DNA of 64,000 nucleotides, from contig JAJSAC010000063.1 in NCBI GenBank assembly GCA_024274915.1, forward strand, positions 1-64,000, read 5' to 3'. Positions 1-64,000 of this stretch are shown piece after piece. The DNA is from Thermodesulfobacteriota bacterium. Its GTDB lineage: Bacteria > Thermosulfidibacterota > Thermosulfidibacteria > Thermosulfidibacterales > B14-G1. The translations under genes and the position numbers were made by a program. A model generated the notes under the pieces. It was not told the DNA's origin and made no database searches. It worked only from the letters and a program-made list of their open reading frames with translations. Position 1 is the first letter of the stretch. Every line of letters begins with the position of its first letter.

Positions 1-3000
1 AATGCCGTGGGCGAGGGGTCCTATGTAGAAGTCACTGACATGGGGGTTGGCATTCTTGGTACAGTGGGGTCTTCGTCTTTCTCCAATAGTGGGGTCATCT
101 CCACCAATGCAGTGGCGGGTAATGCATCTGAGGAAGATTCTTGGGTGTACCTTGGTTGGGGGGACTATTATCCGATCTATGGAGTTCTCTTTGGTGATAG
201 TGTAGGCAGCTTCGACAACAGCGGCACCATATCAGCTATCGCCCAGGCAGGGAGTGCCAGTGGATATGACTCTTATGTGGGTATCGGTGGTGTCTTTGGC
301 ACAATCTTCGGCTATTTCGGAGGTGACGTAGGCAGTTTCACCAACACCGGCACCATAAGCGCCAGTGCGGTGGTGGGTGGTGCCAGCGAATACGGTTCGT
401 GGGTTGAAATATACGACGTCTATGGTGCCTACTTTGGTGGCTATGTAAGTACCTTCACCAACTCGAGTCCGGACACCATCAGTGCCAGTGCAAGCATAGG
501 GGACGTGAGTGGCGAAGATGCCTATGCTGAGATCTGCAGCTACTATGAAGGTTCGGCCGGTGTTACAGGTGCCTACTTCTACTACCCTGTGGGTAGCTTT
601 GAGAACAGCGGTACCATCAGTGCCAGTGCGAGCATAGGAGATGTGAGTGGCTATGATGCTGGTGCTGATATTTACAGTTATTACGAAGGCTCACCAGCAG
701 TAACAGGTGCCTACTTCTACTATGGTGTGGATAGCTTTAAGAACAGTGGCACCATCAGTGCCAGTGCAAGCATAGGGGATGTGAGTGGAGAGGACGCCTA
801 TGCTGAGATCTGCAGCTACGACGATGAGGCTCCTGCTGTGGCAGGTGTGTTTTTCTATGATGAGGTGGGCACCTTCACCAACTCAAGCCCGGACACCATT
901 AGTGCCAGTGCGAGTATAGGGGATGTGAGTGGCGAAGATGCCTATGCTGGGATATGGAGTTATTATTCGCCAGCAGTAACAGGTGCCTACTTCTACTACC
1001 CTGTGGGTAGCTTTGAGAACAGCGGTACCATCTCTGCCAGTGCAAGCATAGGGAACGTGAGTGGCGAAGATGCCTATGCTGAGATCTGCAGCTACGACGA
1101 TGAGGCTCCTGCTGTGGCAGGTGTGTTTTTCTATGATGAGGTGGGCACCTTCACCAACTCAAGCCCGGACACCATCAGCGCCAGTGCAAGCATAGGGGAT
1201 GTGAGTGGAGATTATGCCGATGCTGAGATTTACGGCTACTACGAAGGTTCGCCAGCAGTTACAGGGGCTTACTTCTACTATGGGGTAGATGATTTTGATA
1301 ACAGTGGCACCATTAGTGCCAGTGCGAGCATAGGTGATGTGAGTGGCGATTATGCCTATGCTGAGATCTGGAATGATGACTATGAGGCACCTGCAGTGGC
1401 GGGTGTCTTCTTCTACGATGAGGTGGGTACCTTCACCAACAGTGGAGACATCTTGGCCAGTGCGAGCATAGGCGATGTGAGCGGAGACTATGCCAGTGCT
1501 TACATAGATGGTTACTATGAGGGTTCGCCAGCAGTTACAGGGGCCTACTTCTACTACCCGGTGGGCAGTTTTGATAACAGTGGCACTATCTCTGCCAGTG
1601 CGAGCATAGGTGATGTGAGTGGCTATAGAGCCGATGCTGAGATTTACAGTGATGACTATGATACCGCAGCTGTAGCAGGCGTCTTCTTCTACGATGAGGT
1701 GGGTACCTTTACCAATTCAAGCCCGGACACCATCAGCGCCAGTGCGAGCATAGGTGATGTGAGTGGAGAAGGTGCCTATGCTGGGATTTACGGTTACTAC
1801 GAAGGTTCGCCTGCAGTGACAGGAGCCTATTTCTACTATGGTGTGGACAGCTTTGAGAACAGCGGTACCATCTTGGCCAGTGCGAGCATAGGGGACGTGA
1901 GTGGCGAAGATGCCTATGCTGAGATCTGGAATGATGACTACGAGGCTCCTGCGGTGGCGGGTCTGTTTTTCTATGATGAGGTGGGTTCCTTTAATAACAG
2001 TGGCACCATCAGCGCCAGTGCGAGCATAGGCAACGTGAGTGGCTATGATGCTGGTGCCTGGATTTACAGTTATTACTATTATGCACCGGCAGTAACAGGA
2101 GCCTATTTCTACTATGGTGTGGATAGCTTTGATAACAGCGGTACCATCTTGGCCAGTGCGAGCATAGGCGATGTGAGTGGAGATTATGCCTATGTTGGGA
2201 TTGGGGCTTATGAAGATGAGGCTCCTGCGGTGGCTGGTGTATCCTTCTACGATGAGGTAGGTACCTTCACCAACTCAAGCTCGGATACCATCGGTGCCAG
2301 TGCGAGCATAGGTGATGTGAGCGGCTATGATACCTATGCTGAGATTTCTGGCTACTACGAAGGTTCGCCTGCAGTAACAGGTGCCTACTTTTACTATGGT
2401 GCGGATAGCTTTGATAACAGCGGCACCATCAGCGCCAGTGCGAGCATAGGTGATGTGAGTGGAGAGGATGCCTATGCTGAGATTTACAGTGATGACGATG
2501 ATACCGCTGCTGTAGCAGGTGTGTTCTTTTATGATGAAGTTGGTACCTTCACCAATAGTGGTACCATTTCTGCCAGTGCAAGCATAGGGGACGTGAGTGG
2601 AGATTATGCCTATGCCGGGATTTACGGCTATGACGAAGATGCGCCTGCAGTAACAGGTGCCCACTTCTATTACCCTGTGGGCACCTTTGAGAACAGCGGT
2701 ACCATCTCTGCAAGCGCCCAAATAGGGAATGCCAGTGGGTATGATTCGGAGATTGAGGTGTACGATATCAACGGTATCTACTTTGATGACGAGGTGGGCA
2801 CCTTCACCAATTCAAGCCCGGACACCATCAGCGCCAGTGTTGTGGCGGGTGATGCCAGTGAGACTGATGCCTCAATTCAATTGGGAGAGCCGTTTGATGG
2901 AGTCTACGGTGTAAAGTTTGGAGACTATGTGGACAGTTTCAGCAACAGTGGAACAATAACTGCCTCTGCTCGTGCCGGGGATGCCAGTGGAGAGGATGCC

Positions 3001-4923
3001 ACAGTTGGGATTAGTACTGTTGTGGCAACGGTATTTAATGGAGTGGGGAGTTTCACAAATGAGGGTAATATACACACCGATGTGGTGGTTGGTGATGCTA
3101 GCGGTACCGATAGCTCTGTAAGTGTTGATACAATCGGAGGAGCAGTATTCATGGGAGATGCTGACTCGGTTGTCAACCGCGGCAATATCACCACCTCGGT
3201 CTCTGCAGGAAGTGGCAGTCAGGTTTCGCACGTATCAGCTTTGACCTCTTTTGGGGGATATGCAGATATCACAAACTATGGCAATATAGGGACACAGATC
3301 ACTGTTGGGGCCGATTCCTATGTGGACCATGTGTACGGTGTGCACCTGTGGGGTTCTTACGGCTCCTTTACAAACTATGGCAATGTTTTCCTCTATGTTG
3401 ATCCTATCTTTGTTATAGGTGGTGGGGGCGGCTCTGCAACTGCAGATAGCGCCGCTGGGATCTACGTTGAGAACTCCGAGGTGACTATATCCAGTCCGGG
3501 CACCATCTATCTCTACACGGACATTCCCGATGCAGACATCAGGACCCTGTGGATGAAGGACTCTTACGTCACTTTCCTGGATAAATTTGGGATCGTCTTT
3601 GGCTCCCCTGGCATCACCAAGAGGCCCATATATCTGGATGACATGGGGACCACCCTTGACCTGAACGGTGCCAGGTTGGTTGCCTATGCCGATAGGGACC
3701 TCAAGATCAATCACCCGTATTACCTCATAGAGCTCAGTGATCCCGAGGTGGATACGGTGTCCGATTACTTTGGTGGCCTCATTGATGGTACCAGGAACCC
3801 CGATATCAGCCCCAGTTGGTATGGACCTGCCCGTGGGGAGGATGCGCCGGAGGAAGTGGCGGTTATCTGGAGATATGACCCCCAACACTCCACGGCGGAT
3901 TTGTCCATCCATGCCTCTCAGGTGGTGGCTAGGAACATGATGAGCTTTGTCACCTCCCACCTCATGTATAACAAGCTCCTGTGGTGGGTGACAGAGAAGG
4001 GAGAAGAGGGGAATGTGAAGCTGGCGGACAGCGGCCAGATAGCCACTGAAGCGGGTCCTCCAGTGGCAACGGCGGCATCGACTACCAGGGAGTACAGGAA
4101 CGGTGCCTTCTTCTATCCCGTGTACACCGACGTGGAAGCTGACGATCTGGGTTACGATGCCCATGGCATAGGCTTCACCCTTGGTCTTGAGCGCATGGTC
4201 ACCGATGCTGTGAACGTGGGGATCTTTGGAGGAATCTCCAAGGTGGACGTGAACTTCAACGACTATGATTACGGTGGCATTGACGACGAGCAGGACATTT
4301 ACACCGTAGGGCTCTATGTCAATTACGCCTGTCGTCCCTGGTATCTGGGAATGGTTGCCATGGGCTACGGGGTGCAGCATGACTACGAAGGACGCACAGG
4401 TCCTGACTACAACATGAGGGAGACTGCAGACTACTGGAGCCACGGATTCGAGGGCGAGCTGGTGGGTGGCTATGTCCTGGGAGACCAGAGGAACTGGATG
4501 ATCATGCCCGAGCTGGGAGTGGGCTTCAGCTACTGGAGGGTGGGCGATTACAAGACGGACGCTGACTACTCCAACTGGGACAAGGAGTACGACAGCGAAG
4601 ACGACAGCTACTTCCGCTCCATTGTGGGGCTTACGGGTTTGAAGAGGTGGGTGGTCAAAGACACCAAGATAGACCTGTTGGCCTCGGTGAAATGGGAGCA
4701 GGCGTTGGGAGACAATGATATTTCCATAACCCAGTCCATACCCGGTATAGGCTCCGGTAAAGAGGACGTGGAAGAGGATATTGGAGATACCTCCATAGTC
4801 GGAAGACTAGGCTTGAGTCTGACCATAATGGATAGGGCCAAGCTCAACCTGACCTTCAGGAGCGAGTTCAACGAGGACTATACCGTGTACTCTGGCCGGG
4901 TGTCCCTGGGAATCTCTTTCTAG
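1..4923 (+). CDS. Giant repetitive autotransporter-type outer membrane protein (5'-truncated by window edge)
   Basis: Frame is open from base 1; about 46-aa tandem repeats (SGTISASASIGDVSG...AVTGAYFYYGVDSF) followed by a C-terminal beta-barrel-like region ending ...YSGRVSLGISF with terminal Phe. Confidence 0.85.
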   Translation, partial: NAVGEGSYVEVTDMGVGILGTVGSSSFSNSGVISTNAVAGNASEEDSWVYLGWGDYYPIYGVLFGDSVGSFDNSGTISAIAQAGSASGYDSYVGIGGVFGTIFGYFGGDVGSFTNTGTISASAVVGGASEYGSWVEIYDVYGAYFGGYVSTFTNSSPDTISASASIGDVSGEDAYAEICSYYEGSAGVTGAYFYYPVGSFENSGTISASASIGDVSGYDAGADIYSYYEGSPAVTGAYFYYGVDSFKNSGTISASASIGDVSGEDAYAEICSYDDEAPAVAGVFFYDEVGTFTNSSPDTISASASIGDVSGEDAYAGIWSYYSPAVTGAYFYYPVGSFENSGTISASASIGNVSGEDAYAEICSYDDEAPAVAGVFFYDEVGTFTNSSPDTISASASIGDVSGDYADAEIYGYYEGSPAVTGAYFYYGVDDFDNSGTISASASIGDVSGDYAYAEIWNDDYEAPAVAGVFFYDEVGTFTNSGDILASASIGDVSGDYASAYIDGYYEGSPAVTGAYFYYPVGSFDNSGTISASASIGDVSGYRADAEIYSDDYDTAAVAGVFFYDEVGTFTNSSPDTISASASIGDVSGEGAYAGIYGYYEGSPAVTGAYFYYGVDSFENSGTILASASIGDVSGEDAYAEIWNDDYEAPAVAGLFFYDEVGSFNNSGTISASASIGNVSGYDAGAWIYSYYYYAPAVTGAYFYYGVDSFDNSGTILASASIGDVSGDYAYVGIGAYEDEAPAVAGVSFYDEVGTFTNSSSDTIGASASIGDVSGYDTYAEISGYYEGSPAVTGAYFYYGADSFDNSGTISASASIGDVSGEDAYAEIYSDDDDTAAVAGVFFYDEVGTFTNSGTISASASIGDVSGDYAYAGIYGYDEDAPAVTGAHFYYPVGTFENSGTISASAQIGNASGYDSEIEVYDINGIYFDDEVGTFTNSSPDTISASVVAGDASETDASIQLGEPFDGVYGVKFGDYVDSFSNSGTITASARAGDASGEDATVGISTVVATVFNGVGSFTNEGNIHTDVVVGDASGTDSSVSVDTIGGAVFMGDADSVVNRGNITTSVSAGSGSQVSHVSALTSFGGYADITNYGNIGTQITVGADSYVDHVYGVHLWGSYGSFTNYGNVFLYVDPIFVIGGGGGSATADSAAGIYVENSEVTISSPGTIYLYTDIPDADIRTLWMKDSYVTFLDKFGIVFGSPGITKRPIYLDDMGTTLDLNGARLVAYADRDLKINHPYYLIELSDPEVDTVSDYFGGLIDGTRNPDISPSWYGPARGEDAPEEVAVIWRYDPQHSTADLSIHASQVVARNMMSFVTSHLMYNKLLWWVTEKGEEGNVKLADSGQIATEAGPPVATAASTTREYRNGAFFYPVYTDVEADDLGYDAHGIGFTLGLERMVTDAVNVGIFGGISKVDVNFNDYDYGGIDDEQDIYTVGLYVNYACRPWYLGMVAMGYGVQHDYEGRTGPDYNMRETADYWSHGFEGELVGGYVLGDQRNWMIMPELGVGFSYWRVGDYKTDADYSNWDKEYDSEDDSYFRSIVGLTGLKRWVVKDTKIDLLASVKWEQALGDNDISITQSIPGIGSGKEDVEEDIGDTSIVGRLGLSLTIMDRAKLNLTFRSEFNEDYTVYSGRVSLGISF
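484..2720 (+). repeat. About 16 tandem passenger repeats of ~138-141 bp arranged as an A/B dimer
   Basis: GCCAGTGC(A/G)AGCATAGG recurs about every 138-141 bp; two alternating repeat types in the translation. Confidence 0.9.
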
Positions 4924-4946
4924 ACCTTGGCTTAAGACGGGAGTCA

Positions 4947-4979
4947 AGCCCCCCTCCAAAAAGGGGGGCTTTTTATTTT
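4947..4979 (+). terminator. Rho-independent terminator
   Basis: AGCCCCCCT-ccaaaaa-AGGGGGGCT followed by TTTTATTTT right after the autotransporter stop. Confidence 0.9.
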
Positions 4980-5098
4980 CATGGAGGATCCCTTTGCCAC
5001 GGGTTCAGGCAGCGTTCCATTGAGCGTGTCTGTTTTGACTTAGGGGGAAGGTCTTACTGGATAACCTGGAAACCTTGTGAAGCCTTGCAGTGTTTTCC

Positions 5099-5353
5099 CA
5101 GGACTTCCCCCAAAATTCCCTTCCTGGTAAAGGCATCATGTTCAGAATCCTGGATTTTTTCTCTCCAACAAGTGAAAGGGCGGGGCATTCCTCCCTCCCT
5201 TGCCCATGGCTGATAGCTGATGGCTCATGGCTCATGGCTGATAGCAACTGTGAGCTATGAACCATGAACTACGAGCTATGAACTATGAGCTATCATCTCT
5301 GCGTTCGGAACACCCCGCCCTGACCCATAGGACTAAAACTGGGGGAAGTCCTG
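5099..5353 (+). mobile_element. MITE-like element copy 1 (255 bp)
   Basis: TIRs CAGGACTTCCCCCA (5099-5112) / TGGGGGAAGTCCTG (5340-5353); flanking GTGTTTTCC / GTGTTTCCC (8/9 match); homologous to copies at 14277 and 54810. Confidence 0.88.
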
Positions 5354-5431
5354 GTGTTTCCCCCCTTGAAAATATTGGCCACAAGAGTATTCTCACAGGA
5401 CAAATCTTAAGAGTCGGAGGGACGTGGACCT

Positions 5432-6637
5432 ATGTTGGAGCGGGAGTTTTTGAGGATTAAGAGGCTTCCCCCTTACGTCTTCGCCATTGTGAATGACCTC
5501 AAGTACAAGGCAAGGCGTAGGGGAGAGGATATTATAGACCTGGGCATGGGGAATCCCGACATCCCCACCCCCACCCACATCGTGGACAAACTGGTGGAGG
5601 CGGCCAGGAATCCCAGGAACCACAGGTATTCCAGCTCCAAGGGTATTCCCAAGCTCAGGGAGGCCATTTGCAACTGGTACAAGAGGAAGTTCAACGTGGA
5701 CCTGGACCCTGAGACGGAAGCCATAGCCACCATTGGGGCGAAGGAGGGCATTGCCCACTTCACCCTGGCGGCCCTGAGGCCCGGGGATGTGGCTCTGGTG
5801 CCCACTCCCACCTATCCCATTCACGCCTATTCCATTGTGATAGCTGGGGGCGATCTGAGGAGTGTGCCCCTTCTGAATGGCACAGACTTCTTCGAGAGCC
5901 TTATGAAGGCTGTGCGCCAGACCTGGCCTGTGCCCGAGATGCTTATTCTGAGTTTTCCCCACAATCCCACCACCAAGGTGGTGGATATGGAGTTCTTCTA
6001 TAAAGTGGTGGACTTCGCTAGGGATCACGACATCATTGTGGTCCACGACTTTGCTTATGCTGAGCTGGTTTTCGATGACTATTGCCCTCCCTCCATTCTC
6101 CAGGTTCCCGGGGCTAAAGATGTGGCGGTGGAGTTTTATTCCCTCTCCAAGACCTATTCCATGCCTGGATGGCGGGTGGGTTTCATGGTGGGCAACTCCA
6201 AACTGGTGGAGGCCCTGGCCAAGCTGAAGAGTTACTATGATTATGGCATCTTCCAGCCCATCCAGATCGCCGCCATCGTTGCCCTTAATGGTCCCCAGGA
6301 GTGCGTTAAGGAGATCGTGGATACCTATAGAAGAAGGCGAGATGTCCTGGTAGACGGCCTGAATCGCATAGGTTGGAGAGTGGAGAAGCCTAAAGGCACC
6401 ATGTTTGTATGGGCCGAAATCCCGGGCGAATATAAACACATGGGTTCTCTGGAGTTTTCCAAGTTTCTCCTGAAGGAGGGTAAGGTGGCGGTCTCTCCCG
6501 GCATTGGCTTTGGTTACAACGCCGACGACTATGTGCGGTTTGCTTTGGTGGAAAATGAGCAGCGGATTCGCCAGGCCCTGAGGGGTATGAAGAAAGTCTT
6601 AACCCTGGGGGAGAAAAAGAAATGGGTGGCCGTGTGA
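5432..6637 (+). CDS. alaC: PLP-dependent alanine/aspartate aminotransferase, AlaC-like
   Basis: Full-length similarity to class I/II aminotransferase Ala[27 protein letters not shown]. Confidence 0.85.
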
Positions 6638-7977
6638 GCCCGGAGTCTCCGAAAGGTCGTGGGACTTTTCGGGATGCTATTGGGATTGGTCTCATCGGCT
6701 TTGGCACTGTGGGCACTGGGGTGGTGCGTATTCTCATGGAGAAGGGTGAACTCCTCAAGGAGCGCTTGGGTGCCCAGCTGGAACTGGTAAGGATTGCTGA
6801 TGTGGACCTGGTGAGACCCAGGGATGTCCAGGTGGACGCATCCCTTTTGACCACTGATGCCATGGAAGCCATTCACCATCCCCAGGTGGACGTAGTGGTA
6901 GAGCTTGTGGGTGGTATAGAGCCTGCCAAGAGCTTCATTTTGGAGGCTCTTGGGGCAGGTAAGCCTGTGGTGACGGCCAATAAAGCCCTCCTGGCTGAGG
7001 CTGGGGAAGAGATCCTTCGGGCCCTGGAAGAGACAGGTGTCGATCTGGGTTTTGAGGCCAGTGTGGCAGGAGGTATCCCTATCCTGAAGGCCTTGAGGGA
7101 AGGTTTGGTGGCTAACACTATCTCCTGTATTTACGGTATTATCAATGGAACGGCCAATTATGTTCTTACCATGATGGAGAGGGAGAGGCTCTCTTTCCAG
7201 GAGGCTCTGGCCAACGCCCAGGCCGAAGGTTACGCCGAGGCTGATCCCACCCTGGATATCAGTGGTATGGACGCCGCCCACAAGGCTGCTATCTTGGCCA
7301 CCATGGCCTTTGGACGCTACTTCAAGGCCCAAGAGATCTATGTAGAGGGTATAGACCGGGTGGACTCCAAAGACATACTCTACGCCCAGGAGCTGGGTTA
7401 TCGGGTTAAACTGCTGGCTATAATAAAGGGCGGTGATCGGGTGGAGATTCGGGTTCACCCCACCATGATACCTCTGGACCATTCCTTGGCCAAGGTGGAG
7501 GGGGTTTTCAATGCCGTCTACGTAGAGGGTGATGGGGTGGGCCCTACCATGTTCTATGGCCGTGGGGCAGGGGAGATGCCCACGGCCAGTGCTGTGGTGG
7601 CCGATGTGGTGGACATAGCCCGGGACCTTTTGAAGGGGGTGGGGCGCAGGGTGCCTCCGTTCTCCTATGATAAACTGGATAGAGAGGTGGCACTAAAGCC
7701 CATGGACGAGGTGGTGACCCGGTATTACATGCGGTTTACAGCCCAGGATCGTCCGGGGGTACTCTCCAAGATCTCGGGGATCTTGGCTTCCAGGCATATT
7801 TCCATAGAGTCGGTGATCCAGAAGGGACGCCGAGAGGAAGGTACGGTTCCTGTGGTGATGATGACCCACGAGGCTACGGAGAGGGACGTGAGGGAGGCCT
7901 TGGAAGAGATAGATCGGCTGGATGTCATTGGCAGGAAAACAGTTCTTATCCGGGTGGAGGACGGGGGAGGCTGGTAG
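6622..7977 (+). CDS. hom: Homoserine dehydrogenase with C-terminal ACT domain
   Basis: [28 protein letters not shown] region [19 protein letters not shown]. Confidence 0.93.
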
Positions 7978-8061
7978 TTTTTTCCTATTATCCCCCTTCT
8001 GAGTTGAAGAAATTTCTGTTTAGTATAGATTTTAGTTATCTGAATCCTGAAGGGGAGAGAG

Positions 8062-9285
8062 ATGGCCAAATACGTGGTACTCCTCGGCGACGGCATGGCT
8101 GACGAGTCTTTAGAGGAGCTAGGAGGAAAGACGCCCTTGGAGGTGGCTTCCGTACCTAACATGGATAGGATGGCCCAAGAGGGGATCTGCGGCTGGGTGA
8201 GGACCGTGCCCCCGGGAATGCCCCCAGGTTCCGATGTGGCCAACCTTTCGGTTTTGGGTTTTGATCCGGCCAGGTACTACACAGGCAGGGCCCCTCTAGA
8301 AGCCGCCAGCATGGGGGTGGAAATGGGTCCTGGGGATGTGGCCTATCGTTGCAACCTGGTGACGGTGAAGGACGGGATCATGGAGGACTACAGCGCTGGG
8401 CACATCTCATCGGAGGAGGCCTCTTTGCTCATAAGGGACCTTCAAGAAACCCTGGGGAACGAAGAGTTTTCTTTTTATCCCGGGGTGAGCTACCGCCATT
8501 TGCTGCTGTGGAGGGACGGCGGGGATGCAATAGAGACAACGCCTCCCCATGACATTTCTGGTAGGCCTATCCGGGACTATCTACCAAGGGGAGAGGAATC
8601 GGAGAAGATTTTAGAGCTTATGGAGAGGTCCCGGGAAGTCCTGGCCCGTCATCCTGTTAACAGAAGGAGGGTGGAGGAGGGCAAGAACCCTGCCACCATG
8701 ATTTGGCTTTGGGGCCAGGGGGAACGACCCAGTTTGCCTGCTTTTCGGGATGTTTACGGTTTGAGAGGAGCTGTTATCTCGGCGGTGGATCTCATGAAGG
8801 GGTTGGCTGTTCTTCTGGGGATGGAACCCATAAGTGTGCCTGGGGCCACAGGCTATCTGGACACCAATTATGAGGGCAAAGCCCGGGCGACTTTGGACTT
8901 TCTCCGGGAGAAGGGGGACCTGGTCTACTTGCATATCGAGGCCCCCGATGAGGCAGGGCATCAGGGGGATGTGGAAGCCAAGATCCGGGCCATTGAAGAT
9001 ATAGATTCTCGGGTGCTCCCCCTCCTTCTGGATGCGGCCCATTCCAGCGAGGAACCCTTCAGTATCCTGTTGCTCTGCGATCATCCCACCCCCATCACCA
9101 TCAAGACCCACACGGCAGATCCCGTACCTTTCGTGATATGGCGAAGCCACCAGGAGAGGGCAGGGGAGGGGGGCTACAACGAAAGGGCCCTCCAGCACCT
9201 CACCCCCTACACCATAGAGGAGGGCCACAAGCTCATGTCCCTCTTTCTGGGCCATCTCTGCCACGGGTGCGGGGGCTGTGGGTAG
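8062..9285 (+). CDS. apgM: Cofactor-independent phosphoglycerate mutase family (ApgM type; possible homoserine kinase)
   Basis: MAKYVVLLGDGMADESLEELGGKTPLEVA, HIEAPDEAGHQGD; lies between hom and lysC. Confidence 0.85.
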   Translation: MAKYVVLLGDGMADESLEELGGKTPLEVASVPNMDRMAQEGICGWVRTVPPGMPPGSDVANLSVLGFDPARYYTGRAPLEAASMGVEMGPGDVAYRCNLVTVKDGIMEDYSAGHISSEEASLLIRDLQETLGNEEFSFYPGVSYRHLLLWRDGGDAIETTPPHDISGRPIRDYLPRGEESEKILELMERSREVLARHPVNRRRVEEGKNPATMIWLWGQGERPSLPAFRDVYGLRGAVISAVDLMKGLAVLLGMEPISVPGATGYLDTNYEGKARATLDFLREKGDLVYLHIEAPDEAGHQGDVEAKIRAIEDIDSRVLPLLLDAAHSSEEPFSILLLCDHPTPITIKTHTADPVPFVIWRSHQERAGEGGYNERALQHLTPYTIEEGHKLMSLFLGHLCHGCGGCG

Positions 9286-9287
9286 GA

Positions 9288-9392
9288 GAGGCTAAGGGCT
9301 AAGGACGAAGGGCTGGAGGCTAAAGGCTAGAGGCTAAAGGCTAGAGGCTAAAGGCTAGAGGCTAGAGGCTAAAGGCGAAGGGCAGAGGGTAG
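9288..9392 (+). repeat. Heptanucleotide tandem array, 15 units of RRGGCTA type
   Basis: GAGGCTA AGGGCTA AGGACGA AGGGCTG GAGGCTA AAGGCTA GAGGCTA AAGGCTA GAGGCTA AAGGCTA GAGGCTA GAGGCTA AAGGCGA AGGGCAG AGGGTAG, 105 bp with no phase break. Confidence 0.95.
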
Positions 9393-9403
9393 TGAATAAA
9401 ATT

Positions 9404-9425
9404 TGTGGTTTTTGTCACAAAAACC
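9404..9425. promoter_or_regulatory. Palindrome upstream of lysC, candidate operator
   Basis: GGTTTTTGT-C-ACAAAAACC (9407-9425); overlaps TGTGG-N6-TCACA (9404-9419). Confidence 0.45.
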
Positions 9426-9552
9426 GTTGAAGGTGGTGGTTCCTTTTGCTATGGAGGGGGGCAAGTTTTGAGAAAGCCTTGCGAGGATTCCAAGGTCTCT
9501 GAGGCCTGGAGCCTGGGGACTGGATGGGGATTTCTTCCAGGAGGGAAGAGCG

Positions 9553-10797
9553 ATGGCACTGGTAGTGCAAAAGTACGGTGGAACTTCCGTGGGCACGGTG
9601 GAGAAGATCAAGAGCGTGGCCAGGAGGGTGGCCAAGACCAAAGACGCCGGAAATGATGTGGTGGTGGTCATCTCGGCCATGGCGGGGGAGACGGACAGGC
9701 TAATAAGCTTGGCCAAGGAGATCACAGAGATGCCCGACGAGAGAGAGATGGACATGCTCCTTTCGTCGGGAGAGAGGGTCTCATCCGCTTTGTTGGCCAT
9801 AACCCTCAAGGCCATGGACTATCCTGCCCGTTCTTTTACGGGTAGGCAGGCAGGTTTCATCACCGACGGTGTTCACACCAAAGCCAGGATAAAAAAGATT
9901 GAGGCTCAGCAGGTGAGAGATGCCCTGGCCCGGGGCGAGATCGCTGTGGTGGCGGGTTTTCAGGGTGTGGACGAGTTGTCCCATGATGTGACCACCTTGG
10001 GGCGCGGTGGTTCCGACACCACGGCGGTGGCCCTGGCGGCTGCCCTCCAGGCCGATGTGTGTGAGATCTACACGGATGTGGAGGGTGTTTATACTGCTGA
10101 TCCCAGGATCGTGCCCCACGCCAGGAAGTTAGATCGTGTATGTTTCGAGGAGATGATGGAGATGGCCAGTGCCGGGGCCAAGGTGCTCCAGGTCAGATCC
10201 GTAGAGATGGGTATGAAGTATGGGATACCCATACATGTGAGATCCACCTTTACAGATAAGGAGGGAACCATGGTGGTGCCATTCAGCGAAGAGATGGAAG
10301 CGGTGTTGGTTTCGGGAGTGACCCATGACAAGAACCAGGCCAAGATTACGGTCATGGGAGTGCCTGACAGGCCGGGCATAGCCAAGGCCCTCTTCACTCC
10401 CATTGCCGATGCGGCCATAAATGTGGACATGATCATCCAGAACGTGAGTCAAGACGGACTCACTGACATCTCCTTCACTGTGGCCAGGACGGACCTGCCC
10501 AAGGCCATTGAGGTGATGAAGGAGGTGGTACCCACATTAGGGGCCAAGGGTTTCACCACCAATGCGGATATTGCCAAGGTTTCTATAGTGGGTGTGGGAA
10601 TGCGGTCCCATCCCGGCGTGGCCGCCAAGATGTTCGAAACCCTGGCCAACGAGGGGATCAACATCCTCATGATTTCCACCTCTGAGATCAAGGTGAGTTG
10701 TGTCATCGAGGACAAGTATACCGAGTTGGCTGTTAGGGCTTTACACGATGCTTTTATAGGAGAGAGGGGAAGTAGTGGAAAAGGTGAAGAAGGTTAA
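9553..10797 (+). CDS. lysC: Aspartate kinase
   Basis: [39 protein letters not shown]-terminal ACT repeats. Confidence 0.95.
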
Positions 10798-12376
10798 GCT
10801 TTACGATACCACTTTGAGGGATGGTACCCAGGCGGAGGAGATCAGCTTCTCCAGCATGGACAAGCTCATGATCGCCGAGAAGCTGGACGAGCTGGGTATC
10901 CATTACATTGAAGGTGGGTGGCCTGGGTCCAATCCCAAGGATATGGAGTTTTTTGCGCTGAGCAAGAGGCTCAACCTGAAACAGGCCAAGATTGCCGCCT
11001 TCGGTTCTACCAGGAGGGCAGGGATTAAGGCCCAGGACGATCCCAACATCAAGATGCTTCTCAAGGCCGATGTGCCCGTGGTCACCATCTTCGGTAAATC
11101 CTGGGATCTCCACGTCACCGATGCCCTGAGGTGCAGTCTGGATGAGAACCTGAAGATGATCTACGATTCCGTCTATTACGTTAAGGATCGGGTGTCCGAG
11201 GTGATTTACGATGCCGAGCACTTTTTCGACGGGTACAAGCGGAACCCCGAGTACGCCATGAGGACCATATGGGCTGCCGAGGAGGCAGGGGCCGATTGTA
11301 TTGTTCTCTGCGACACCAATGGGGGGTGTCTACCCTTTGAGATCCAGGAGATCGTGGCCAGGGTGCGCCAGGAGATCTCGGCGCCTTTGGGTATCCATGC
11401 CCACAACGATTCGGAAACGGCTGTGGCCAATTCCATCATGGCCGTTCTTTGCGGGGCTGAGCACGTACAGGGGACCATTAACGGCTTCGGTGAGCGCTGT
11501 GGCAACGCCAACCTCTGCTCCATCATCCCAAATCTCCAGCTCAAGATGGGCATTGAGTGTGTCTCTCCCCAACAGCTCAATGACTTGACCAGGATTTCCC
11601 GTTTTGTCTATGAGGTGGCCAACCTGAAGCCCTGGCCCCACCAGCCTTATGTGGGCAAGAGCGCTTTCGCCCACAAGGGCGGGGTTCATGTATCGGCGGT
11701 CATGCGCAATCCCGAAACCTATGAGCATATCCGGCCCGAGTTGGTGGGTAATCGCCAGAGGGTGCTGGTCTCCGACCTCTCGGGCAGAAGCAACATCGTC
11801 TACAAGGCCCAGGAGTTTGGTTTGGATTTGGACTCTAAAGACCCCGTGGTCCAGAATGTTCTGGAGGACCTCAAGGTGTTGGAGCACCAGGGTTATCAGT
11901 TTGAGGGGGCCGAGGCTTCTTTTGAAATTCTGATTAAGAAGGCCATGAAGAGGTTTAAGCCTTACTTTTCCCTAAAGGGCTTTCGGGTCATTGTGGATAA
12001 GAGGAGTCGAGAGGACGAACCTGTGAGTGAGGCTATGGTGAGGGTGAGTGTGCCCCCTGATAGGATGGAGCACCAGTTTATGGCTGCTGAGGGTAACGGT
12101 CCTGTCAATGCCCTGGACAGGGCATTGAGGAAGGCCCTGGAGGAGTTCTATCCCAGTCTCTCCACCGTCCAGCTCACCGATTACAAGGTCCGTATCCTGG
12201 ATGAGGCGGCGGGAACGGCGGCCAAGGTCCGGGTCATTATAGAGTCCACCGATGGCAAACGCCGCTGGGGCACTGTGGGGGTCCATGAGAACGTAATAGA
12301 GGCTTCCTGGCAGGCTCTGGTGGACTCCATTGAGTACAAGCTCATGAAGGACGAAGAAGAGAACGGCCAAGAGTAA
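10775..12376 (+). CDS. cimA: (R)-citramalate synthase
   Basis: [20 protein letters not shown]; CimA/LeuA-type length and C-terminal domain; GTG start overlapping lysC. Confidence 0.88.
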
Positions 12377-12451
12377 GTACGGGCAGAGGTAGAGGCAAAG
12401 GTAGAGATAGTGAAGTTCAGATAGCGGCAGAGTAGGGGTAGAGAGGGCTGA

Positions 12452-12488
12452 GGGCAGAGGAGGGAAATCCTCTGCCCTTTATTTTTTC
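12452..12488. terminator. Bidirectional terminator between convergent cimA and DUF3108 gene
   Basis: GGGCAGAGGA-gggaaa-TCCTCTGCCC followed by TTTATTTTTTC. Confidence 0.85.
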
Positions 12489-13237
12489 TCAGCCTTTGCC
12501 TTTACCTCTGCCTGCTTTATCTCGTAGCCTGTCAGTTCCCCCACCACCTTGCCCAGGAAGATGTCCACTTCCACTTTAGCGGGGATGCGGTGCTGATCCT
12601 TGGTGAACCAGACGTACACATGACCCCCCTTCTTCTTTCTGAAGACCCCCTTCATCTTTTTCCATCGGGGCTCTACCTTGAAGGTGTCGAAGGTACCGGC
12701 GGGCACCTTCACCCTTTCCTCTTTTAAGGGGATTACCTGAATCTTTTCCACCCTCTTGCCATCGGTGGAAGGCAGGGAGCAGGAGGCGCTTTCCCGGGGA
12801 CAGCGGAACCGGAAGGCGTACAGTATGGAGCAGGGATCGTAGAGGGGAGGGGGGACGGTCTTTTGACTTTTGAGCTTCCCGTTTTTGCGGTAGATGAGCT
12901 TCCCTGTGGAAGGATTGTAAGTAACCTCGTCGTGACGGTGGTATCCTACTTCCTTCAGGCGTTTCTCGTAATGAAGGAAAGAGGATATATCAGGCGGCGT
13001 AGAGGAGAAGAAGTAGTCCCTCACGGAGAAGAAGGAATCTATAGGGGCTACTGTCTTGGCTTTCATCTCGATGGTGAGAATTTCTTTCCCTCTTTCCATG
13101 GTGATACTGGCTTTGGCTATTCCAATCAGCTTGTTCCAGCTGATGCGGTAGGTGAGTGTCTCCCTCTGGGGTACCTCCAAGGCCAACAGGGGAGAGGAGA
13201 GGAGGAGGGTTAAAGTGATGACAAAGGCCCTTCTCAT
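12479..13237 (-). CDS. DUF3108-type periplasmic protein
   Basis: Signal peptide MRRAFVITLTLLLSSPLLA; DUF3108-like YRISWNKLIGIAKASI...VWFTKDQHRIPAKVEVDIFLGKVVGEL. Confidence 0.7.
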   Translation of the reverse strand: MRRAFVITLTLLLSSPLLALEVPQRETLTYRISWNKLIGIAKASITMERGKEILTIEMKAKTVAPIDSFFSVRDYFFSSTPPDISSFLHYEKRLKEVGYHRHDEVTYNPSTGKLIYRKNGKLKSQKTVPPPLYDPCSILYAFRFRCPRESASCSLPSTDGKRVEKIQVIPLKEERVKVPAGTFDTFKVEPRWKKMKGVFRKKKGGHVYVWFTKDQHRIPAKVEVDIFLGKVVGELTGYEIKQAEVKAKAEKK

Positions 13238-14232
13238 CCCTCTTCCTCTTTGAGGCTATAGAGAATGAGGCCTTTCTCCCGCCGGCTGGTTACCACTCCC
13301 TCCATTTCCAATAGGTCCAGACGCCCCATAACTTCTGATAGCAGTACAAAGGCTTCTCCTTTCCGGCTCTGGGGATAGAGTCTTCTCATGATCTGAAAAG
13401 GGGTCAGAGCCCCTTCTTTAAGGGTGTCCATGTAGATCTTCTTTTTGTATTCCATGCGCTTTCTCAACTCTTCCAAGGCCGTCTCTGTTCTTCCCTCTTT
13501 CTCCCGATGTCCGGGGAAGAAGGTGTTTATGCCCCGAGCGGCGAATCTTTTCAAGGACTCCAGGTGCAAGGGCATGGACGGGGTCCTGAAGCCGCTGGGA
13601 GTTATGTCTATAATAGGATCAGGAGTGATATGGGTGAAGATGAAGTCCCCCGTGATGGCCCACCCTTCTCTTGGGCATAATAGGACCACGTGGCCAGGGG
13701 AATGGCCTGGGGTGTGCATCACTTCTAATTTTAACCCTTCCCAGAAGAGCAGGGTGCCTTCTTCTAAGGGATGAACCTTCTCGAGGTCCCTGGCATACGG
13801 AGTTTCCCAAACTATGAATTTGACGAAGTAGGCCAAGTAATCTGATGGCATGCCCATTTGGGCCAGATAAGGTTTCATCTTTAGGTAGTAATCTCTCCGG
13901 TCAGTCACTTTGTCCCAGTCCCTGGGATGGATAAGAACGGTCTTGCCCCCCTCTTCTATGAGGCCCTGGGCAGCCCCGTAGTGGTCTGAATGGCCGTGGG
14001 TCAGTAGGAGCTGTTCTATCCGGTTCAGATTCAATCCCAGGCAATAGAGTTGTTCTTGAAGGGCCGCCAGGGATTCGGGGCTGTTAACCCCCACATCGAC
14101 GAGGGTGATGGGTTCCAGTTTTATGAGGTAGGTATAGACGGGTCCTATAGGGTAGGGGGTGGGTAGTTCCAGCTGGAATATGCCGGGTCTTATCTCGTAG
14201 GGTTGAACCTTTTCTGCCATGCCCTTTTTCAT
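13234..14232 (-). CDS. MBL-fold metallo-hydrolase
   Basis: LLTHGHSDHYGAAQGL, HTPGHSPGHV, TGDFIF motifs. Confidence 0.9.
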   Translation of the reverse strand: MKKGMAEKVQPYEIRPGIFQLELPTPYPIGPVYTYLIKLEPITLVDVGVNSPESLAALQEQLYCLGLNLNRIEQLLLTHGHSDHYGAAQGLIEEGGKTVLIHPRDWDKVTDRRDYYLKMKPYLAQMGMPSDYLAYFVKFIVWETPYARDLEKVHPLEEGTLLFWEGLKLEVMHTPGHSPGHVVLLCPREGWAITGDFIFTHITPDPIIDITPSGFRTPSMPLHLESLKRFAARGINTFFPGHREKEGRTETALEELRKRMEYKKKIYMDTLKEGALTPFQIMRRLYPQSRKGEAFVLLSEVMGRLDLLEMEGVVTSRREKGLILYSLKEEEG

Positions 14233-14276
14233 ACAACATGGGAAAGGATCTGGGAAGCGTAAGAACCTTTAAAGGA

Positions 14277-14471
14277 CAGGACTTCCCCCAAAACTCCCTT
14301 CTTGGTAAAGGCATCGTGTTCAGAATCCTGGATTTTTTCTTTCCAACAAGTGAAAGGGCGGGGCATTCCTCCCTTGCCCATGGCTCATGGCTGATAGCAA
14401 CTATGAGCTATCATCTCTGCGGTCGGAACGCCCCGCCCTGACCCATAAGGGTAAAACTGGGGGAAGTCCTG
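14277..14471 (+). mobile_element. MITE-like element copy 2 (195 bp)
   Basis: Perfect 14-bp TIRs (14277-14290 / 14458-14471) and 8-bp TSD TTAAAGGA (14269-14276 / 14472-14479). Confidence 0.9.
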
Positions 14472-14561
14472 TTAAAGGAATGTTGCTAGATGAGGTGAAC
14501 TCGGTCTATCCTGACAAGAAAGGTCTGGGCACTATTCTTTTGTGAGATCTCAAATTGGGTA

Positions 14562-14600
14562 TTGACATCTTAATATAATGATATACTAATATCGAAAGTT
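14562..14600 (+). promoter_or_regulatory. Putative promoter/operator of the RND efflux genes
   Basis: TTGACA followed by AT-rich TCTTAATATAATGATATACTAATATC containing dyad GATAT-acta-ATATC. Confidence 0.45.
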
Positions 14601-14610
14601 CCTTTAGGGG

Positions 14611-15984
14611 GTGGGCATGTTGAGGGGGAAGAAGCTCAGGGTTTGGGGAGTAGGGTTACTTCTGTTTCTTTTGCCCTTTTCTGCTTCGGCGGGGGAATTG
14701 AAAGGCTTGGTGGAGCGAGCTCTGAAGGAGAACCATGGGTTGAAGGGAGAGGGATGGTCCACGGTGGCTTCCAAGGAGGAGTATCTGGCTTCTTGGGGCC
14801 TCTTCTTTCCCCGGCTCTGGTTTCAGGAGGAAGGCTTTAGATCCAACAATCCGCCTTTTGTTTGGATGACCAAGATGAGCAGGCGGGACGTGACCCTGGG
14901 GATGATGAATCTGGAGGGTTTCAACCGACCCCATGCCGTCACCGATTTCAAGTCTTCGGTCAATGTGGCCTGGCCCCTTTTCCACGGGGGGGAGGTCTAT
15001 TCTACAGTGATGATGAACCGGGCCTTCTACCATTCGGCCCAGAGGTGGTTGGGTTCCAACAAAGAGAGGGTGGCTTTGATGGTGGTGGAGAGGTACCTGG
15101 AAGCGGCCTGGGCCAGGAGTCGGGTGGAGGCGGCCCGTTTGGCGGTGGAGAGTGCGCGGGGTCATGTGTCCACTGCCCAGGCCAGGTTCAAGAGGGGAAT
15201 GGCCCTCAGGGCGGATGTACTCAGGGCCAAGGTCTATTTGGCTTCCATGGAGGACCGCTTGGCCAGGGAAGAGACGGCTTGGGAGGTGGCCAAGCGATCC
15301 CTCAGTCTGGTGGTGGGGGGGGATCCCCGGGTTCCTGTGGAGATCAAGGGGGACTTGAAGAGTCTCTATGGTGATCTCCGGGATTTTCACGCTACCCTTG
15401 ATAGCCTGGTGAGTAGGGCCTTGGAGAAGCGGGGGGACTACCTGGCCCAGAAGGCCCGGGTGGAGGCGGAGAGGTATGGGGTGAAGCGGGCCAAGTCCGA
15501 TTATTTTCCCAAGATAGACCTGATGGCATCTTGGGAGTGGCATGGCCACAACTTCCCCGGGGATAGCGACGCTTCCAATTGGATGGTGGGGGGGGTGGCC
15601 AAGATCAATATATTCGATGGTTTTGCCCGGGAGCATAGGGTGAGGAAGGCCAGGGCCCTTTTGGCCATGGAAAGGGAGAGGGTGGAGGAGAAGAGGCGGG
15701 AGCTGGTATTGGAGGTGGTGTCAGGTTTGCTGAAGGTGAGAGAGGCAAGAAAGAGGGTAGACTCTTCCAGGTCTTCAGTGGAGGAGGCTAAGGAAGCTTT
15801 GAGGGTGGTGGAGAAGCGCTATGGCGCTGGCTTGGCTACCATAGTGGAGGTGAATGACGCCCAGTCAGCTCTGGTGGAGGCTAGGAGCCTCTATCTTGGG
15901 GCCCTTCATGATTATCTGGCGGCCCTTTATACCCTCCAGTACTCCACTGGAGGACTGTTGGATTTTATGGGAGTGGAGGAATAG
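14611..15984 (+). CDS. TolC-family outer membrane efflux protein
   Basis: Signal peptide; VEEAKEALRVVEKRYGAGLATIVEVNDAQSALVEAR; upstream of adaptor and permease. Confidence 0.88.
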   Translation: MGMLRGKKLRVWGVGLLLFLLPFSASAGELKGLVERALKENHGLKGEGWSTVASKEEYLASWGLFFPRLWFQEEGFRSNNPPFVWMTKMSRRDVTLGMMNLEGFNRPHAVTDFKSSVNVAWPLFHGGEVYSTVMMNRAFYHSAQRWLGSNKERVALMVVERYLEAAWARSRVEAARLAVESARGHVSTAQARFKRGMALRADVLRAKVYLASMEDRLAREETAWEVAKRSLSLVVGGDPRVPVEIKGDLKSLYGDLRDFHATLDSLVSRALEKRGDYLAQKARVEAERYGVKRAKSDYFPKIDLMASWEWHGHNFPGDSDASNWMVGGVAKINIFDGFAREHRVRKARALLAMERERVEEKRRELVLEVVSGLLKVREARKRVDSSRSSVEEAKEALRVVEKRYGAGLATIVEVNDAQSALVEARSLYLGALHDYLAALYTLQYSTGGLLDFMGVEE

Positions 15985-16087
15985 GGTCCCAGGACCTCCT
16001 CATGGGTTGGGGTAGATGGAGGTCTGAGGGTTTTCTCAAAAAATCGGGGTCCAGGGGGGTAAAGGGCCCCCTTGAGGGAGGACGAGC

Positions 16088-17257
16088 ATGATGGATAGGG
16101 GGTGGAGAAGGGGATTGCTGGGAGGTGTGTTTGCCATTTCCCTGCTCCTTGTGGGCTGCGGGGGCAAGAAGGAGCGTGCCGTTGAGAGGCCCAGGGTGCA
16201 GGCCGACACTGCCAGGGTAAAGGCTTACGAGATACCTATGGTGAGGGAGTTCCCAGGCCGGGTAGAGGCCAGGGGTGAGCTCACTTTGGCCAGTAAAGTG
16301 GCCGGTTATGTGAGGGAGGTGAGGGTGGAGGAGGGGCAAAGGGTGAAGAAGGGGCAGCTTCTCCTCATCCTGGACGATAAGGATGTCAGGGCCAGGATCA
16401 GGGCCCTGGAGGAGACCCGAAAGGCCTTGGAGAAGCAGAAGGCTGCTCTGGCTTCCCGGCTCGCCTATGCCCAGGCCAACTTTCGGCGTTATGCCCTCCT
16501 GCTAAAAGAAAAGGCGGTGACCCAGGAGGAGTTTGACAAGGTCCGATCCCAGTATCAGGCCCTGGTGGAGGAAGAGAAAGCCCTGGAGTACAGGATTAAA
16601 GGGATCAGGTCCCAGACCCAGGCCCTGGCCCAGACCCTGAGATACACCGTTATTCGGGCTCCTTATGGTGGGGTGGTCACTGCCCGGAGGGTAGACCCGG
16701 GTACCTATGTGAGCCCCGGCACCCCTCTCCTGACCCTGGAGTCTCCGGGGGCCGGATACTGGTTTGTTGCCCAAGTGGATGAGGCCTATCTTTCTCGGTT
16801 AAAGAGTGGGGAGGTGGTTTTTCTCTACATCAAGCCCCTAGGCGAAGCCTACAGGGCCAGATTGGATCGGGTTGTGCCCTGGGTGAATCCCCATACGGGG
16901 GGGTTCAAGGTGAAAGTGGATGTGTCCTCCTTCCCTGTCAGGTCAGGCATGTTTGGCAAGTTGTATCTGGTGGTGGACAAGGCCCGCCGAGTCCTCATTC
17001 CGTGGAGGGCTGTGGTGAGAAGGGGGAATCTGGACGCAGTTTATACTGTGGACCAAGGCAACGTGGTCCATTTCCGGATCATTAGAACGGGCAGGAGCTA
17101 TAAAAGGGCGGGAAATGAATGGATGCCTGTGGCTACCTCTCAGGAAGCCCTGCGGCGTGGCTTGTGGGTAGAGGTGCTGGGGGGGCTGGACCCGGGAGAG
17201 AGGTTGGTGGTTTCCAATCTGGACGAGATGAGGGAGGGAGTGAGCCTTGAGCGGTGA
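16088..17257 (+). CDS. RND efflux periplasmic adaptor (membrane fusion protein)
   Basis: Lipoprotein signal [46 protein letters not shown]. Confidence 0.92.
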
Positions 17258-20200
17258 GGAGCACAGGACCCTCGAGTCGGATAAGGAGGGAAAAGTAGAA
17301 GGAAAGGACAAGGGGGCGGAGGAGCACCAGCATCCCGGGCTTCACCACGGCGGCTTTGTTTCCAAGATTACCGAGATCTTTGTAGATTCAAAGATCACTC
17401 CTCTCTTTATCATCATCACCTTGCTCCTGGGGCTCTTTGCCATATTTAACACCCCCAGCGAGGAAGAGCCCCAGATCGTTGTGCCCATGGTAGACATCTT
17501 TGTCCGTATGCCCGGGGCCACTCCCAAGGAGATAGAGAACCGGGTGATAGGGCCCATGGAGAAGCTCATTTGGGAGATTCCCGGGGTGGAGTACGTCTAT
17601 TCAACAGCCATGCCCGGTAGGGCTATGACGGTGGTGAGGTTCTACGTGGGCCAGGATGTGGAGAAGAGCCTTGTCAAGGTCTATGACAAACTCTACGCCC
17701 ATCTGGACTGGATTCCACTGGGGTGTTCCAAGCCCATACTGAAGCCCCGATCCATAAACGATGTACCCTTCCTGGTCCTCACATTTTGGGGGGAGCACTA
17801 TGATGGTTATACCCTACGACAGATAGTGGCCAGGGTGAACGATGAGGTCCGCTCTATCTTTGGCATCTCCGAGACCTCCGTCAAAGGGGGGCTTCGACGT
17901 GAAGTCCGGGTGGATCTGGATCCGGCCAAACTGACCAATCTGGGTCTGGACCCTGTGGATGTGGCCCAGGCCGTGTTGGGGCAGAATCAGGCTTTGGAAA
18001 CCGGGGGATTTGACCGGGAGAACTACCGTTTTTTGGTGCGTTTGAACAACTTTTTCGTCTCCAAGGAAGACGTGGAGCGTACGGTGGTGAAGGTGGTGGG
18101 TGGAAAACCCGTCTTCCTGAGGGACGTGGCCCGTATCACCGATGGTCCCCAGGAGCCCCAGGATTATGTCCTTTTTGCTGCCGGTCCTTCAGGGGCAGAA
18201 AAGGGTCTTAGAGAGCCGCCAGGCCGGCTCTATCCCGCTGTTTCTCTGACCATTGCCAAGAGGAAGGGAAAGGATGCCACTCGGCTGGCTAAGAAGGTGT
18301 TGCGCAAAGTGGAGCTTTTGAAGGGCAGTCTCATCCCCCGGGATGTTCAGGTGACTGTCACCCGGAACTACGGGGAGACGGCTAAAGAGAAGTCCAACGA
18401 GCTTCTGGAGCACCTGGGCATTGCCACTCTGTCTGTGGCCATCCTCATTGCCCTCTTCTTGGGTTTGAGGGCCAGTTTGGTAGTCCTGGTGGCGGTGCCC
18501 GTCACCTTGGCCATCACCCTGTTCGTCTACTATTTTCACGGGTATACCCTGAACCGGGTCACCCTTTTTGCCCTCATCTTTTGCATAGCCATTCTTGTCG
18601 ATGATCCCATAGTGGATGTGGAGAATATCTTCCGCCATCTCCATCTGCCAGAGAATAAAGGCAAACCTTTCAAGGACGTGATTGTCCAGGCCGTCAATGA
18701 GGTGAGGAGTCCTTTGATTTTGGCCACCTTTACCGTTATCGCAGCTATTTTACCCATGGCCTTCGTCCGGGGACTGATGGGGCCGTACATGCGGCCCATG
18801 CCCGTGGGGGCTTCGGTGGCCATGTTCTTCTCCATGGTTGTGGCCTTTGTGGTGACCCCCTGGACGGCTTATCACTTTCTGGGCAGGGGTGGCCATGCCT
18901 TTGAGGCCGAGAAGGAGAACATAGCTACCCGATATTATCGGTGGGCCATGGGCCATCTCATAAGGGACAAGAGGTGGAGATGGGCCTTTCTGGGTTCTGT
19001 GGTCTTCCTCCTTTTGGCGGCTTGTTCCCTCTTCTACTACAAGGTGGTCATAGTGAAGATGCTTCCCTTCGACAACAAGAGCGAGTTCCAGGTCATTGTG
19101 GACATGCCCGAGGGGTCGACTCTGGAGAAGACGGCCAAGGTGGCCGAGGCATTGGGCCAGTATTTGCTCAGCGAGCCTGAGGTGACGGATTACGAGATCT
19201 ACGTGGGCACAGCGGCTCCCTTTAATTTCAATGGCTTGGTACGCAACTACTATTTGCGAAAGGGACCAAACGTGGCCGACATCCAGGTGAACCTCTTGCC
19301 CAAAAGTAAAAGGAAGCTCCAGAGTCATGACATTGCCAAGCGGGTGAGACCCGGTCTCACCAGGATTGCCAGGGCGTACAGGGCGAGGGTGAAGGTGGTA
19401 GAGATCCCTCCTGGACCGCCGGTTTTGGACACCCTGGTGGCCGAGGTCTACGGGCCGGATTATGAGAAGCAGATAGGTGTTGCCAGAAAGGTGTTGGGCA
19501 TTTTTGATCACACCCCCGGCGTGGTGGACGCAGACTGGTATATGACCGCTCCTCAGAAGGAGTATCGGGTGGTGGTGGACAGGGATAAGGCGGTGGCTAT
19601 GGGTGTTGTACCCTCCAGGGTGAAGGAGGTGGTGGAGTCGGCTTTGAAAGGCAGGATCTTGGGGCTTCTCCACGATCCCGATGCCAGGGAGGATGTTTAT
19701 GTCTTCATGCGTTATCCCCGGCCTTTACGGTCTGGCCTTCCTGAACTGGAGTCTATCAGGGTGAAGTCCTTGACGGGCAAATTGGTCTCTCTCGCCGAGG
19801 TGGCCCATATAGAGGAGGGGGTTATAGACCATCCCATTTACCATAAAAACCTGAAACCTGTGGTCTACGTAATCGGCGATGTGGCGGGTCGGGAGGAGAG
19901 TCCTATTTATGCCATGTTCAAGATGAACAAGGAGCTGGACAAGCTCATCACCCCTGGGGGCTATCCCTTGAAGCGCTACTATATTCGCCAGCCCTTTACC
20001 CAGGATGAGTATTCCATGAAATGGGATGGGGAGTGGCAGATCACGTATGAGGTTTTCAGGGATCTAGGTCTGGCCTTCGGGGCTGTTATGATAATCATCT
20101 ATATTCTCATTGTAGGCTGGTTCCGCTCATATTCGGTGCCCATCACCATCATGGCTCCCATACCCCTCTCCCTGATAGGCATAGTGCCCGCCCATGCCCT

Positions 20201-20552
20201 CATGGGGGCCTTCTTCACGGCCACGTCCATGATAGGTTTCATCGCCGGTGCGGGTATCGTCGTGCGGAATTCCATTATTCTGGCAGACTTCATAGAGTTG
20301 CGCTTGGCCCAGGGCATGCCTTTGGAAGAAGCGGTGATAGACGCTGGGGCCGTTCGCTTCCGGCCTATGCTCCTTACAGCTTCGGCCGTGGTGGTGGGTT
20401 CCTTTGTCATCCTTTTCGATCCTATATTCCAAGGGTTGGCCATCTCCCTTATGGCAGGGGAAGTGGCCTCAACCCTTTTCTCACGCATGGTGGTACCCAT
20501 TCTTTATTACCTGGATCATCGCTGGAAGCGGGAAAAGAGGATAGTCCTTTAG
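17247..20552 (+). CDS. RND family efflux permease (AcrB-like)
   Basis: 1101 aa; RND motifs ...[24 protein letters not shown]..., [15 protein letters not shown]. Confidence 0.93.
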
Positions 20553-20613
20553 GCTGGCCGTGTTGCCTGGTGGAGCCTGGATGTATTAAGTTAGGGGACC
20601 AGAGGAGGGGGTT

Positions 20614-21288
20614 ATGAAAAAGCTTGAAATGATGGCTTTGGTTCTTTTCTTTCTGGTGGGGTGTGCAGGGGTCCCTAAGGGCTATTGGCCCATTCTTCCT
20701 TCCCCTATCACCCAGGCGTCCAAGCCCCAGAAGATTTGTATAAAAATGGAGGGCAAGGAAGCCCGAAAGTATACCCTTAAATTGTCTATCTATCCTTCGA
20801 AGCTCTCCTTTGTGTGTATGAAGCCCAACGTGGATTATGAGTTGAAAAAATACATCAGGTCGGAGCTTTCTGATTTTCGCGAGGTGTATTTCTTGGGTGA
20901 GAAAGGGAAGGTTCCCCGGGGGTGTTATCTCGTCTCCCTGTCTTGGAAGAATAGCTATAGAGGGTATATCAAAGGTGGGTTGGGCATCTTCGGGAGAACC
21001 TATGTGATAGGGGGGACGATCAAGGGGACTTTAGAAGGAAAGAAGGGGAGTTACGACTGTTCTGTGGCGGGGTGGGAGGTGGTGTCTGAGGGGGATTTCC
21101 ACGGTGCCGAGGGTTACATGTGCAAGGACAGCCCGGCGGAGGTCTTCTTTAATAAAGTGGCTTCTCGGCTGGCTTATAAAATGGCCCTGAGGATAAGGAA
21201 GGCCCTTTTGGTGGACATGGGTTACCGCCCCTCTACTGAGTTGGGGGCTGCCGATGAGAGGATGGCTGAGGAGCTGAGGGAGTGGTAG
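20614..21288 (+). CDS. Predicted lipoprotein of unknown function
   Basis: [24 protein letters not shown] lipobox. Confidence 0.65.
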
Positions 21289-21947
21289 ACCTCCACACCC
21301 ACACCACTTTCAGTGATGGAGAGCTCATCCCCAGTGAGCTTGTGAGGCGAGCCCAGGTGTTGGGTGTGAGATACTTGGGCATAACGGATCATGGGGATCT
21401 TTCCAACCTGGAAATCATTGTGCCGGCCATGGTACGGGTGGCTCTCCAGCTCAATGGTGTGCTGGAGGATATCAGGGTGATACCGGGCATAGAACTCACC
21501 CACGTGCCCCCCTCAGAGATTCCTTCCCTTATCTCCATGGCTAGGGGGCTAGGGGCCAGGATAGTGGTAGTTCATGGGGAGACCCTGGTAGAGCCTGTGG
21601 CCCCTGGAACAAACCTGGCAGCTATAGAAGGAGGAGCCGACATTTTGGCCCACCCCGGGCTGATCACGGAAGAAGAGGTGACTTTGGCTGCCGAGAAGAG
21701 GGTCTATTTAGAGATATCTTCTCGGAGGGGCCATTCTTTGGCCAATGGCCATGTGGCCAGGCTGGCCAGGAAACTGGGGGCTCCTTTAGTGTTTAACACA
21801 GATGCCCATGCTCCTGGTGACCTCATTGACAGGGATAGGGCTTTTGGTGTTCTTCTGGGGGCAGGCCTTTCCTGGGGGGAGGCTAAAGAGGTGCTCTCTG
21901 AAGGGGAAGACCTTGCAAAAAGGCTGGGGGGTGAAGGGAATGGCTAG
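21282..21947 (+). CDS. PHP-domain phosphatase/phosphoesterase
   Basis: [38 protein letters not shown]. Confidence 0.88.
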
Positions 21948-22605
21948 AAGATCTGGGGAAGTGGAGTCGTCCGATCCTTTCCTCGAGGCTTTTTCTAGGG
22001 CCTCGGATTGGGTTCTTAAGAATAAAGTTTCTGTGATAGGCGGCCTCGTGGTAGTTCTGGTGGTGATAGCTGCTGTCACTGGCTGGGTTTACCATCGTAG
22101 GAGTTATGAGAGGAAGGCTGCTACGGCCTTCGCCAGAGCTGTACGTCTCTATAAAGGCTTACCTCTCCAGGCTAAGGCAGATGATATGAAAAGAACTGTT
22201 CAGGCTTTCGAGGAGGTGGTGAAAGGGTATCCCGGGTCCCGATGGGCCTCTTTTGCCCATCTCTATTTGGGTAAGTGCTACCTTGGAATGGGGAAGGAGG
22301 AAGATGGGGTGAGGGAGTACGCCCTGGGGGTGAAAGGTATTAGGTCCGAAAGGTATTTCTGGCCCCAGTGGCTTACTGCCATGGCGTTAGCCCAGGAACC
22401 GGATAAAGGCATAGGGACCTTGAAGGAGGGGCTCAAAGGAGAGAAACCTTTCTTGGAGCCATACCTCAGATACAATTTGGCCTTCCTTTATCAGGAGAAG
22501 GGTGATTTAAGTAAGGCCGCCAAAATTTTGGAGGACCTCCGGGGACGCTTTCCTTCCTCTCCCTTTGGGATAGAGGCCCAGCGTCTTTTGGAGGTTCTCA
22601 AGTGA
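21940..22605 (+). CDS. Membrane-anchored tetratricopeptide protein (YfgM-like)
   Basis: Single TM ([22 protein letters not shown]) plus TPR-like repeats; ATG 21940 preferred over the longer ORF. Confidence 0.7.
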
Positions 22606-24338
22606 GGGTTCTTCTCTCTGGTGATGAGGCCATTGCCTGGGGGGCTTGGGAGGAGGGAGTGGCGGTGGCTGCTGCATATCCCGGCACTCCCAGCACAGAG
22701 ATTCTAGAAACCCTGGCCACCCTTCCCGGAGTCCGGGCCCAATGGTCTTCCAACGAGAAAGTGGCCTTAGAGGTGGGTATAGGGGCTAGTATGGCGGGAG
22801 TGAGGGTCTTGGTGGCCATGAAACATGTGGGCCTCAACGTGGCAGCTGATCCTTTCATGACCCTCTCTTACACCGGTGTTGGAGGGGGGTTGGTGGTGGT
22901 CTCCGCAGATGATCCGGCCCTTTACAGTTCCCAGAACGAGCAGGACAACCGCCATTATGCCCGGATAGCCAAGGTTCCCATGCTAGAGCCTGCCGATAGC
23001 TGGGAATGTAAAGAACTCGTGGGAGAGGCCTATCATATTTCGGAGACCTTTGACACCCCGGTACTTTTCCGTGTCACCACCCGTATAGCCCATGGCAAGG
23101 GTGTGGTGGAGCTGGGGGGGCGTAAGGAGATTTCCCCCCGGAGCATGGAATTGGACCCTGCCAAATGGGTCATGCTTCCCAACTTTGCCAGGGAACGCCA
23201 TCCCATGGTGGAGGAGCGCATGAGGCGCCTGGTGAGTTACGGTGAAAGCTTTCCTGGTAACAGGATGGAGTTGAGGGATCTTTCCATGGGATTCATCACT
23301 TCAGGGGTGGCATATCAATATGTGCGGGAGGCCTTTCCCAGGGCTTCAGTGTTGAAGCTCACCCTTACCCATCCCTTTCCCAAGGCCAGGGTTTTGGATT
23401 TCGCTGGTAGGGTAGAAAGGCTCTTTGTAGTGGAGGAGCTGGATCCCTTCCTGGAGGAGCAGGTCCGGGCCCTGGGCATAGAGGTGGTGGGTAAGGAGGT
23501 TTTCCCAAGGGTGGGGGAACTCTCCCCGGAGTTGGTGAAGGCGGGGGTGGAAAGGGGTTATAAACCTTCTTTCGTTTCATTCTCCGCCATACCTCAGCGG
23601 CCTCCCACCTTGTGTCCCGGCTGCCCCCACAGGGGTGTATTCGTGGTCCTCAAAAAGCTGAAGATGACGGTCTTGGGGGATATAGGTTGCTATACCCTGG
23701 GGGCTTTGCCCCCCCTTTCCAGTCTCCACTCTTGCATCTGCATGGGGGCGGGAGTGGGCATGGTCCACGGGGCTGAAAAGGCTGGGGCCCCTGGGGGGAT
23801 GGTGGCAGTTATAGGGGACAGTACCTTTTACCACTCTGGGATAACCGGGCTGGCGGACATCGTTTACAACGGAGGCACATCCACGGTGGTGATCATGGAT
23901 AACGGTACCACGGCCATGACAGGTAGGCAAGGCCATCCTGGTACGGGGGTGGCTCTCCAGGGTGGGGGCAGGAGGGTTGATTTGGAGTCCCTGGTGAAGG
24001 GTTTGGGTGTGAATAGGTTGAGGGTGGTGGACCCTTACGACTTGAAGACTATGGAGGAGGTTTTTCGAGAGGAGACGGAGGCCCGGGAGCCCTCAGTGAT
24101 TGTGACCCGGCGCCCTTGCACCCTTATCACCTCCGGCCCCATAGGTACCTTCTCGGTCGACGAGGATCTCTGCATAGGTTGTGGGCTTTGTGTGGGTGTG
24201 GGTTGTATAGCTCTGGCCATGGTGGGGGAGGGGAAGGGCAAAAAGTCCCGTATAGACCCACACCTCTGCTATGGCTGTGGGGTCTGTGCTCAGGTCTGTC
24301 CTAAAGGGGCCATAGGGGAGGCTGAAGGTGCTTCATGA
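22602..24338 (+). CDS. iorA: Indolepyruvate ferredoxin oxidoreductase alpha subunit
   Basis: LLSGDEAIAWGAWEEGVAVAAAYPGTPSTEI; C-terminal 4Fe-4S motifs CIGCGLCVGVGC, CYGCGVCAQVCP. Confidence 0.93.
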   Translation: MRVLLSGDEAIAWGAWEEGVAVAAAYPGTPSTEILETLATLPGVRAQWSSNEKVALEVGIGASMAGVRVLVAMKHVGLNVAADPFMTLSYTGVGGGLVVVSADDPALYSSQNEQDNRHYARIAKVPMLEPADSWECKELVGEAYHISETFDTPVLFRVTTRIAHGKGVVELGGRKEISPRSMELDPAKWVMLPNFARERHPMVEERMRRLVSYGESFPGNRMELRDLSMGFITSGVAYQYVREAFPRASVLKLTLTHPFPKARVLDFAGRVERLFVVEELDPFLEEQVRALGIEVVGKEVFPRVGELSPELVKAGVERGYKPSFVSFSAIPQRPPTLCPGCPHRGVFVVLKKLKMTVLGDIGCYTLGALPPLSSLHSCICMGAGVGMVHGAEKAGAPGGMVAVIGDSTFYHSGITGLADIVYNGGTSTVVIMDNGTTAMTGRQGHPGTGVALQGGGRRVDLESLVKGLGVNRLRVVDPYDLKTMEEVFREETEAREPSVIVTRRPCTLITSGPIGTFSVDEDLCIGCGLCVGVGCIALAMVGEGKGKKSRIDPHLCYGCGVCAQVCPKGAIGEAEGAS

Positions 24339-24915
24339 TGGCGTGGTGAATCTGGTCTTCTGTGGTGTGGGCGGTCAGGGGGTACTCCTTGCCTCGGAGG
24401 TGGTGGCTCAGGTGGCTTTGGAGGCTGGGTTGGATGTGAAGAAGAGCGAGGTCCATGGTATGGCCCAAAGGGGGGGCTCCGTGTTTTCCCATGTGAGGTT
24501 CGGGCGGAAGGTCTATTCTCCTGTCATTCCCTTGAGTGGGGCCCATGTGCTGGTGGCTTTCGAGGAGCTGGAGGCCCTGAGGTACGCTCCTTATGCCTCT
24601 CCCCAGGCCAGGATTTTGGTAAATACATTGGAAATAAACCCCGCCACCGTCCTTTCGGGGGATGCTACATACCCGAAAGATCCCCTTGGTATGTTGAGGG
24701 ACCATTTCGTCCACGTGGAGGCCGTGGATGCTTTGGCCTTGGCCCAAAAGGCAGGATCGTCCAGGGCAGTTAATTCGGTGATGTTGGGCCTTTTGTCCCG
24801 TTATCTCCCCTTTGCACTCCCGTTGTGGCTGGAAGTTTTGGGTCAGCGGGTACCTGCCAAGGCCAAGGAAATAAACGTTAAGGCCTTTGGCCTGGGGAGG
24901 GAGCTTTCTTCCTGA
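24328..24915 (+). CDS. iorB: Indolepyruvate ferredoxin oxidoreductase beta subunit
   Basis: NLVFCGVGGQGVLLASEVVAQ; EVHGMAQRGGSVFSHVRFG. Confidence 0.93.
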   Translation: MLHDGVVNLVFCGVGGQGVLLASEVVAQVALEAGLDVKKSEVHGMAQRGGSVFSHVRFGRKVYSPVIPLSGAHVLVAFEELEALRYAPYASPQARILVNTLEINPATVLSGDATYPKDPLGMLRDHFVHVEAVDALALAQKAGSSRAVNSVMLGLLSRYLPFALPLWLEVLGQRVPAKAKEINVKAFGLGRELSS

Positions 24916-24935
24916 AAGCGGCAGGTAGGGAAAGG

Positions 24936-26189
24936 GTGCTTCTAGTGGTCCTGGATGGTCTGGGTGACCAGGCCCTGGAGGCTCTGGGAGGTAGGACACC
25001 CCTCCAGGTGGCCAGAACGCCCCAGCTTGATCATCTGGCCCTTCTGGGGGGAGGAGGGAGCTATCACCCTGGCAGGATGGGGGTGGCCTATTTCAGTGAT
25101 CTGGCTTTCTTTATTGCTTTAGGGTACTCCCAGGGGGAATTTCCCGGTAGGGGGGTTCTGGGTGGGTACGCAGCTGGGCTTTCCATATCTCCTGGAGAGG
25201 TTTACGCCTTGGCTTCCATGGTTTCCCTGGAGGAGAGCTGTCCAGACGGACCCATCTTGGTGGAGCGGGGCGGTGATCTGGCACCAGAGGAGTGGGAAGA
25301 AGCCCTGGAGATCCTGTCTCGTCCCTGGCATGGCAACGGGGTAGAGATCACCTTCCATCCTTTGGAAGTGGGTATAGGAATCCTGAAGCTTGAAGGGGAA
25401 GTAGATCATCGAATCACCGATTCAGACCCTTCTCATAGGGGAGGGAAGGTCTACCAGGTGATGTCCAGAGGCGAAGAAGGAGAACTGGCAAGCCACACGG
25501 CCAGGGAGTTGAATCGTTACCTGGATGGGGTGGCTTGGAGGCTGAGGGAGGCTTCCTTTAACGCGTTGAGGATCAGGGAGGGCAAGAATCCCATGAATGC
25601 CCTTTTGGTTCAAGGGGCGGGCAGAGATAAGTTCCTGCCGTTTTTGAAGGAGCGCTGGGGGTTCGATGGTGCCCTGGTGGCTTCTGAGCCGTTTATCCTG
25701 GGGATAGGGAAGAAGTTGGGCATGGCGGTGATAGGGGTGGGAGAGGGAAGTCCCAAAAAGGAGCTCCTGATCAAATTTAAAGAGGCCCTACCCCTGCTTG
25801 AAACCTACTCCATGGTGGTGATCCATACCCGTGCTCCGAAGCTGGCTTCCAGGAAACACAACCCCTGGGAGAAGGTGAAAGTGGTAGAGGAACTGGATGG
25901 GGCCTTTTCCTATCTCCTGGAATACCTTGTACCCAGGGAAGAGAGGCTATTAGTGGTATGGGGCGGTTCTTCTACATCTACGGGAGGCCCTTATCTCTAT
26001 TCAGGAGATCCATCCCCCCTGTTGATGATAGGTCCCCGGGTGAGGAGGGGGCCTAGCCTCAAGTTTGATGAGCCTTCCCTGGCCTATGGGTCTATAGGTT
26101 TTCTAAAGAGGGAAGAGCTTATGCTCACTATCTTGAGCTATACGGGTAGGGCACCTCTCTGGGGAAGACACCAGGGTTTGCTGGTATAA
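24936..26189 (+). CDS. ApgM-family phosphoglycerate mutase-like protein (second paralog)
   Basis: LLVVLDGLGDQALEALGGRTPLQVARTPQLD; ApgM-family length. Confidence 0.8.
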   Translation: MLLVVLDGLGDQALEALGGRTPLQVARTPQLDHLALLGGGGSYHPGRMGVAYFSDLAFFIALGYSQGEFPGRGVLGGYAAGLSISPGEVYALASMVSLEESCPDGPILVERGGDLAPEEWEEALEILSRPWHGNGVEITFHPLEVGIGILKLEGEVDHRITDSDPSHRGGKVYQVMSRGEEGELASHTARELNRYLDGVAWRLREASFNALRIREGKNPMNALLVQGAGRDKFLPFLKERWGFDGALVASEPFILGIGKKLGMAVIGVGEGSPKKELLIKFKEALPLLETYSMVVIHTRAPKLASRKHNPWEKVKVVEELDGAFSYLLEYLVPREERLLVVWGGSSTSTGGPYLYSGDPSPLLMIGPRVRRGPSLKFDEPSLAYGSIGFLKREELMLTILSYTGRAPLWGRHQGLLV

Positions 26190-26322
26190 ATTGCATTCTT
26201 GTGCAGTATTTTCTCCTCCAACCTTTCCCTTGATGGGGACATGGCCTGGAAAAGATGTTGAAAATGCAAGCCTAATCTGTCTGGCATGTTTTTGTGTTTA
26301 ACTGATGGGCAGGAGGGAGTAG

Positions 26323-26351
26323 TTGACAGTTATGGAACTTTTGGCTTATCT
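26323..26351 (+). promoter_or_regulatory. Sigma70-type promoter for the cytochrome gene
   Basis: TTGACA-N17-TTATCT upstream of AGGAGGTGA RBS. Confidence 0.6.
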
Positions 26352-26402
26352 AGTCTGGGAAAGTGAGTATAAGAGCTTTAAAACGAAAGGAGGTGACCGC
26401 GC

Positions 26403-26777
26403 ATGAGGAAGATACTCAGCTTGTTGGTAGCAGTGGTTTTTGTGTTTAGTGCCATGGCGGTGGTGACGGCGGCAGAGTCGAACAAGGGGGCAGAGAAATA
26501 CACCATCGACAAGTGTCAGAAGAGGAAAGGCCCTGTTCTCTTTAACCACTGGCAGCATCAGAAGATCCAGGGTGTTACCTGTAAGACCTGTCATCATAAG
26601 GCGGAGGAAGGTAAGGCCATCAAGAGTTGTCTTCAGTGCCATCAATGCAAGAAGGGAGAGGCTCCCGCTGCAAAGATGGCCTTCCACAAGACCTGCAAGG
26701 GCTGCCATATGAAGATGAAGAAGGCGGGCAAGAAGACTGGGCCCACCGGCTGTACCAAGTGTCACGTCAAAAAGTGA
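26403..26777 (+). CDS. Secreted tetraheme c3/c7-like cytochrome
   Basis: Signal peptide and four CxxCH motifs (CKTCH, CLQCH, CKGCH, CTKCH). Confidence 0.9.
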   Translation: MRKILSLLVAVVFVFSAMAVVTAAESNKGAEKYTIDKCQKRKGPVLFNHWQHQKIQGVTCKTCHHKAEEGKAIKSCLQCHQCKKGEAPAAKMAFHKTCKGCHMKMKKAGKKTGPTGCTKCHVKK

Positions 26778-26789
26778 GTCTGCAGGGGT

Positions 26790-26826
26790 AGGGGGAAGGG
26801 GTTCTAGGCCCTTTCCCCTTTTCCTT
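26790..26826 (+). terminator. Terminator after cytochrome gene
   Basis: GGGGAAGGGgttctaggCCCTTTCCCC followed by TTTTCC. Confidence 0.75.
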
Positions 26827-26883
26827 TAAAATCCTTTCATCCCCTTGAAAACCCGGGGGCCAGGTCTATATTGTCCCCCAATC

Positions 26884-28602
26884 ATGGGAAGAGTTGCCCC
26901 GGATATTTTGGAGGAGATCAAGGAGCGTATAGATATCGTCCAATTGGTCTCCCAGTATCTTCCCCTCAAGAGGGCGGGTAGGAATTTTAAGGCTCTCTGC
27001 CCTTTTCACGTGGAGAAGACCCCTTCCTTCACCGTCAGTCCTGAAAAACAGTTTTTTCATTGCTTTGGCTGCGGGGCCAGTGGGGATATTTTCCAGTTCC
27101 TGATGAGGATGGAGAATATAACTTTCCCCGAAGCCATGGAAAAGTTGGCTGAGCAAGCGGGAGTGGAGATTCCCAAAGGGCGGGAGGAAGAGGGGGACGG
27201 GGAGAGGAATAGGCTCTATTACCTTCACAAGGTGGCTACCGACTATTTCCACCAGGCCCTTCTCTCTCCTCCAGGCCAAAAGGCCCGGGAGTTGGTTTTA
27301 TCCAGGGGTATAGGGTCTTCTGCCTGGGAGACCTTTCAGCTGGGTTATGCCCCTGACAGCTGGGATAGGCTCAGGGATGTGTTGAAGGCGAAAGGGTTCA
27401 CTGCAGCTGAGATGCTTTCTGTAGGCCTGTTGGGGGAGAGGGAAGGGGGGAGAGACCCCTATGTCAAATTCCGCCATCGCCTCATGATTCCCATATGGGA
27501 TTCCAAAGGACGGGTGGTGGCTTTTGGGGGTAGGGCTTTAGACCCGAACCAGGAACCCAAATACCTCAATTCCCCGGAGCACCTCCTCTTCAAAAAGGGG
27601 GAGATCCTCTATCCTTTTCATATGGCCAGGAAGGCGGTCAGGGACATGGGGTATGTTTTGTTGGTGGAAGGGTATATGGACGCCATCACCTGCCATCTCC
27701 GCGGTTTCCCCAACGCTTTAGCTGCTCTGGGCACGGCCCTTACACCTTCCCAGGCTCGGAAGGTGGCCCGGCTTTCCAGAGAGGTGGTCTTAGCTTACGA
27801 CGGTGACGATGCGGGGCGGAAGGCTGCCTTGAGGGCTGCTTCTGTCCTCTTCCAGGTGGGTGTGGTACCCAGGGTGGTTTTGCTTCCTCCTGGAGAAGAT
27901 CCAGACAGTTTCCTCAGGAACCGAGGCCAGGGGACCTTTGCGTCCCTCGTAGAGGGGGCTGAGGATGTGGTGTTGTGGTACATGGCGGAACTGGAATCCC
28001 TCCATTCCCTTTCCCATCCCCGGGAAAGGGCCCGGTGGCTTAAGGAGGTTTTGGGCTTCCTTGCCCCATTGAAGGGTTCCCTGGATCTGGAGTCTTACCT
28101 GGTGGAGGTTGCGTCCAAGACGGGTGTCACCCTGGAGGGTCTTAAGAGGGAGATCTATGGGGGGGGTAAGGGGAAGGTAGGGAAGACATCCCGTGCCATT
28201 ATGGGGTCTTGGGAGATGTTGTATTTGGCCTTGGCCCTGTCCAATCCCAGGTGGTGGAGGGTCTTCAAGGGGGAGGTGTTGGAGGACGCCTTTGTCCACT
28301 CCCTGTGGGAAAAAGTGAAAGGGGAGGACGACCCTTCCCTTGCTCTGTCCATGCTGGATGATAAGGAGAGGTCCCTTCTAGTGGCCAAAGTTATGGAGAT
28401 CCCTGAGGAAGGAGTGGAAGATCTCTTTGCATCCTGCCACAGGAGGGCGGAAAGGAAGGCCTTGGAGAGGGAGGCCAGAAGGTTGAAGATGAATATGGAG
28501 GGTGTTTCTGGAGATGAGAGGGAGCACCTTTTGGCCCGGTATATAGAGATAATGAAGAGTATTAAAGGTACAGGGGAGGAGGGAGTTTATGAAACCCATT
28601 GA
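26884..28602 (+). CDS. dnaG: DNA primase
   Basis: Zinc finger [50 protein letters not shown] 26884 ([19 protein letters not shown]) preferred. Confidence 0.95.
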
Positions 28603-30370
28603 GGTATCTAAGCTTACTGAGCTCAGGAAACTCATCGCTTTGGGAAAGAAGAAAGGGTTTCTCACCTATGATGAAATCCATGAGATGCTTCCTGGGGAGC
28701 TCAGTGTGCCCGAGCAACTTGAAGACATCTTTCATCTTTTGGAGGAGATGGACATCCAGGTTCTGGACCATCCCCAGGGCAAGCTGGGGACCAGTAAGGC
28801 CATATTGGGGGAGACCACAGGGGATGGGGAGCTCTTAGGCATGGTGATGGAGGAGCATGAAGAGGACTCAGGGGTTTCAGCGGATCCTGTGAGAATGTAT
28901 CTCCAGGAGATGGGTTCCATTCCCCTTCTTTCCAGGGAGGAGGAGGTGGAGCTGGCCAAAAGGATCGAAGAAGGCCGGAATCTGGCCATAGAGGCTGTCA
29001 TGTCTATTCCTCTTACGGTGAAGGAAATCATGAAGCTCCGGGATGGGTTGGAGGCGGAAGAGCTGGAGCTGGACCAGGTCTTCATATTGGAGGAGGATCT
29101 CTCGTCTGAAGATTCGGCTAAGGTGAGACAAAGGATTCTGCTGGAGTTGGAGGCCCTAAACAGGGTGTTTGACCTTTACGAGAAGAAGCGGAGGGAGCTC
29201 TTCCTGGGTGGTGATGCCATGACTTCGGAGGAGAGGGAGCGTATCCAGGAAGAGATAGAGAATAAAAGGATGGAAATGATAGCCCTTATAAAGAAGCTGA
29301 GCCTTTCCAGTGCCCAGGTGGAGCGCCTTGTGGACCTTATCCGTGGGTATGTGCAGAGTGGTGACAGGGCTTTGGCCGAGATTAAGGAATGTGAGGAAGT
29401 CCTCCTCATGCCCGCTGACACTTTTATCCGGTTCTACGAAGATCTGGATACTTTGAATTCCTATGGAGAGAGGGAAGAAAGGGCCAGACAGGTGACCACT
29501 TTGTCTTTTGAGACCCTCTCTGGGTACTACGAAAAGATTTTGAAGGCCAGGGATGAGATCGGGTTCATCGAGTTGGAATCCACCCTTTCTCTGAGCGAGC
29601 TTAAAGAGATTCTCGCGGAGATCGAGAGGGGTCTGCATCAGGAGAAGGAGGCTAAGCGGCTTTTGGCTGAAGCCAACCTGAGGTTAGTGGTGAGTATCGC
29701 CAAGAAGTATACCAATAAAGGTCTTCAGTTGCTGGATCTCATCCAGGAGGGGAATATCGGTCTTATGAAGGCCGTAGAGAAGTTCGAGTACAGAAGGGGA
29801 TACAAGTTCAGCACTTATGCCACGTGGTGGATAAGGCAAGCCATCACCCGGGCCATAGCCGATCAGGCCAGGACCATCAGGATTCCCGTTCACATGATAG
29901 AGACCATCAATAAGCTGGTGAGAACTTCCCGGCAGCTGGTCCAGGAATTGGGCAGGGAGCCCACTCCTGAGGAGGTGGCCCGCAGGTTGGAGATGGTCCC
30001 CGAAAAGGTGAGAAAGATCTTGAAGATTGCCAAGGAACCCATCTCTTTGGAGACTCCCATCGGTGAGGAGGAGGATAGCCATTTGGGAGACTTTATTGAG
30101 GACAAGTCTATAGATTCACCAATAGACACAGCCATTGATGAGAGCCTGAGGGAGCAGATAGAGCAGGCTTTGGAAACCCTTACCGACAGGGAGAAGACGG
30201 TTCTTAAGATGAGATTCGGTTTGGACATGGATTCGGAGCACACCCTGGAGGAGGTAGGCCGGGTTTTCCATGTGACCAGGGAGAGGATCCGACAGATAGA
30301 AGCCAAGGCCCTGAAGAAACTCCGTCATCCTCGGAGGAACAAGAATATCAAGAGTTTGCTGGAGGTCTAG
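28589..30370 (+). CDS. rpoD: RNA polymerase primary sigma factor
   Basis: [41 protein letters not shown]-terminal [30 protein letters not shown]. Confidence 0.97.
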
Positions 30371-31809
30371 CGGAAGAAGATCAGGGTCACTACCACGAAT
30401 ATGGGGATGAGGATCACCAGGGAATATTTGAGGATGTAGCCAAAGAAGCTGGGCATCTCCACTCCGGCTTCTTCGGCTATGGATCTCACCATGAAGTTGG
30501 GAGCGTTACCTATATAGGTGTTGGCTCCCATGAAGACTGCCCCGGCGGAGATGGCCTCCAGGTAGATACCTTTCTGGGAGATGAGGTGGGCTACAGCTGT
30601 TTTTTCAGGCACTCCTGCGAAGAAGCGGCCCAGGGCAGTGTTAAGGAAAGTGAGATAAGTGGGGGCGTTATCCAAGAAGCTGGAGAGGCCACCTGTAATC
30701 CAGAAGAAGTGGTAGGGCTCTCTCACAGAGGCTATCAGGGCCCTGGCGGCACCTTCTTCCCCTGCCCTCAGGATGGCAAGGGCGGGGATCATGGTCATGA
30801 AGATACCGGCGAAAAGAATGGCCACCTCCTGGATGGGGAACCAGGTGAACTCGTTCTCTTCTCTGATCTGCCACGGGGTGAACTTGAGGGAGAGGAGTCC
30901 CATAGCCACCATAGCGGCGTCTCTGATGAGGGACTGGGTACTTCTTTCCACTCCCAGTATCTCTACGTAGCCCAGGTGGACAATGCCACTGAAAAGTACA
31001 GCTGCCACCACTCCCAAGAGGAAGAGGAAGTTGATGGAGCCCACTATTTTCAGTCTTTCCTCATCTTCTTCCCTATCGGGCAAGGTCTCTTTTTTGAAAT
31101 TGATATAGTCCATGATGAAGTAGAGGGCGATGAGAAGGCCGGCCACCGTGAGCATATGGGGTAGGATTTTGAAGGTCCAGAAAAAAGGCACGCCATGGAG
31201 GAATCCCAGGAAGAGGGGGGGATCTCCCAGGGGAGTGAGGGAGCCTCCGATGTTGCATACCAGGAAGATAAAGAAGACCACCATGTAAGTCTTTTTCTTT
31301 CGATAGGCGTTGGCTCTGAGGAAGGGCCTGATGAGGAGCATGGCTGCCCCTGTGGTACCCACCCAGGAAGCCAGGGCAGTTCCCACTGTCAGCATCCCTG
31401 TGTTGACCAAAGGGGTGCCCCGGAGTTTTCCCTTCAGTAGGATACCTCCTGCCACGGTATATAGGGACCACAGGAGGATGATGAAGGGTATGTAGTCGGC
31501 TATGAAGATGTGAAGGATTTCGTGGAGGGCTGCGCCTTTAAAGACCAATAAGAAGGGAATGGCTACTACCAATCCCCAGAAAGTGGACACTTTTCCAAAG
31601 TGGCTGTGCCAGAAATGGGGGACCAGTAGGGGGAAAAGGGCTATGGAGAGGAGAATGCCAGCGAAGGGTATGATGCTCCATAAAGGTAATTCGGTGCCAA
31701 GCTCGTGGGAGACTTCCGATGCCCATGAAGGGGTGGGGAGGATTAGAAGGGTGACACCGACCACACAAAAAATAAAAACGAGAGAGGCTGAGGATCCTTT
31801 ATTACTCAT
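30367..31809 (-). CDS. NhaD-type sodium:proton antiporter
   Basis: Polytopic membrane protein; [41 protein letters not shown]. Confidence 0.83.
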
Positions 31810-31913
31810 TTGCTCAGCTCCTTGGCCGTATTTCTAAAGACGGCGCAGGTATATATCTGTGAAATTCTGTTGTCAAGGTGGTGTGTTTTTGGTACCAGGG
31901 TAGATTAGTTACT

Positions 31914-32972
31914 ATGAGACGGGGTGTTAGAGTGCTTTTATTTAACCTGCTGAAAAGGAGAAAAAAGTACGCCTTTGGAGTAGACATAGGCCATTCAGGG
32001 CTGAAAATAGCGGTGTTTAAGAAAGAAGGTGGAAAGAAAATGGTGGAGAAATTACATTTGAGGAACTTCCCTCCAGAAGTGATGTCTGAGGGTAAGGTAG
32101 TGGATGAAGAAGCAGTGGTAAGGTCCCTTAGAGATTTGTGGAGAGGGGAGTCGTTCCCCAAAGGTACGGTGGTCGCTGCTGTACCGGGAGGCAATGTGGA
32201 AGTGAAAAAAATTAGGCTGCCAGTGATGGATAAGAAAGAACTGGACAGGTATGTTGCTTTAGAAGCGGAACGAGTTTTTGCTATGCCCTTTCTCAGTCTG
32301 GTTATAGACTATGTGGTCCTGAAAGAGGAGAAGGATTACACGGATCTGTTGGTTGTAGCTGTCCCCAGGGAAAAAGTTACTATGGTTAGAGAACTTTTTT
32401 ATAAGGCTGGAATAGAGCTTCATGTATTGGAGGTGAATGCTTTGGCTTTATATCACCTTCTCACTTTTTTAGATGGTGAAAGGTTTAAAGGTCTTTCCGT
32501 GCTTTTGGATGTAGGTAAGAGTACGACCACTGTGGTGATAATTCTAGACGGTGAGCTCCTTTGTGCCAAGGAAGTGTTTGTGGGAGGAGATGTGGTCACT
32601 GAGATGATTCAGAATGAGGAAGGTTTAACTTATGGAGAAGCAGAAGCACTGAAGAGAGGGGGGTTTTCACAAAAACCGTATAAGAGGAAAATTCTAGACA
32701 AGTTTGTTATTTCCTTGGGCCATGAGTTGAAACTGGTGTTGGATAGCTGTAGACTATGGTTGGAATCGGGAGAAGGAGAGGTGAAGAGGGTTTTTTATAC
32801 GGGAGGGGGAGCTTTATTAGAGGATTTTGATAAAGCTTTTGAAGAAAGGTTTGACGTAGAGGTTAAAAGTGTGTATTATTTGGATTTTGAAGGGGTGCTG
32901 GGAGAGGGGGGTGAGGCATTGGATAGACATTCTGTGGCGTTGGGTTTGTCTATCAGAGGGGCATCAGTATGA
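31914..32972 (+). CDS. pilM: Type IV pilus assembly ATPase-like protein PilM
   Basis: FGVDIGHSGLKIAVFKK; VLLDVGKSTTTVVIILDGELL; first gene of pilMNOPQ. Confidence 0.88.
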   Translation: MRRGVRVLLFNLLKRRKKYAFGVDIGHSGLKIAVFKKEGGKKMVEKLHLRNFPPEVMSEGKVVDEEAVVRSLRDLWRGESFPKGTVVAAVPGGNVEVKKIRLPVMDKKELDRYVALEAERVFAMPFLSLVIDYVVLKEEKDYTDLLVVAVPREKVTMVRELFYKAGIELHVLEVNALALYHLLTFLDGERFKGLSVLLDVGKSTTTVVIILDGELLCAKEVFVGGDVVTEMIQNEEGLTYGEAEALKRGGFSQKPYKRKILDKFVISLGHELKLVLDSCRLWLESGEGEVKRVFYTGGGALLEDFDKAFEERFDVEVKSVYYLDFEGVLGEGGEALDRHSVALGLSIRGASV

Positions 32973-33559
32973 ATAAAGCAGAAGTTGTAGGCATAAATCT
33001 ACTTAAAAGAGAGGTCAAAAGGCCTGTTGCAAGAAGGGTGGGAAGGAGGCCTGGAGAGAGGCGACCCTTCAGTTTAGACAGGGATAAAGCGATTATACTT
33101 GCCCTATTCCTGGTTTTTCTCCTGGGTTTTGGCGGATATTATTTGAAGCTGGAGAGCACCATCAAGGCCAAGGAGAGGATTCTGGTGGAAAAGAAAACCG
33201 AGTTGAAGAAGCTGGAAAAGGTCTACACCAGAATAAAGCTCTTGGAGGCCAGGAAACAGGAACTTCAAAGAATGGTGAAGGTGATTGAGAACCTCTCTTC
33301 AGGCAGGGATAGAGTGGTGCGATTTTTTGAAAAGCTAGAGGGCGCTCTCCCAGAGAATTCTTGGTTAAATTCGCTTAACTTTAAGGGAAATGAAGTGCGG
33401 CTAGTGGGGTACTCCCTTGAGGATAACGGCGTAGCAGACTTCATGGAAAATCTGTCGCGTGTTGAAGGGGTTTCCCGTTGCAAGTTGAAGTATATAAAAG
33501 AGGTGGGACTTGCCGGTATGAAGGTTAAACAGTTTGCTCTCACAGCTTTTTTGAGGTAG
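32969..33559 (+). CDS. pilN: Type IV pilus biogenesis protein PilN
   Basis: INLLKRE start motif, single TM and coiled coil; position in cluster. Confidence 0.85.
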   Translation: MNKAEVVGINLLKREVKRPVARRVGRRPGERRPFSLDRDKAIILALFLVFLLGFGGYYLKLESTIKAKERILVEKKTELKKLEKVYTRIKLLEARKQELQRMVKVIENLSSGRDRVVRFFEKLEGALPENSWLNSLNFKGNEVRLVGYSLEDNGVADFMENLSRVEGVSRCKLKYIKEVGLAGMKVKQFALTAFLR

Positions 33560-33560
33560 G

Positions 33561-34166
33561 GTGCTGCCCATGGACAAGAGCCTTTTGAAGAAGGTATTGG
33601 CCTCTGTTCTATTGCTGGTGGCTTTGGGGTATGTGGGTAATTTATACGTTCTAAAACCCAAGAAAGAGCAGATCACAAGATTGGATAGAGAGATCAAGAA
33701 TGTAACCTTAAAGATAGAGAAAGGCAAGAAAGCCCTGAGAAGAGAAAAGGCCCTCACTAAAGAGATTGCAGCATTGGAAGCCAAGCTGGAAACTATGAAA
33801 TCTGTGCTCCCTACTAAGGAGGAGATTCCGGGTCTCATAAGAGAGATATCCAGGTTGGGCTATTATAATAGGATCAATTACGCCCTATTTCAGCCTGGAA
33901 GGGAGGTGGTCAAAGCGGACCAGGGTTACGCTATTCTGGCTATCAGACTTGAGTTCAAGGCTTTTTATCCCCAGCTTATTTCTCTTTTAAGCGGTATTTC
34001 TAAAATGGAGAGGCTGGTAAAGCCCGTAACCCTGAAGGTTCTTTATGCTTCCAAGGGTAGGAAGGTGGTTCTGGAGAACCCCCACCTGATGGTGAAATGT
34101 GTCTTGGAGACCTACAGGTATGTGCCTCTCCAGAAGGTAAAGGAGAAGAAGGGTGGTAAGAAATAG
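33561..34166 (+). CDS. pilO: Type IV pilus biogenesis protein PilO
   Basis: PilO-like TM and coiled coil; LPTKEEIPGLIREISRLG; position. Confidence 0.85.
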   Translation: MLPMDKSLLKKVLASVLLLVALGYVGNLYVLKPKKEQITRLDREIKNVTLKIEKGKKALRREKALTKEIAALEAKLETMKSVLPTKEEIPGLIREISRLGYYNRINYALFQPGREVVKADQGYAILAIRLEFKAFYPQLISLLSGISKMERLVKPVTLKVLYASKGRKVVLENPHLMVKCVLETYRYVPLQKVKEKKGGKK

Positions 34167-34563
34167 GATTATAGGAATCTTGATGATCGTGGGATTGGTT
34201 GTCTTTTCTCTCACGTCCCTCATGGCCTGGGGGGAAGTGGAGAAGAAGGGGGGCTTGACCCCTCCTTCGGTGGTGATACGGAATCCTTTCCAGCCGCCTC
34301 CCGCCGTCACCAAAAGGTTGTTGCGTGCTAAAAGGGCCAATGTTCTCCTTTCTCCCCTTCAGAAGTACGATGTGGAGTCTTTTGTGCTTACAGGTGTCGT
34401 GGATGATATGGCTATGGTGGTTTCTCCAGACGGAGCCACCTACATTATAAGAAAGGGTACTCAAATAGGTAAATATGGGGAAGAGGTGGTGGGGGTTTAC
34501 AGAGATAGAGTGGCGATAAAAAGAGGGAACAAGGTCATATATCTCGCCTTTCCCAAGGATTGA
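34153..34563 (+). CDS. pilP: Type IV pilus lipoprotein-like PilP
   Basis: RNPFQPP, LQKYDVESFVLTGVVDDMAMVVSPDGATYIIRKGTQIG. Confidence 0.85.
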   Translation: MVRNRIIGILMIVGLVVFSLTSLMAWGEVEKKGGLTPPSVVIRNPFQPPPAVTKRLLRAKRANVLLSPLQKYDVESFVLTGVVDDMAMVVSPDGATYIIRKGTQIGKYGEEVVGVYRDRVAIKRGNKVIYLAFPKD

Positions 34564-34580
34564 ATTAAGGAGAGGTTATT

Positions 34581-36731
34581 ATGAGGGTAAAATGGTTACT
34601 TTGGGTGATTGGAGGGTTGCTGGCTTTTGGACTGGGTCTGGCAGAAGCCAAGGGGGCAGTTTATACAATTCAAATTGCTGCCATTAAACATGCCAATAAT
34701 CTGCCTGTCCTTGAGAAAGAGGCCATGGAGTTTTCACAGAAAGTGGGTCTCCCCGTGTTTCTGGTCCAGAAGGACTCCACCTATGCCCTCATGGTGGGCC
34801 ATTTCACCAGCCAGAGTGAGGGAAGTGTTTTCAAGGACAAGATATCCGATACTTTTCCCGATGCTTTTGTGATTCCTTGGAAGGGTATGAAAGTGGTGGA
34901 GGTTTTCAAAGGGGGAACTCCTGTTAAGGAGGGTGATGTATCTCAGGCCAAGAGCCCCTCTCCACCTGAGAAGAAGTCTGGCGCTGTGGAGGAGGGGAAG
35001 ACAAGGGTGACCGGGGAGAAGATGGGTGGACTTCCCAAGGGTATTTATCCCAAGAACTCCCTTGTCAAAATCAAGGCCTTGGGATCCGCTCTGGTTTTGG
35101 TGGGTATGAATCCCTGGGGGTTTGTGGATCTAGAGAAGTTCTATCCACCCCTCCGTTATGTTGTTCATCTTTTTAACACCAGCCCCGCTGTCACCCTGGA
35201 TACCCTCTATTCTCCCACTCCTGGGGTGGAGAAGGTGAAGATCCTCTTCGATTATGTGGATAGGAAAACAGACGTGGTGATCTACCCTTCCGGTCCCACC
35301 CCTCTGGCACTGGAGAAGAGGGGAAAGGTGCTGGTCCTTTCCCTGAGGGGTCTTCAGGAAGAAGTTGGGGAGAAGAAGGGGGAGGTGAAGGCCTCTGTTC
35401 CCACCTTTGAAGGGAAGAAAAAGGTCTATACGGGGAAGAAGGTATCCTTAGAGTTTAAAAACGCCGACATAAGGGACGTTATAAGGATACTGTCCGAGGT
35501 GAGTGGCCTCAATTTCGTTGTGGACCCTGATGTTAAAGGGACGGTGACCGTGAAGCTGGACAATGTCCCTTGGGATCAGGCCTTGGACGTGATTCTTAGG
35601 ACAAATAGATTGGGCAAGGTGGTGGAAGACGGCATAGTGAGGATAGGTACCCTTAAGAGTCTGGCCCAGGAGGGGCAGGCCCAGGAGTCTGCAAGGAAGG
35701 CCTTAGAGAAGACGAAGCCATTGGTATTGGAGGTAATTCCCCTCAATTTCGTGGAGGCGAGTAAGGTTAAGACCCTTATAACACCCCTCTTGAGTGATAG
35801 TGGTAAGGTGGACTATCTCGAGAGGATCAACGCCCTGGTGGTGAAGGACAACGCCGAAAGGATAGCTAAGATAAAGGACTTTGTGAAGAAAATAGACACA
35901 CCTACCCCCCAGATCCAGATAGGGGCCAGGATTGTGGAGATTGTGACCACCTACATGAAGGAGTTGGGAATCCAGTGGGGGTTCTTGTGGAGACAGACCC
36001 GTACAGATATGCTCTTTCCTTACTCTTTCGGGGTGGGGGGTGGAGTGTCCACTGCTCCTGCCGCTACCCAGGCCTTGACCACTATGGAGGGGGTGTCTGG
36101 TTGGTCTCCCGCTTCCATAGCCCCCGGCTATGTGGTGGATCTACCCGCAGCAGTCATGACCGGTTCGGGTGGGGCTATTGCAGCCAGTTTGTTGAACGCC
36201 AGCGAGACTTTTGGCCTGGACATTCGTCTTTCTGCTCTGGAGGAGGAGGGTGTAGCCAGAACCGTTTCCAATCCCAAGCTGGTCACCTTGGATAATCAGG
36301 AGGCGGAAATCAGCCAGGGATATGAGATTCCCTTCGCCACGGTGTCTGAGTCTGGTACCCAGACGGAGTTTAAAGAGGCAAAACTTAAGCTCCTGGTGAA
36401 ACCCCATGTCACTTCTAGTGGTGACATTGTGATGGATGTGGAAGTCTCAAAGGATTCGCCCGATTTTACCCACGTGACCCCTGACGGTGTGCCTATCCAG
36501 ACCCGTTCTGTGAAGACATCGGTTCGGATGAAGAACGGGGACACCCTCATCATAGGTGGCATATATGAGATGACCAAGAGCAAGAAGAACAATCAGGTAC
36601 CCGGGCTGAGCCGCATTCCTCTGTTGAGCTGGCTCTTCCGCCATAGATCAGAGAACCTGGAAAAGAGGGAACTTCTCATCTTTATCACTCCCACGGTGAT
36701 TGAGGCCGGGATAGTTCAAGGGAAGAGATGA
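34581..36731 (+). CDS. pilQ: Type IV pilus secretin PilQ with N-terminal SPOR-like region
   Basis: STN/N0 [32 protein letters not shown]; secretin [22 protein letters not shown] and [12 protein letters not shown]. Confidence 0.93.
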
Positions 36732-37861
36732 GGTTTCTCACGGCGGGGGAGTCCCACGGGGCTGCCCTAGTTGCCATAGTCGAGGGCGTACCCGCCCATC
36801 TGCCCATTGCGGCTGACTACATCGATGCCCATCTGGCCAGGCGCCAGGTGGGCATCGGTCGTGGTGGACGAATGAAGATAGAGAGGGACAGGGTGCAGAT
36901 TCTATCCGGCGTGCGGGGCGGCTTCACCCTGGGATCACCCATTGCCCTCCTTATAGAGAACCTGGACTGGCCCAATTGGGAAAGGGTGATGGCCGTGGAG
37001 GGTTCTTTGGAGGGGGAGAAGGTGACCAAGCCCCGCCCGGGGCATGCGGATCTCTCCGGGGCCCTTAAGTACCTTCACCGGGACATGAGGAACGTGTTGG
37101 AAAGGGCCAGTGCTCGGGAGACGGCAGCCAGAACGGCGGTAGGGGCAGTGGCCAGGAGGCTTCTGGAGGAGTTGGGTATAGTTGTTCTCTCCCATGTGGT
37201 GAGCATTGGACCTGTGGTGGTGGAGGAGGTGGTCTTTGACCGGGTGGAGGATTCTCCTTTGAGGTGTGGTGATCCCCGGGCAGAGGAAGCCATGAAGGAG
37301 GCTATATTTCGTGCCCAGGATGAAGGTGACACCTTGGGCGGTGTTTTTGAGGTGAGGGCAAGGGGGGTACTGCCCGGGTTGGGGAGCTATGTCCAATGGG
37401 ACAGGCGTCTGGATGCCAGGTTGGCCCAGGCCATTATCTCCATTCCTGGGGTGAAAGGGGTGGAGATAGGTGAGGCCTTTTCCCTCTCTTCCAAGCCCGG
37501 CTCCCACGTCCACGATGCCATCTATTGGAGTGCTGAGAGGGGTTTTTACCGTGAAACCAACAGGGCTGGGGGTATTGAAGGGGGCGTGAGCAATGGCGAG
37601 GAAATAGTGGTAAGGGGAGCCATGAAACCCATCCCTACCCTTTCCAGGCCTCTGGACTCGGTGGATATTGAGACCAAGGAGCCCTTTCCCTCCCATAAGG
37701 AGAGGTCCGACGTTTGTGCCGTACCTGCTGCAGGGGTGGTGGCGGAGGCCATGGTGGCTTGGATATTGGCCCAGGCTGTTATGGAGAAGATGGGTGGGGA
37801 CACTCTGGAAGAGGTGAAGAAGCGTTGGGAGGAGCATCGGGAGAAGGTGAGGACCTTCTGA
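36728..37861 (+). CDS. aroC: Chorismate synthase
   Basis: [40 protein letters not shown]. Confidence 0.97.
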
Positions 37862-38358
37862 AGGGGCGGCCCCTTTTTCTGTTGGGTTTCATGGGGTCAG
37901 GGAAGAGCACCGTGGGCCTCCTACTGGCTAAGGCTCTGGGTTGTCCCTTTGTCGATTTGGATGCCCTCATTGTGGAGCGGGTGGGTAGGAGCATTGAGGA
38001 CATCTTTGATACCGAGGGGGAAGAGGGTTTCAGGAGGTACGAGACCCAGGCCTTAAGGGCAGTGGCTAGGAAAGCCTCGGTGGTGGCCACCGGTGGGGGG
38101 GTGGTGACCCGTGAGGAAAACTGGGGGGTGCTGAATAGTGGCATTACGGTGGCCCTTACAGCATCTCCTGGTGCGTTAAGGCGGAGGTTGAGAAGGGGTG
38201 ATGGACGCCCCCTTCTTCGGGGTGAGAAGGGTTGGGAGGAGTTGCTGATAGAGAGGGAACCCCTTTACAGGAGGGCCTGGCTGGTTATAGATACTACAAA
38301 CTTGACGCCCCGAGAGGTGGTCGATCGCATCTTGAGGGCTCTCGAGGAGGGGTCTTGA
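37825..38358 (+). CDS. aroK: Shikimate kinase (likely TTG start)
   Basis: [32 protein letters not shown]; no ATG/GTG at the expected N-terminus; in-frame TTG at 37825 behind GAAGAGGTGAAGAA. Confidence 0.85.
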
Positions 38359-38807
38359 AGGTCTTGGTCGTTAACGGTCCTAACATGAATCTCTTGGGCA
38401 AGAGAGAGAGGGATCTATACGGCTCCTGGACTTTGGAGGATCTCCAGGGGGCTTTAAGGGAGAAGGGGAGGACTCTGGGCATAGTGGTGGATTTTTTCCA
38501 GTCCAACCACGAGGGGGAGATTGTTGAGAAAATTCAGGGGGCCGAAGATTACGACTATCTTGTGGTCAATGCAGCTGCCTATACCCATACCAGCGTTGCT
38601 ATAAGGGATGCCCTTCTTGCCTTGGGTAAACCTTTCATAGAGGTACATATGACCAACGTTTATGCCCGAGAGCCCTTCCGTCATCGCTCTTATCTCTCCG
38701 ACGTGGCAATGGGTCAGGTAGTGGGTTTCGGTGTATGGAGCTACTTTTTGGCTTTAGATGCTTTGGGCTATATGGGGGAGGGTAGGGGTGGACCTGGAGG
38801 GGATTAG
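38355..38807 (+). CDS. aroQ: Type II 3-dehydroquinate dehydratase (TTG start)
   Basis: [40 protein letters not shown] at 38355 overlaps aroK TGA. Confidence 0.93.
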   Translation: MKVLVVNGPNMNLLGKRERDLYGSWTLEDLQGALREKGRTLGIVVDFFQSNHEGEIVEKIQGAEDYDYLVVNAAAYTHTSVAIRDALLALGKPFIEVHMTNVYAREPFRHRSYLSDVAMGQVVGFGVWSYFLALDALGYMGEGRGGPGGD

Positions 38808-39840
38808 GGAAAGGCTTTCCAGGGAGGAGGTGGAAGCTTTTCTCATATCCAATATCGTTAATGTCCGTTATGTCTCGGGTTTTACTGGTTCTTCTGCCTT
38901 TATTCTCATCAGCTCCAAGGAGGTGCTCTTTGTGACCGATCCCCGGTACGGAGAACAGGCTTCTTCCCAAATCCCCCCTTTCTACGATTTGGTGGTACTT
39001 AAACCGGGAGAGCGCCTCTCCTCGGTGATTAAAGGGAAAGGATGGTCTTCTCTGGCTGTGGAAGACTCCATTACCCTGGCCCAGTACAACTCTCTGAAAG
39101 AGGGACTGGAGGGGGTAGAGTTGGTGGCGTGGAAGGGAGTGGTGGAGACAGCCAGGAGGATAAAGGCACCTTGGGAAGTGGAAAAAATGAGGGGAGCTGT
39201 GGCCCTGGCTCAGGAGGCCTTTAATAGGCTCAGGGGCGTGATGAGACCTGGAGTGGTCGAGAGGGATTTAGCTCTGGAATTGGAGTTTGTCATGAGGAAG
39301 GCCGGGGCGGAGGGTGTGGCCTTTCCTGCTATTGTGGCCTCTGGCCCTCGATCGGCCCTACCCCACGGAGAGGCCTCTTCTAGGACCATAGGAGAAGAGG
39401 ATTTGGTTGTGTTGGATTTTGGGGCCCGGTGGCAGGGCTACTACTCTGACATGACTCGGACCCTGAAATTCGGCCAGTGGCGGAGTTGGGAGAGGAAGGT
39501 TTGTCGGGTGGTCCTGGAGGCCCAGCAGGCAGCCTTGGAGGTGGTGAAGCCTGGGGTCGAGGCCAGAGAGGTGGACGCTGTGGCCCGGGGGGTTATAGAG
39601 AAGGCAGGTTATGGGGAGTTTTTCGGCCATGGCTTGGGCCACGGGGTGGGGCTGGAGGTTCACGAGGCCCCTTCCCTTTCTCCCTCATCCCGGGATGTGC
39701 TGGAGGAGGGGATGGTTTTCACTGTGGAGCCTGGTATCTATCTTCCTGGTAAAGGGGGTGTGAGAATAGAGGACATGGTCTATCTGGGTTTGGAGGGACC
39801 GGAAGTGCTCACCAGCCTTCCCAGGGAGGTGGAGGAATGA
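38788..39840 (+). CDS. pepQ: Xaa-Pro aminopeptidase / M24 family peptidase
   Basis: HGLGHGVGLEVHEAPSLS; VFTVEPGIYLPGKGGVRIEDMV; GTG start 38788. Confidence 0.92.
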   Translation: MDLEGIRERLSREEVEAFLISNIVNVRYVSGFTGSSAFILISSKEVLFVTDPRYGEQASSQIPPFYDLVVLKPGERLSSVIKGKGWSSLAVEDSITLAQYNSLKEGLEGVELVAWKGVVETARRIKAPWEVEKMRGAVALAQEAFNRLRGVMRPGVVERDLALELEFVMRKAGAEGVAFPAIVASGPRSALPHGEASSRTIGEEDLVVLDFGARWQGYYSDMTRTLKFGQWRSWERKVCRVVLEAQQAALEVVKPGVEAREVDAVARGVIEKAGYGEFFGHGLGHGVGLEVHEAPSLSPSSRDVLEEGMVFTVEPGIYLPGKGGVRIEDMVYLGLEGPEVLTSLPREVEE

Positions 39841-40250
39841 AGAAGGCCAGGGCCACCTTTAGGGTGAGGTACGGAGAGACGGACAGAATGGGAGGGGTCT
39901 ATTACGCCAACTACGTGGCGTGGTTTGAAATGGGGCGGAGTACCCTCATGAGGGAGGCAGGATGTCCTTACAGCCTTCTGGAGGAAGGAGGGTGTGTCCT
40001 GCCGGTGGTGGAGGCTTACTGTAAGTATAGGTGCCCTGCCCATTACGATGATCGTTTGGTGATGGAGACGTGGCTTACCAAACTCACCAAGAGGGACATC
40101 ACCTTCAGCTATCGGATTTTGAGGGACGGGAAAGTGCTGGCTGAGGGTTATACCCGCCACATACCCGTTAGTCCTGAAGGGAAGCGTATACCTGTGCCCC
40201 CTCGCCTCTTCCCTTTGCTGGAGCCTTACTTGGATGTTAGTGGGGTTTGA
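39837..40250 (+). CDS. Acyl-CoA thioesterase (YbgC/4HBT family)
   Basis: RVRYGETDRMGGVYYANYVAWFEMGR. Confidence 0.9.
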   Translation: MKKARATFRVRYGETDRMGGVYYANYVAWFEMGRSTLMREAGCPYSLLEEGGCVLPVVEAYCKYRCPAHYDDRLVMETWLTKLTKRDITFSYRILRDGKVLAEGYTRHIPVSPEGKRIPVPPRLFPLLEPYLDVSGV

Positions 40251-40436
40251 CAGGAGAATTATTTATGTTGTAGTTAGTCTTAGCGAGCCTTCCGCTGTTT
40301 CTGGGATGGAGAGGTTAGAAACGGAAGAGAGGGGTGGCCTTTTGTTTGGTTCTTCCCGCCCTGTGGGGCCGGCGAGGGGTAGAAAAGTTATATCTACCTT
40401 TCCTGTTTTATACCATCTTCTCCCCGGGGTGAGTTT

Positions 40437-41726
40437 ATGTTGAAGATCTACAAGGTGGGGGATTTCTCTTTCACCCACTGGTTAGATAGGTTGGAGAGAC
40501 GGGGAGAGGTGTTGGAGTCTCGGGTAGTAGAGGAGGTTCGGGGTATCATTGAGGCTGTCAGGACCAAGGGGGACGAAGCCCTTTTGGAATATACCGAAAA
40601 GTGGGATGATTTTCGGATCTCTTCTCCTCAAGAGTTGATTATAGAGAGGTCCCAGATGGAAGCGGCCTTTCTTTCCCTGCCATCCGAGCTCCGTCTAGCT
40701 TTGGAGAAGGCGTCGGACAGGATCAAGAGGTTTCACGAGGTTCAGAGGGAAAATTCTTGGTTCTTTTGCGAAGAGAATGGCACTATTCTGGGACAGAAGG
40801 TGACCCCTTTGGATAGAGTGGGGGCTTATGTTCCTGGAGGTAGGGCCAGTTACCCTTCTTCTTTATTGATGAATGTGATCCCTGCCCGGGTGGCTGGGGT
40901 CAAGGAGGTGGTGGTTTGTTCTCCCACCCCCAGGGGCGAGGTTAATGAAGCCCTCCTGGGCGCGGCCTATCTGGCCCAGGTGGACAGAATATACAGGGTG
41001 GGTGGGGCCCAGGCCGTGGCTGCCATGGCTTACGGTACAAGGCTCATACCACCTGTGGACAAGATAGTGGGACCGGGCAATATCTATGTGGCCACAGCCA
41101 AAAAGATGCTTTACGGCAAGGTGGACATCGACATGGTGGCTGGTCCCAGTGAGATTCTCGTTTTGGCGGATGACACAGCCCCTCCCTCCTATGTCGCTGC
41201 AGATCTCCTTTCCCAAGCTGAACACGATCCCTTGGCTTCAGCTATTCTCATCACTCCTTCCATGGCATTGGCCGAAGAGGTGGCAAAGGAAGTAGAGAAC
41301 CTTTTGGAGGGGTTGACCACTTCCTCTACAGCTCGGGATTCCCTGGCTGAATATGGAGGGGCAGTGGTGTGTTCTACCCTGGAAGAGGGGATAGATCTGG
41401 TGAATAGGCTTGCTCCCGAGCACCTGGAGATCCTTACCCGGGATCCCTGGGGGGTATTGCCCCTGGTAGACCACGCAGGGGCAATTTTTTTGGGTGTATA
41501 TTCTCCAGAACCCATGGGGGATTACATGGCGGGACCCAACCACGTCCTGCCCACGGGAGGTCGGGCTAGGTTTTCTTCTCCCCTCGGTACCAGGGACTTT
41601 GTTAAGTACTCTAGTGTGATATCTCTGAGTAAAGGGGCTTTCAGAGAGCTGCAGGATGGGGTGGTTACCCTGGCCAGGTGGGAGGGGTTACCTGCCCATG
41701 CAAGGGCCGTGAAGATTAGAGAGTAG
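40437..41726 (+). CDS. hisD: Histidinol dehydrogenase
   Basis: PLDRVGAYVPGGRASYPSSLLMNVIPA; KIVGPGNIYVATAKK. Confidence 0.97.
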   Translation: MLKIYKVGDFSFTHWLDRLERRGEVLESRVVEEVRGIIEAVRTKGDEALLEYTEKWDDFRISSPQELIIERSQMEAAFLSLPSELRLALEKASDRIKRFHEVQRENSWFFCEENGTILGQKVTPLDRVGAYVPGGRASYPSSLLMNVIPARVAGVKEVVVCSPTPRGEVNEALLGAAYLAQVDRIYRVGGAQAVAAMAYGTRLIPPVDKIVGPGNIYVATAKKMLYGKVDIDMVAGPSEILVLADDTAPPSYVAADLLSQAEHDPLASAILITPSMALAEEVAKEVENLLEGLTTSSTARDSLAEYGGAVVCSTLEEGIDLVNRLAPEHLEILTRDPWGVLPLVDHAGAIFLGVYSPEPMGDYMAGPNHVLPTGGRARFSSPLGTRDFVKYSSVISLSKGAFRELQDGVVTLARWEGLPAHARAVKIRE

Positions 41727-41744
41727 AAGGATGGGGAGGAAAAG

Positions 41745-44186
41745 ATGAAATATATCAAATGGTTCAGAGAGATAGGCATGGAGGACTTGCCTCTAGTGGG
41801 GGGCAAGAACGCCTCTCTGGGAGAGATGTTTCGGGCCCTTACGCCCAAGGGGGTGAAGGTTCCCGATGGCTTTGCTATTACGGTGGACGCCTATTGGGAT
41901 ATTCTCGAGCATAACAATCTCAGGGAGAGGATCCAGGAGATCCTGGAGGATCTGGACACCTCAGACATGGAGGATCTGGCCGCCAGGGGAAAGAAGGTGA
42001 GGGACCTTATCTATTATTCCAGTTTTCCAGAGGAGCTGGAGGCGGAGATCAGAGAGGCGTACGAAAGGTTGTGCGAGGAGTATGGTTCCGATACGGATGT
42101 GGCCGTCCGTTCTTCTGCCACGGCAGAGGATTTGCCTGATGCCTCCTTTGCAGGTCAGCAGGACACCTACCTCAACATCAAAGGGGCTGACAAGGTGATA
42201 GATGCCTGTAAGAAGTGTTTTGCTTCCCTTTTTACCAACAGGGCCATCTCTTACCGGCATGATAAGGGTTTTGACCAGTTTAGCGTGGGGCTGTCCATAG
42301 GTATTCAGAAGATGGTTCGTTCTGACCTGGCCTGCAGTGGGGTGATGTTCACCATAGACACAGAGAGCGGATTTAAGGACGTGGTTTACATCACCGCCAC
42401 TTATGGTTTGGGTGAAGTCTTGGTCCAGGGAGAGGTGAATCCCGATGAGTATTATGTGTTCAAGCCCACTCTTTTTAAGGGTTACCGTCCCATTGTGAGG
42501 AAGCAGCTGGGGAAGAAGCAGATCAAGATGATTTACTCTGACAAAGTGGGTACCAAGAGTGTTAAGAAGGTGGTGGTACCTAAGCTGGAGAGGATGAAGT
42601 TTGCCCTCAACGATGACGAGATCCTCAGGTTGGCCCATTGGGCGGTGCTCATTGAGGACCACTATACCCAGAAGGCGGGTTCCCCCCGTCCCATGGACAT
42701 AGAGTGGGCCAAGGACGGCATCACCGATGAGCTTTTCATAGTTCAGGCTCGCCCCGAGACGGTCCATTCCCAGCGGCGTATGGACGTTATGGAGACCTAT
42801 CGTCTAAAGGAACGGGGCAAGGTGCTGGTGACAGGCAAAAGCGTTGGTGACAAGGTGGGCACGGGCAAGGTGAGGGTCATATCCAATGTCAAGGAGATGC
42901 ACAAATTCCAGCCGGGGGAGGTGCTGGTCACAGAGATGACGGACCCCGACTGGGAGCCCATCATGAAGTTTGCCTCGGCCATCGTTACAGATAAGGGGGG
43001 CAGGACCTGCCACGCTGCCATAGTTAGCCGGGAGATGGGGGTGCCCGCTGTGGTGGGCACGGGTAACGCCACAGAGGTACTCATGACCGGTCAAGAGGTG
43101 ACCGTTTCCTGTGCTGAAGGGGATGTGGGATACGTTTATGAGGGTATCCTGGGGTATGAAGTGGACAGGGTGGACCTCAAGGACCTGCCTCGCCCCAAGA
43201 CCAAGATCATGATGAACCTGGGCAATCCCGAGGAGGCCTTCAAGTACTCTTTCGTCCCCAACGACGGTGTGGGGTTGGCCAGATTGGAGTTCATCATCAA
43301 CTCTTACATTAAGATCCATCCCCTGGCCCTGGCTTATTTCCACAGGCTGGAGGAGATTGGGGCCAGGGCGGGAGCCACTCCCGAGCAGATAAAGGATTTG
43401 AAGGCCACCATTGAGGAGATGACTTTGGGGTATCCTAGCAAAACGGAGTACTTTGTGAGAAAGCTGGCTGAGGGTGTGGGCACCATTGCCGCCGCCTTCT
43501 ATCCCAATGATGTGATAGTTCGTATGAGCGATTTCAAGAGTAACGAGTATGCCAACCTCATTGGTGGGTTCCTCTTCGAACCCGAAGAAAACAACCCTAT
43601 GCTGGGTTTCAGGGGTGCCAGCCGGTACTACCATCCCAAGTACAGGGACGGATTTGCCCTGGAATGTAGGGCCATGAGGGTGGTGAGGGACGAAATGGGC
43701 CTCACCAACGTGAAGCTTATGGTACCTTTCTGCCGCACCCCCGAAGAGGGGATCAAAGTGATCGAGGAGATGGAGAAGAACGGTCTTGTCCAGGGAGATA
43801 ATGGTCTTCAGGTCTATGTCATGTGCGAGCTCCCCGTGAACGTGGTCTTGGCCGATGCTTTTTCCGATATCTTCGATGGGTTCTCCATCGGGTCCAATGA
43901 CCTCACCCAGCTGGTCCTGGGGGTGGACAGAGATTCGGAGCTGATTGCCGACATCTTTGACGAAAGAAACGAGGCGGTGAAGCGCATGATTGCCCAGGTG
44001 ATAGAGGTGGCCCATCGATACGATCGGAAGGTGGGTATCTGTGGACAGGCCCCTTCGGACTACCCCGAGTTTGCCCAGTTCTTGGTGGAATGTGGCATAG
44101 ACAGCATATCCCTCAACCCCGACACGGTTCTCAAAGGCACCCTTACCATACTGGAGGCTGAGGGCAAGGGCAAAGTAGTGAGTTGA
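41745..44186 (+). CDS. ppsA: Phosphoenolpyruvate synthase
   Basis: GGKNASLGEMF; GGRTCHAAIVSREMGVPAVVGTGNAT; 813 aa. Confidence 0.95.
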   Translation: MKYIKWFREIGMEDLPLVGGKNASLGEMFRALTPKGVKVPDGFAITVDAYWDILEHNNLRERIQEILEDLDTSDMEDLAARGKKVRDLIYYSSFPEELEAEIREAYERLCEEYGSDTDVAVRSSATAEDLPDASFAGQQDTYLNIKGADKVIDACKKCFASLFTNRAISYRHDKGFDQFSVGLSIGIQKMVRSDLACSGVMFTIDTESGFKDVVYITATYGLGEVLVQGEVNPDEYYVFKPTLFKGYRPIVRKQLGKKQIKMIYSDKVGTKSVKKVVVPKLERMKFALNDDEILRLAHWAVLIEDHYTQKAGSPRPMDIEWAKDGITDELFIVQARPETVHSQRRMDVMETYRLKERGKVLVTGKSVGDKVGTGKVRVISNVKEMHKFQPGEVLVTEMTDPDWEPIMKFASAIVTDKGGRTCHAAIVSREMGVPAVVGTGNATEVLMTGQEVTVSCAEGDVGYVYEGILGYEVDRVDLKDLPRPKTKIMMNLGNPEEAFKYSFVPNDGVGLARLEFIINSYIKIHPLALAYFHRLEEIGARAGATPEQIKDLKATIEEMTLGYPSKTEYFVRKLAEGVGTIAAAFYPNDVIVRMSDFKSNEYANLIGGFLFEPEENNPMLGFRGASRYYHPKYRDGFALECRAMRVVRDEMGLTNVKLMVPFCRTPEEGIKVIEEMEKNGLVQGDNGLQVYVMCELPVNVVLADAFSDIFDGFSIGSNDLTQLVLGVDRDSELIADIFDERNEAVKRMIAQVIEVAHRYDRKVGICGQAPSDYPEFAQFLVECGIDSISLNPDTVLKGTLTILEAEGKGKVVS

Positions 44187-44213
44187 TTTGTTGTGTTGGG
44201 GAGGGGGGATAGT

Positions 44214-45329
44214 CTAGCCTTCCCCCCTCTTCAGACTCTCCAGGACCTTTAGAGTGCTTTTCACCCTCGAGTCTTGGATGGTCTTTTGTATCTCTTGAAT
44301 CTCTGGCAGTGTGTCGAAGAAGGCCTCCACTATGAGAGGGTCGAAGTGTTTGCCAGATTCTCTTTTGATCACTTCCAAGACCTCCTTGTTATCCATGGCC
44401 GGCCGGTAGACCCTGTGAGAAGTGCAGGCGTCGAAAAAGTCTGCCAGGCCACATATACGCCCTTCCAAGGGGATCTCATCTCCCCGAAGCCCATGGGGGT
44501 AGCCTTTGCCGTCCCAGCGTTCGTGGTGGGTGAGGGCCATGGTCTCTGCCATTTTTAATACGGGGTGCTGGGAACCTGAGAGGATCTCTGCACCTATGAC
44601 GGTGTGGCGTTTCATGATCTCGAACTCTTCTTTGCTGAGGGGGCCTTGTTTCAAAAGGATGTTGTCGGGGATTCCTATCTTGCCCACGTCGTGCATGGGG
44701 GAGGCGTAGAGAATTTCTTTCTGTTCTTCCAAGGATAGCCCCATCTCCCGGGCCAGGACCTGGCAGTAACGACTCATTCTCTGGATGTGCTCTCCTGTCT
44801 CGTCGTCCCTGTATTCGGCGGCTCTACCGAGGCGCTGGATGATTTCAAGATAAGCGTTGTCCAGTTTTTTGTAGGCTTCCTGGAGTTCCTGGGTCCTTTT
44901 GTTCACCTCCCTTTCCAGGAGATCCTTTATGCCTTCCAGGTAGTCGTTGTAGGCTTTCACCTTCAGCAGGTTCTTGACTCTGAGAAGGAGTTCTACCCTG
45001 TCTATAGGTTTTACCAGGTATTCATCGGCCCCAACTTCCAAACCCTTGAGCTTGGATTCCCTGTCTCCCAGGGCCGTCACCATGACAATGGGTGTGGTGG
45101 ACAGTTCCTTCTTGGACTTGAGGGTCTTGCATACTTCGAATCCGCTGATGTCAGGGAGCATGATGTCCAGAAGGATGATGCTGGGTTTTTCCTTTTGGGC
45201 TTTTTCTAGGGCTTCTGTGCCTGTTACTGCTTTGGACACCTGGTAGCCCAGTTGTTGAAGAATGGTTTCTAAAAGCATGAGATTGACGGGGTCGTCGTCT
45301 ACCACCAGAATTTTAGTTGGCTCTTCCAT
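44214..45329 (-). CDS. Response regulator with HD-GYP output domain
   Basis: KILVVDDDPVNLMLLETIL receiver; HHERWDGKGYPHGLRGDEIPLEGRI HD-GYP. Confidence 0.93.
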   Translation of the reverse strand: MEEPTKILVVDDDPVNLMLLETILQQLGYQVSKAVTGTEALEKAQKEKPSIILLDIMLPDISGFEVCKTLKSKKELSTTPIVMVTALGDRESKLKGLEVGADEYLVKPIDRVELLLRVKNLLKVKAYNDYLEGIKDLLEREVNKRTQELQEAYKKLDNAYLEIIQRLGRAAEYRDDETGEHIQRMSRYCQVLAREMGLSLEEQKEILYASPMHDVGKIGIPDNILLKQGPLSKEEFEIMKRHTVIGAEILSGSQHPVLKMAETMALTHHERWDGKGYPHGLRGDEIPLEGRICGLADFFDACTSHRVYRPAMDNKEVLEVIKRESGKHFDPLIVEAFFDTLPEIQEIQKTIQDSRVKSTLKVLESLKRGEG

Positions 45330-46488
45330 CGTGTCCTCCGGTTTTTCTTGGGGGCTGGGGGATTATCATCACAAATCTGACCCCTTTTCCACCCTCTCCT
45401 CGTTCTACCCATACATCCCCCCCATGGGCTGTGACAATCCTCCTCACCAGAGGAAGCCCCACACCCATGCCCTGATACTTCCTGGTGAGGGGGTCTTCCA
45501 GCTGTTTAAAAGGCTCCCATATCTCTTCCATGTATTGGGGGGGGATTCCTATACCCGTGTCCCACACGGATACTTTAATTCCTCCCGGGGCTTCTTCCAC
45601 CTTTATCCCAATCTTTCCCCCTGGCGGGGTGAACTTTACAGCATTGGACAGGAGATGGTGGAGGGCTCTGTGGATCTTTCCCTTGTCAAGGAGGGCTCGA
45701 CCGATTTTTACCTCCTTGACAAGGGAAAGGTTCTTTTCGAGGACTCTTGGACCCAGGGTTTCCAGCACCTTGTCTATCAGGGAAAGGAGATCCACGCTCT
45801 CTAATTTTATCTTCCCTTCTTCTCTTTTCATCTCCCACAGTAGAGTGATATCATTTATTGTATCTTTCATCTCTTGGGCTTTCTCTAAAATGTGGTTCAG
45901 ACATTCTTGGGTGTGGCTTGGTAGCTTGTCTCTCTCTTCTTCCAGTACCTGGGAGAACCCAATTATGCTGTGGAGAGGTGTCCGTAGTTCGTGAGCCACT
46001 CGTTTCATAAAAGTTGCCTGGATCTCCATGTTTTTTTTGAGTTCCCTGATGGTTTCCGAGAGCTCTTCTTCTCGAGCTTGGAGCTGTTGGGAGAGCTCCT
46101 TCTCCCTCCAGATCTTCTCAAGGGATGATGCGAGGATTTCTGCTATGACTTGCCAAATTTCTTCCTCTTCTGGACTCATTTCCCAGGTATTTGATGGTAA
46201 TATTATGAGACTCCCCAGTTGAGTGTCTCCCAGTTTTATGGCGAAATGTCTTCCCTTTTCTGTTTCTTGGGCCTTGTGGAGGAGTTGGGGATTGGAGGGT
46301 GGGAATGTGAAGGTCTCCTTCTCACCCCAGGGGGGGGCCATGATCAGAACCAGGCCTTCAAGACCCAAATCTTCCAGAGGAATGTCTTTGAGGGCGTTGA
46401 GGATCCCCTCCTTTTCTCGGGCCTTGATTATGCGAGAGCAGAGGTTTAAAAGGCTTCTTCCCCTTCTACCAAGAGAAGTTTTTTTCAT
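45313..46488 (-). CDS. Soluble sensor histidine kinase
   Basis: HisKA VAHELRTPLHSIIGFSQVL; HATPase VSVWDTGIGIPPQYMEEIWEPF; no TM segment; overlaps the HD-GYP gene. Confidence 0.9.
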   Translation of the reverse strand: MKKTSLGRRGRSLLNLCSRIIKAREKEGILNALKDIPLEDLGLEGLVLIMAPPWGEKETFTFPPSNPQLLHKAQETEKGRHFAIKLGDTQLGSLIILPSNTWEMSPEEEEIWQVIAEILASSLEKIWREKELSQQLQAREEELSETIRELKKNMEIQATFMKRVAHELRTPLHSIIGFSQVLEEERDKLPSHTQECLNHILEKAQEMKDTINDITLLWEMKREEGKIKLESVDLLSLIDKVLETLGPRVLEKNLSLVKEVKIGRALLDKGKIHRALHHLLSNAVKFTPPGGKIGIKVEEAPGGIKVSVWDTGIGIPPQYMEEIWEPFKQLEDPLTRKYQGMGVGLPLVRRIVTAHGGDVWVERGEGGKGVRFVMIIPQPPRKTGGHDGRAN

Positions 46489-46756
46489 CTTTCCCTTCCT
46501 ATGAAAGATATGCGTTTCCCGTTTTCCAAGTTAGAATACCCCCTTTCTGTTTCCAGTCAATTCCATGTCAGTCAAACGTGGTATCCGGCTTGAGAGGTCT
46601 CTTCAGTTCGCATTTTGTGGATTCTATCCAATTAAAGACTTAAACTCCATCCCTGTGTAAGTACAGAAATTACACACTTTTTCCCAATTGCCAACCCACT
46701 GGTTATAGGTATTATGGGGTATCAAAAGTTTTAAATAAATAAATCAAGGGGTCGTT

Positions 46757-47395
46757 ATGGTAAAGGTTATTTTAGTAGACGATCATACGCTTTTCAGAGA
46801 AGGATTGAGGCGCTTGTTGGAGGCGGAGGGAGACATTGAGGTAGTAGGAGAGGCTGAGGAAGGACTGAAGGCCCTTGGTATGGTTAGAGTTTATAGGCCC
46901 GACGTGGCCATTGTGGACATAGCCATGCCTGGGCTCAATGGAATAGAGATCACCAAGCTCCTCAAAGAATCTTCCCCGGAGACCAAGGTGATAATCCTGT
47001 CTGTTTATGATCGTTTGGACTATGTGAAGGAGGCTCGCGAGGCGGGGGCCTCTGCCTATCTGGATAAGGACGTCTCTTCCCAGGTGTTGCTGGATGTTTT
47101 AAGGAGGATTCTGAAGGGAGAGGAGTATTTCCCCCAGTTGGGTGACTTGAGGGGCAAGGAGAGGAAGAGGCAGCTCACTCCCAGGGAAAAAGAGGTGGTG
47201 AAGCTCATCGCCTTGGGTAAGACCAGCAGGGAGATCGCTCAGATTTTGGGTTTGAGTGTTAAAACGGTGAATACCCACAGGAACAACATTATGAGAAAGT
47301 TGGAGATTAAGAATACGGCTGGTCTGGTGAGGTATGCCCTATTCTCGGGCTTGGTCACCCCTTTTGACTTGGGGGAAGAAGAGCTCAATATGTGA
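46757..47395 (+). CDS. NarL/FixJ-type response regulator
   Basis: Receiver VILVDDHTLFREGLRRLLEAE; LuxR HTH LTPREKEVVKLIALGKTSREIAQILGLSVKTVNTHRNNIMRKL. Confidence 0.95.
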   Translation: MVKVILVDDHTLFREGLRRLLEAEGDIEVVGEAEEGLKALGMVRVYRPDVAIVDIAMPGLNGIEITKLLKESSPETKVIILSVYDRLDYVKEAREAGASAYLDKDVSSQVLLDVLRRILKGEEYFPQLGDLRGKERKRQLTPREKEVVKLIALGKTSREIAQILGLSVKTVNTHRNNIMRKLEIKNTAGLVRYALFSGLVTPFDLGEEELNM

Positions 47396-47398
47396 AGG

Positions 47399-47462
47399 GC
47401 CCCTTGGAGGGGCTTTTACCAGTGACAATAGGATTGGGCCTTTGCAAGAAGGCCCAATCTTA
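47399..47462 (+). terminator. Two tandem terminator hairpins
   Basis: GCCCCTTGGAGGGGCTTTT and GATTGGGCCTTtgcaagAAGGCCCAATCTTAT. Confidence 0.75.
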
Positions 47463-47537
47463 TGGCTCGGCTTTGACACCCCCCTTCACTGTTGCTACTA
47501 AGGTTTGCACCAGAGAATCTAGGGAGGGTGGAATTCC

Positions 47538-48191
47538 ATGAAGTTCTTTCTCGATACTGCGATAGTGGAGGAGATCAGAGAGGCTGTAGGGTGGGGAGTG
47601 GTGGATGGAGTCACCACCAATCCCTCTCTGGTGGCCAAGGCGGGCAGGTCTATGGAAGAGGTGATCCTGGAGATATGTGAGATAGTGGACGGTCCTGTTT
47701 CTGCCGAGGTTCTGAGTCTTACCGCTGAAGAGATGGTACCCGAGGCCCAGAAACTGGCGGCCATCCACCCCAACGTGGTGATAAAGATCCCCATGACGGA
47801 GGAGGGGCTCAAAACGGTTAGTCGCCTTTCTCCATTGGGGGTGAAGACCAACGTCACCCTGGTCTTTTCCGCCAATCAGGCCCTCATGGCGGCCAAGGCC
47901 GGGGCCACCTTTGTCTCTCCCTTCATCGGTCGTCTGGATGACATTTCCCATGAGGGGATGGACATTATTAGAGAGATAGTGCCCATCTTCCAGAATTACG
48001 ACCTGGAAACCCAGGTGATAGTGGCCAGCATCAGGCATCCCCGCCATGTGGTGGAGGCCGCCCTTATCGGCGCCGATGTAGCCACCATTCCCTTCAAGGT
48101 GTTGAAACAGATGGTGAAGCACCCCCTGACCGACATTGGTATTGCTCGTTTCCTGGAGGACTATAAGAAGGCGTTCGGTGAGAAAGACTGA
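47538..48191 (+). CDS. fsa: Transaldolase / fructose-6-phosphate aldolase family
   Basis: [36 protein letters not shown]. Confidence 0.93.
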
Positions 48192-48361
48192 GAGGTCAAA
48201 GGCTAAGGGCTAGAGACTGAAGGCTAAGGGTTAAGGGCGGGGGGGCAGCGTTCAGAGTTCTATGTTCAGTGTTCTAGGTCCTCTGAACCAGGGGATAAAG
48301 CTTTGAACCTTGGACGTAGAACGTTGAACAAGTGTCATGCTGTTACCCGTTACGTATCACG
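48192..48361. repeat. Intergenic mosaic of three heptanucleotide repeat families
   Basis: 48192-48240 (RRGGCTA)x7; 48250-48330 (GTTCNNN)n opposed to (TTGAACN/GAACGTT)n; 48341-48361 TGTTACC CGTTACG TATCACG. Confidence 0.85.
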
Positions 48362-49222
48362 CTAGGAGAGCCAGCCCCTGGTCACGGCCTCTCTCGCCAG
48401 GGCGATCCACTGGCGGGGGGAGAGTTCCTGGGCTCTCGCCTGGGGAGAGAGGCCCAACTCTTCCTGGAGTTTTTCCCAGTCTCTCCCGGGATGAACCAGT
48501 TTCAAGCTGTTGACCAGAGTTTTTCTACGATGCCGGAACCCCGCTTCCACCAGGGTCTTGAAGGGCTTTTTTAGGGGTCCGAGCTTATCACTCCTCCAGG
48601 TGATTCTCACCACCGCCGAGTCCACGTCGGGGACGGGGCGGAATCAGTGGCGGGACACCCGGTGGACCACCTCAACCTCGTGGGTGGTGGCGAAAAGGAC
48701 GGTGATGAGGGAGTAGTCTTTTGTGCCTGAGGGGGCCGTGAGCCTTTGGGCCGCTTCCCATTGGACCATAATGATCATCTCCCGGTATCGACCCTCCATC
48801 TCCCATAACCTGTAAAGCAAGGGAGATGTGATGTTGTAGGGGAGATTGGCCACCAACTTCTCCGGTGGTAGGTCTTCTATGGGTGTCTTCATTACGTCTC
48901 CTTCAATAAGGTGGAGGGAGGGATGGTTTCCCAGGAACTCCTGGAGGTACCGGTAAAGTCTTGGGTCTTTCTCTATGGCCCATACCTCTGCTCCCCTGGC
49001 CAACAGTCCCCATGTGAGTACCCCGTTTCCCGGCCCCACTTCCAGGATCTTACTCCCTGGAGCGATATGGGAGGCTTCCAGGATGATCTCTCGTATGTTG
49101 TCGTCCACCAGGAAGTTCTGGCCCCACCTTTTGGAAGCCTTGAACCCCTTCTCTTTGAGGGCTCGGTATAGTGAAGTACAACTCTCCATGACAGACCCTT
49201 TATAACCTCCGTTATCCTCCAC
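48362..49222 (-). pseudogene. rsmA: 16S rRNA dimethyladenosine transferase RsmA/KsgA interrupted by one in-frame TGA
   Basis: ORFs 48644-49222 and 48362-48625 are in the same frame; across the TGA (48644-48646) the frame reads VEVVHRVSRH*FRPVPDVDSAVVRIT, the conserved RsmA F-x-P-x-P-x-VDSAVV region. Confidence 0.85.
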
Positions 49223-49319
49223 TGCCTAGGGGTTTTATTGACTTTGGAGAAGGCCCTTTGCTACTATTTTCCACATTCGAAATTTTAAATTTTTATCTAT
49301 TCTAGGTCAGGGGGGTTCT

Positions 49320-50870
49320 ATGGGCATAGAGGAGAAACTCCGGGAGTTGCACCGGCTTAACGAACTGGCAGAGCTGGGTGGGGGAAAGGCTCGGATCGAA
49401 AAACAACATAAAATGGGTAAACTCACAGCCCGGGAGAGGCTGGATATCCTTTTGGATAAAGGCACTTTTGTGGAGATGGACAGGTTTGTGGTTCATAGGT
49501 GTCCCCATTTTGGCATCGACAAACAAAAGATCCTGGGCGACGGCGTAGTTACTGGCTACGGGAAGATAGACGGCCGCCTGGTCTATGTTTTTTCCCACGA
49601 TTTCACCACCTTTGGTGGTTCTCTCTCCGAGATGTTCGGCAAGAAGGTGTGTAAGATCATGGACCTGGCTATGCGCAATGGGGCTCCTGTCATAGGTCTC
49701 AATGATTCAGGGGGGGCCAGGATTCAGGAAGGGGTGGTCAGTTTGGTGGCTTATGCAGATATCTTCCTCAGGAACGTGCTGGCCTCCGGGGTGGTTCCTC
49801 AGATCTCGGCTATCATGGGTCCCTGTGCCGGTGGAGCCGTCTATTCCCCTGCCATGACGGATTTCACCTTCATGGTTAAGGGGACCAGTTACATGTTCAT
49901 CACCGGTCCCGATGTGATCAGGGCCACCACCCATGAGGAGATCACCAAGGAGGAACTGGGTGGTGCCATGGCCCATAACACCATAAGTGGTGTGGCCCAC
50001 TTTGCCGCTGAAAACGATGAGGAGTGCCTCCTCATGATTCGGGAACTCATGAGCTTCTTGCCCAGCAACAACCTGGAGGACCCCCCTTACAGAGAGACCA
50101 ATGACGATCCCTACCGGGAAGATGAGGACCTCAACTATCTGGTGCCCGACGATCCCAACAAACCCTACGACATGAAGGAGCTCATCAAAGCCGTGGTGGA
50201 CGACCACTACTTCTTGGAGGTTCATCCCCACTACGCCCAGAATATTGTTGTAGGTTTTGCTCGTTTTAACGGTCAGCCGGTGGGTATAGTGGCCAATCAG
50301 CCCATGGTCTTGGCGGGCTGCCTGGATATAAAGGCTTCCATCAAGGGGGCTCGTTTCGTCCGTTTCTGTGATGCCTTCAACATTCCCATTGTCACCTTCG
50401 AAGACGTTCCCGGTTTCCTTCCCGGGGTGGCCCAGGAGCACGGAGGTATCATCCTCCATGGCGCTAAGCTCCTCTATGCCTACTGCGAGGCTACGGTGCC
50501 TAAAGTGACGGTGGTTGCCCGGAAGGCTTATGGTGGTGCCTTTGACGTGTTGGGCTCCAAAAACGTGAGGGGAGATATAAACCTTGCCTATCCAACGGCG
50601 GAGATCGCCGTTATGGGTCCTGATGGAGCCGTGAATATCATTTTCAGGAAGCAACTCATGGAGGCCGAAGATCCCGAGGCAGAGAAGGAGAGGTTGGTGG
50701 CCGAGTACCGAAAGACCTTTGCCAATCCCTATATGGCGGCTCAACTGGGTTACATCGACGAGGTTATCGAGCCCAAAATCACCAGGAAGCGCATCGTTCA
50801 GGCTCTGGAGTCTCTCCAGAACAAGAGGGATACCAATCCTCCCAAGAAACACGGGAATATCCCGCTGTAG
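49320..50870 (+). CDS. Acyl-CoA (propionyl/methylmalonyl-CoA) carboxyltransferase subunit
   Basis: [51 protein letters not shown]. Confidence 0.93.
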
Positions 50871-50881
50871 GGGGTGGGGAG

Positions 50882-52390
50882 ATGTTCAAAAAGATCCTGG
50901 TTGCCAACAGAAGCGAGATTGCCGTGAGGCTTCTCAGGGCCTGTCGGGAGATGGGCATCACCTGTGCCACCGTCTTCTCCGATGTGGACAGGGATGCCCT
51001 CCATGTGCGCTATGCCGATGAGGCCTATCACATAGGTCCCGCCCCCGCCCGGGAAAGCTATCTCAATATTGAGAGGATAATCGAGGTGGCCAAGAAGGCG
51101 GGTTGTGATGCCATACATCCCGGCTATGGTTTTCTGGCGGAGAACGCCGATTTCGCCACCCGCTGCGAGGAGGAAGGTATAGTCTTTATAGGTCCTCCCA
51201 AAGAGGCCATCGTGGCCATGGGTAGCAAGACGGTGGCCCGTCAGACGGCCAAAGAGGCAGGGGCACCGGTGATTCCCGGTACCCTGGAGCCTTTAGGCGA
51301 TGAGGAGATCATAGCCCAGGCCCGTAAGATGGGTTATCCTGTTATGCTTAAGGCCGTCTCCGGTGGTGGTGGCAAGGGTATGAGACTGGTGGAGAAGGAA
51401 GAGGAGATGGCCAGTGCCATCAGGATGGCCCGTTCCGAAGCCAGGTCGGCTTTCGACGATGACTCCCTCTACCTGGAGAAGTATATTGAGAACCCCCGTC
51501 ACGTGGAGATGCAGATTCTGGTGGACAGGGATGGTAACGGTATCTATCTGGGTGAGAGGGAGTGCTCCATCCAAAGGAGGCACCAGAAGGTGATCGAAGA
51601 GGCTCCTTCCGTCCTTATAGATGAGGATCTGCGCCGAAGGATGGGAGAGGCGGCCCTCAAGGTGGCCCAGGCGGCGGGCTACTACAGTGCAGGTACAGTG
51701 GAGTTTCTCATGGACAGGGATAGAAACTTCTACTTCCTGGAGGTGAACACCCGTCTCCAGGTGGAACATCCCGTCACGGAGATGGTGACGGGTATAGACA
51801 TCGTTAAGGAGATGATAAAAATAGCCGCCGGGGAGTCCCTCACCATTGCCCAGCATGAAGTGAAGATGAGGGGCCACTCCATTGAATGCCGTATCTACGC
51901 CGAGGACCCCTACAACAACTTTTTGCCTTCTCCCGGCACTATCTGGGGTCTCAGGCTTCCAGGTGGACCTGGGGTGAGGGTGGACATCGGGGTCTTCGAG
52001 GGTGCTGTAGTGCCCATGGAGTACGATCCCATCATCGGTAAGCTGATTGTGTGGGGCAAGGACAGGCGAGAGGCGGTGGAACGGACCAGGAGGGCCCTCT
52101 CGGAGTTTGTAGTGAAGGGCATCAAGACCACCATACCCTTCCATGAGCGGGTCATGGACAACCCCCTCTTTCTGGAGGGTAACTTCGATACCACCTTTAT
52201 AGACACTGTCTTCAAAAAGATGGAGGAGGGACGGGAGCCCCAATACCTGGACATAGCCCTGGCTGCCACGGCTGTCCATGTTTATCTGGAGGAGAAGGCT
52301 CCTAAGGCAGCTGCTCCCACTCAAAGCCAGGGGATAAGCCCCTGGAAGCTCTACGGCCGCAAGCTCCAGATGAGAACGGGGCTCTGTTAA
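50882..52390 (+). CDS. accC: Biotin carboxylase
   Basis: MFKKILVANRSEIAVRLLRACREMGI; HPGYGFLAENADFA; NTRLQVEHPVTEMVTGIDIV. Confidence 0.95.
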   Translation: MFKKILVANRSEIAVRLLRACREMGITCATVFSDVDRDALHVRYADEAYHIGPAPARESYLNIERIIEVAKKAGCDAIHPGYGFLAENADFATRCEEEGIVFIGPPKEAIVAMGSKTVARQTAKEAGAPVIPGTLEPLGDEEIIAQARKMGYPVMLKAVSGGGGKGMRLVEKEEEMASAIRMARSEARSAFDDDSLYLEKYIENPRHVEMQILVDRDGNGIYLGERECSIQRRHQKVIEEAPSVLIDEDLRRRMGEAALKVAQAAGYYSAGTVEFLMDRDRNFYFLEVNTRLQVEHPVTEMVTGIDIVKEMIKIAAGESLTIAQHEVKMRGHSIECRIYAEDPYNNFLPSPGTIWGLRLPGGPGVRVDIGVFEGAVVPMEYDPIIGKLIVWGKDRREAVERTRRALSEFVVKGIKTTIPFHERVMDNPLFLEGNFDTTFIDTVFKKMEEGREPQYLDIALAATAVHVYLEEKAPKAAAPTQSQGISPWKLYGRKLQMRTGLC

Positions 52391-52413
52391 ATCTGGACTG
52401 AAGGAGAAGCATC

Positions 52414-52938
52414 ATGGCTTACGTTGCTACCATAGAAGAGTTGGGTAAAGAGTTCAGGGTGGAAGTGGTGCCCTTGGGGGGGGATCTTTATAAGGTGGTG
52501 GTGGACGGTGAGAGAGGGCTGGTCCTGGATGTCCGGCGCCACGGCTGCTGTGTTTACTCTGTGCTCAAAGAAGGCGAGAGCTACGAGGTGGACGTGGATA
52601 ACAGGCCTGGGGGAGGCTTCAGCGTCCTGGTGAAAGGAGAGCATTTCCACATCGATCTTATGGACGAGATGAAAAAGAAGCTTCTCTCCATCCTGGGTGA
52701 GGCTGTAGGGGCTGGTACAGGCGAGGTGGCCACGGCCATGCCTGGTAAGGTGGTGAAGGTGTTGGTCTCCGAGGGAGACCAGGTGAAGAAGGACCAGCCC
52801 CTGGTCATTCTAGAGGCCATGAAAATGGAGAATGAGTTTAAGGCCCCTTACGATGGGGTGGTGAAGAGCATAAAGGTGAAAGAGGGAGACACGGTGGAGG
52901 CCAGTGCCGTGCTGGTGGTCCTGGAACCTCAGGAGTGA
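52414..52938 (+). CDS. Biotin carboxyl carrier protein
   Basis: C-terminal biotinyl domain MPGKVVKVLVSEGDQVKKDQPLVILEAMKMENEFKAP. Confidence 0.93.
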   Translation: MAYVATIEELGKEFRVEVVPLGGDLYKVVVDGERGLVLDVRRHGCCVYSVLKEGESYEVDVDNRPGGGFSVLVKGEHFHIDLMDEMKKKLLSILGEAVGAGTGEVATAMPGKVVKVLVSEGDQVKKDQPLVILEAMKMENEFKAPYDGVVKSIKVKEGDTVEASAVLVVLEPQE

Positions 52939-52995
52939 ATCTGTGGATTAGGAAGGCAAGGGGGGAGTCTTTTGGTGAGGGAGGTATAGGCAGAC

Positions 52996-54684
<1,689 letters not shown>

Positions 54685-54705
54685 TTGGCCAATCATTGCT
54701 TCAAT

Positions 54706-54745
54706 CGGGCCCTGGGGGAATATCCCCTGGGCCCGGTTTTATTTC
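54706..54745 (+). terminator. Terminator after mutase gene
   Basis: CGGGCCCTGGGGgaatatCCCCTGGGCCCGGTTTTATTT. Confidence 0.85.
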
Positions 54746-54809
54746 TTGGTAGCCATGGGAATAAGAATGAACAAAAAGGATCCGCTCTCAGTGTTGCCCC
54801 ATAGGGAAT

Positions 54810-55032
54810 CAGGACTTCCCTCATTTTTGGTCTTATGGGTCAGGGCGAGGCGTTCCGACCGCAGAGATGATAGCTCATAGTTCATAGCTCACAGTTGCTA
54901 TCAGCCATGAGCCATCAGCTATCAGCCATGGGCAAGGGAGGAATGCCCCGCCTTTTCACTTGTTGGAAAGAAAAAATCCAGGATTCTGAACATGATGCCT
55001 TTACCAGGAAGGGAATTTTGGGGGAAGTCCTG
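54810..55032 (-). mobile_element. MITE-like element copy 3 (223 bp, opposite orientation)
   Basis: TIRs CAGGACTTCCCTCA / TGGGGGAAGTCCTG; perfect 9-bp TSD ATAGGGAAT (54801-54809 / 55033-55041). Confidence 0.92.
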
Positions 55033-55081
55033 ATAGGGAATCATTTGCCTAACGGGTTTATCCTCCGTAAACTGTTCTGCC

Positions 55082-56785
55082 GTGGACTACTTTCTCTTCA
55101 CAGCTGTGGTGAAGGCCCTGGGGGAGGTGCTGCCCGGGGCCCGGGTGAGGCGGGTTTTCCATACCACTCCCCTGGGGGTGGGGCTGGAACTGGGGGGTGG
55201 TATACTTTATTTCGCCCTGGACCCTGCCAGGGCGGGGGTCTATTGGCTGAAGGACCCTTCTTTCTTGTCGAAGGAGGCGGACCACTTTGCCCGCTATCTG
55301 GGGAGCCTCCTGAGGGGGGCTGTGATCCGGAGGGTGAGCCAGGTTCCTTCCGAGCGCATCCTTCATCTGGAGCTGGTGAAGAAAGACCTGGTAGGCCACG
55401 GCGATGCCTACATCCTGGTGGCGGAGATCATGGGTCGTCACTCCAATCTCATGGTCCTTGACAATAGTGGCAAGATTCTCGAGGCGGCCAAGCGCATCTA
55501 TCGGGACATGAGCCGGGTGAGGGAGGTGTTGCCGGGCAGATCCTACACCCCGCCCCCTCCCCATAACCGGTTGGATCCCTTTGCCCTGGACAGGGAGGCT
55601 TTTTTAGAACTCTTGACCCGGGAAGCCACTCCCCTGGAGTCCCTGGCCCGCCATGCCCTCTTTCCGCCCTATGCCCTGAGGGAAATGGAATACCGCATGG
55701 GGGATGTCCAGGGGCCCTGGGCCCTCCTTAAGGCCTGGGAGGTGGGGCAGGAGATGCGGGAGGAGATGGAGGAGGGTGTGGGGCATTTATATCGGAGGGG
55801 TGAAAGCCCTATAGGGGTTTATCCCTTTCCCCTTCACCATCTGGGCCAGGGGGAGGTGGGGCCTTTGCTCTCACTCTTGGAGGCTTTTGTCCGGGAAAAG
55901 TGGGAGGGACAGGTCGCAGAGGCCCTTAGGTCTCGGCTTTTAAAGGCGGTAAGGAAGGAACTGAGGAAGGTGGGAAAGATTCTGGCTATCCTGGAAAAGG
56001 AGGAAAAGGAGACCCAGGATGTCCAGCGGTTTAAGAAGTGGGGGGAAACCCTCTTCATCCATCTTTCCCGCATTCCTCCCGGGACCCGGGAGGTGGAGAT
56101 GGAGGACCCCTATTCTCCCGGGGAGATGCTCAAAATACCCATACCCCAGGGCCTCACCCCTTCCAGGGCGGCCCAGGAGTACTTTCGTCGGTATTCCAAG
56201 CTCAAGAGGAAGGCCCGGGCTATGGCCGCTAGGAAGGAAGGGCTGGAGGCCAGGAAGGGGTATCTGGAGGAGCTGGAGTGGCTTCTGGGATCGGCCCAGG
56301 GCCTGGAGGAACTGGAGATCATGCGGGGGGAGCTGGAGGCAGGTGGGCTTGGGATGACCAGAGACCGGGGACGGGGGACGGCAGGAAAGGGTAGGAGGAG
56401 CCAGGGTCCCAGCGTGTTGCCCTACCGGGTTTTCAGGTCTTCCATGGGGAATACCATCCTGGTGGGGCGCCACCCTAGAGGCAACGAAGAGGTAACCTTC
56501 AAGCGCTCTCACAGGCGAGATCTGTGGTTTCACGTCAGGGCTTACCCCGGTGCCCATGTGATTCTAAAAAGCTCTCAGCCCCTTGGCCAGGAGATCCAGG
56601 AAGCAGCGGCTCTGGCGGCTTACTTTAGCAAGGCCCGTCAGTCCCCGGCGGTGGATGTGGACTACACCCAGCGGCGCTACGTGAGGAAGATTCCTAAGGC
56701 TGCCCCCGGACTGGTCACCTACACCAACTTCTCCACCATACGGGTAGAGCCCCAGATCCCACCGGGGGTGGTGGAGGAGGGTTGA
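55082..56785 (+). CDS. NFACT family protein (RqcH/FbpA-like)
   Basis: NFACT-N ILHLELVKKDLVGHGDAYILVAEIMGRHSNLMVLD; NFACT-R GRHPRGNEEVTFKRSHRRDLWFHVRAYPGAHVIL. Confidence 0.9.
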   Translation: MDYFLFTAVVKALGEVLPGARVRRVFHTTPLGVGLELGGGILYFALDPARAGVYWLKDPSFLSKEADHFARYLGSLLRGAVIRRVSQVPSERILHLELVKKDLVGHGDAYILVAEIMGRHSNLMVLDNSGKILEAAKRIYRDMSRVREVLPGRSYTPPPPHNRLDPFALDREAFLELLTREATPLESLARHALFPPYALREMEYRMGDVQGPWALLKAWEVGQEMREEMEEGVGHLYRRGESPIGVYPFPLHHLGQGEVGPLLSLLEAFVREKWEGQVAEALRSRLLKAVRKELRKVGKILAILEKEEKETQDVQRFKKWGETLFIHLSRIPPGTREVEMEDPYSPGEMLKIPIPQGLTPSRAAQEYFRRYSKLKRKARAMAARKEGLEARKGYLEELEWLLGSAQGLEELEIMRGELEAGGLGMTRDRGRGTAGKGRRSQGPSVLPYRVFRSSMGNTILVGRHPRGNEEVTFKRSHRRDLWFHVRAYPGAHVILKSSQPLGQEIQEAAALAAYFSKARQSPAVDVDYTQRRYVRKIPKAAPGLVTYTNFSTIRVEPQIPPGVVEEG

Positions 56786-56865
56786 AGAACCCCCTCTTCC
56801 CTTGTGTAATAGTGGGGGAAGGATTATTAAATTTGGAGCACAGATAGATGGGTGGGGGGTAAGAG

Positions 56866-57066
56866 GTGAACCTTTTAGAGGAGACTATTAAAAGGGTGGA
56901 GAGTTTTTCAGAGGAAGAACTCAGAGCTTTTAGGGAGTGGTTCGAGGAGTTCGATGCCAGGATATGGGACGAAAAGCTGGAAAGAGACGTTAGGGCGGGG
57001 AAGCTAGACGATCTGGCGACCCGGGCTATGGAGGACTTTAAGAAGGGGAAGTGTACTGAGTTATGA
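56866..57066 (+). CDS. Small antitoxin-like protein
   Basis: 66-aa acidic protein overlapping (ATGA) the downstream RelE/ParE-like gene. Confidence 0.65.
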   Translation: MNLLEETIKRVESFSEEELRAFREWFEEFDARIWDEKLERDVRAGKLDDLATRAMEDFKKGKCTEL

Positions 57067-57319
57067 GGCATTTTGCTTCCCCTTCTTTTTGGGATTGTTA
57101 TAATAGATTGCCCAAATGGGTTCAGGGTCTGGCCGATAAGAGTTTCCAGTTGATGAAGACCCAACCTAAGCATCCTTCCCTCAAATCGAAGAAGGTAGGA
57201 AGATACTGGTCTGTCAGAGTAGGGAAGAGATACAGGGCCCTGGGAACGGAGGTAGATGAGGGGATGTCTGGTTTTGGATAGGTTCCCATTCCGATTATGA
57301 TAAACTGGTGGGAAGATAA
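57063..57319 (+). pseudogene. RelE/ParE/HigB-superfamily toxin truncated by a frameshift near 57258-57266
   Basis: Frame 0 ends ...RYRALGTEVDEGMSGFG* at 57281; from 57266 another frame encodes VWFWIGSHSDYDKLVGR* ending at 57319, which is the expected C-terminus. Confidence 0.75.
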
Positions 57320-57331
57320 TGGGATCAGGAG

Positions 57332-57736
57332 GTGGACATGTATGAAAAAGTGAGTCACATAGGGGTGGCCGTGAGGGATTTGGAGAAGGCCAAGGAGATT
57401 TTCAGGGCCCTGGGCCTGGAAGTGGAAGGGGAAGAAGTGGTGGAGGAGCAGAAGGTGAAGGTGGCCTTCATTCCCGTGGGTGAGACCCGTATCGAGCTTC
57501 TGGAAGCCACTTCTCCCGATTCTCCCGTGGCAAAGTTTATAGAGAAGAGAGGGGAAGGGGTGCATCACCTGGCCTTAGGAGTGGACAGCGTGGAGGCCAT
57601 GCTGGAGAAGCTAAAGGCCAGGGGGGTCCGGCTGGTGGACGAGAAGCCTCGGAAGGGAGCCCACAACACCCTCATCGCCTTCCTCCATCCCAAGTCCACG
57701 GGGGGGCTTTTGCTGGAACTGTGCCAGGAAGAATAG
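57332..57736 (+). CDS. mce: Methylmalonyl-CoA epimerase
   Basis: SHIGVAVRDLEKAKEIFRALGL; GEGVHHLALGVDSVEAML. Confidence 0.93.
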   Translation: MDMYEKVSHIGVAVRDLEKAKEIFRALGLEVEGEEVVEEQKVKVAFIPVGETRIELLEATSPDSPVAKFIEKRGEGVHHLALGVDSVEAMLEKLKARGVRLVDEKPRKGAHNTLIAFLHPKSTGGLLLELCQEE

Positions 57737-57759
57737 CTCGTGGCTCATGCTCATAGCTG

Positions 57760-59094
57760 GTGAGTAGAGGGAAGATGGAGGAGTCGATTTGGCGCAAGGC
57801 CCTGTGGGGAGGGTATAACATCCTTTTAGGGGGAGGTGCCCTGGTGGCCTCTCCCCTTTTGGCTTACAAGGTGGCTGCCACTCCCCGCTGGCGGGTGGGT
57901 TGGGAGGAGAGGGTGGCCCTGGAGTTGCCCCCCGAGCCCCAGGGGGAGCCCGTTTTCTGGATCCACGCTGTCTCCGTTGGAGAGGTGATGGCCGTATCCC
58001 CTTTGGTCAAGGCCTTGCGGGAGAAGTATCCCCAGGCCTCCATCTACCTCTCCACGGTGACGGAGACGGGCAAGGAGACGGTCTTGGAACGGGTGGGGAG
58101 GTACATAGACCATCACCTCTTCCTGCCCCTGGACTGGGCTCCTCTGGTGGGGCGGGTGGTGAGGAGGATTTGTCCCCAGCTCTTTGCCTTGGTGGAGACA
58201 GAGATATGGCCCAACCTTCTGCGGTCCCTGGCCTTGAAAGGGACCCAGGTTGTTTTGGTGAACGGGAGGATTTCCCCCTCTTCTTTTGAGGGCTACGGCA
58301 AGGCTCAGCCCCTCTTGAGGCACGTATGGAGATACTTCCAGTCCATGGCCATGCAGTCTCCCCGGGATGCCGCCCGGATTCTAGCCCTGGGGGCACCCAA
58401 CGAAAAGGTGGTGGTGGCGGGTAACCTCAAGTATGACCAGGCCATCCTCCAGCTGGAGGAGGTGGATCCCCGGGAGGTGTTGGAAAGGTTCCGTTTATCC
58501 CGGGATGAGGAAGTGATAGTGGCGGGCTCCACCCATCCCGGGGAGGAGGAGTTGATATTGGATGCCTTTGTCTCTTTGAGGGGGGAGTTTCCCCATCTCA
58601 CCCTCCTTTTAGCTCCTCGCCATCCCCGTAGGAGGGACGAAGTGGAGTCTGTCCTCCGGGACAGGGGAATGGCTTGGGTGCTAAGGACCCAGATAGAAGA
58701 ACGCAAGGGAGAGCCCGTCATTCTTCTGGATACATTGGGGGAGCTGGCGGCAGCTTACTCTGTGGCCAGGATAGCCCTGGTGGGGGGATCCTGGATTGAC
58801 CGGGGAGGCCACAACCCCCTGGAGCCCGCCTTCTTTGCCAAGTCCATCCTCATGGGTCCTAGCTATTTCAACTTTGTGGATATGGTGGAGGACCTAAGGA
58901 GGGGAGGAGGGATAAGGGTGGTGGCTCGGGAGGATCTGGAGAAGGAGATGAGGGCCTTCCTGGCCGATGAAGGGAAGGCCAGCTCCATGGGGGAGCGGGC
59001 CCGGGGGGTGCTCTTGAGAAATAAAGGGGCCCTGGATCGCCACATGGAGCTTATCCAGACCCTTTTGTCTGGTGGTCCAGAAGAAGCATTGTGA
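57760..59094 (+). CDS. waaA: 3-deoxy-D-manno-octulosonic acid (Kdo) transferase
   Basis: FWIHAVSVGEVMAVSPLVKALREKYP; VAGSTHPGEEELIL; GGHNPLEPAFF. Confidence 0.93.
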   Translation: MSRGKMEESIWRKALWGGYNILLGGGALVASPLLAYKVAATPRWRVGWEERVALELPPEPQGEPVFWIHAVSVGEVMAVSPLVKALREKYPQASIYLSTVTETGKETVLERVGRYIDHHLFLPLDWAPLVGRVVRRICPQLFALVETEIWPNLLRSLALKGTQVVLVNGRISPSSFEGYGKAQPLLRHVWRYFQSMAMQSPRDAARILALGAPNEKVVVAGNLKYDQAILQLEEVDPREVLERFRLSRDEEVIVAGSTHPGEEELILDAFVSLRGEFPHLTLLLAPRHPRRRDEVESVLRDRGMAWVLRTQIEERKGEPVILLDTLGELAAAYSVARIALVGGSWIDRGGHNPLEPAFFAKSILMGPSYFNFVDMVEDLRRGGGIRVVAREDLEKEMRAFLADEGKASSMGERARGVLLRNKGALDRHMELIQTLLSGGPEEAL

Positions 59095-59245
59095 CCCTGT
59101 TTTCATCTCCCTTTCATCATGACCCATCCTTTTCTTGGCAAAGCTGGGGAAAAACGGGATAGCCCTATCAAAATCGCAGAGACATACGATTGTTACCCCC
59201 GGAATTGTCCCGGGTGAGAATCAAGGCCTCGGTTGTTTGGGGATT

Positions 59246-59611
59246 TCAAAGGTGAGGTTGGCTTTCTCCCAGGGGCACCACGGGGCCCAGGGACTGGAGA
59301 TATCTTTCCCTCTCTTCCTGGGGTGCGAGAATGAGGTCGAAGGAGATCTCCAGTCTGGATGCCAGAAGGTCGTACACCCGGGAGTAGAGTTCCCGGAAAT
59401 TCTCCCGGGTGAGTCCCTGGGCTACCACCAGGATGTCCATGTCGCTGGTGCCCGTGTGATCTCCCCGGGCCAGGGAGCCGAAGAGATAGACCTCCCTCAC
59501 CCAGGGCAGTTCTTTCTTGAGGGCCTGGGCTGTTTCCAGAGCCAGGGCCAGGGCCTTGTCCCTATCCAGAGATAAGACCTTTACAGAACCCCATGATCCT
59601 TTCCGCCGCAT
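59246..59611 (-). CDS. MNT-type nucleotidyltransferase (HEPN/MNT pair)
   Basis: VYLFGSLARGDHTGTSDMDILVV. Confidence 0.88.
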   Translation of the reverse strand: MRRKGSWGSVKVLSLDRDKALALALETAQALKKELPWVREVYLFGSLARGDHTGTSDMDILVVAQGLTRENFRELYSRVYDLLASRLEISFDLILAPQEERERYLQSLGPVVPLGESQPHL

Positions 59612-59960
59612 TTATGGCCTCCAGGGCATCCTTTTGGGTGTAATAGTCGGAGGGGTTTCCCCAAGGGAATCCGTTGGGGTACCTGGTGGGTATGTACAAC
59701 TTGTCCAGGGTCTTGGCCAGCTCCTTCAGGTCCCCTGGTATGGGTAGTTCCCCTTCTCTTTCTAAGACCCTTAGCATCTCCAAGAGGGAATGGCCCCAGA
59801 TGGTGAGTCCCCGGTGCATGGCCAGGGCTTTCACGGCCTTTTCTGAGGCCTGCTGGCTGGTGAAACAGGCCCATTCGTAATACCCGTGCTCCAGGTCCAC
59901 TCTGGCCTTTTCCAGGTCCCGTTCCCCCTGCCTTAACCAGTCCAGGTGTCTCTTCACCAC
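59562..59960 (-). CDS. HEPN domain protein (HEPN/MNT pair)
   Basis: YYEWACFTSQQASEKAVKALAMHRGLTIWGHSLLEML; upstream of and overlapping MNT gene by 50 bp. Confidence 0.85.
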   Translation of the reverse strand: MVKRHLDWLRQGERDLEKARVDLEHGYYEWACFTSQQASEKAVKALAMHRGLTIWGHSLLEMLRVLEREGELPIPGDLKELAKTLDKLYIPTRYPNGFPWGNPSDYYTQKDALEAINAAERIMGFCKGLISG

Positions 59961-59969
59961 CTCACCCCA

Positions 59970-61747
<1,778 letters not shown>

Positions 61748-61857
61748 TTAAATGGGTATCATAGGATCAGGTGGGAAGGCCAGGCCCTCTTTTCCCCTCC
61801 CTGTGTGCTTTAAACCTGGTGGAGGCTCTGGTAATCTGAAAACAAAAAGGAGGGTTT

Positions 61858-62538
61858 GTGATGACACGCCCCACCCTATTTGAGCTAAATCACCTTTGCA
61901 ACGAAGAGTCTTGGAGGATGTTTCGCATCATAGGGGATTTTGTTGAAGGTTTCGACGCCTTGCCTGCCTTTTTGCCGGCGGTTACCGTTTATGGCTCGGC
62001 CCGGGTGAAGGAAGGGGACCGGGTTTACCAGTTGGCCAGGGAGGTGGGAGTGGAGTTGGCAAAGGCGGGTTTTTCCGTCTTCACCGGAGGGGGGCCAGGG
62101 GTCATGGAGGCGGCCAACAGGGGAGCTTTTGAGGCGGGCGGTAAGTCCGTGGGCCTGAACATTGATCTACCCCACGAACAAAAGCCCAACCCTTACACCA
62201 CCCTCACCTTGAATTTCCATTACTTCTTTGTTCGCAAAGTGATGTTGGTGCGCTATGCTACAGCCTTTGTTCTCCTTCCCGGTGGTCTTGGGACCATAGA
62301 CGAGTTTTTTGAGACTATCTTGCTCATCCAGACCTCCAAGATACAGCCTTTTCCTGTGGTGTTGGTGAGTAAGGAGTACTGGACGGGGCTGGTGGAGTGG
62401 CTCAAGGGTGAGGTGCTTGGCAGGGGATACATAGACGAGGACAATCTGGATATTTTTCATATCGTGGAATCGGCCCAGGAGGCTGTAGAGAGAATCATTG
62501 TCTGGTATCATGAGCACGAGAGGGAGTTTGTGATATAG
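61858..62538 (+). CDS. LOG/TIGR00730 family Rossmann-fold protein
   Basis: FTGGGPGVMEAANRGAFEAGGKSVGLNIDLPHEQ; LLPGGLGTIDEFFE. Confidence 0.9.
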   Translation: MMTRPTLFELNHLCNEESWRMFRIIGDFVEGFDALPAFLPAVTVYGSARVKEGDRVYQLAREVGVELAKAGFSVFTGGGPGVMEAANRGAFEAGGKSVGLNIDLPHEQKPNPYTTLTLNFHYFFVRKVMLVRYATAFVLLPGGLGTIDEFFETILLIQTSKIQPFPVVLVSKEYWTGLVEWLKGEVLGRGYIDEDNLDIFHIVESAQEAVERIIVWYHEHEREFVI

Positions 62539-62546
62539 GGGAAGGG

Positions 62547-62645
62547 ATGGGTAAGGGGCTTTTCATCATAGAGGTCGTTGCCTGGGTGAATGTGGTGGCC
62601 GTTCTCATTTGGTTTGGCATCAAGTTCTTCCGGCGTAGGCTCTGA
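62547..62645 (+). CDS. Candidate 32-aa membrane microprotein
   Basis: ATG after GGGGAAGGG; translates MGKGLFIIEVVAWVNVVAVLIWFGIKFFRRRL* (single TM then RRR); absent from the ORF track. Confidence 0.5.
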   Translation: MGKGLFIIEVVAWVNVVAVLIWFGIKFFRRRL

Positions 62646-62746
62646 GCGTGGTGCTTTTGCCTTAGTCTGGTGACGGGCAGGGCCCTCTAATGGTATGGCC
62701 CAGGCAGATTCGTTTGGAAGTTTCTTTGGGCTCTGGAGTGGGGCCC

Positions 62747-63646
62747 CTATCGTGCCCGATGGGATAATAGGGAGAGGATGATCTCTTCTATCTCTTTGTA
62801 ACGGGAGATGGTCTTTTCTATGATCTCCTGGGGCAAAGGTGGAGCTGGGGGCCTTTTGTCCCAGTCCAGGGTCTCCAGATAATCCCGGATGAACTGCTTG
62901 TCATAGTTGGGGGGGCTGGTGCCTACCTGGTAGGTCCTCTGTGACCAGAAGCGGCTGGAGTCGGGGGTGAGGACCTCGTCTATGAGGTAGAGGTTGCTTT
63001 CTTGGTCCAGGCCGAACTCGAATTTGGTGTCTGAGAGGATGATGCCCCTGTCCCACAAGAGGTTGTGGGCCCAGGAGTAGATCTCCAGGGAGATCTCCTT
63101 CACCCTGTGGGCTATCTCTTCGTTGCCGACGATCCTGACGTACTCTTCGAAAGGGATGTTTTCGTCGTGGCCACTCTCTGCCTTGGTGGCAGGGGTGAAG
63201 ATGGGTCGGGGAAAGCGCTCGGCCTGTTTCATGCCCGGTGGGAGTTTTATGCCGCATATCTCTCCCGTGGTCTGGTAGTCTTTCCAGGCACTTCCAAAGA
63301 GGTAGCCCCGGGCCACACACTCCACGTCCAGCCTTTTCAGTTTCTTCACCAGGACGGCCCTGTCTTCTAGCTCAGGGTAGTTGGCCAAAAAAGGTAGTTC
63401 TTCTTGGGGATGGGTGGAGATGAGGTGGTTGGGTACCTGGTCTATCATGCTGAACCATTTATTGGAGATGCGGGTGAGAACCTGGCCCTTGCCGGGGATG
63501 CCTTCGTCGAAAACCACGTCGAAGGCCGAGATGCGATCCGTAGCCACCAGAAGGATTTTGTCCCCATCCGCTTGGTAAACGTCCCTCACCTTGCCGGAGA
63601 AAAGTTTCTTAAGCTCCCTGATACTGGTACTGGTGACGGCTTCCAT
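62747..63646 (-). CDS. purC: SAICAR synthetase
   Basis: LFSGKVRDVYQADGDKILLVATDRISAFDVV; ATG 63646 preferred over the longer ORF. Confidence 0.96.
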   Translation of the reverse strand: MEAVTSTSIRELKKLFSGKVRDVYQADGDKILLVATDRISAFDVVFDEGIPGKGQVLTRISNKWFSMIDQVPNHLISTHPQEELPFLANYPELEDRAVLVKKLKRLDVECVARGYLFGSAWKDYQTTGEICGIKLPPGMKQAERFPRPIFTPATKAESGHDENIPFEEYVRIVGNEEIAHRVKEISLEIYSWAHNLLWDRGIILSDTKFEFGLDQESNLYLIDEVLTPDSSRFWSQRTYQVGTSPPNYDKQFIRDYLETLDWDKRPPAPPLPQEIIEKTISRYKEIEEIILSLLSHRAR

Positions 63647-63845
63647 TTTCTCCTCCTTCTTTATTACGGCTGTTCCCCATCTTAGTATGGTATAGGTGCT
63701 GGAGCAATGGGATCTACGATGAAGGGAGGGAAGTTCTTTCCCTGGGCCCCTTGGTAAAAGTTTGTGGGAGCCCAGTGGACCGTTTTCTCTTGCCAAGGTG
63801 GGAGTAGGGACCTATATTCCCACTATCCCGGGGAGAAGAAGAGAG

Positions 63846-64000
63846 ATGGAACCGGTCTACACTAAATACGAGGAATACGAGGAACAGCTGGAGGATATAA
63901 AGAGGGAGATTCTTTCCCATCACCCCCAGAGTTCCTTGGAGATATTGGAAAGGGCTTTCCACTTTGCCGACGAGGCCCACAAGGGTCAGAAAAGGAAGTC
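63846..64000 (+). CDS. N-terminus of a RelA/SpoT family (p)ppGpp synthetase/hydrolase (truncated by window end)
   Basis: MEPVYTKYEEYEEQLEDIKREILSHHPQSSLEILERAFHFADEAHKGQKRKS...; matches the SpoT N-terminal A-x-x-A-H-x-G-Q-x-R-K-S motif. Confidence 0.8.
   Translation, partial: MEPVYTKYEEYEEQLEDIKREILSHHPQSSLEILERAFHFADEAHKGQKRK

Follow-up and report, generated by a model that had tools for sequence, protein, structure and literature searches.

The first gene of the window (the whole 64,000-nucleotide stretch of DNA that was analyzed) encodes a putative surface protein whose repeat units are of two types, A and B, and follow one another in strict alternation. This order raises the question of whether the folding of the protein demands that the types alternate, or whether the alternation is a trace of the recombination by which the gene grew. 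We favor the latter, and consider it fairly likely that a solenoid was lengthened by recombination in two-unit steps, with a constant block exchanged across types, to form a surface rod. The features on which the argument depends are the following.

1 to 4923, plus strand: autotransporter gene, truncated at its 5' end by the contig edge; open frame from window base 1, with 1640 codons present.
C46, positions 3 to 1373, minus strand: 5' part of the autotransporter gene, from a search of the same genome; 457 more codons with a signal peptide-like start.
70 to 477, plus strand: diverged units of the predicted solenoid, about 39-44 aa, 5' of the array (motif segmentation; 49-51% identity to the array).
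478 to 2703, plus strand: array of 16 units in the order A-ABABABABABABABA (TRF, segmentation and lag identity).
478 to 753, plus strand: the sole break of alternation, with type A in both unit 1 and unit 2.
754 to 897, plus strand: unit 3, the first of type B, with the tail DDEAPAVAGVFFYDEVGTFTNSSPDT; 98% identity between its variable part and that of unit 5.
796 to 1175, plus strand: 104-bp exact repeat (796-899 and 1072-1175), at a distance of 276 bp.
2566 to 2703, plus strand: unit 16, a hybrid that combines a type A tail with a B-like loop (DEDAP) (segmentation).
2704 to 3423, plus strand: diverged units of 38-45 aa, 3' of the array (motif segmentation); control region for AF2, predicted to be the same type of solenoid.
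3424 to 4131, plus strand: passenger end and linker to the barrel, mostly (from 3481) conserved with a homolog in genome G370.
4132 to 4854, plus strand: autotransporter beta-barrel (PF03797; Pfam E = 2e-28; genome search).

Contig C56, whose first base is also that of the window, belongs to a 2.03-Mb genome in 77 contigs. On contig C46, the frame starts with a basic stretch followed by FPLVLAFLTLLLTGPLAYA-QF, which was judged by eye to be signal peptide-like, continues through about nine diverged units, and runs off the contig end. The relatives G005, G007 and G008, which belong to the same order, have murA and prmC directly divergent to alaC. In the window genome, C46 carries prmC and murA, and C56 carries alaC, located after the autotransporter gene. 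Given this synteny, C46 and C56 are presumably neighbors, with the autotransporter gene inserted between these flanking genes, and the synteny supports joining the two pieces as one gene. Between the ends of the two contigs, no overlap reaches 9 bp, and therefore a stretch of the gene is presumably missing between them.

The barrel match spans positions 14-253 of the 255 in the Pfam model and stops 22 residues short of the C-terminus. Judged by this domain layout, the protein is a classical type Va autotransporter of about 2,100 residues or more, predicted to be displayed via its own barrel. The barrel lies in the same chain as the array, and the earlier note was right to call the array an autotransporter passenger. 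The passenger itself has no Pfam or NCBIfam family match, and no Pfam match to the chlamydial Pmp repeat (PF02415) was found up to an E-value of 1.

Several observations concern the surroundings of the gene. Third-position GC content is lower in the array (478-2703), at 0.51, than in the barrel region (0.70) or in three further genes of the window (0.64-0.70). Just past the stop codon, at 4945-4975, a GC-rich inverted repeat is followed by a T-run; this feature, found by eye, is likely a terminator. Heptanucleotide tandem repeats detected by TRF occur between genes at 5205-5293 and 9287-9392 (ATGGCTG / AACTATG; AGGCTAA). Upstream of the autotransporter start on C46, and overlapping it by 4 bp (ATGA), is a 160-aa ORF (L005 1370-1852, minus strand) that resembles LTXXQ/Spy-type periplasmic chaperones, with a PF07813 match (E = 0.041) that is below the cut-off. 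No relative of this ORF was found within the order, and the ORF and the autotransporter gene possibly form a chaperone-autotransporter operon. The region upstream of alaC (window 5432-6637, L024-L029) differs among relatives: in G002 it carries genes for a 1240-aa subtilase-like protein and a repeat protein, and in G003 and G004 other genes.

Units were cut by using the ISASASIG motif, which yielded 16 units of 44-48 aa. TRF places the array at 474-2706 and scores a period of 276 best (8.0 copies, 77% matches, score 1903); its second period is 138 (16.1 copies, 68% matches, score 1510). From unit 2 on, A and B alternate strictly over 15 units, an order expected by chance in 1 of 6435 random arrangements of eight A and seven B units. 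Nucleotide identity between units is 0.79 at even lags versus 0.69-0.71 at odd lags, and A+B dimers measure 276 or 282 bp. Thus, both the unit count (about 16, of 44-48 aa) and the strict alternation from the second unit that had been read from the letters are confirmed. The span given earlier (484-2720) is corrected to bounds of 478 and 2703, and the proposed dimer length of about 276-280 bp holds for dimers of 276 bp but not for those of 282 bp.

Each unit comprises a constant first block of 12 residues (ISASASIGDVSG, columns 0-11) and type-specific loops (YYEGSP or DDEAP). In the diverged unit immediately 3' of the array, nucleotide identity is 68% to the B tail versus 52% to the A tail, and B therefore looks ancestral-like and A derived. 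From unit 5 on, the ends of B units (window 1030-2565) are SSPDT or SSSDT in units 5, 9 and 13 versus SG in units 7, 11 and 15. A four-unit period, at which these endings hint, was rejected because identity at lag 4 (.790) is not above that at lag 2 (.792), and a TRF period of 420 bp (69% matches) was set aside as evidence.

An order of this kind could be spurious if mis-assembled short reads had created the alternation or altered the number of units. The fragmentation of the genome, the contig edge that breaks the gene 477 bp before the array, and the lack of overlap between the C46 and C56 ends are all compatible with such an artefact. However, the open frame is intact across its 1640 codons, and only two exact repeats in the array reach 45 bp (104 bp at a distance of 276, and 54 bp at 414), so that a single one exceeds 54 bp. 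Since the copies have diverged and the exact repeats are short, the copies can be told apart with reads of normal length, and we regard an assembly artefact as very improbable. Collapse or mis-ordering in particular was rejected, because the exact repeats are too short. The 104-bp repeat itself is presumably the latest dimer-step copy.

The history of the array was assessed at four-fold sites. In the tail (columns 27-47), values are.66 for A-A pairs,.60 for B-B pairs and.47 for A-B pairs (permutation p = 2e-4). A signal at such sites indicates that A and B are distinct by descent, and not through protein selection alone. At four-fold sites of the variable part, units at even lags are likewise more alike than neighbors (p = 4e-4), and units of the same type that lie two apart show a slight excess of similarity (p = 0.049), which local copying predicts. 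In the constant block, the corresponding values are.63 for A-A,.65 for B-B and.68 for A-B, with no A/B structure. The A/B distinction is thus confined to part of the unit.

One account of these data assumes a single A-B dimer whose constant blocks were identical and which was copied whole, with no exchange of blocks afterwards. It predicts the strict order and the 276-bp period, and the equal identity of A and B constant blocks follows if both copies were identical at the start. If so, however, neighboring A and B units should share a history. Their trees are not congruent, either for columns 12-47 (Mantel r = 0.08, p = 0.38; r = -0.50, p = 0.99) or for the tail (r = 0.00, p = 0.43; r = -0.31, p = 0.94), although with seven dimers these comparisons have low power. 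Nor are constant blocks linked to the tails of the units in which they lie (r = -0.02, p = 0.55; again of low power). The closest constant blocks are frequently of opposite type: those of A10 and B15 are the same over 36 bp, and A8/B13 and B3/A6 are at a distance of 0.03. On this evidence, limited in power as it is, whole-dimer copying without later exchange is unlikely. One homogenization of the constant block just before the array grew could also explain the uniformity of that block.

Recombination in two-unit steps combined with exchange of the constant block remains our preferred explanation. Part of the solenoid would have grown through homologous recombination between misaligned copies, and when copies recombined, the shifts would have been mainly of two units (276 bp). 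With two kinds of tail present during growth of the array, such two-unit shifts would preserve the A B A B order of the tails. The constant block would be traded among all units, whatever their type, which would make the array a mosaic of blocks rather than a row of intact dimers. The earlier proposal that the dimer is the amplified unit is thus borne out in part: the two-unit period is dominant, even at synonymous sites of the tail. However, the constant block lacks A/B structure and the histories of neighbors are uncorrelated, which suggests that blocks underwent reshuffling in addition to duplication.

To consider what the fold might contribute, we turn to structure predictions, both of which were made by AF2 from small alignments that included the array sequence. 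Units 5-10 were predicted with a pLDDT of 93.8 and four strands per 46-aa unit. In the diverged units after the array (pLDDT 89.8), the 38-39-aa units have three strands each, and the long strand is unbroken. AF2 over-predicts solenoids and gives confident but false models for near-perfect repeats (PMC11795689); the diverged units are not near-identical to one another. A beta-solenoid, as the earlier note proposed, is likely for the passenger. Searches with the solenoid fold against PDB and viral structures gave no E-value below 0.001 and no convincing match, and a PDB sequence search returned chance matches only.

The models suggest roughly one coil per unit of 38-48 aa, a reading based on strand counts and on a distant homolog whose unit measures 26-27 aa. 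The simplest reading of the type-specific loop is that it sits inserted in the long strand of the coil. With one coil per unit, A and B would be successive rungs that have the same faces and an axial period of two rungs, and not the two distinct faces of the solenoid that had been envisaged.

If A and B are successive rungs, selection on the fold might hold the alternation: A and B coils would pack on each other, B on B would stack acidic residues, and only alternating arrays would be stable. Acidic residues in the same column number 6.6 per B-B pair, 2.5 per A-A pair and 1.95 per A-B pair, and in columns 21-47 the counts are 4.9, 1.6 and 0.7, respectively. The sole pair of neighbors of one type in the array is A-A; B-B pairs do not occur. 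However, the overlap of acidic columns between A and B is about what random placement gives, as estimated from column counts, and the A/B signal at synonymous sites is explained by common descent, and not by protein selection alone. A homolog without alternation, described below, also argues against fold selection, which we consider rather unlikely. Still less credence is given to the stricter proposition that packing requires A and B rungs to alternate and that the gene can lengthen only in two-rung steps; if true, a structural rule would fix the recombination register of a tandem array.

In a profile search of 386 genomes, one further homolog was found, a 1252-aa protein in G370 (L042:6035-9793) that has 31% identity across passenger and barrel (E = 4e-116). 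Like the window protein, it has a modular unit with a constant block and a variable tail: its units, of 42-55 aa, have a near-invariant first block. Similarity of first blocks drops with distance, from.84 at lag 1 to.55 at lag 7. Copies that are exact over 99, 92 and 68 bp occur at a spacing of 132 bp, which is one unit. From these patterns, the G370 array has a homogenized constant block, was apparently spread by single 132-bp units, and has no alternation. The fold therefore does not demand alternation, and the two-unit register is not a property of the family. A need for selection, which had been offered as one means of keeping the alternation, is thus not supported, given a homolog with the modular unit but with expansion by monomer steps. 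Unlike the window gene, the G370 gene grew in one-unit steps and has a prmC-like gene, not an LTXXQ-like gene, directly upstream (L042:6035-10743). That prmC is also nearby in the window genome may be chance.

Other relatives are few. The C-terminal part has partial or weak matches in G396, G097 and G132, and one scan gave a distant autotransporter match in Roseibium sediminis. Eight relatives of the same order have no PF03797 barrel, and the gene was not found in them. A scan of genome contigs with the C-terminal 480 aa revealed no relative, and tblastn against plasmids gave no match.

Type Va autotransporters with beta-helical passengers include pertactin, Ag43 and the chlamydial Pmps. The window protein resembles them in its C-terminal PF03797 barrel, its signal peptide-like start, and its repetitive passenger, which is predicted to be a beta-solenoid. 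Passenger coils are usually shorter than 38-48 aa. The window protein differs from these proteins in its longer units (38-48 aa) and in its near-identical array with a two-unit period, and its passenger matches no passenger family in Pfam or NCBIfam. In chlamydial Pmps, the FxxN/GGA repeat is one coil (PMC11166332), and the FxN-SGTI unit of the window protein is comparable to it.

Among LRR proteins, the solenoid repeats of ribonuclease inhibitor, SLRPs and TLR7-9 form a larger recurring unit, and duplication of this unit is given as the explanation (cited in PMC2946307). The principle of a higher-order unit is common to both cases, but the LRR fold differs, and the likeness is one of principle alone. 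Periscope proteins (PMC9704523) and BadA (PMC8859334) are surface rods whose length changes via recombination of tandem repeats, with copy-number variation shown by long reads. By comparison, length change in the window array is inferred from one assembly, and BadA, unlike the window protein, is a trimeric (type Vc) autotransporter. Higher-order units in solenoids and length change by repeat recombination are thus already known, and the passenger is a further case in a familiar type of protein.

The function would probably be that of a long rod, adjustable in length by steps of two rungs, which holds a surface with an adhesive or protective role away from the outer membrane. The array provides a clean natural case in which blocks of one unit evolve under different rules, with one pool for the constant block and two pools for the tail. 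Together with its homolog in G370, it could be used to test whether recombination or folding sets the register of repeats in surface proteins.
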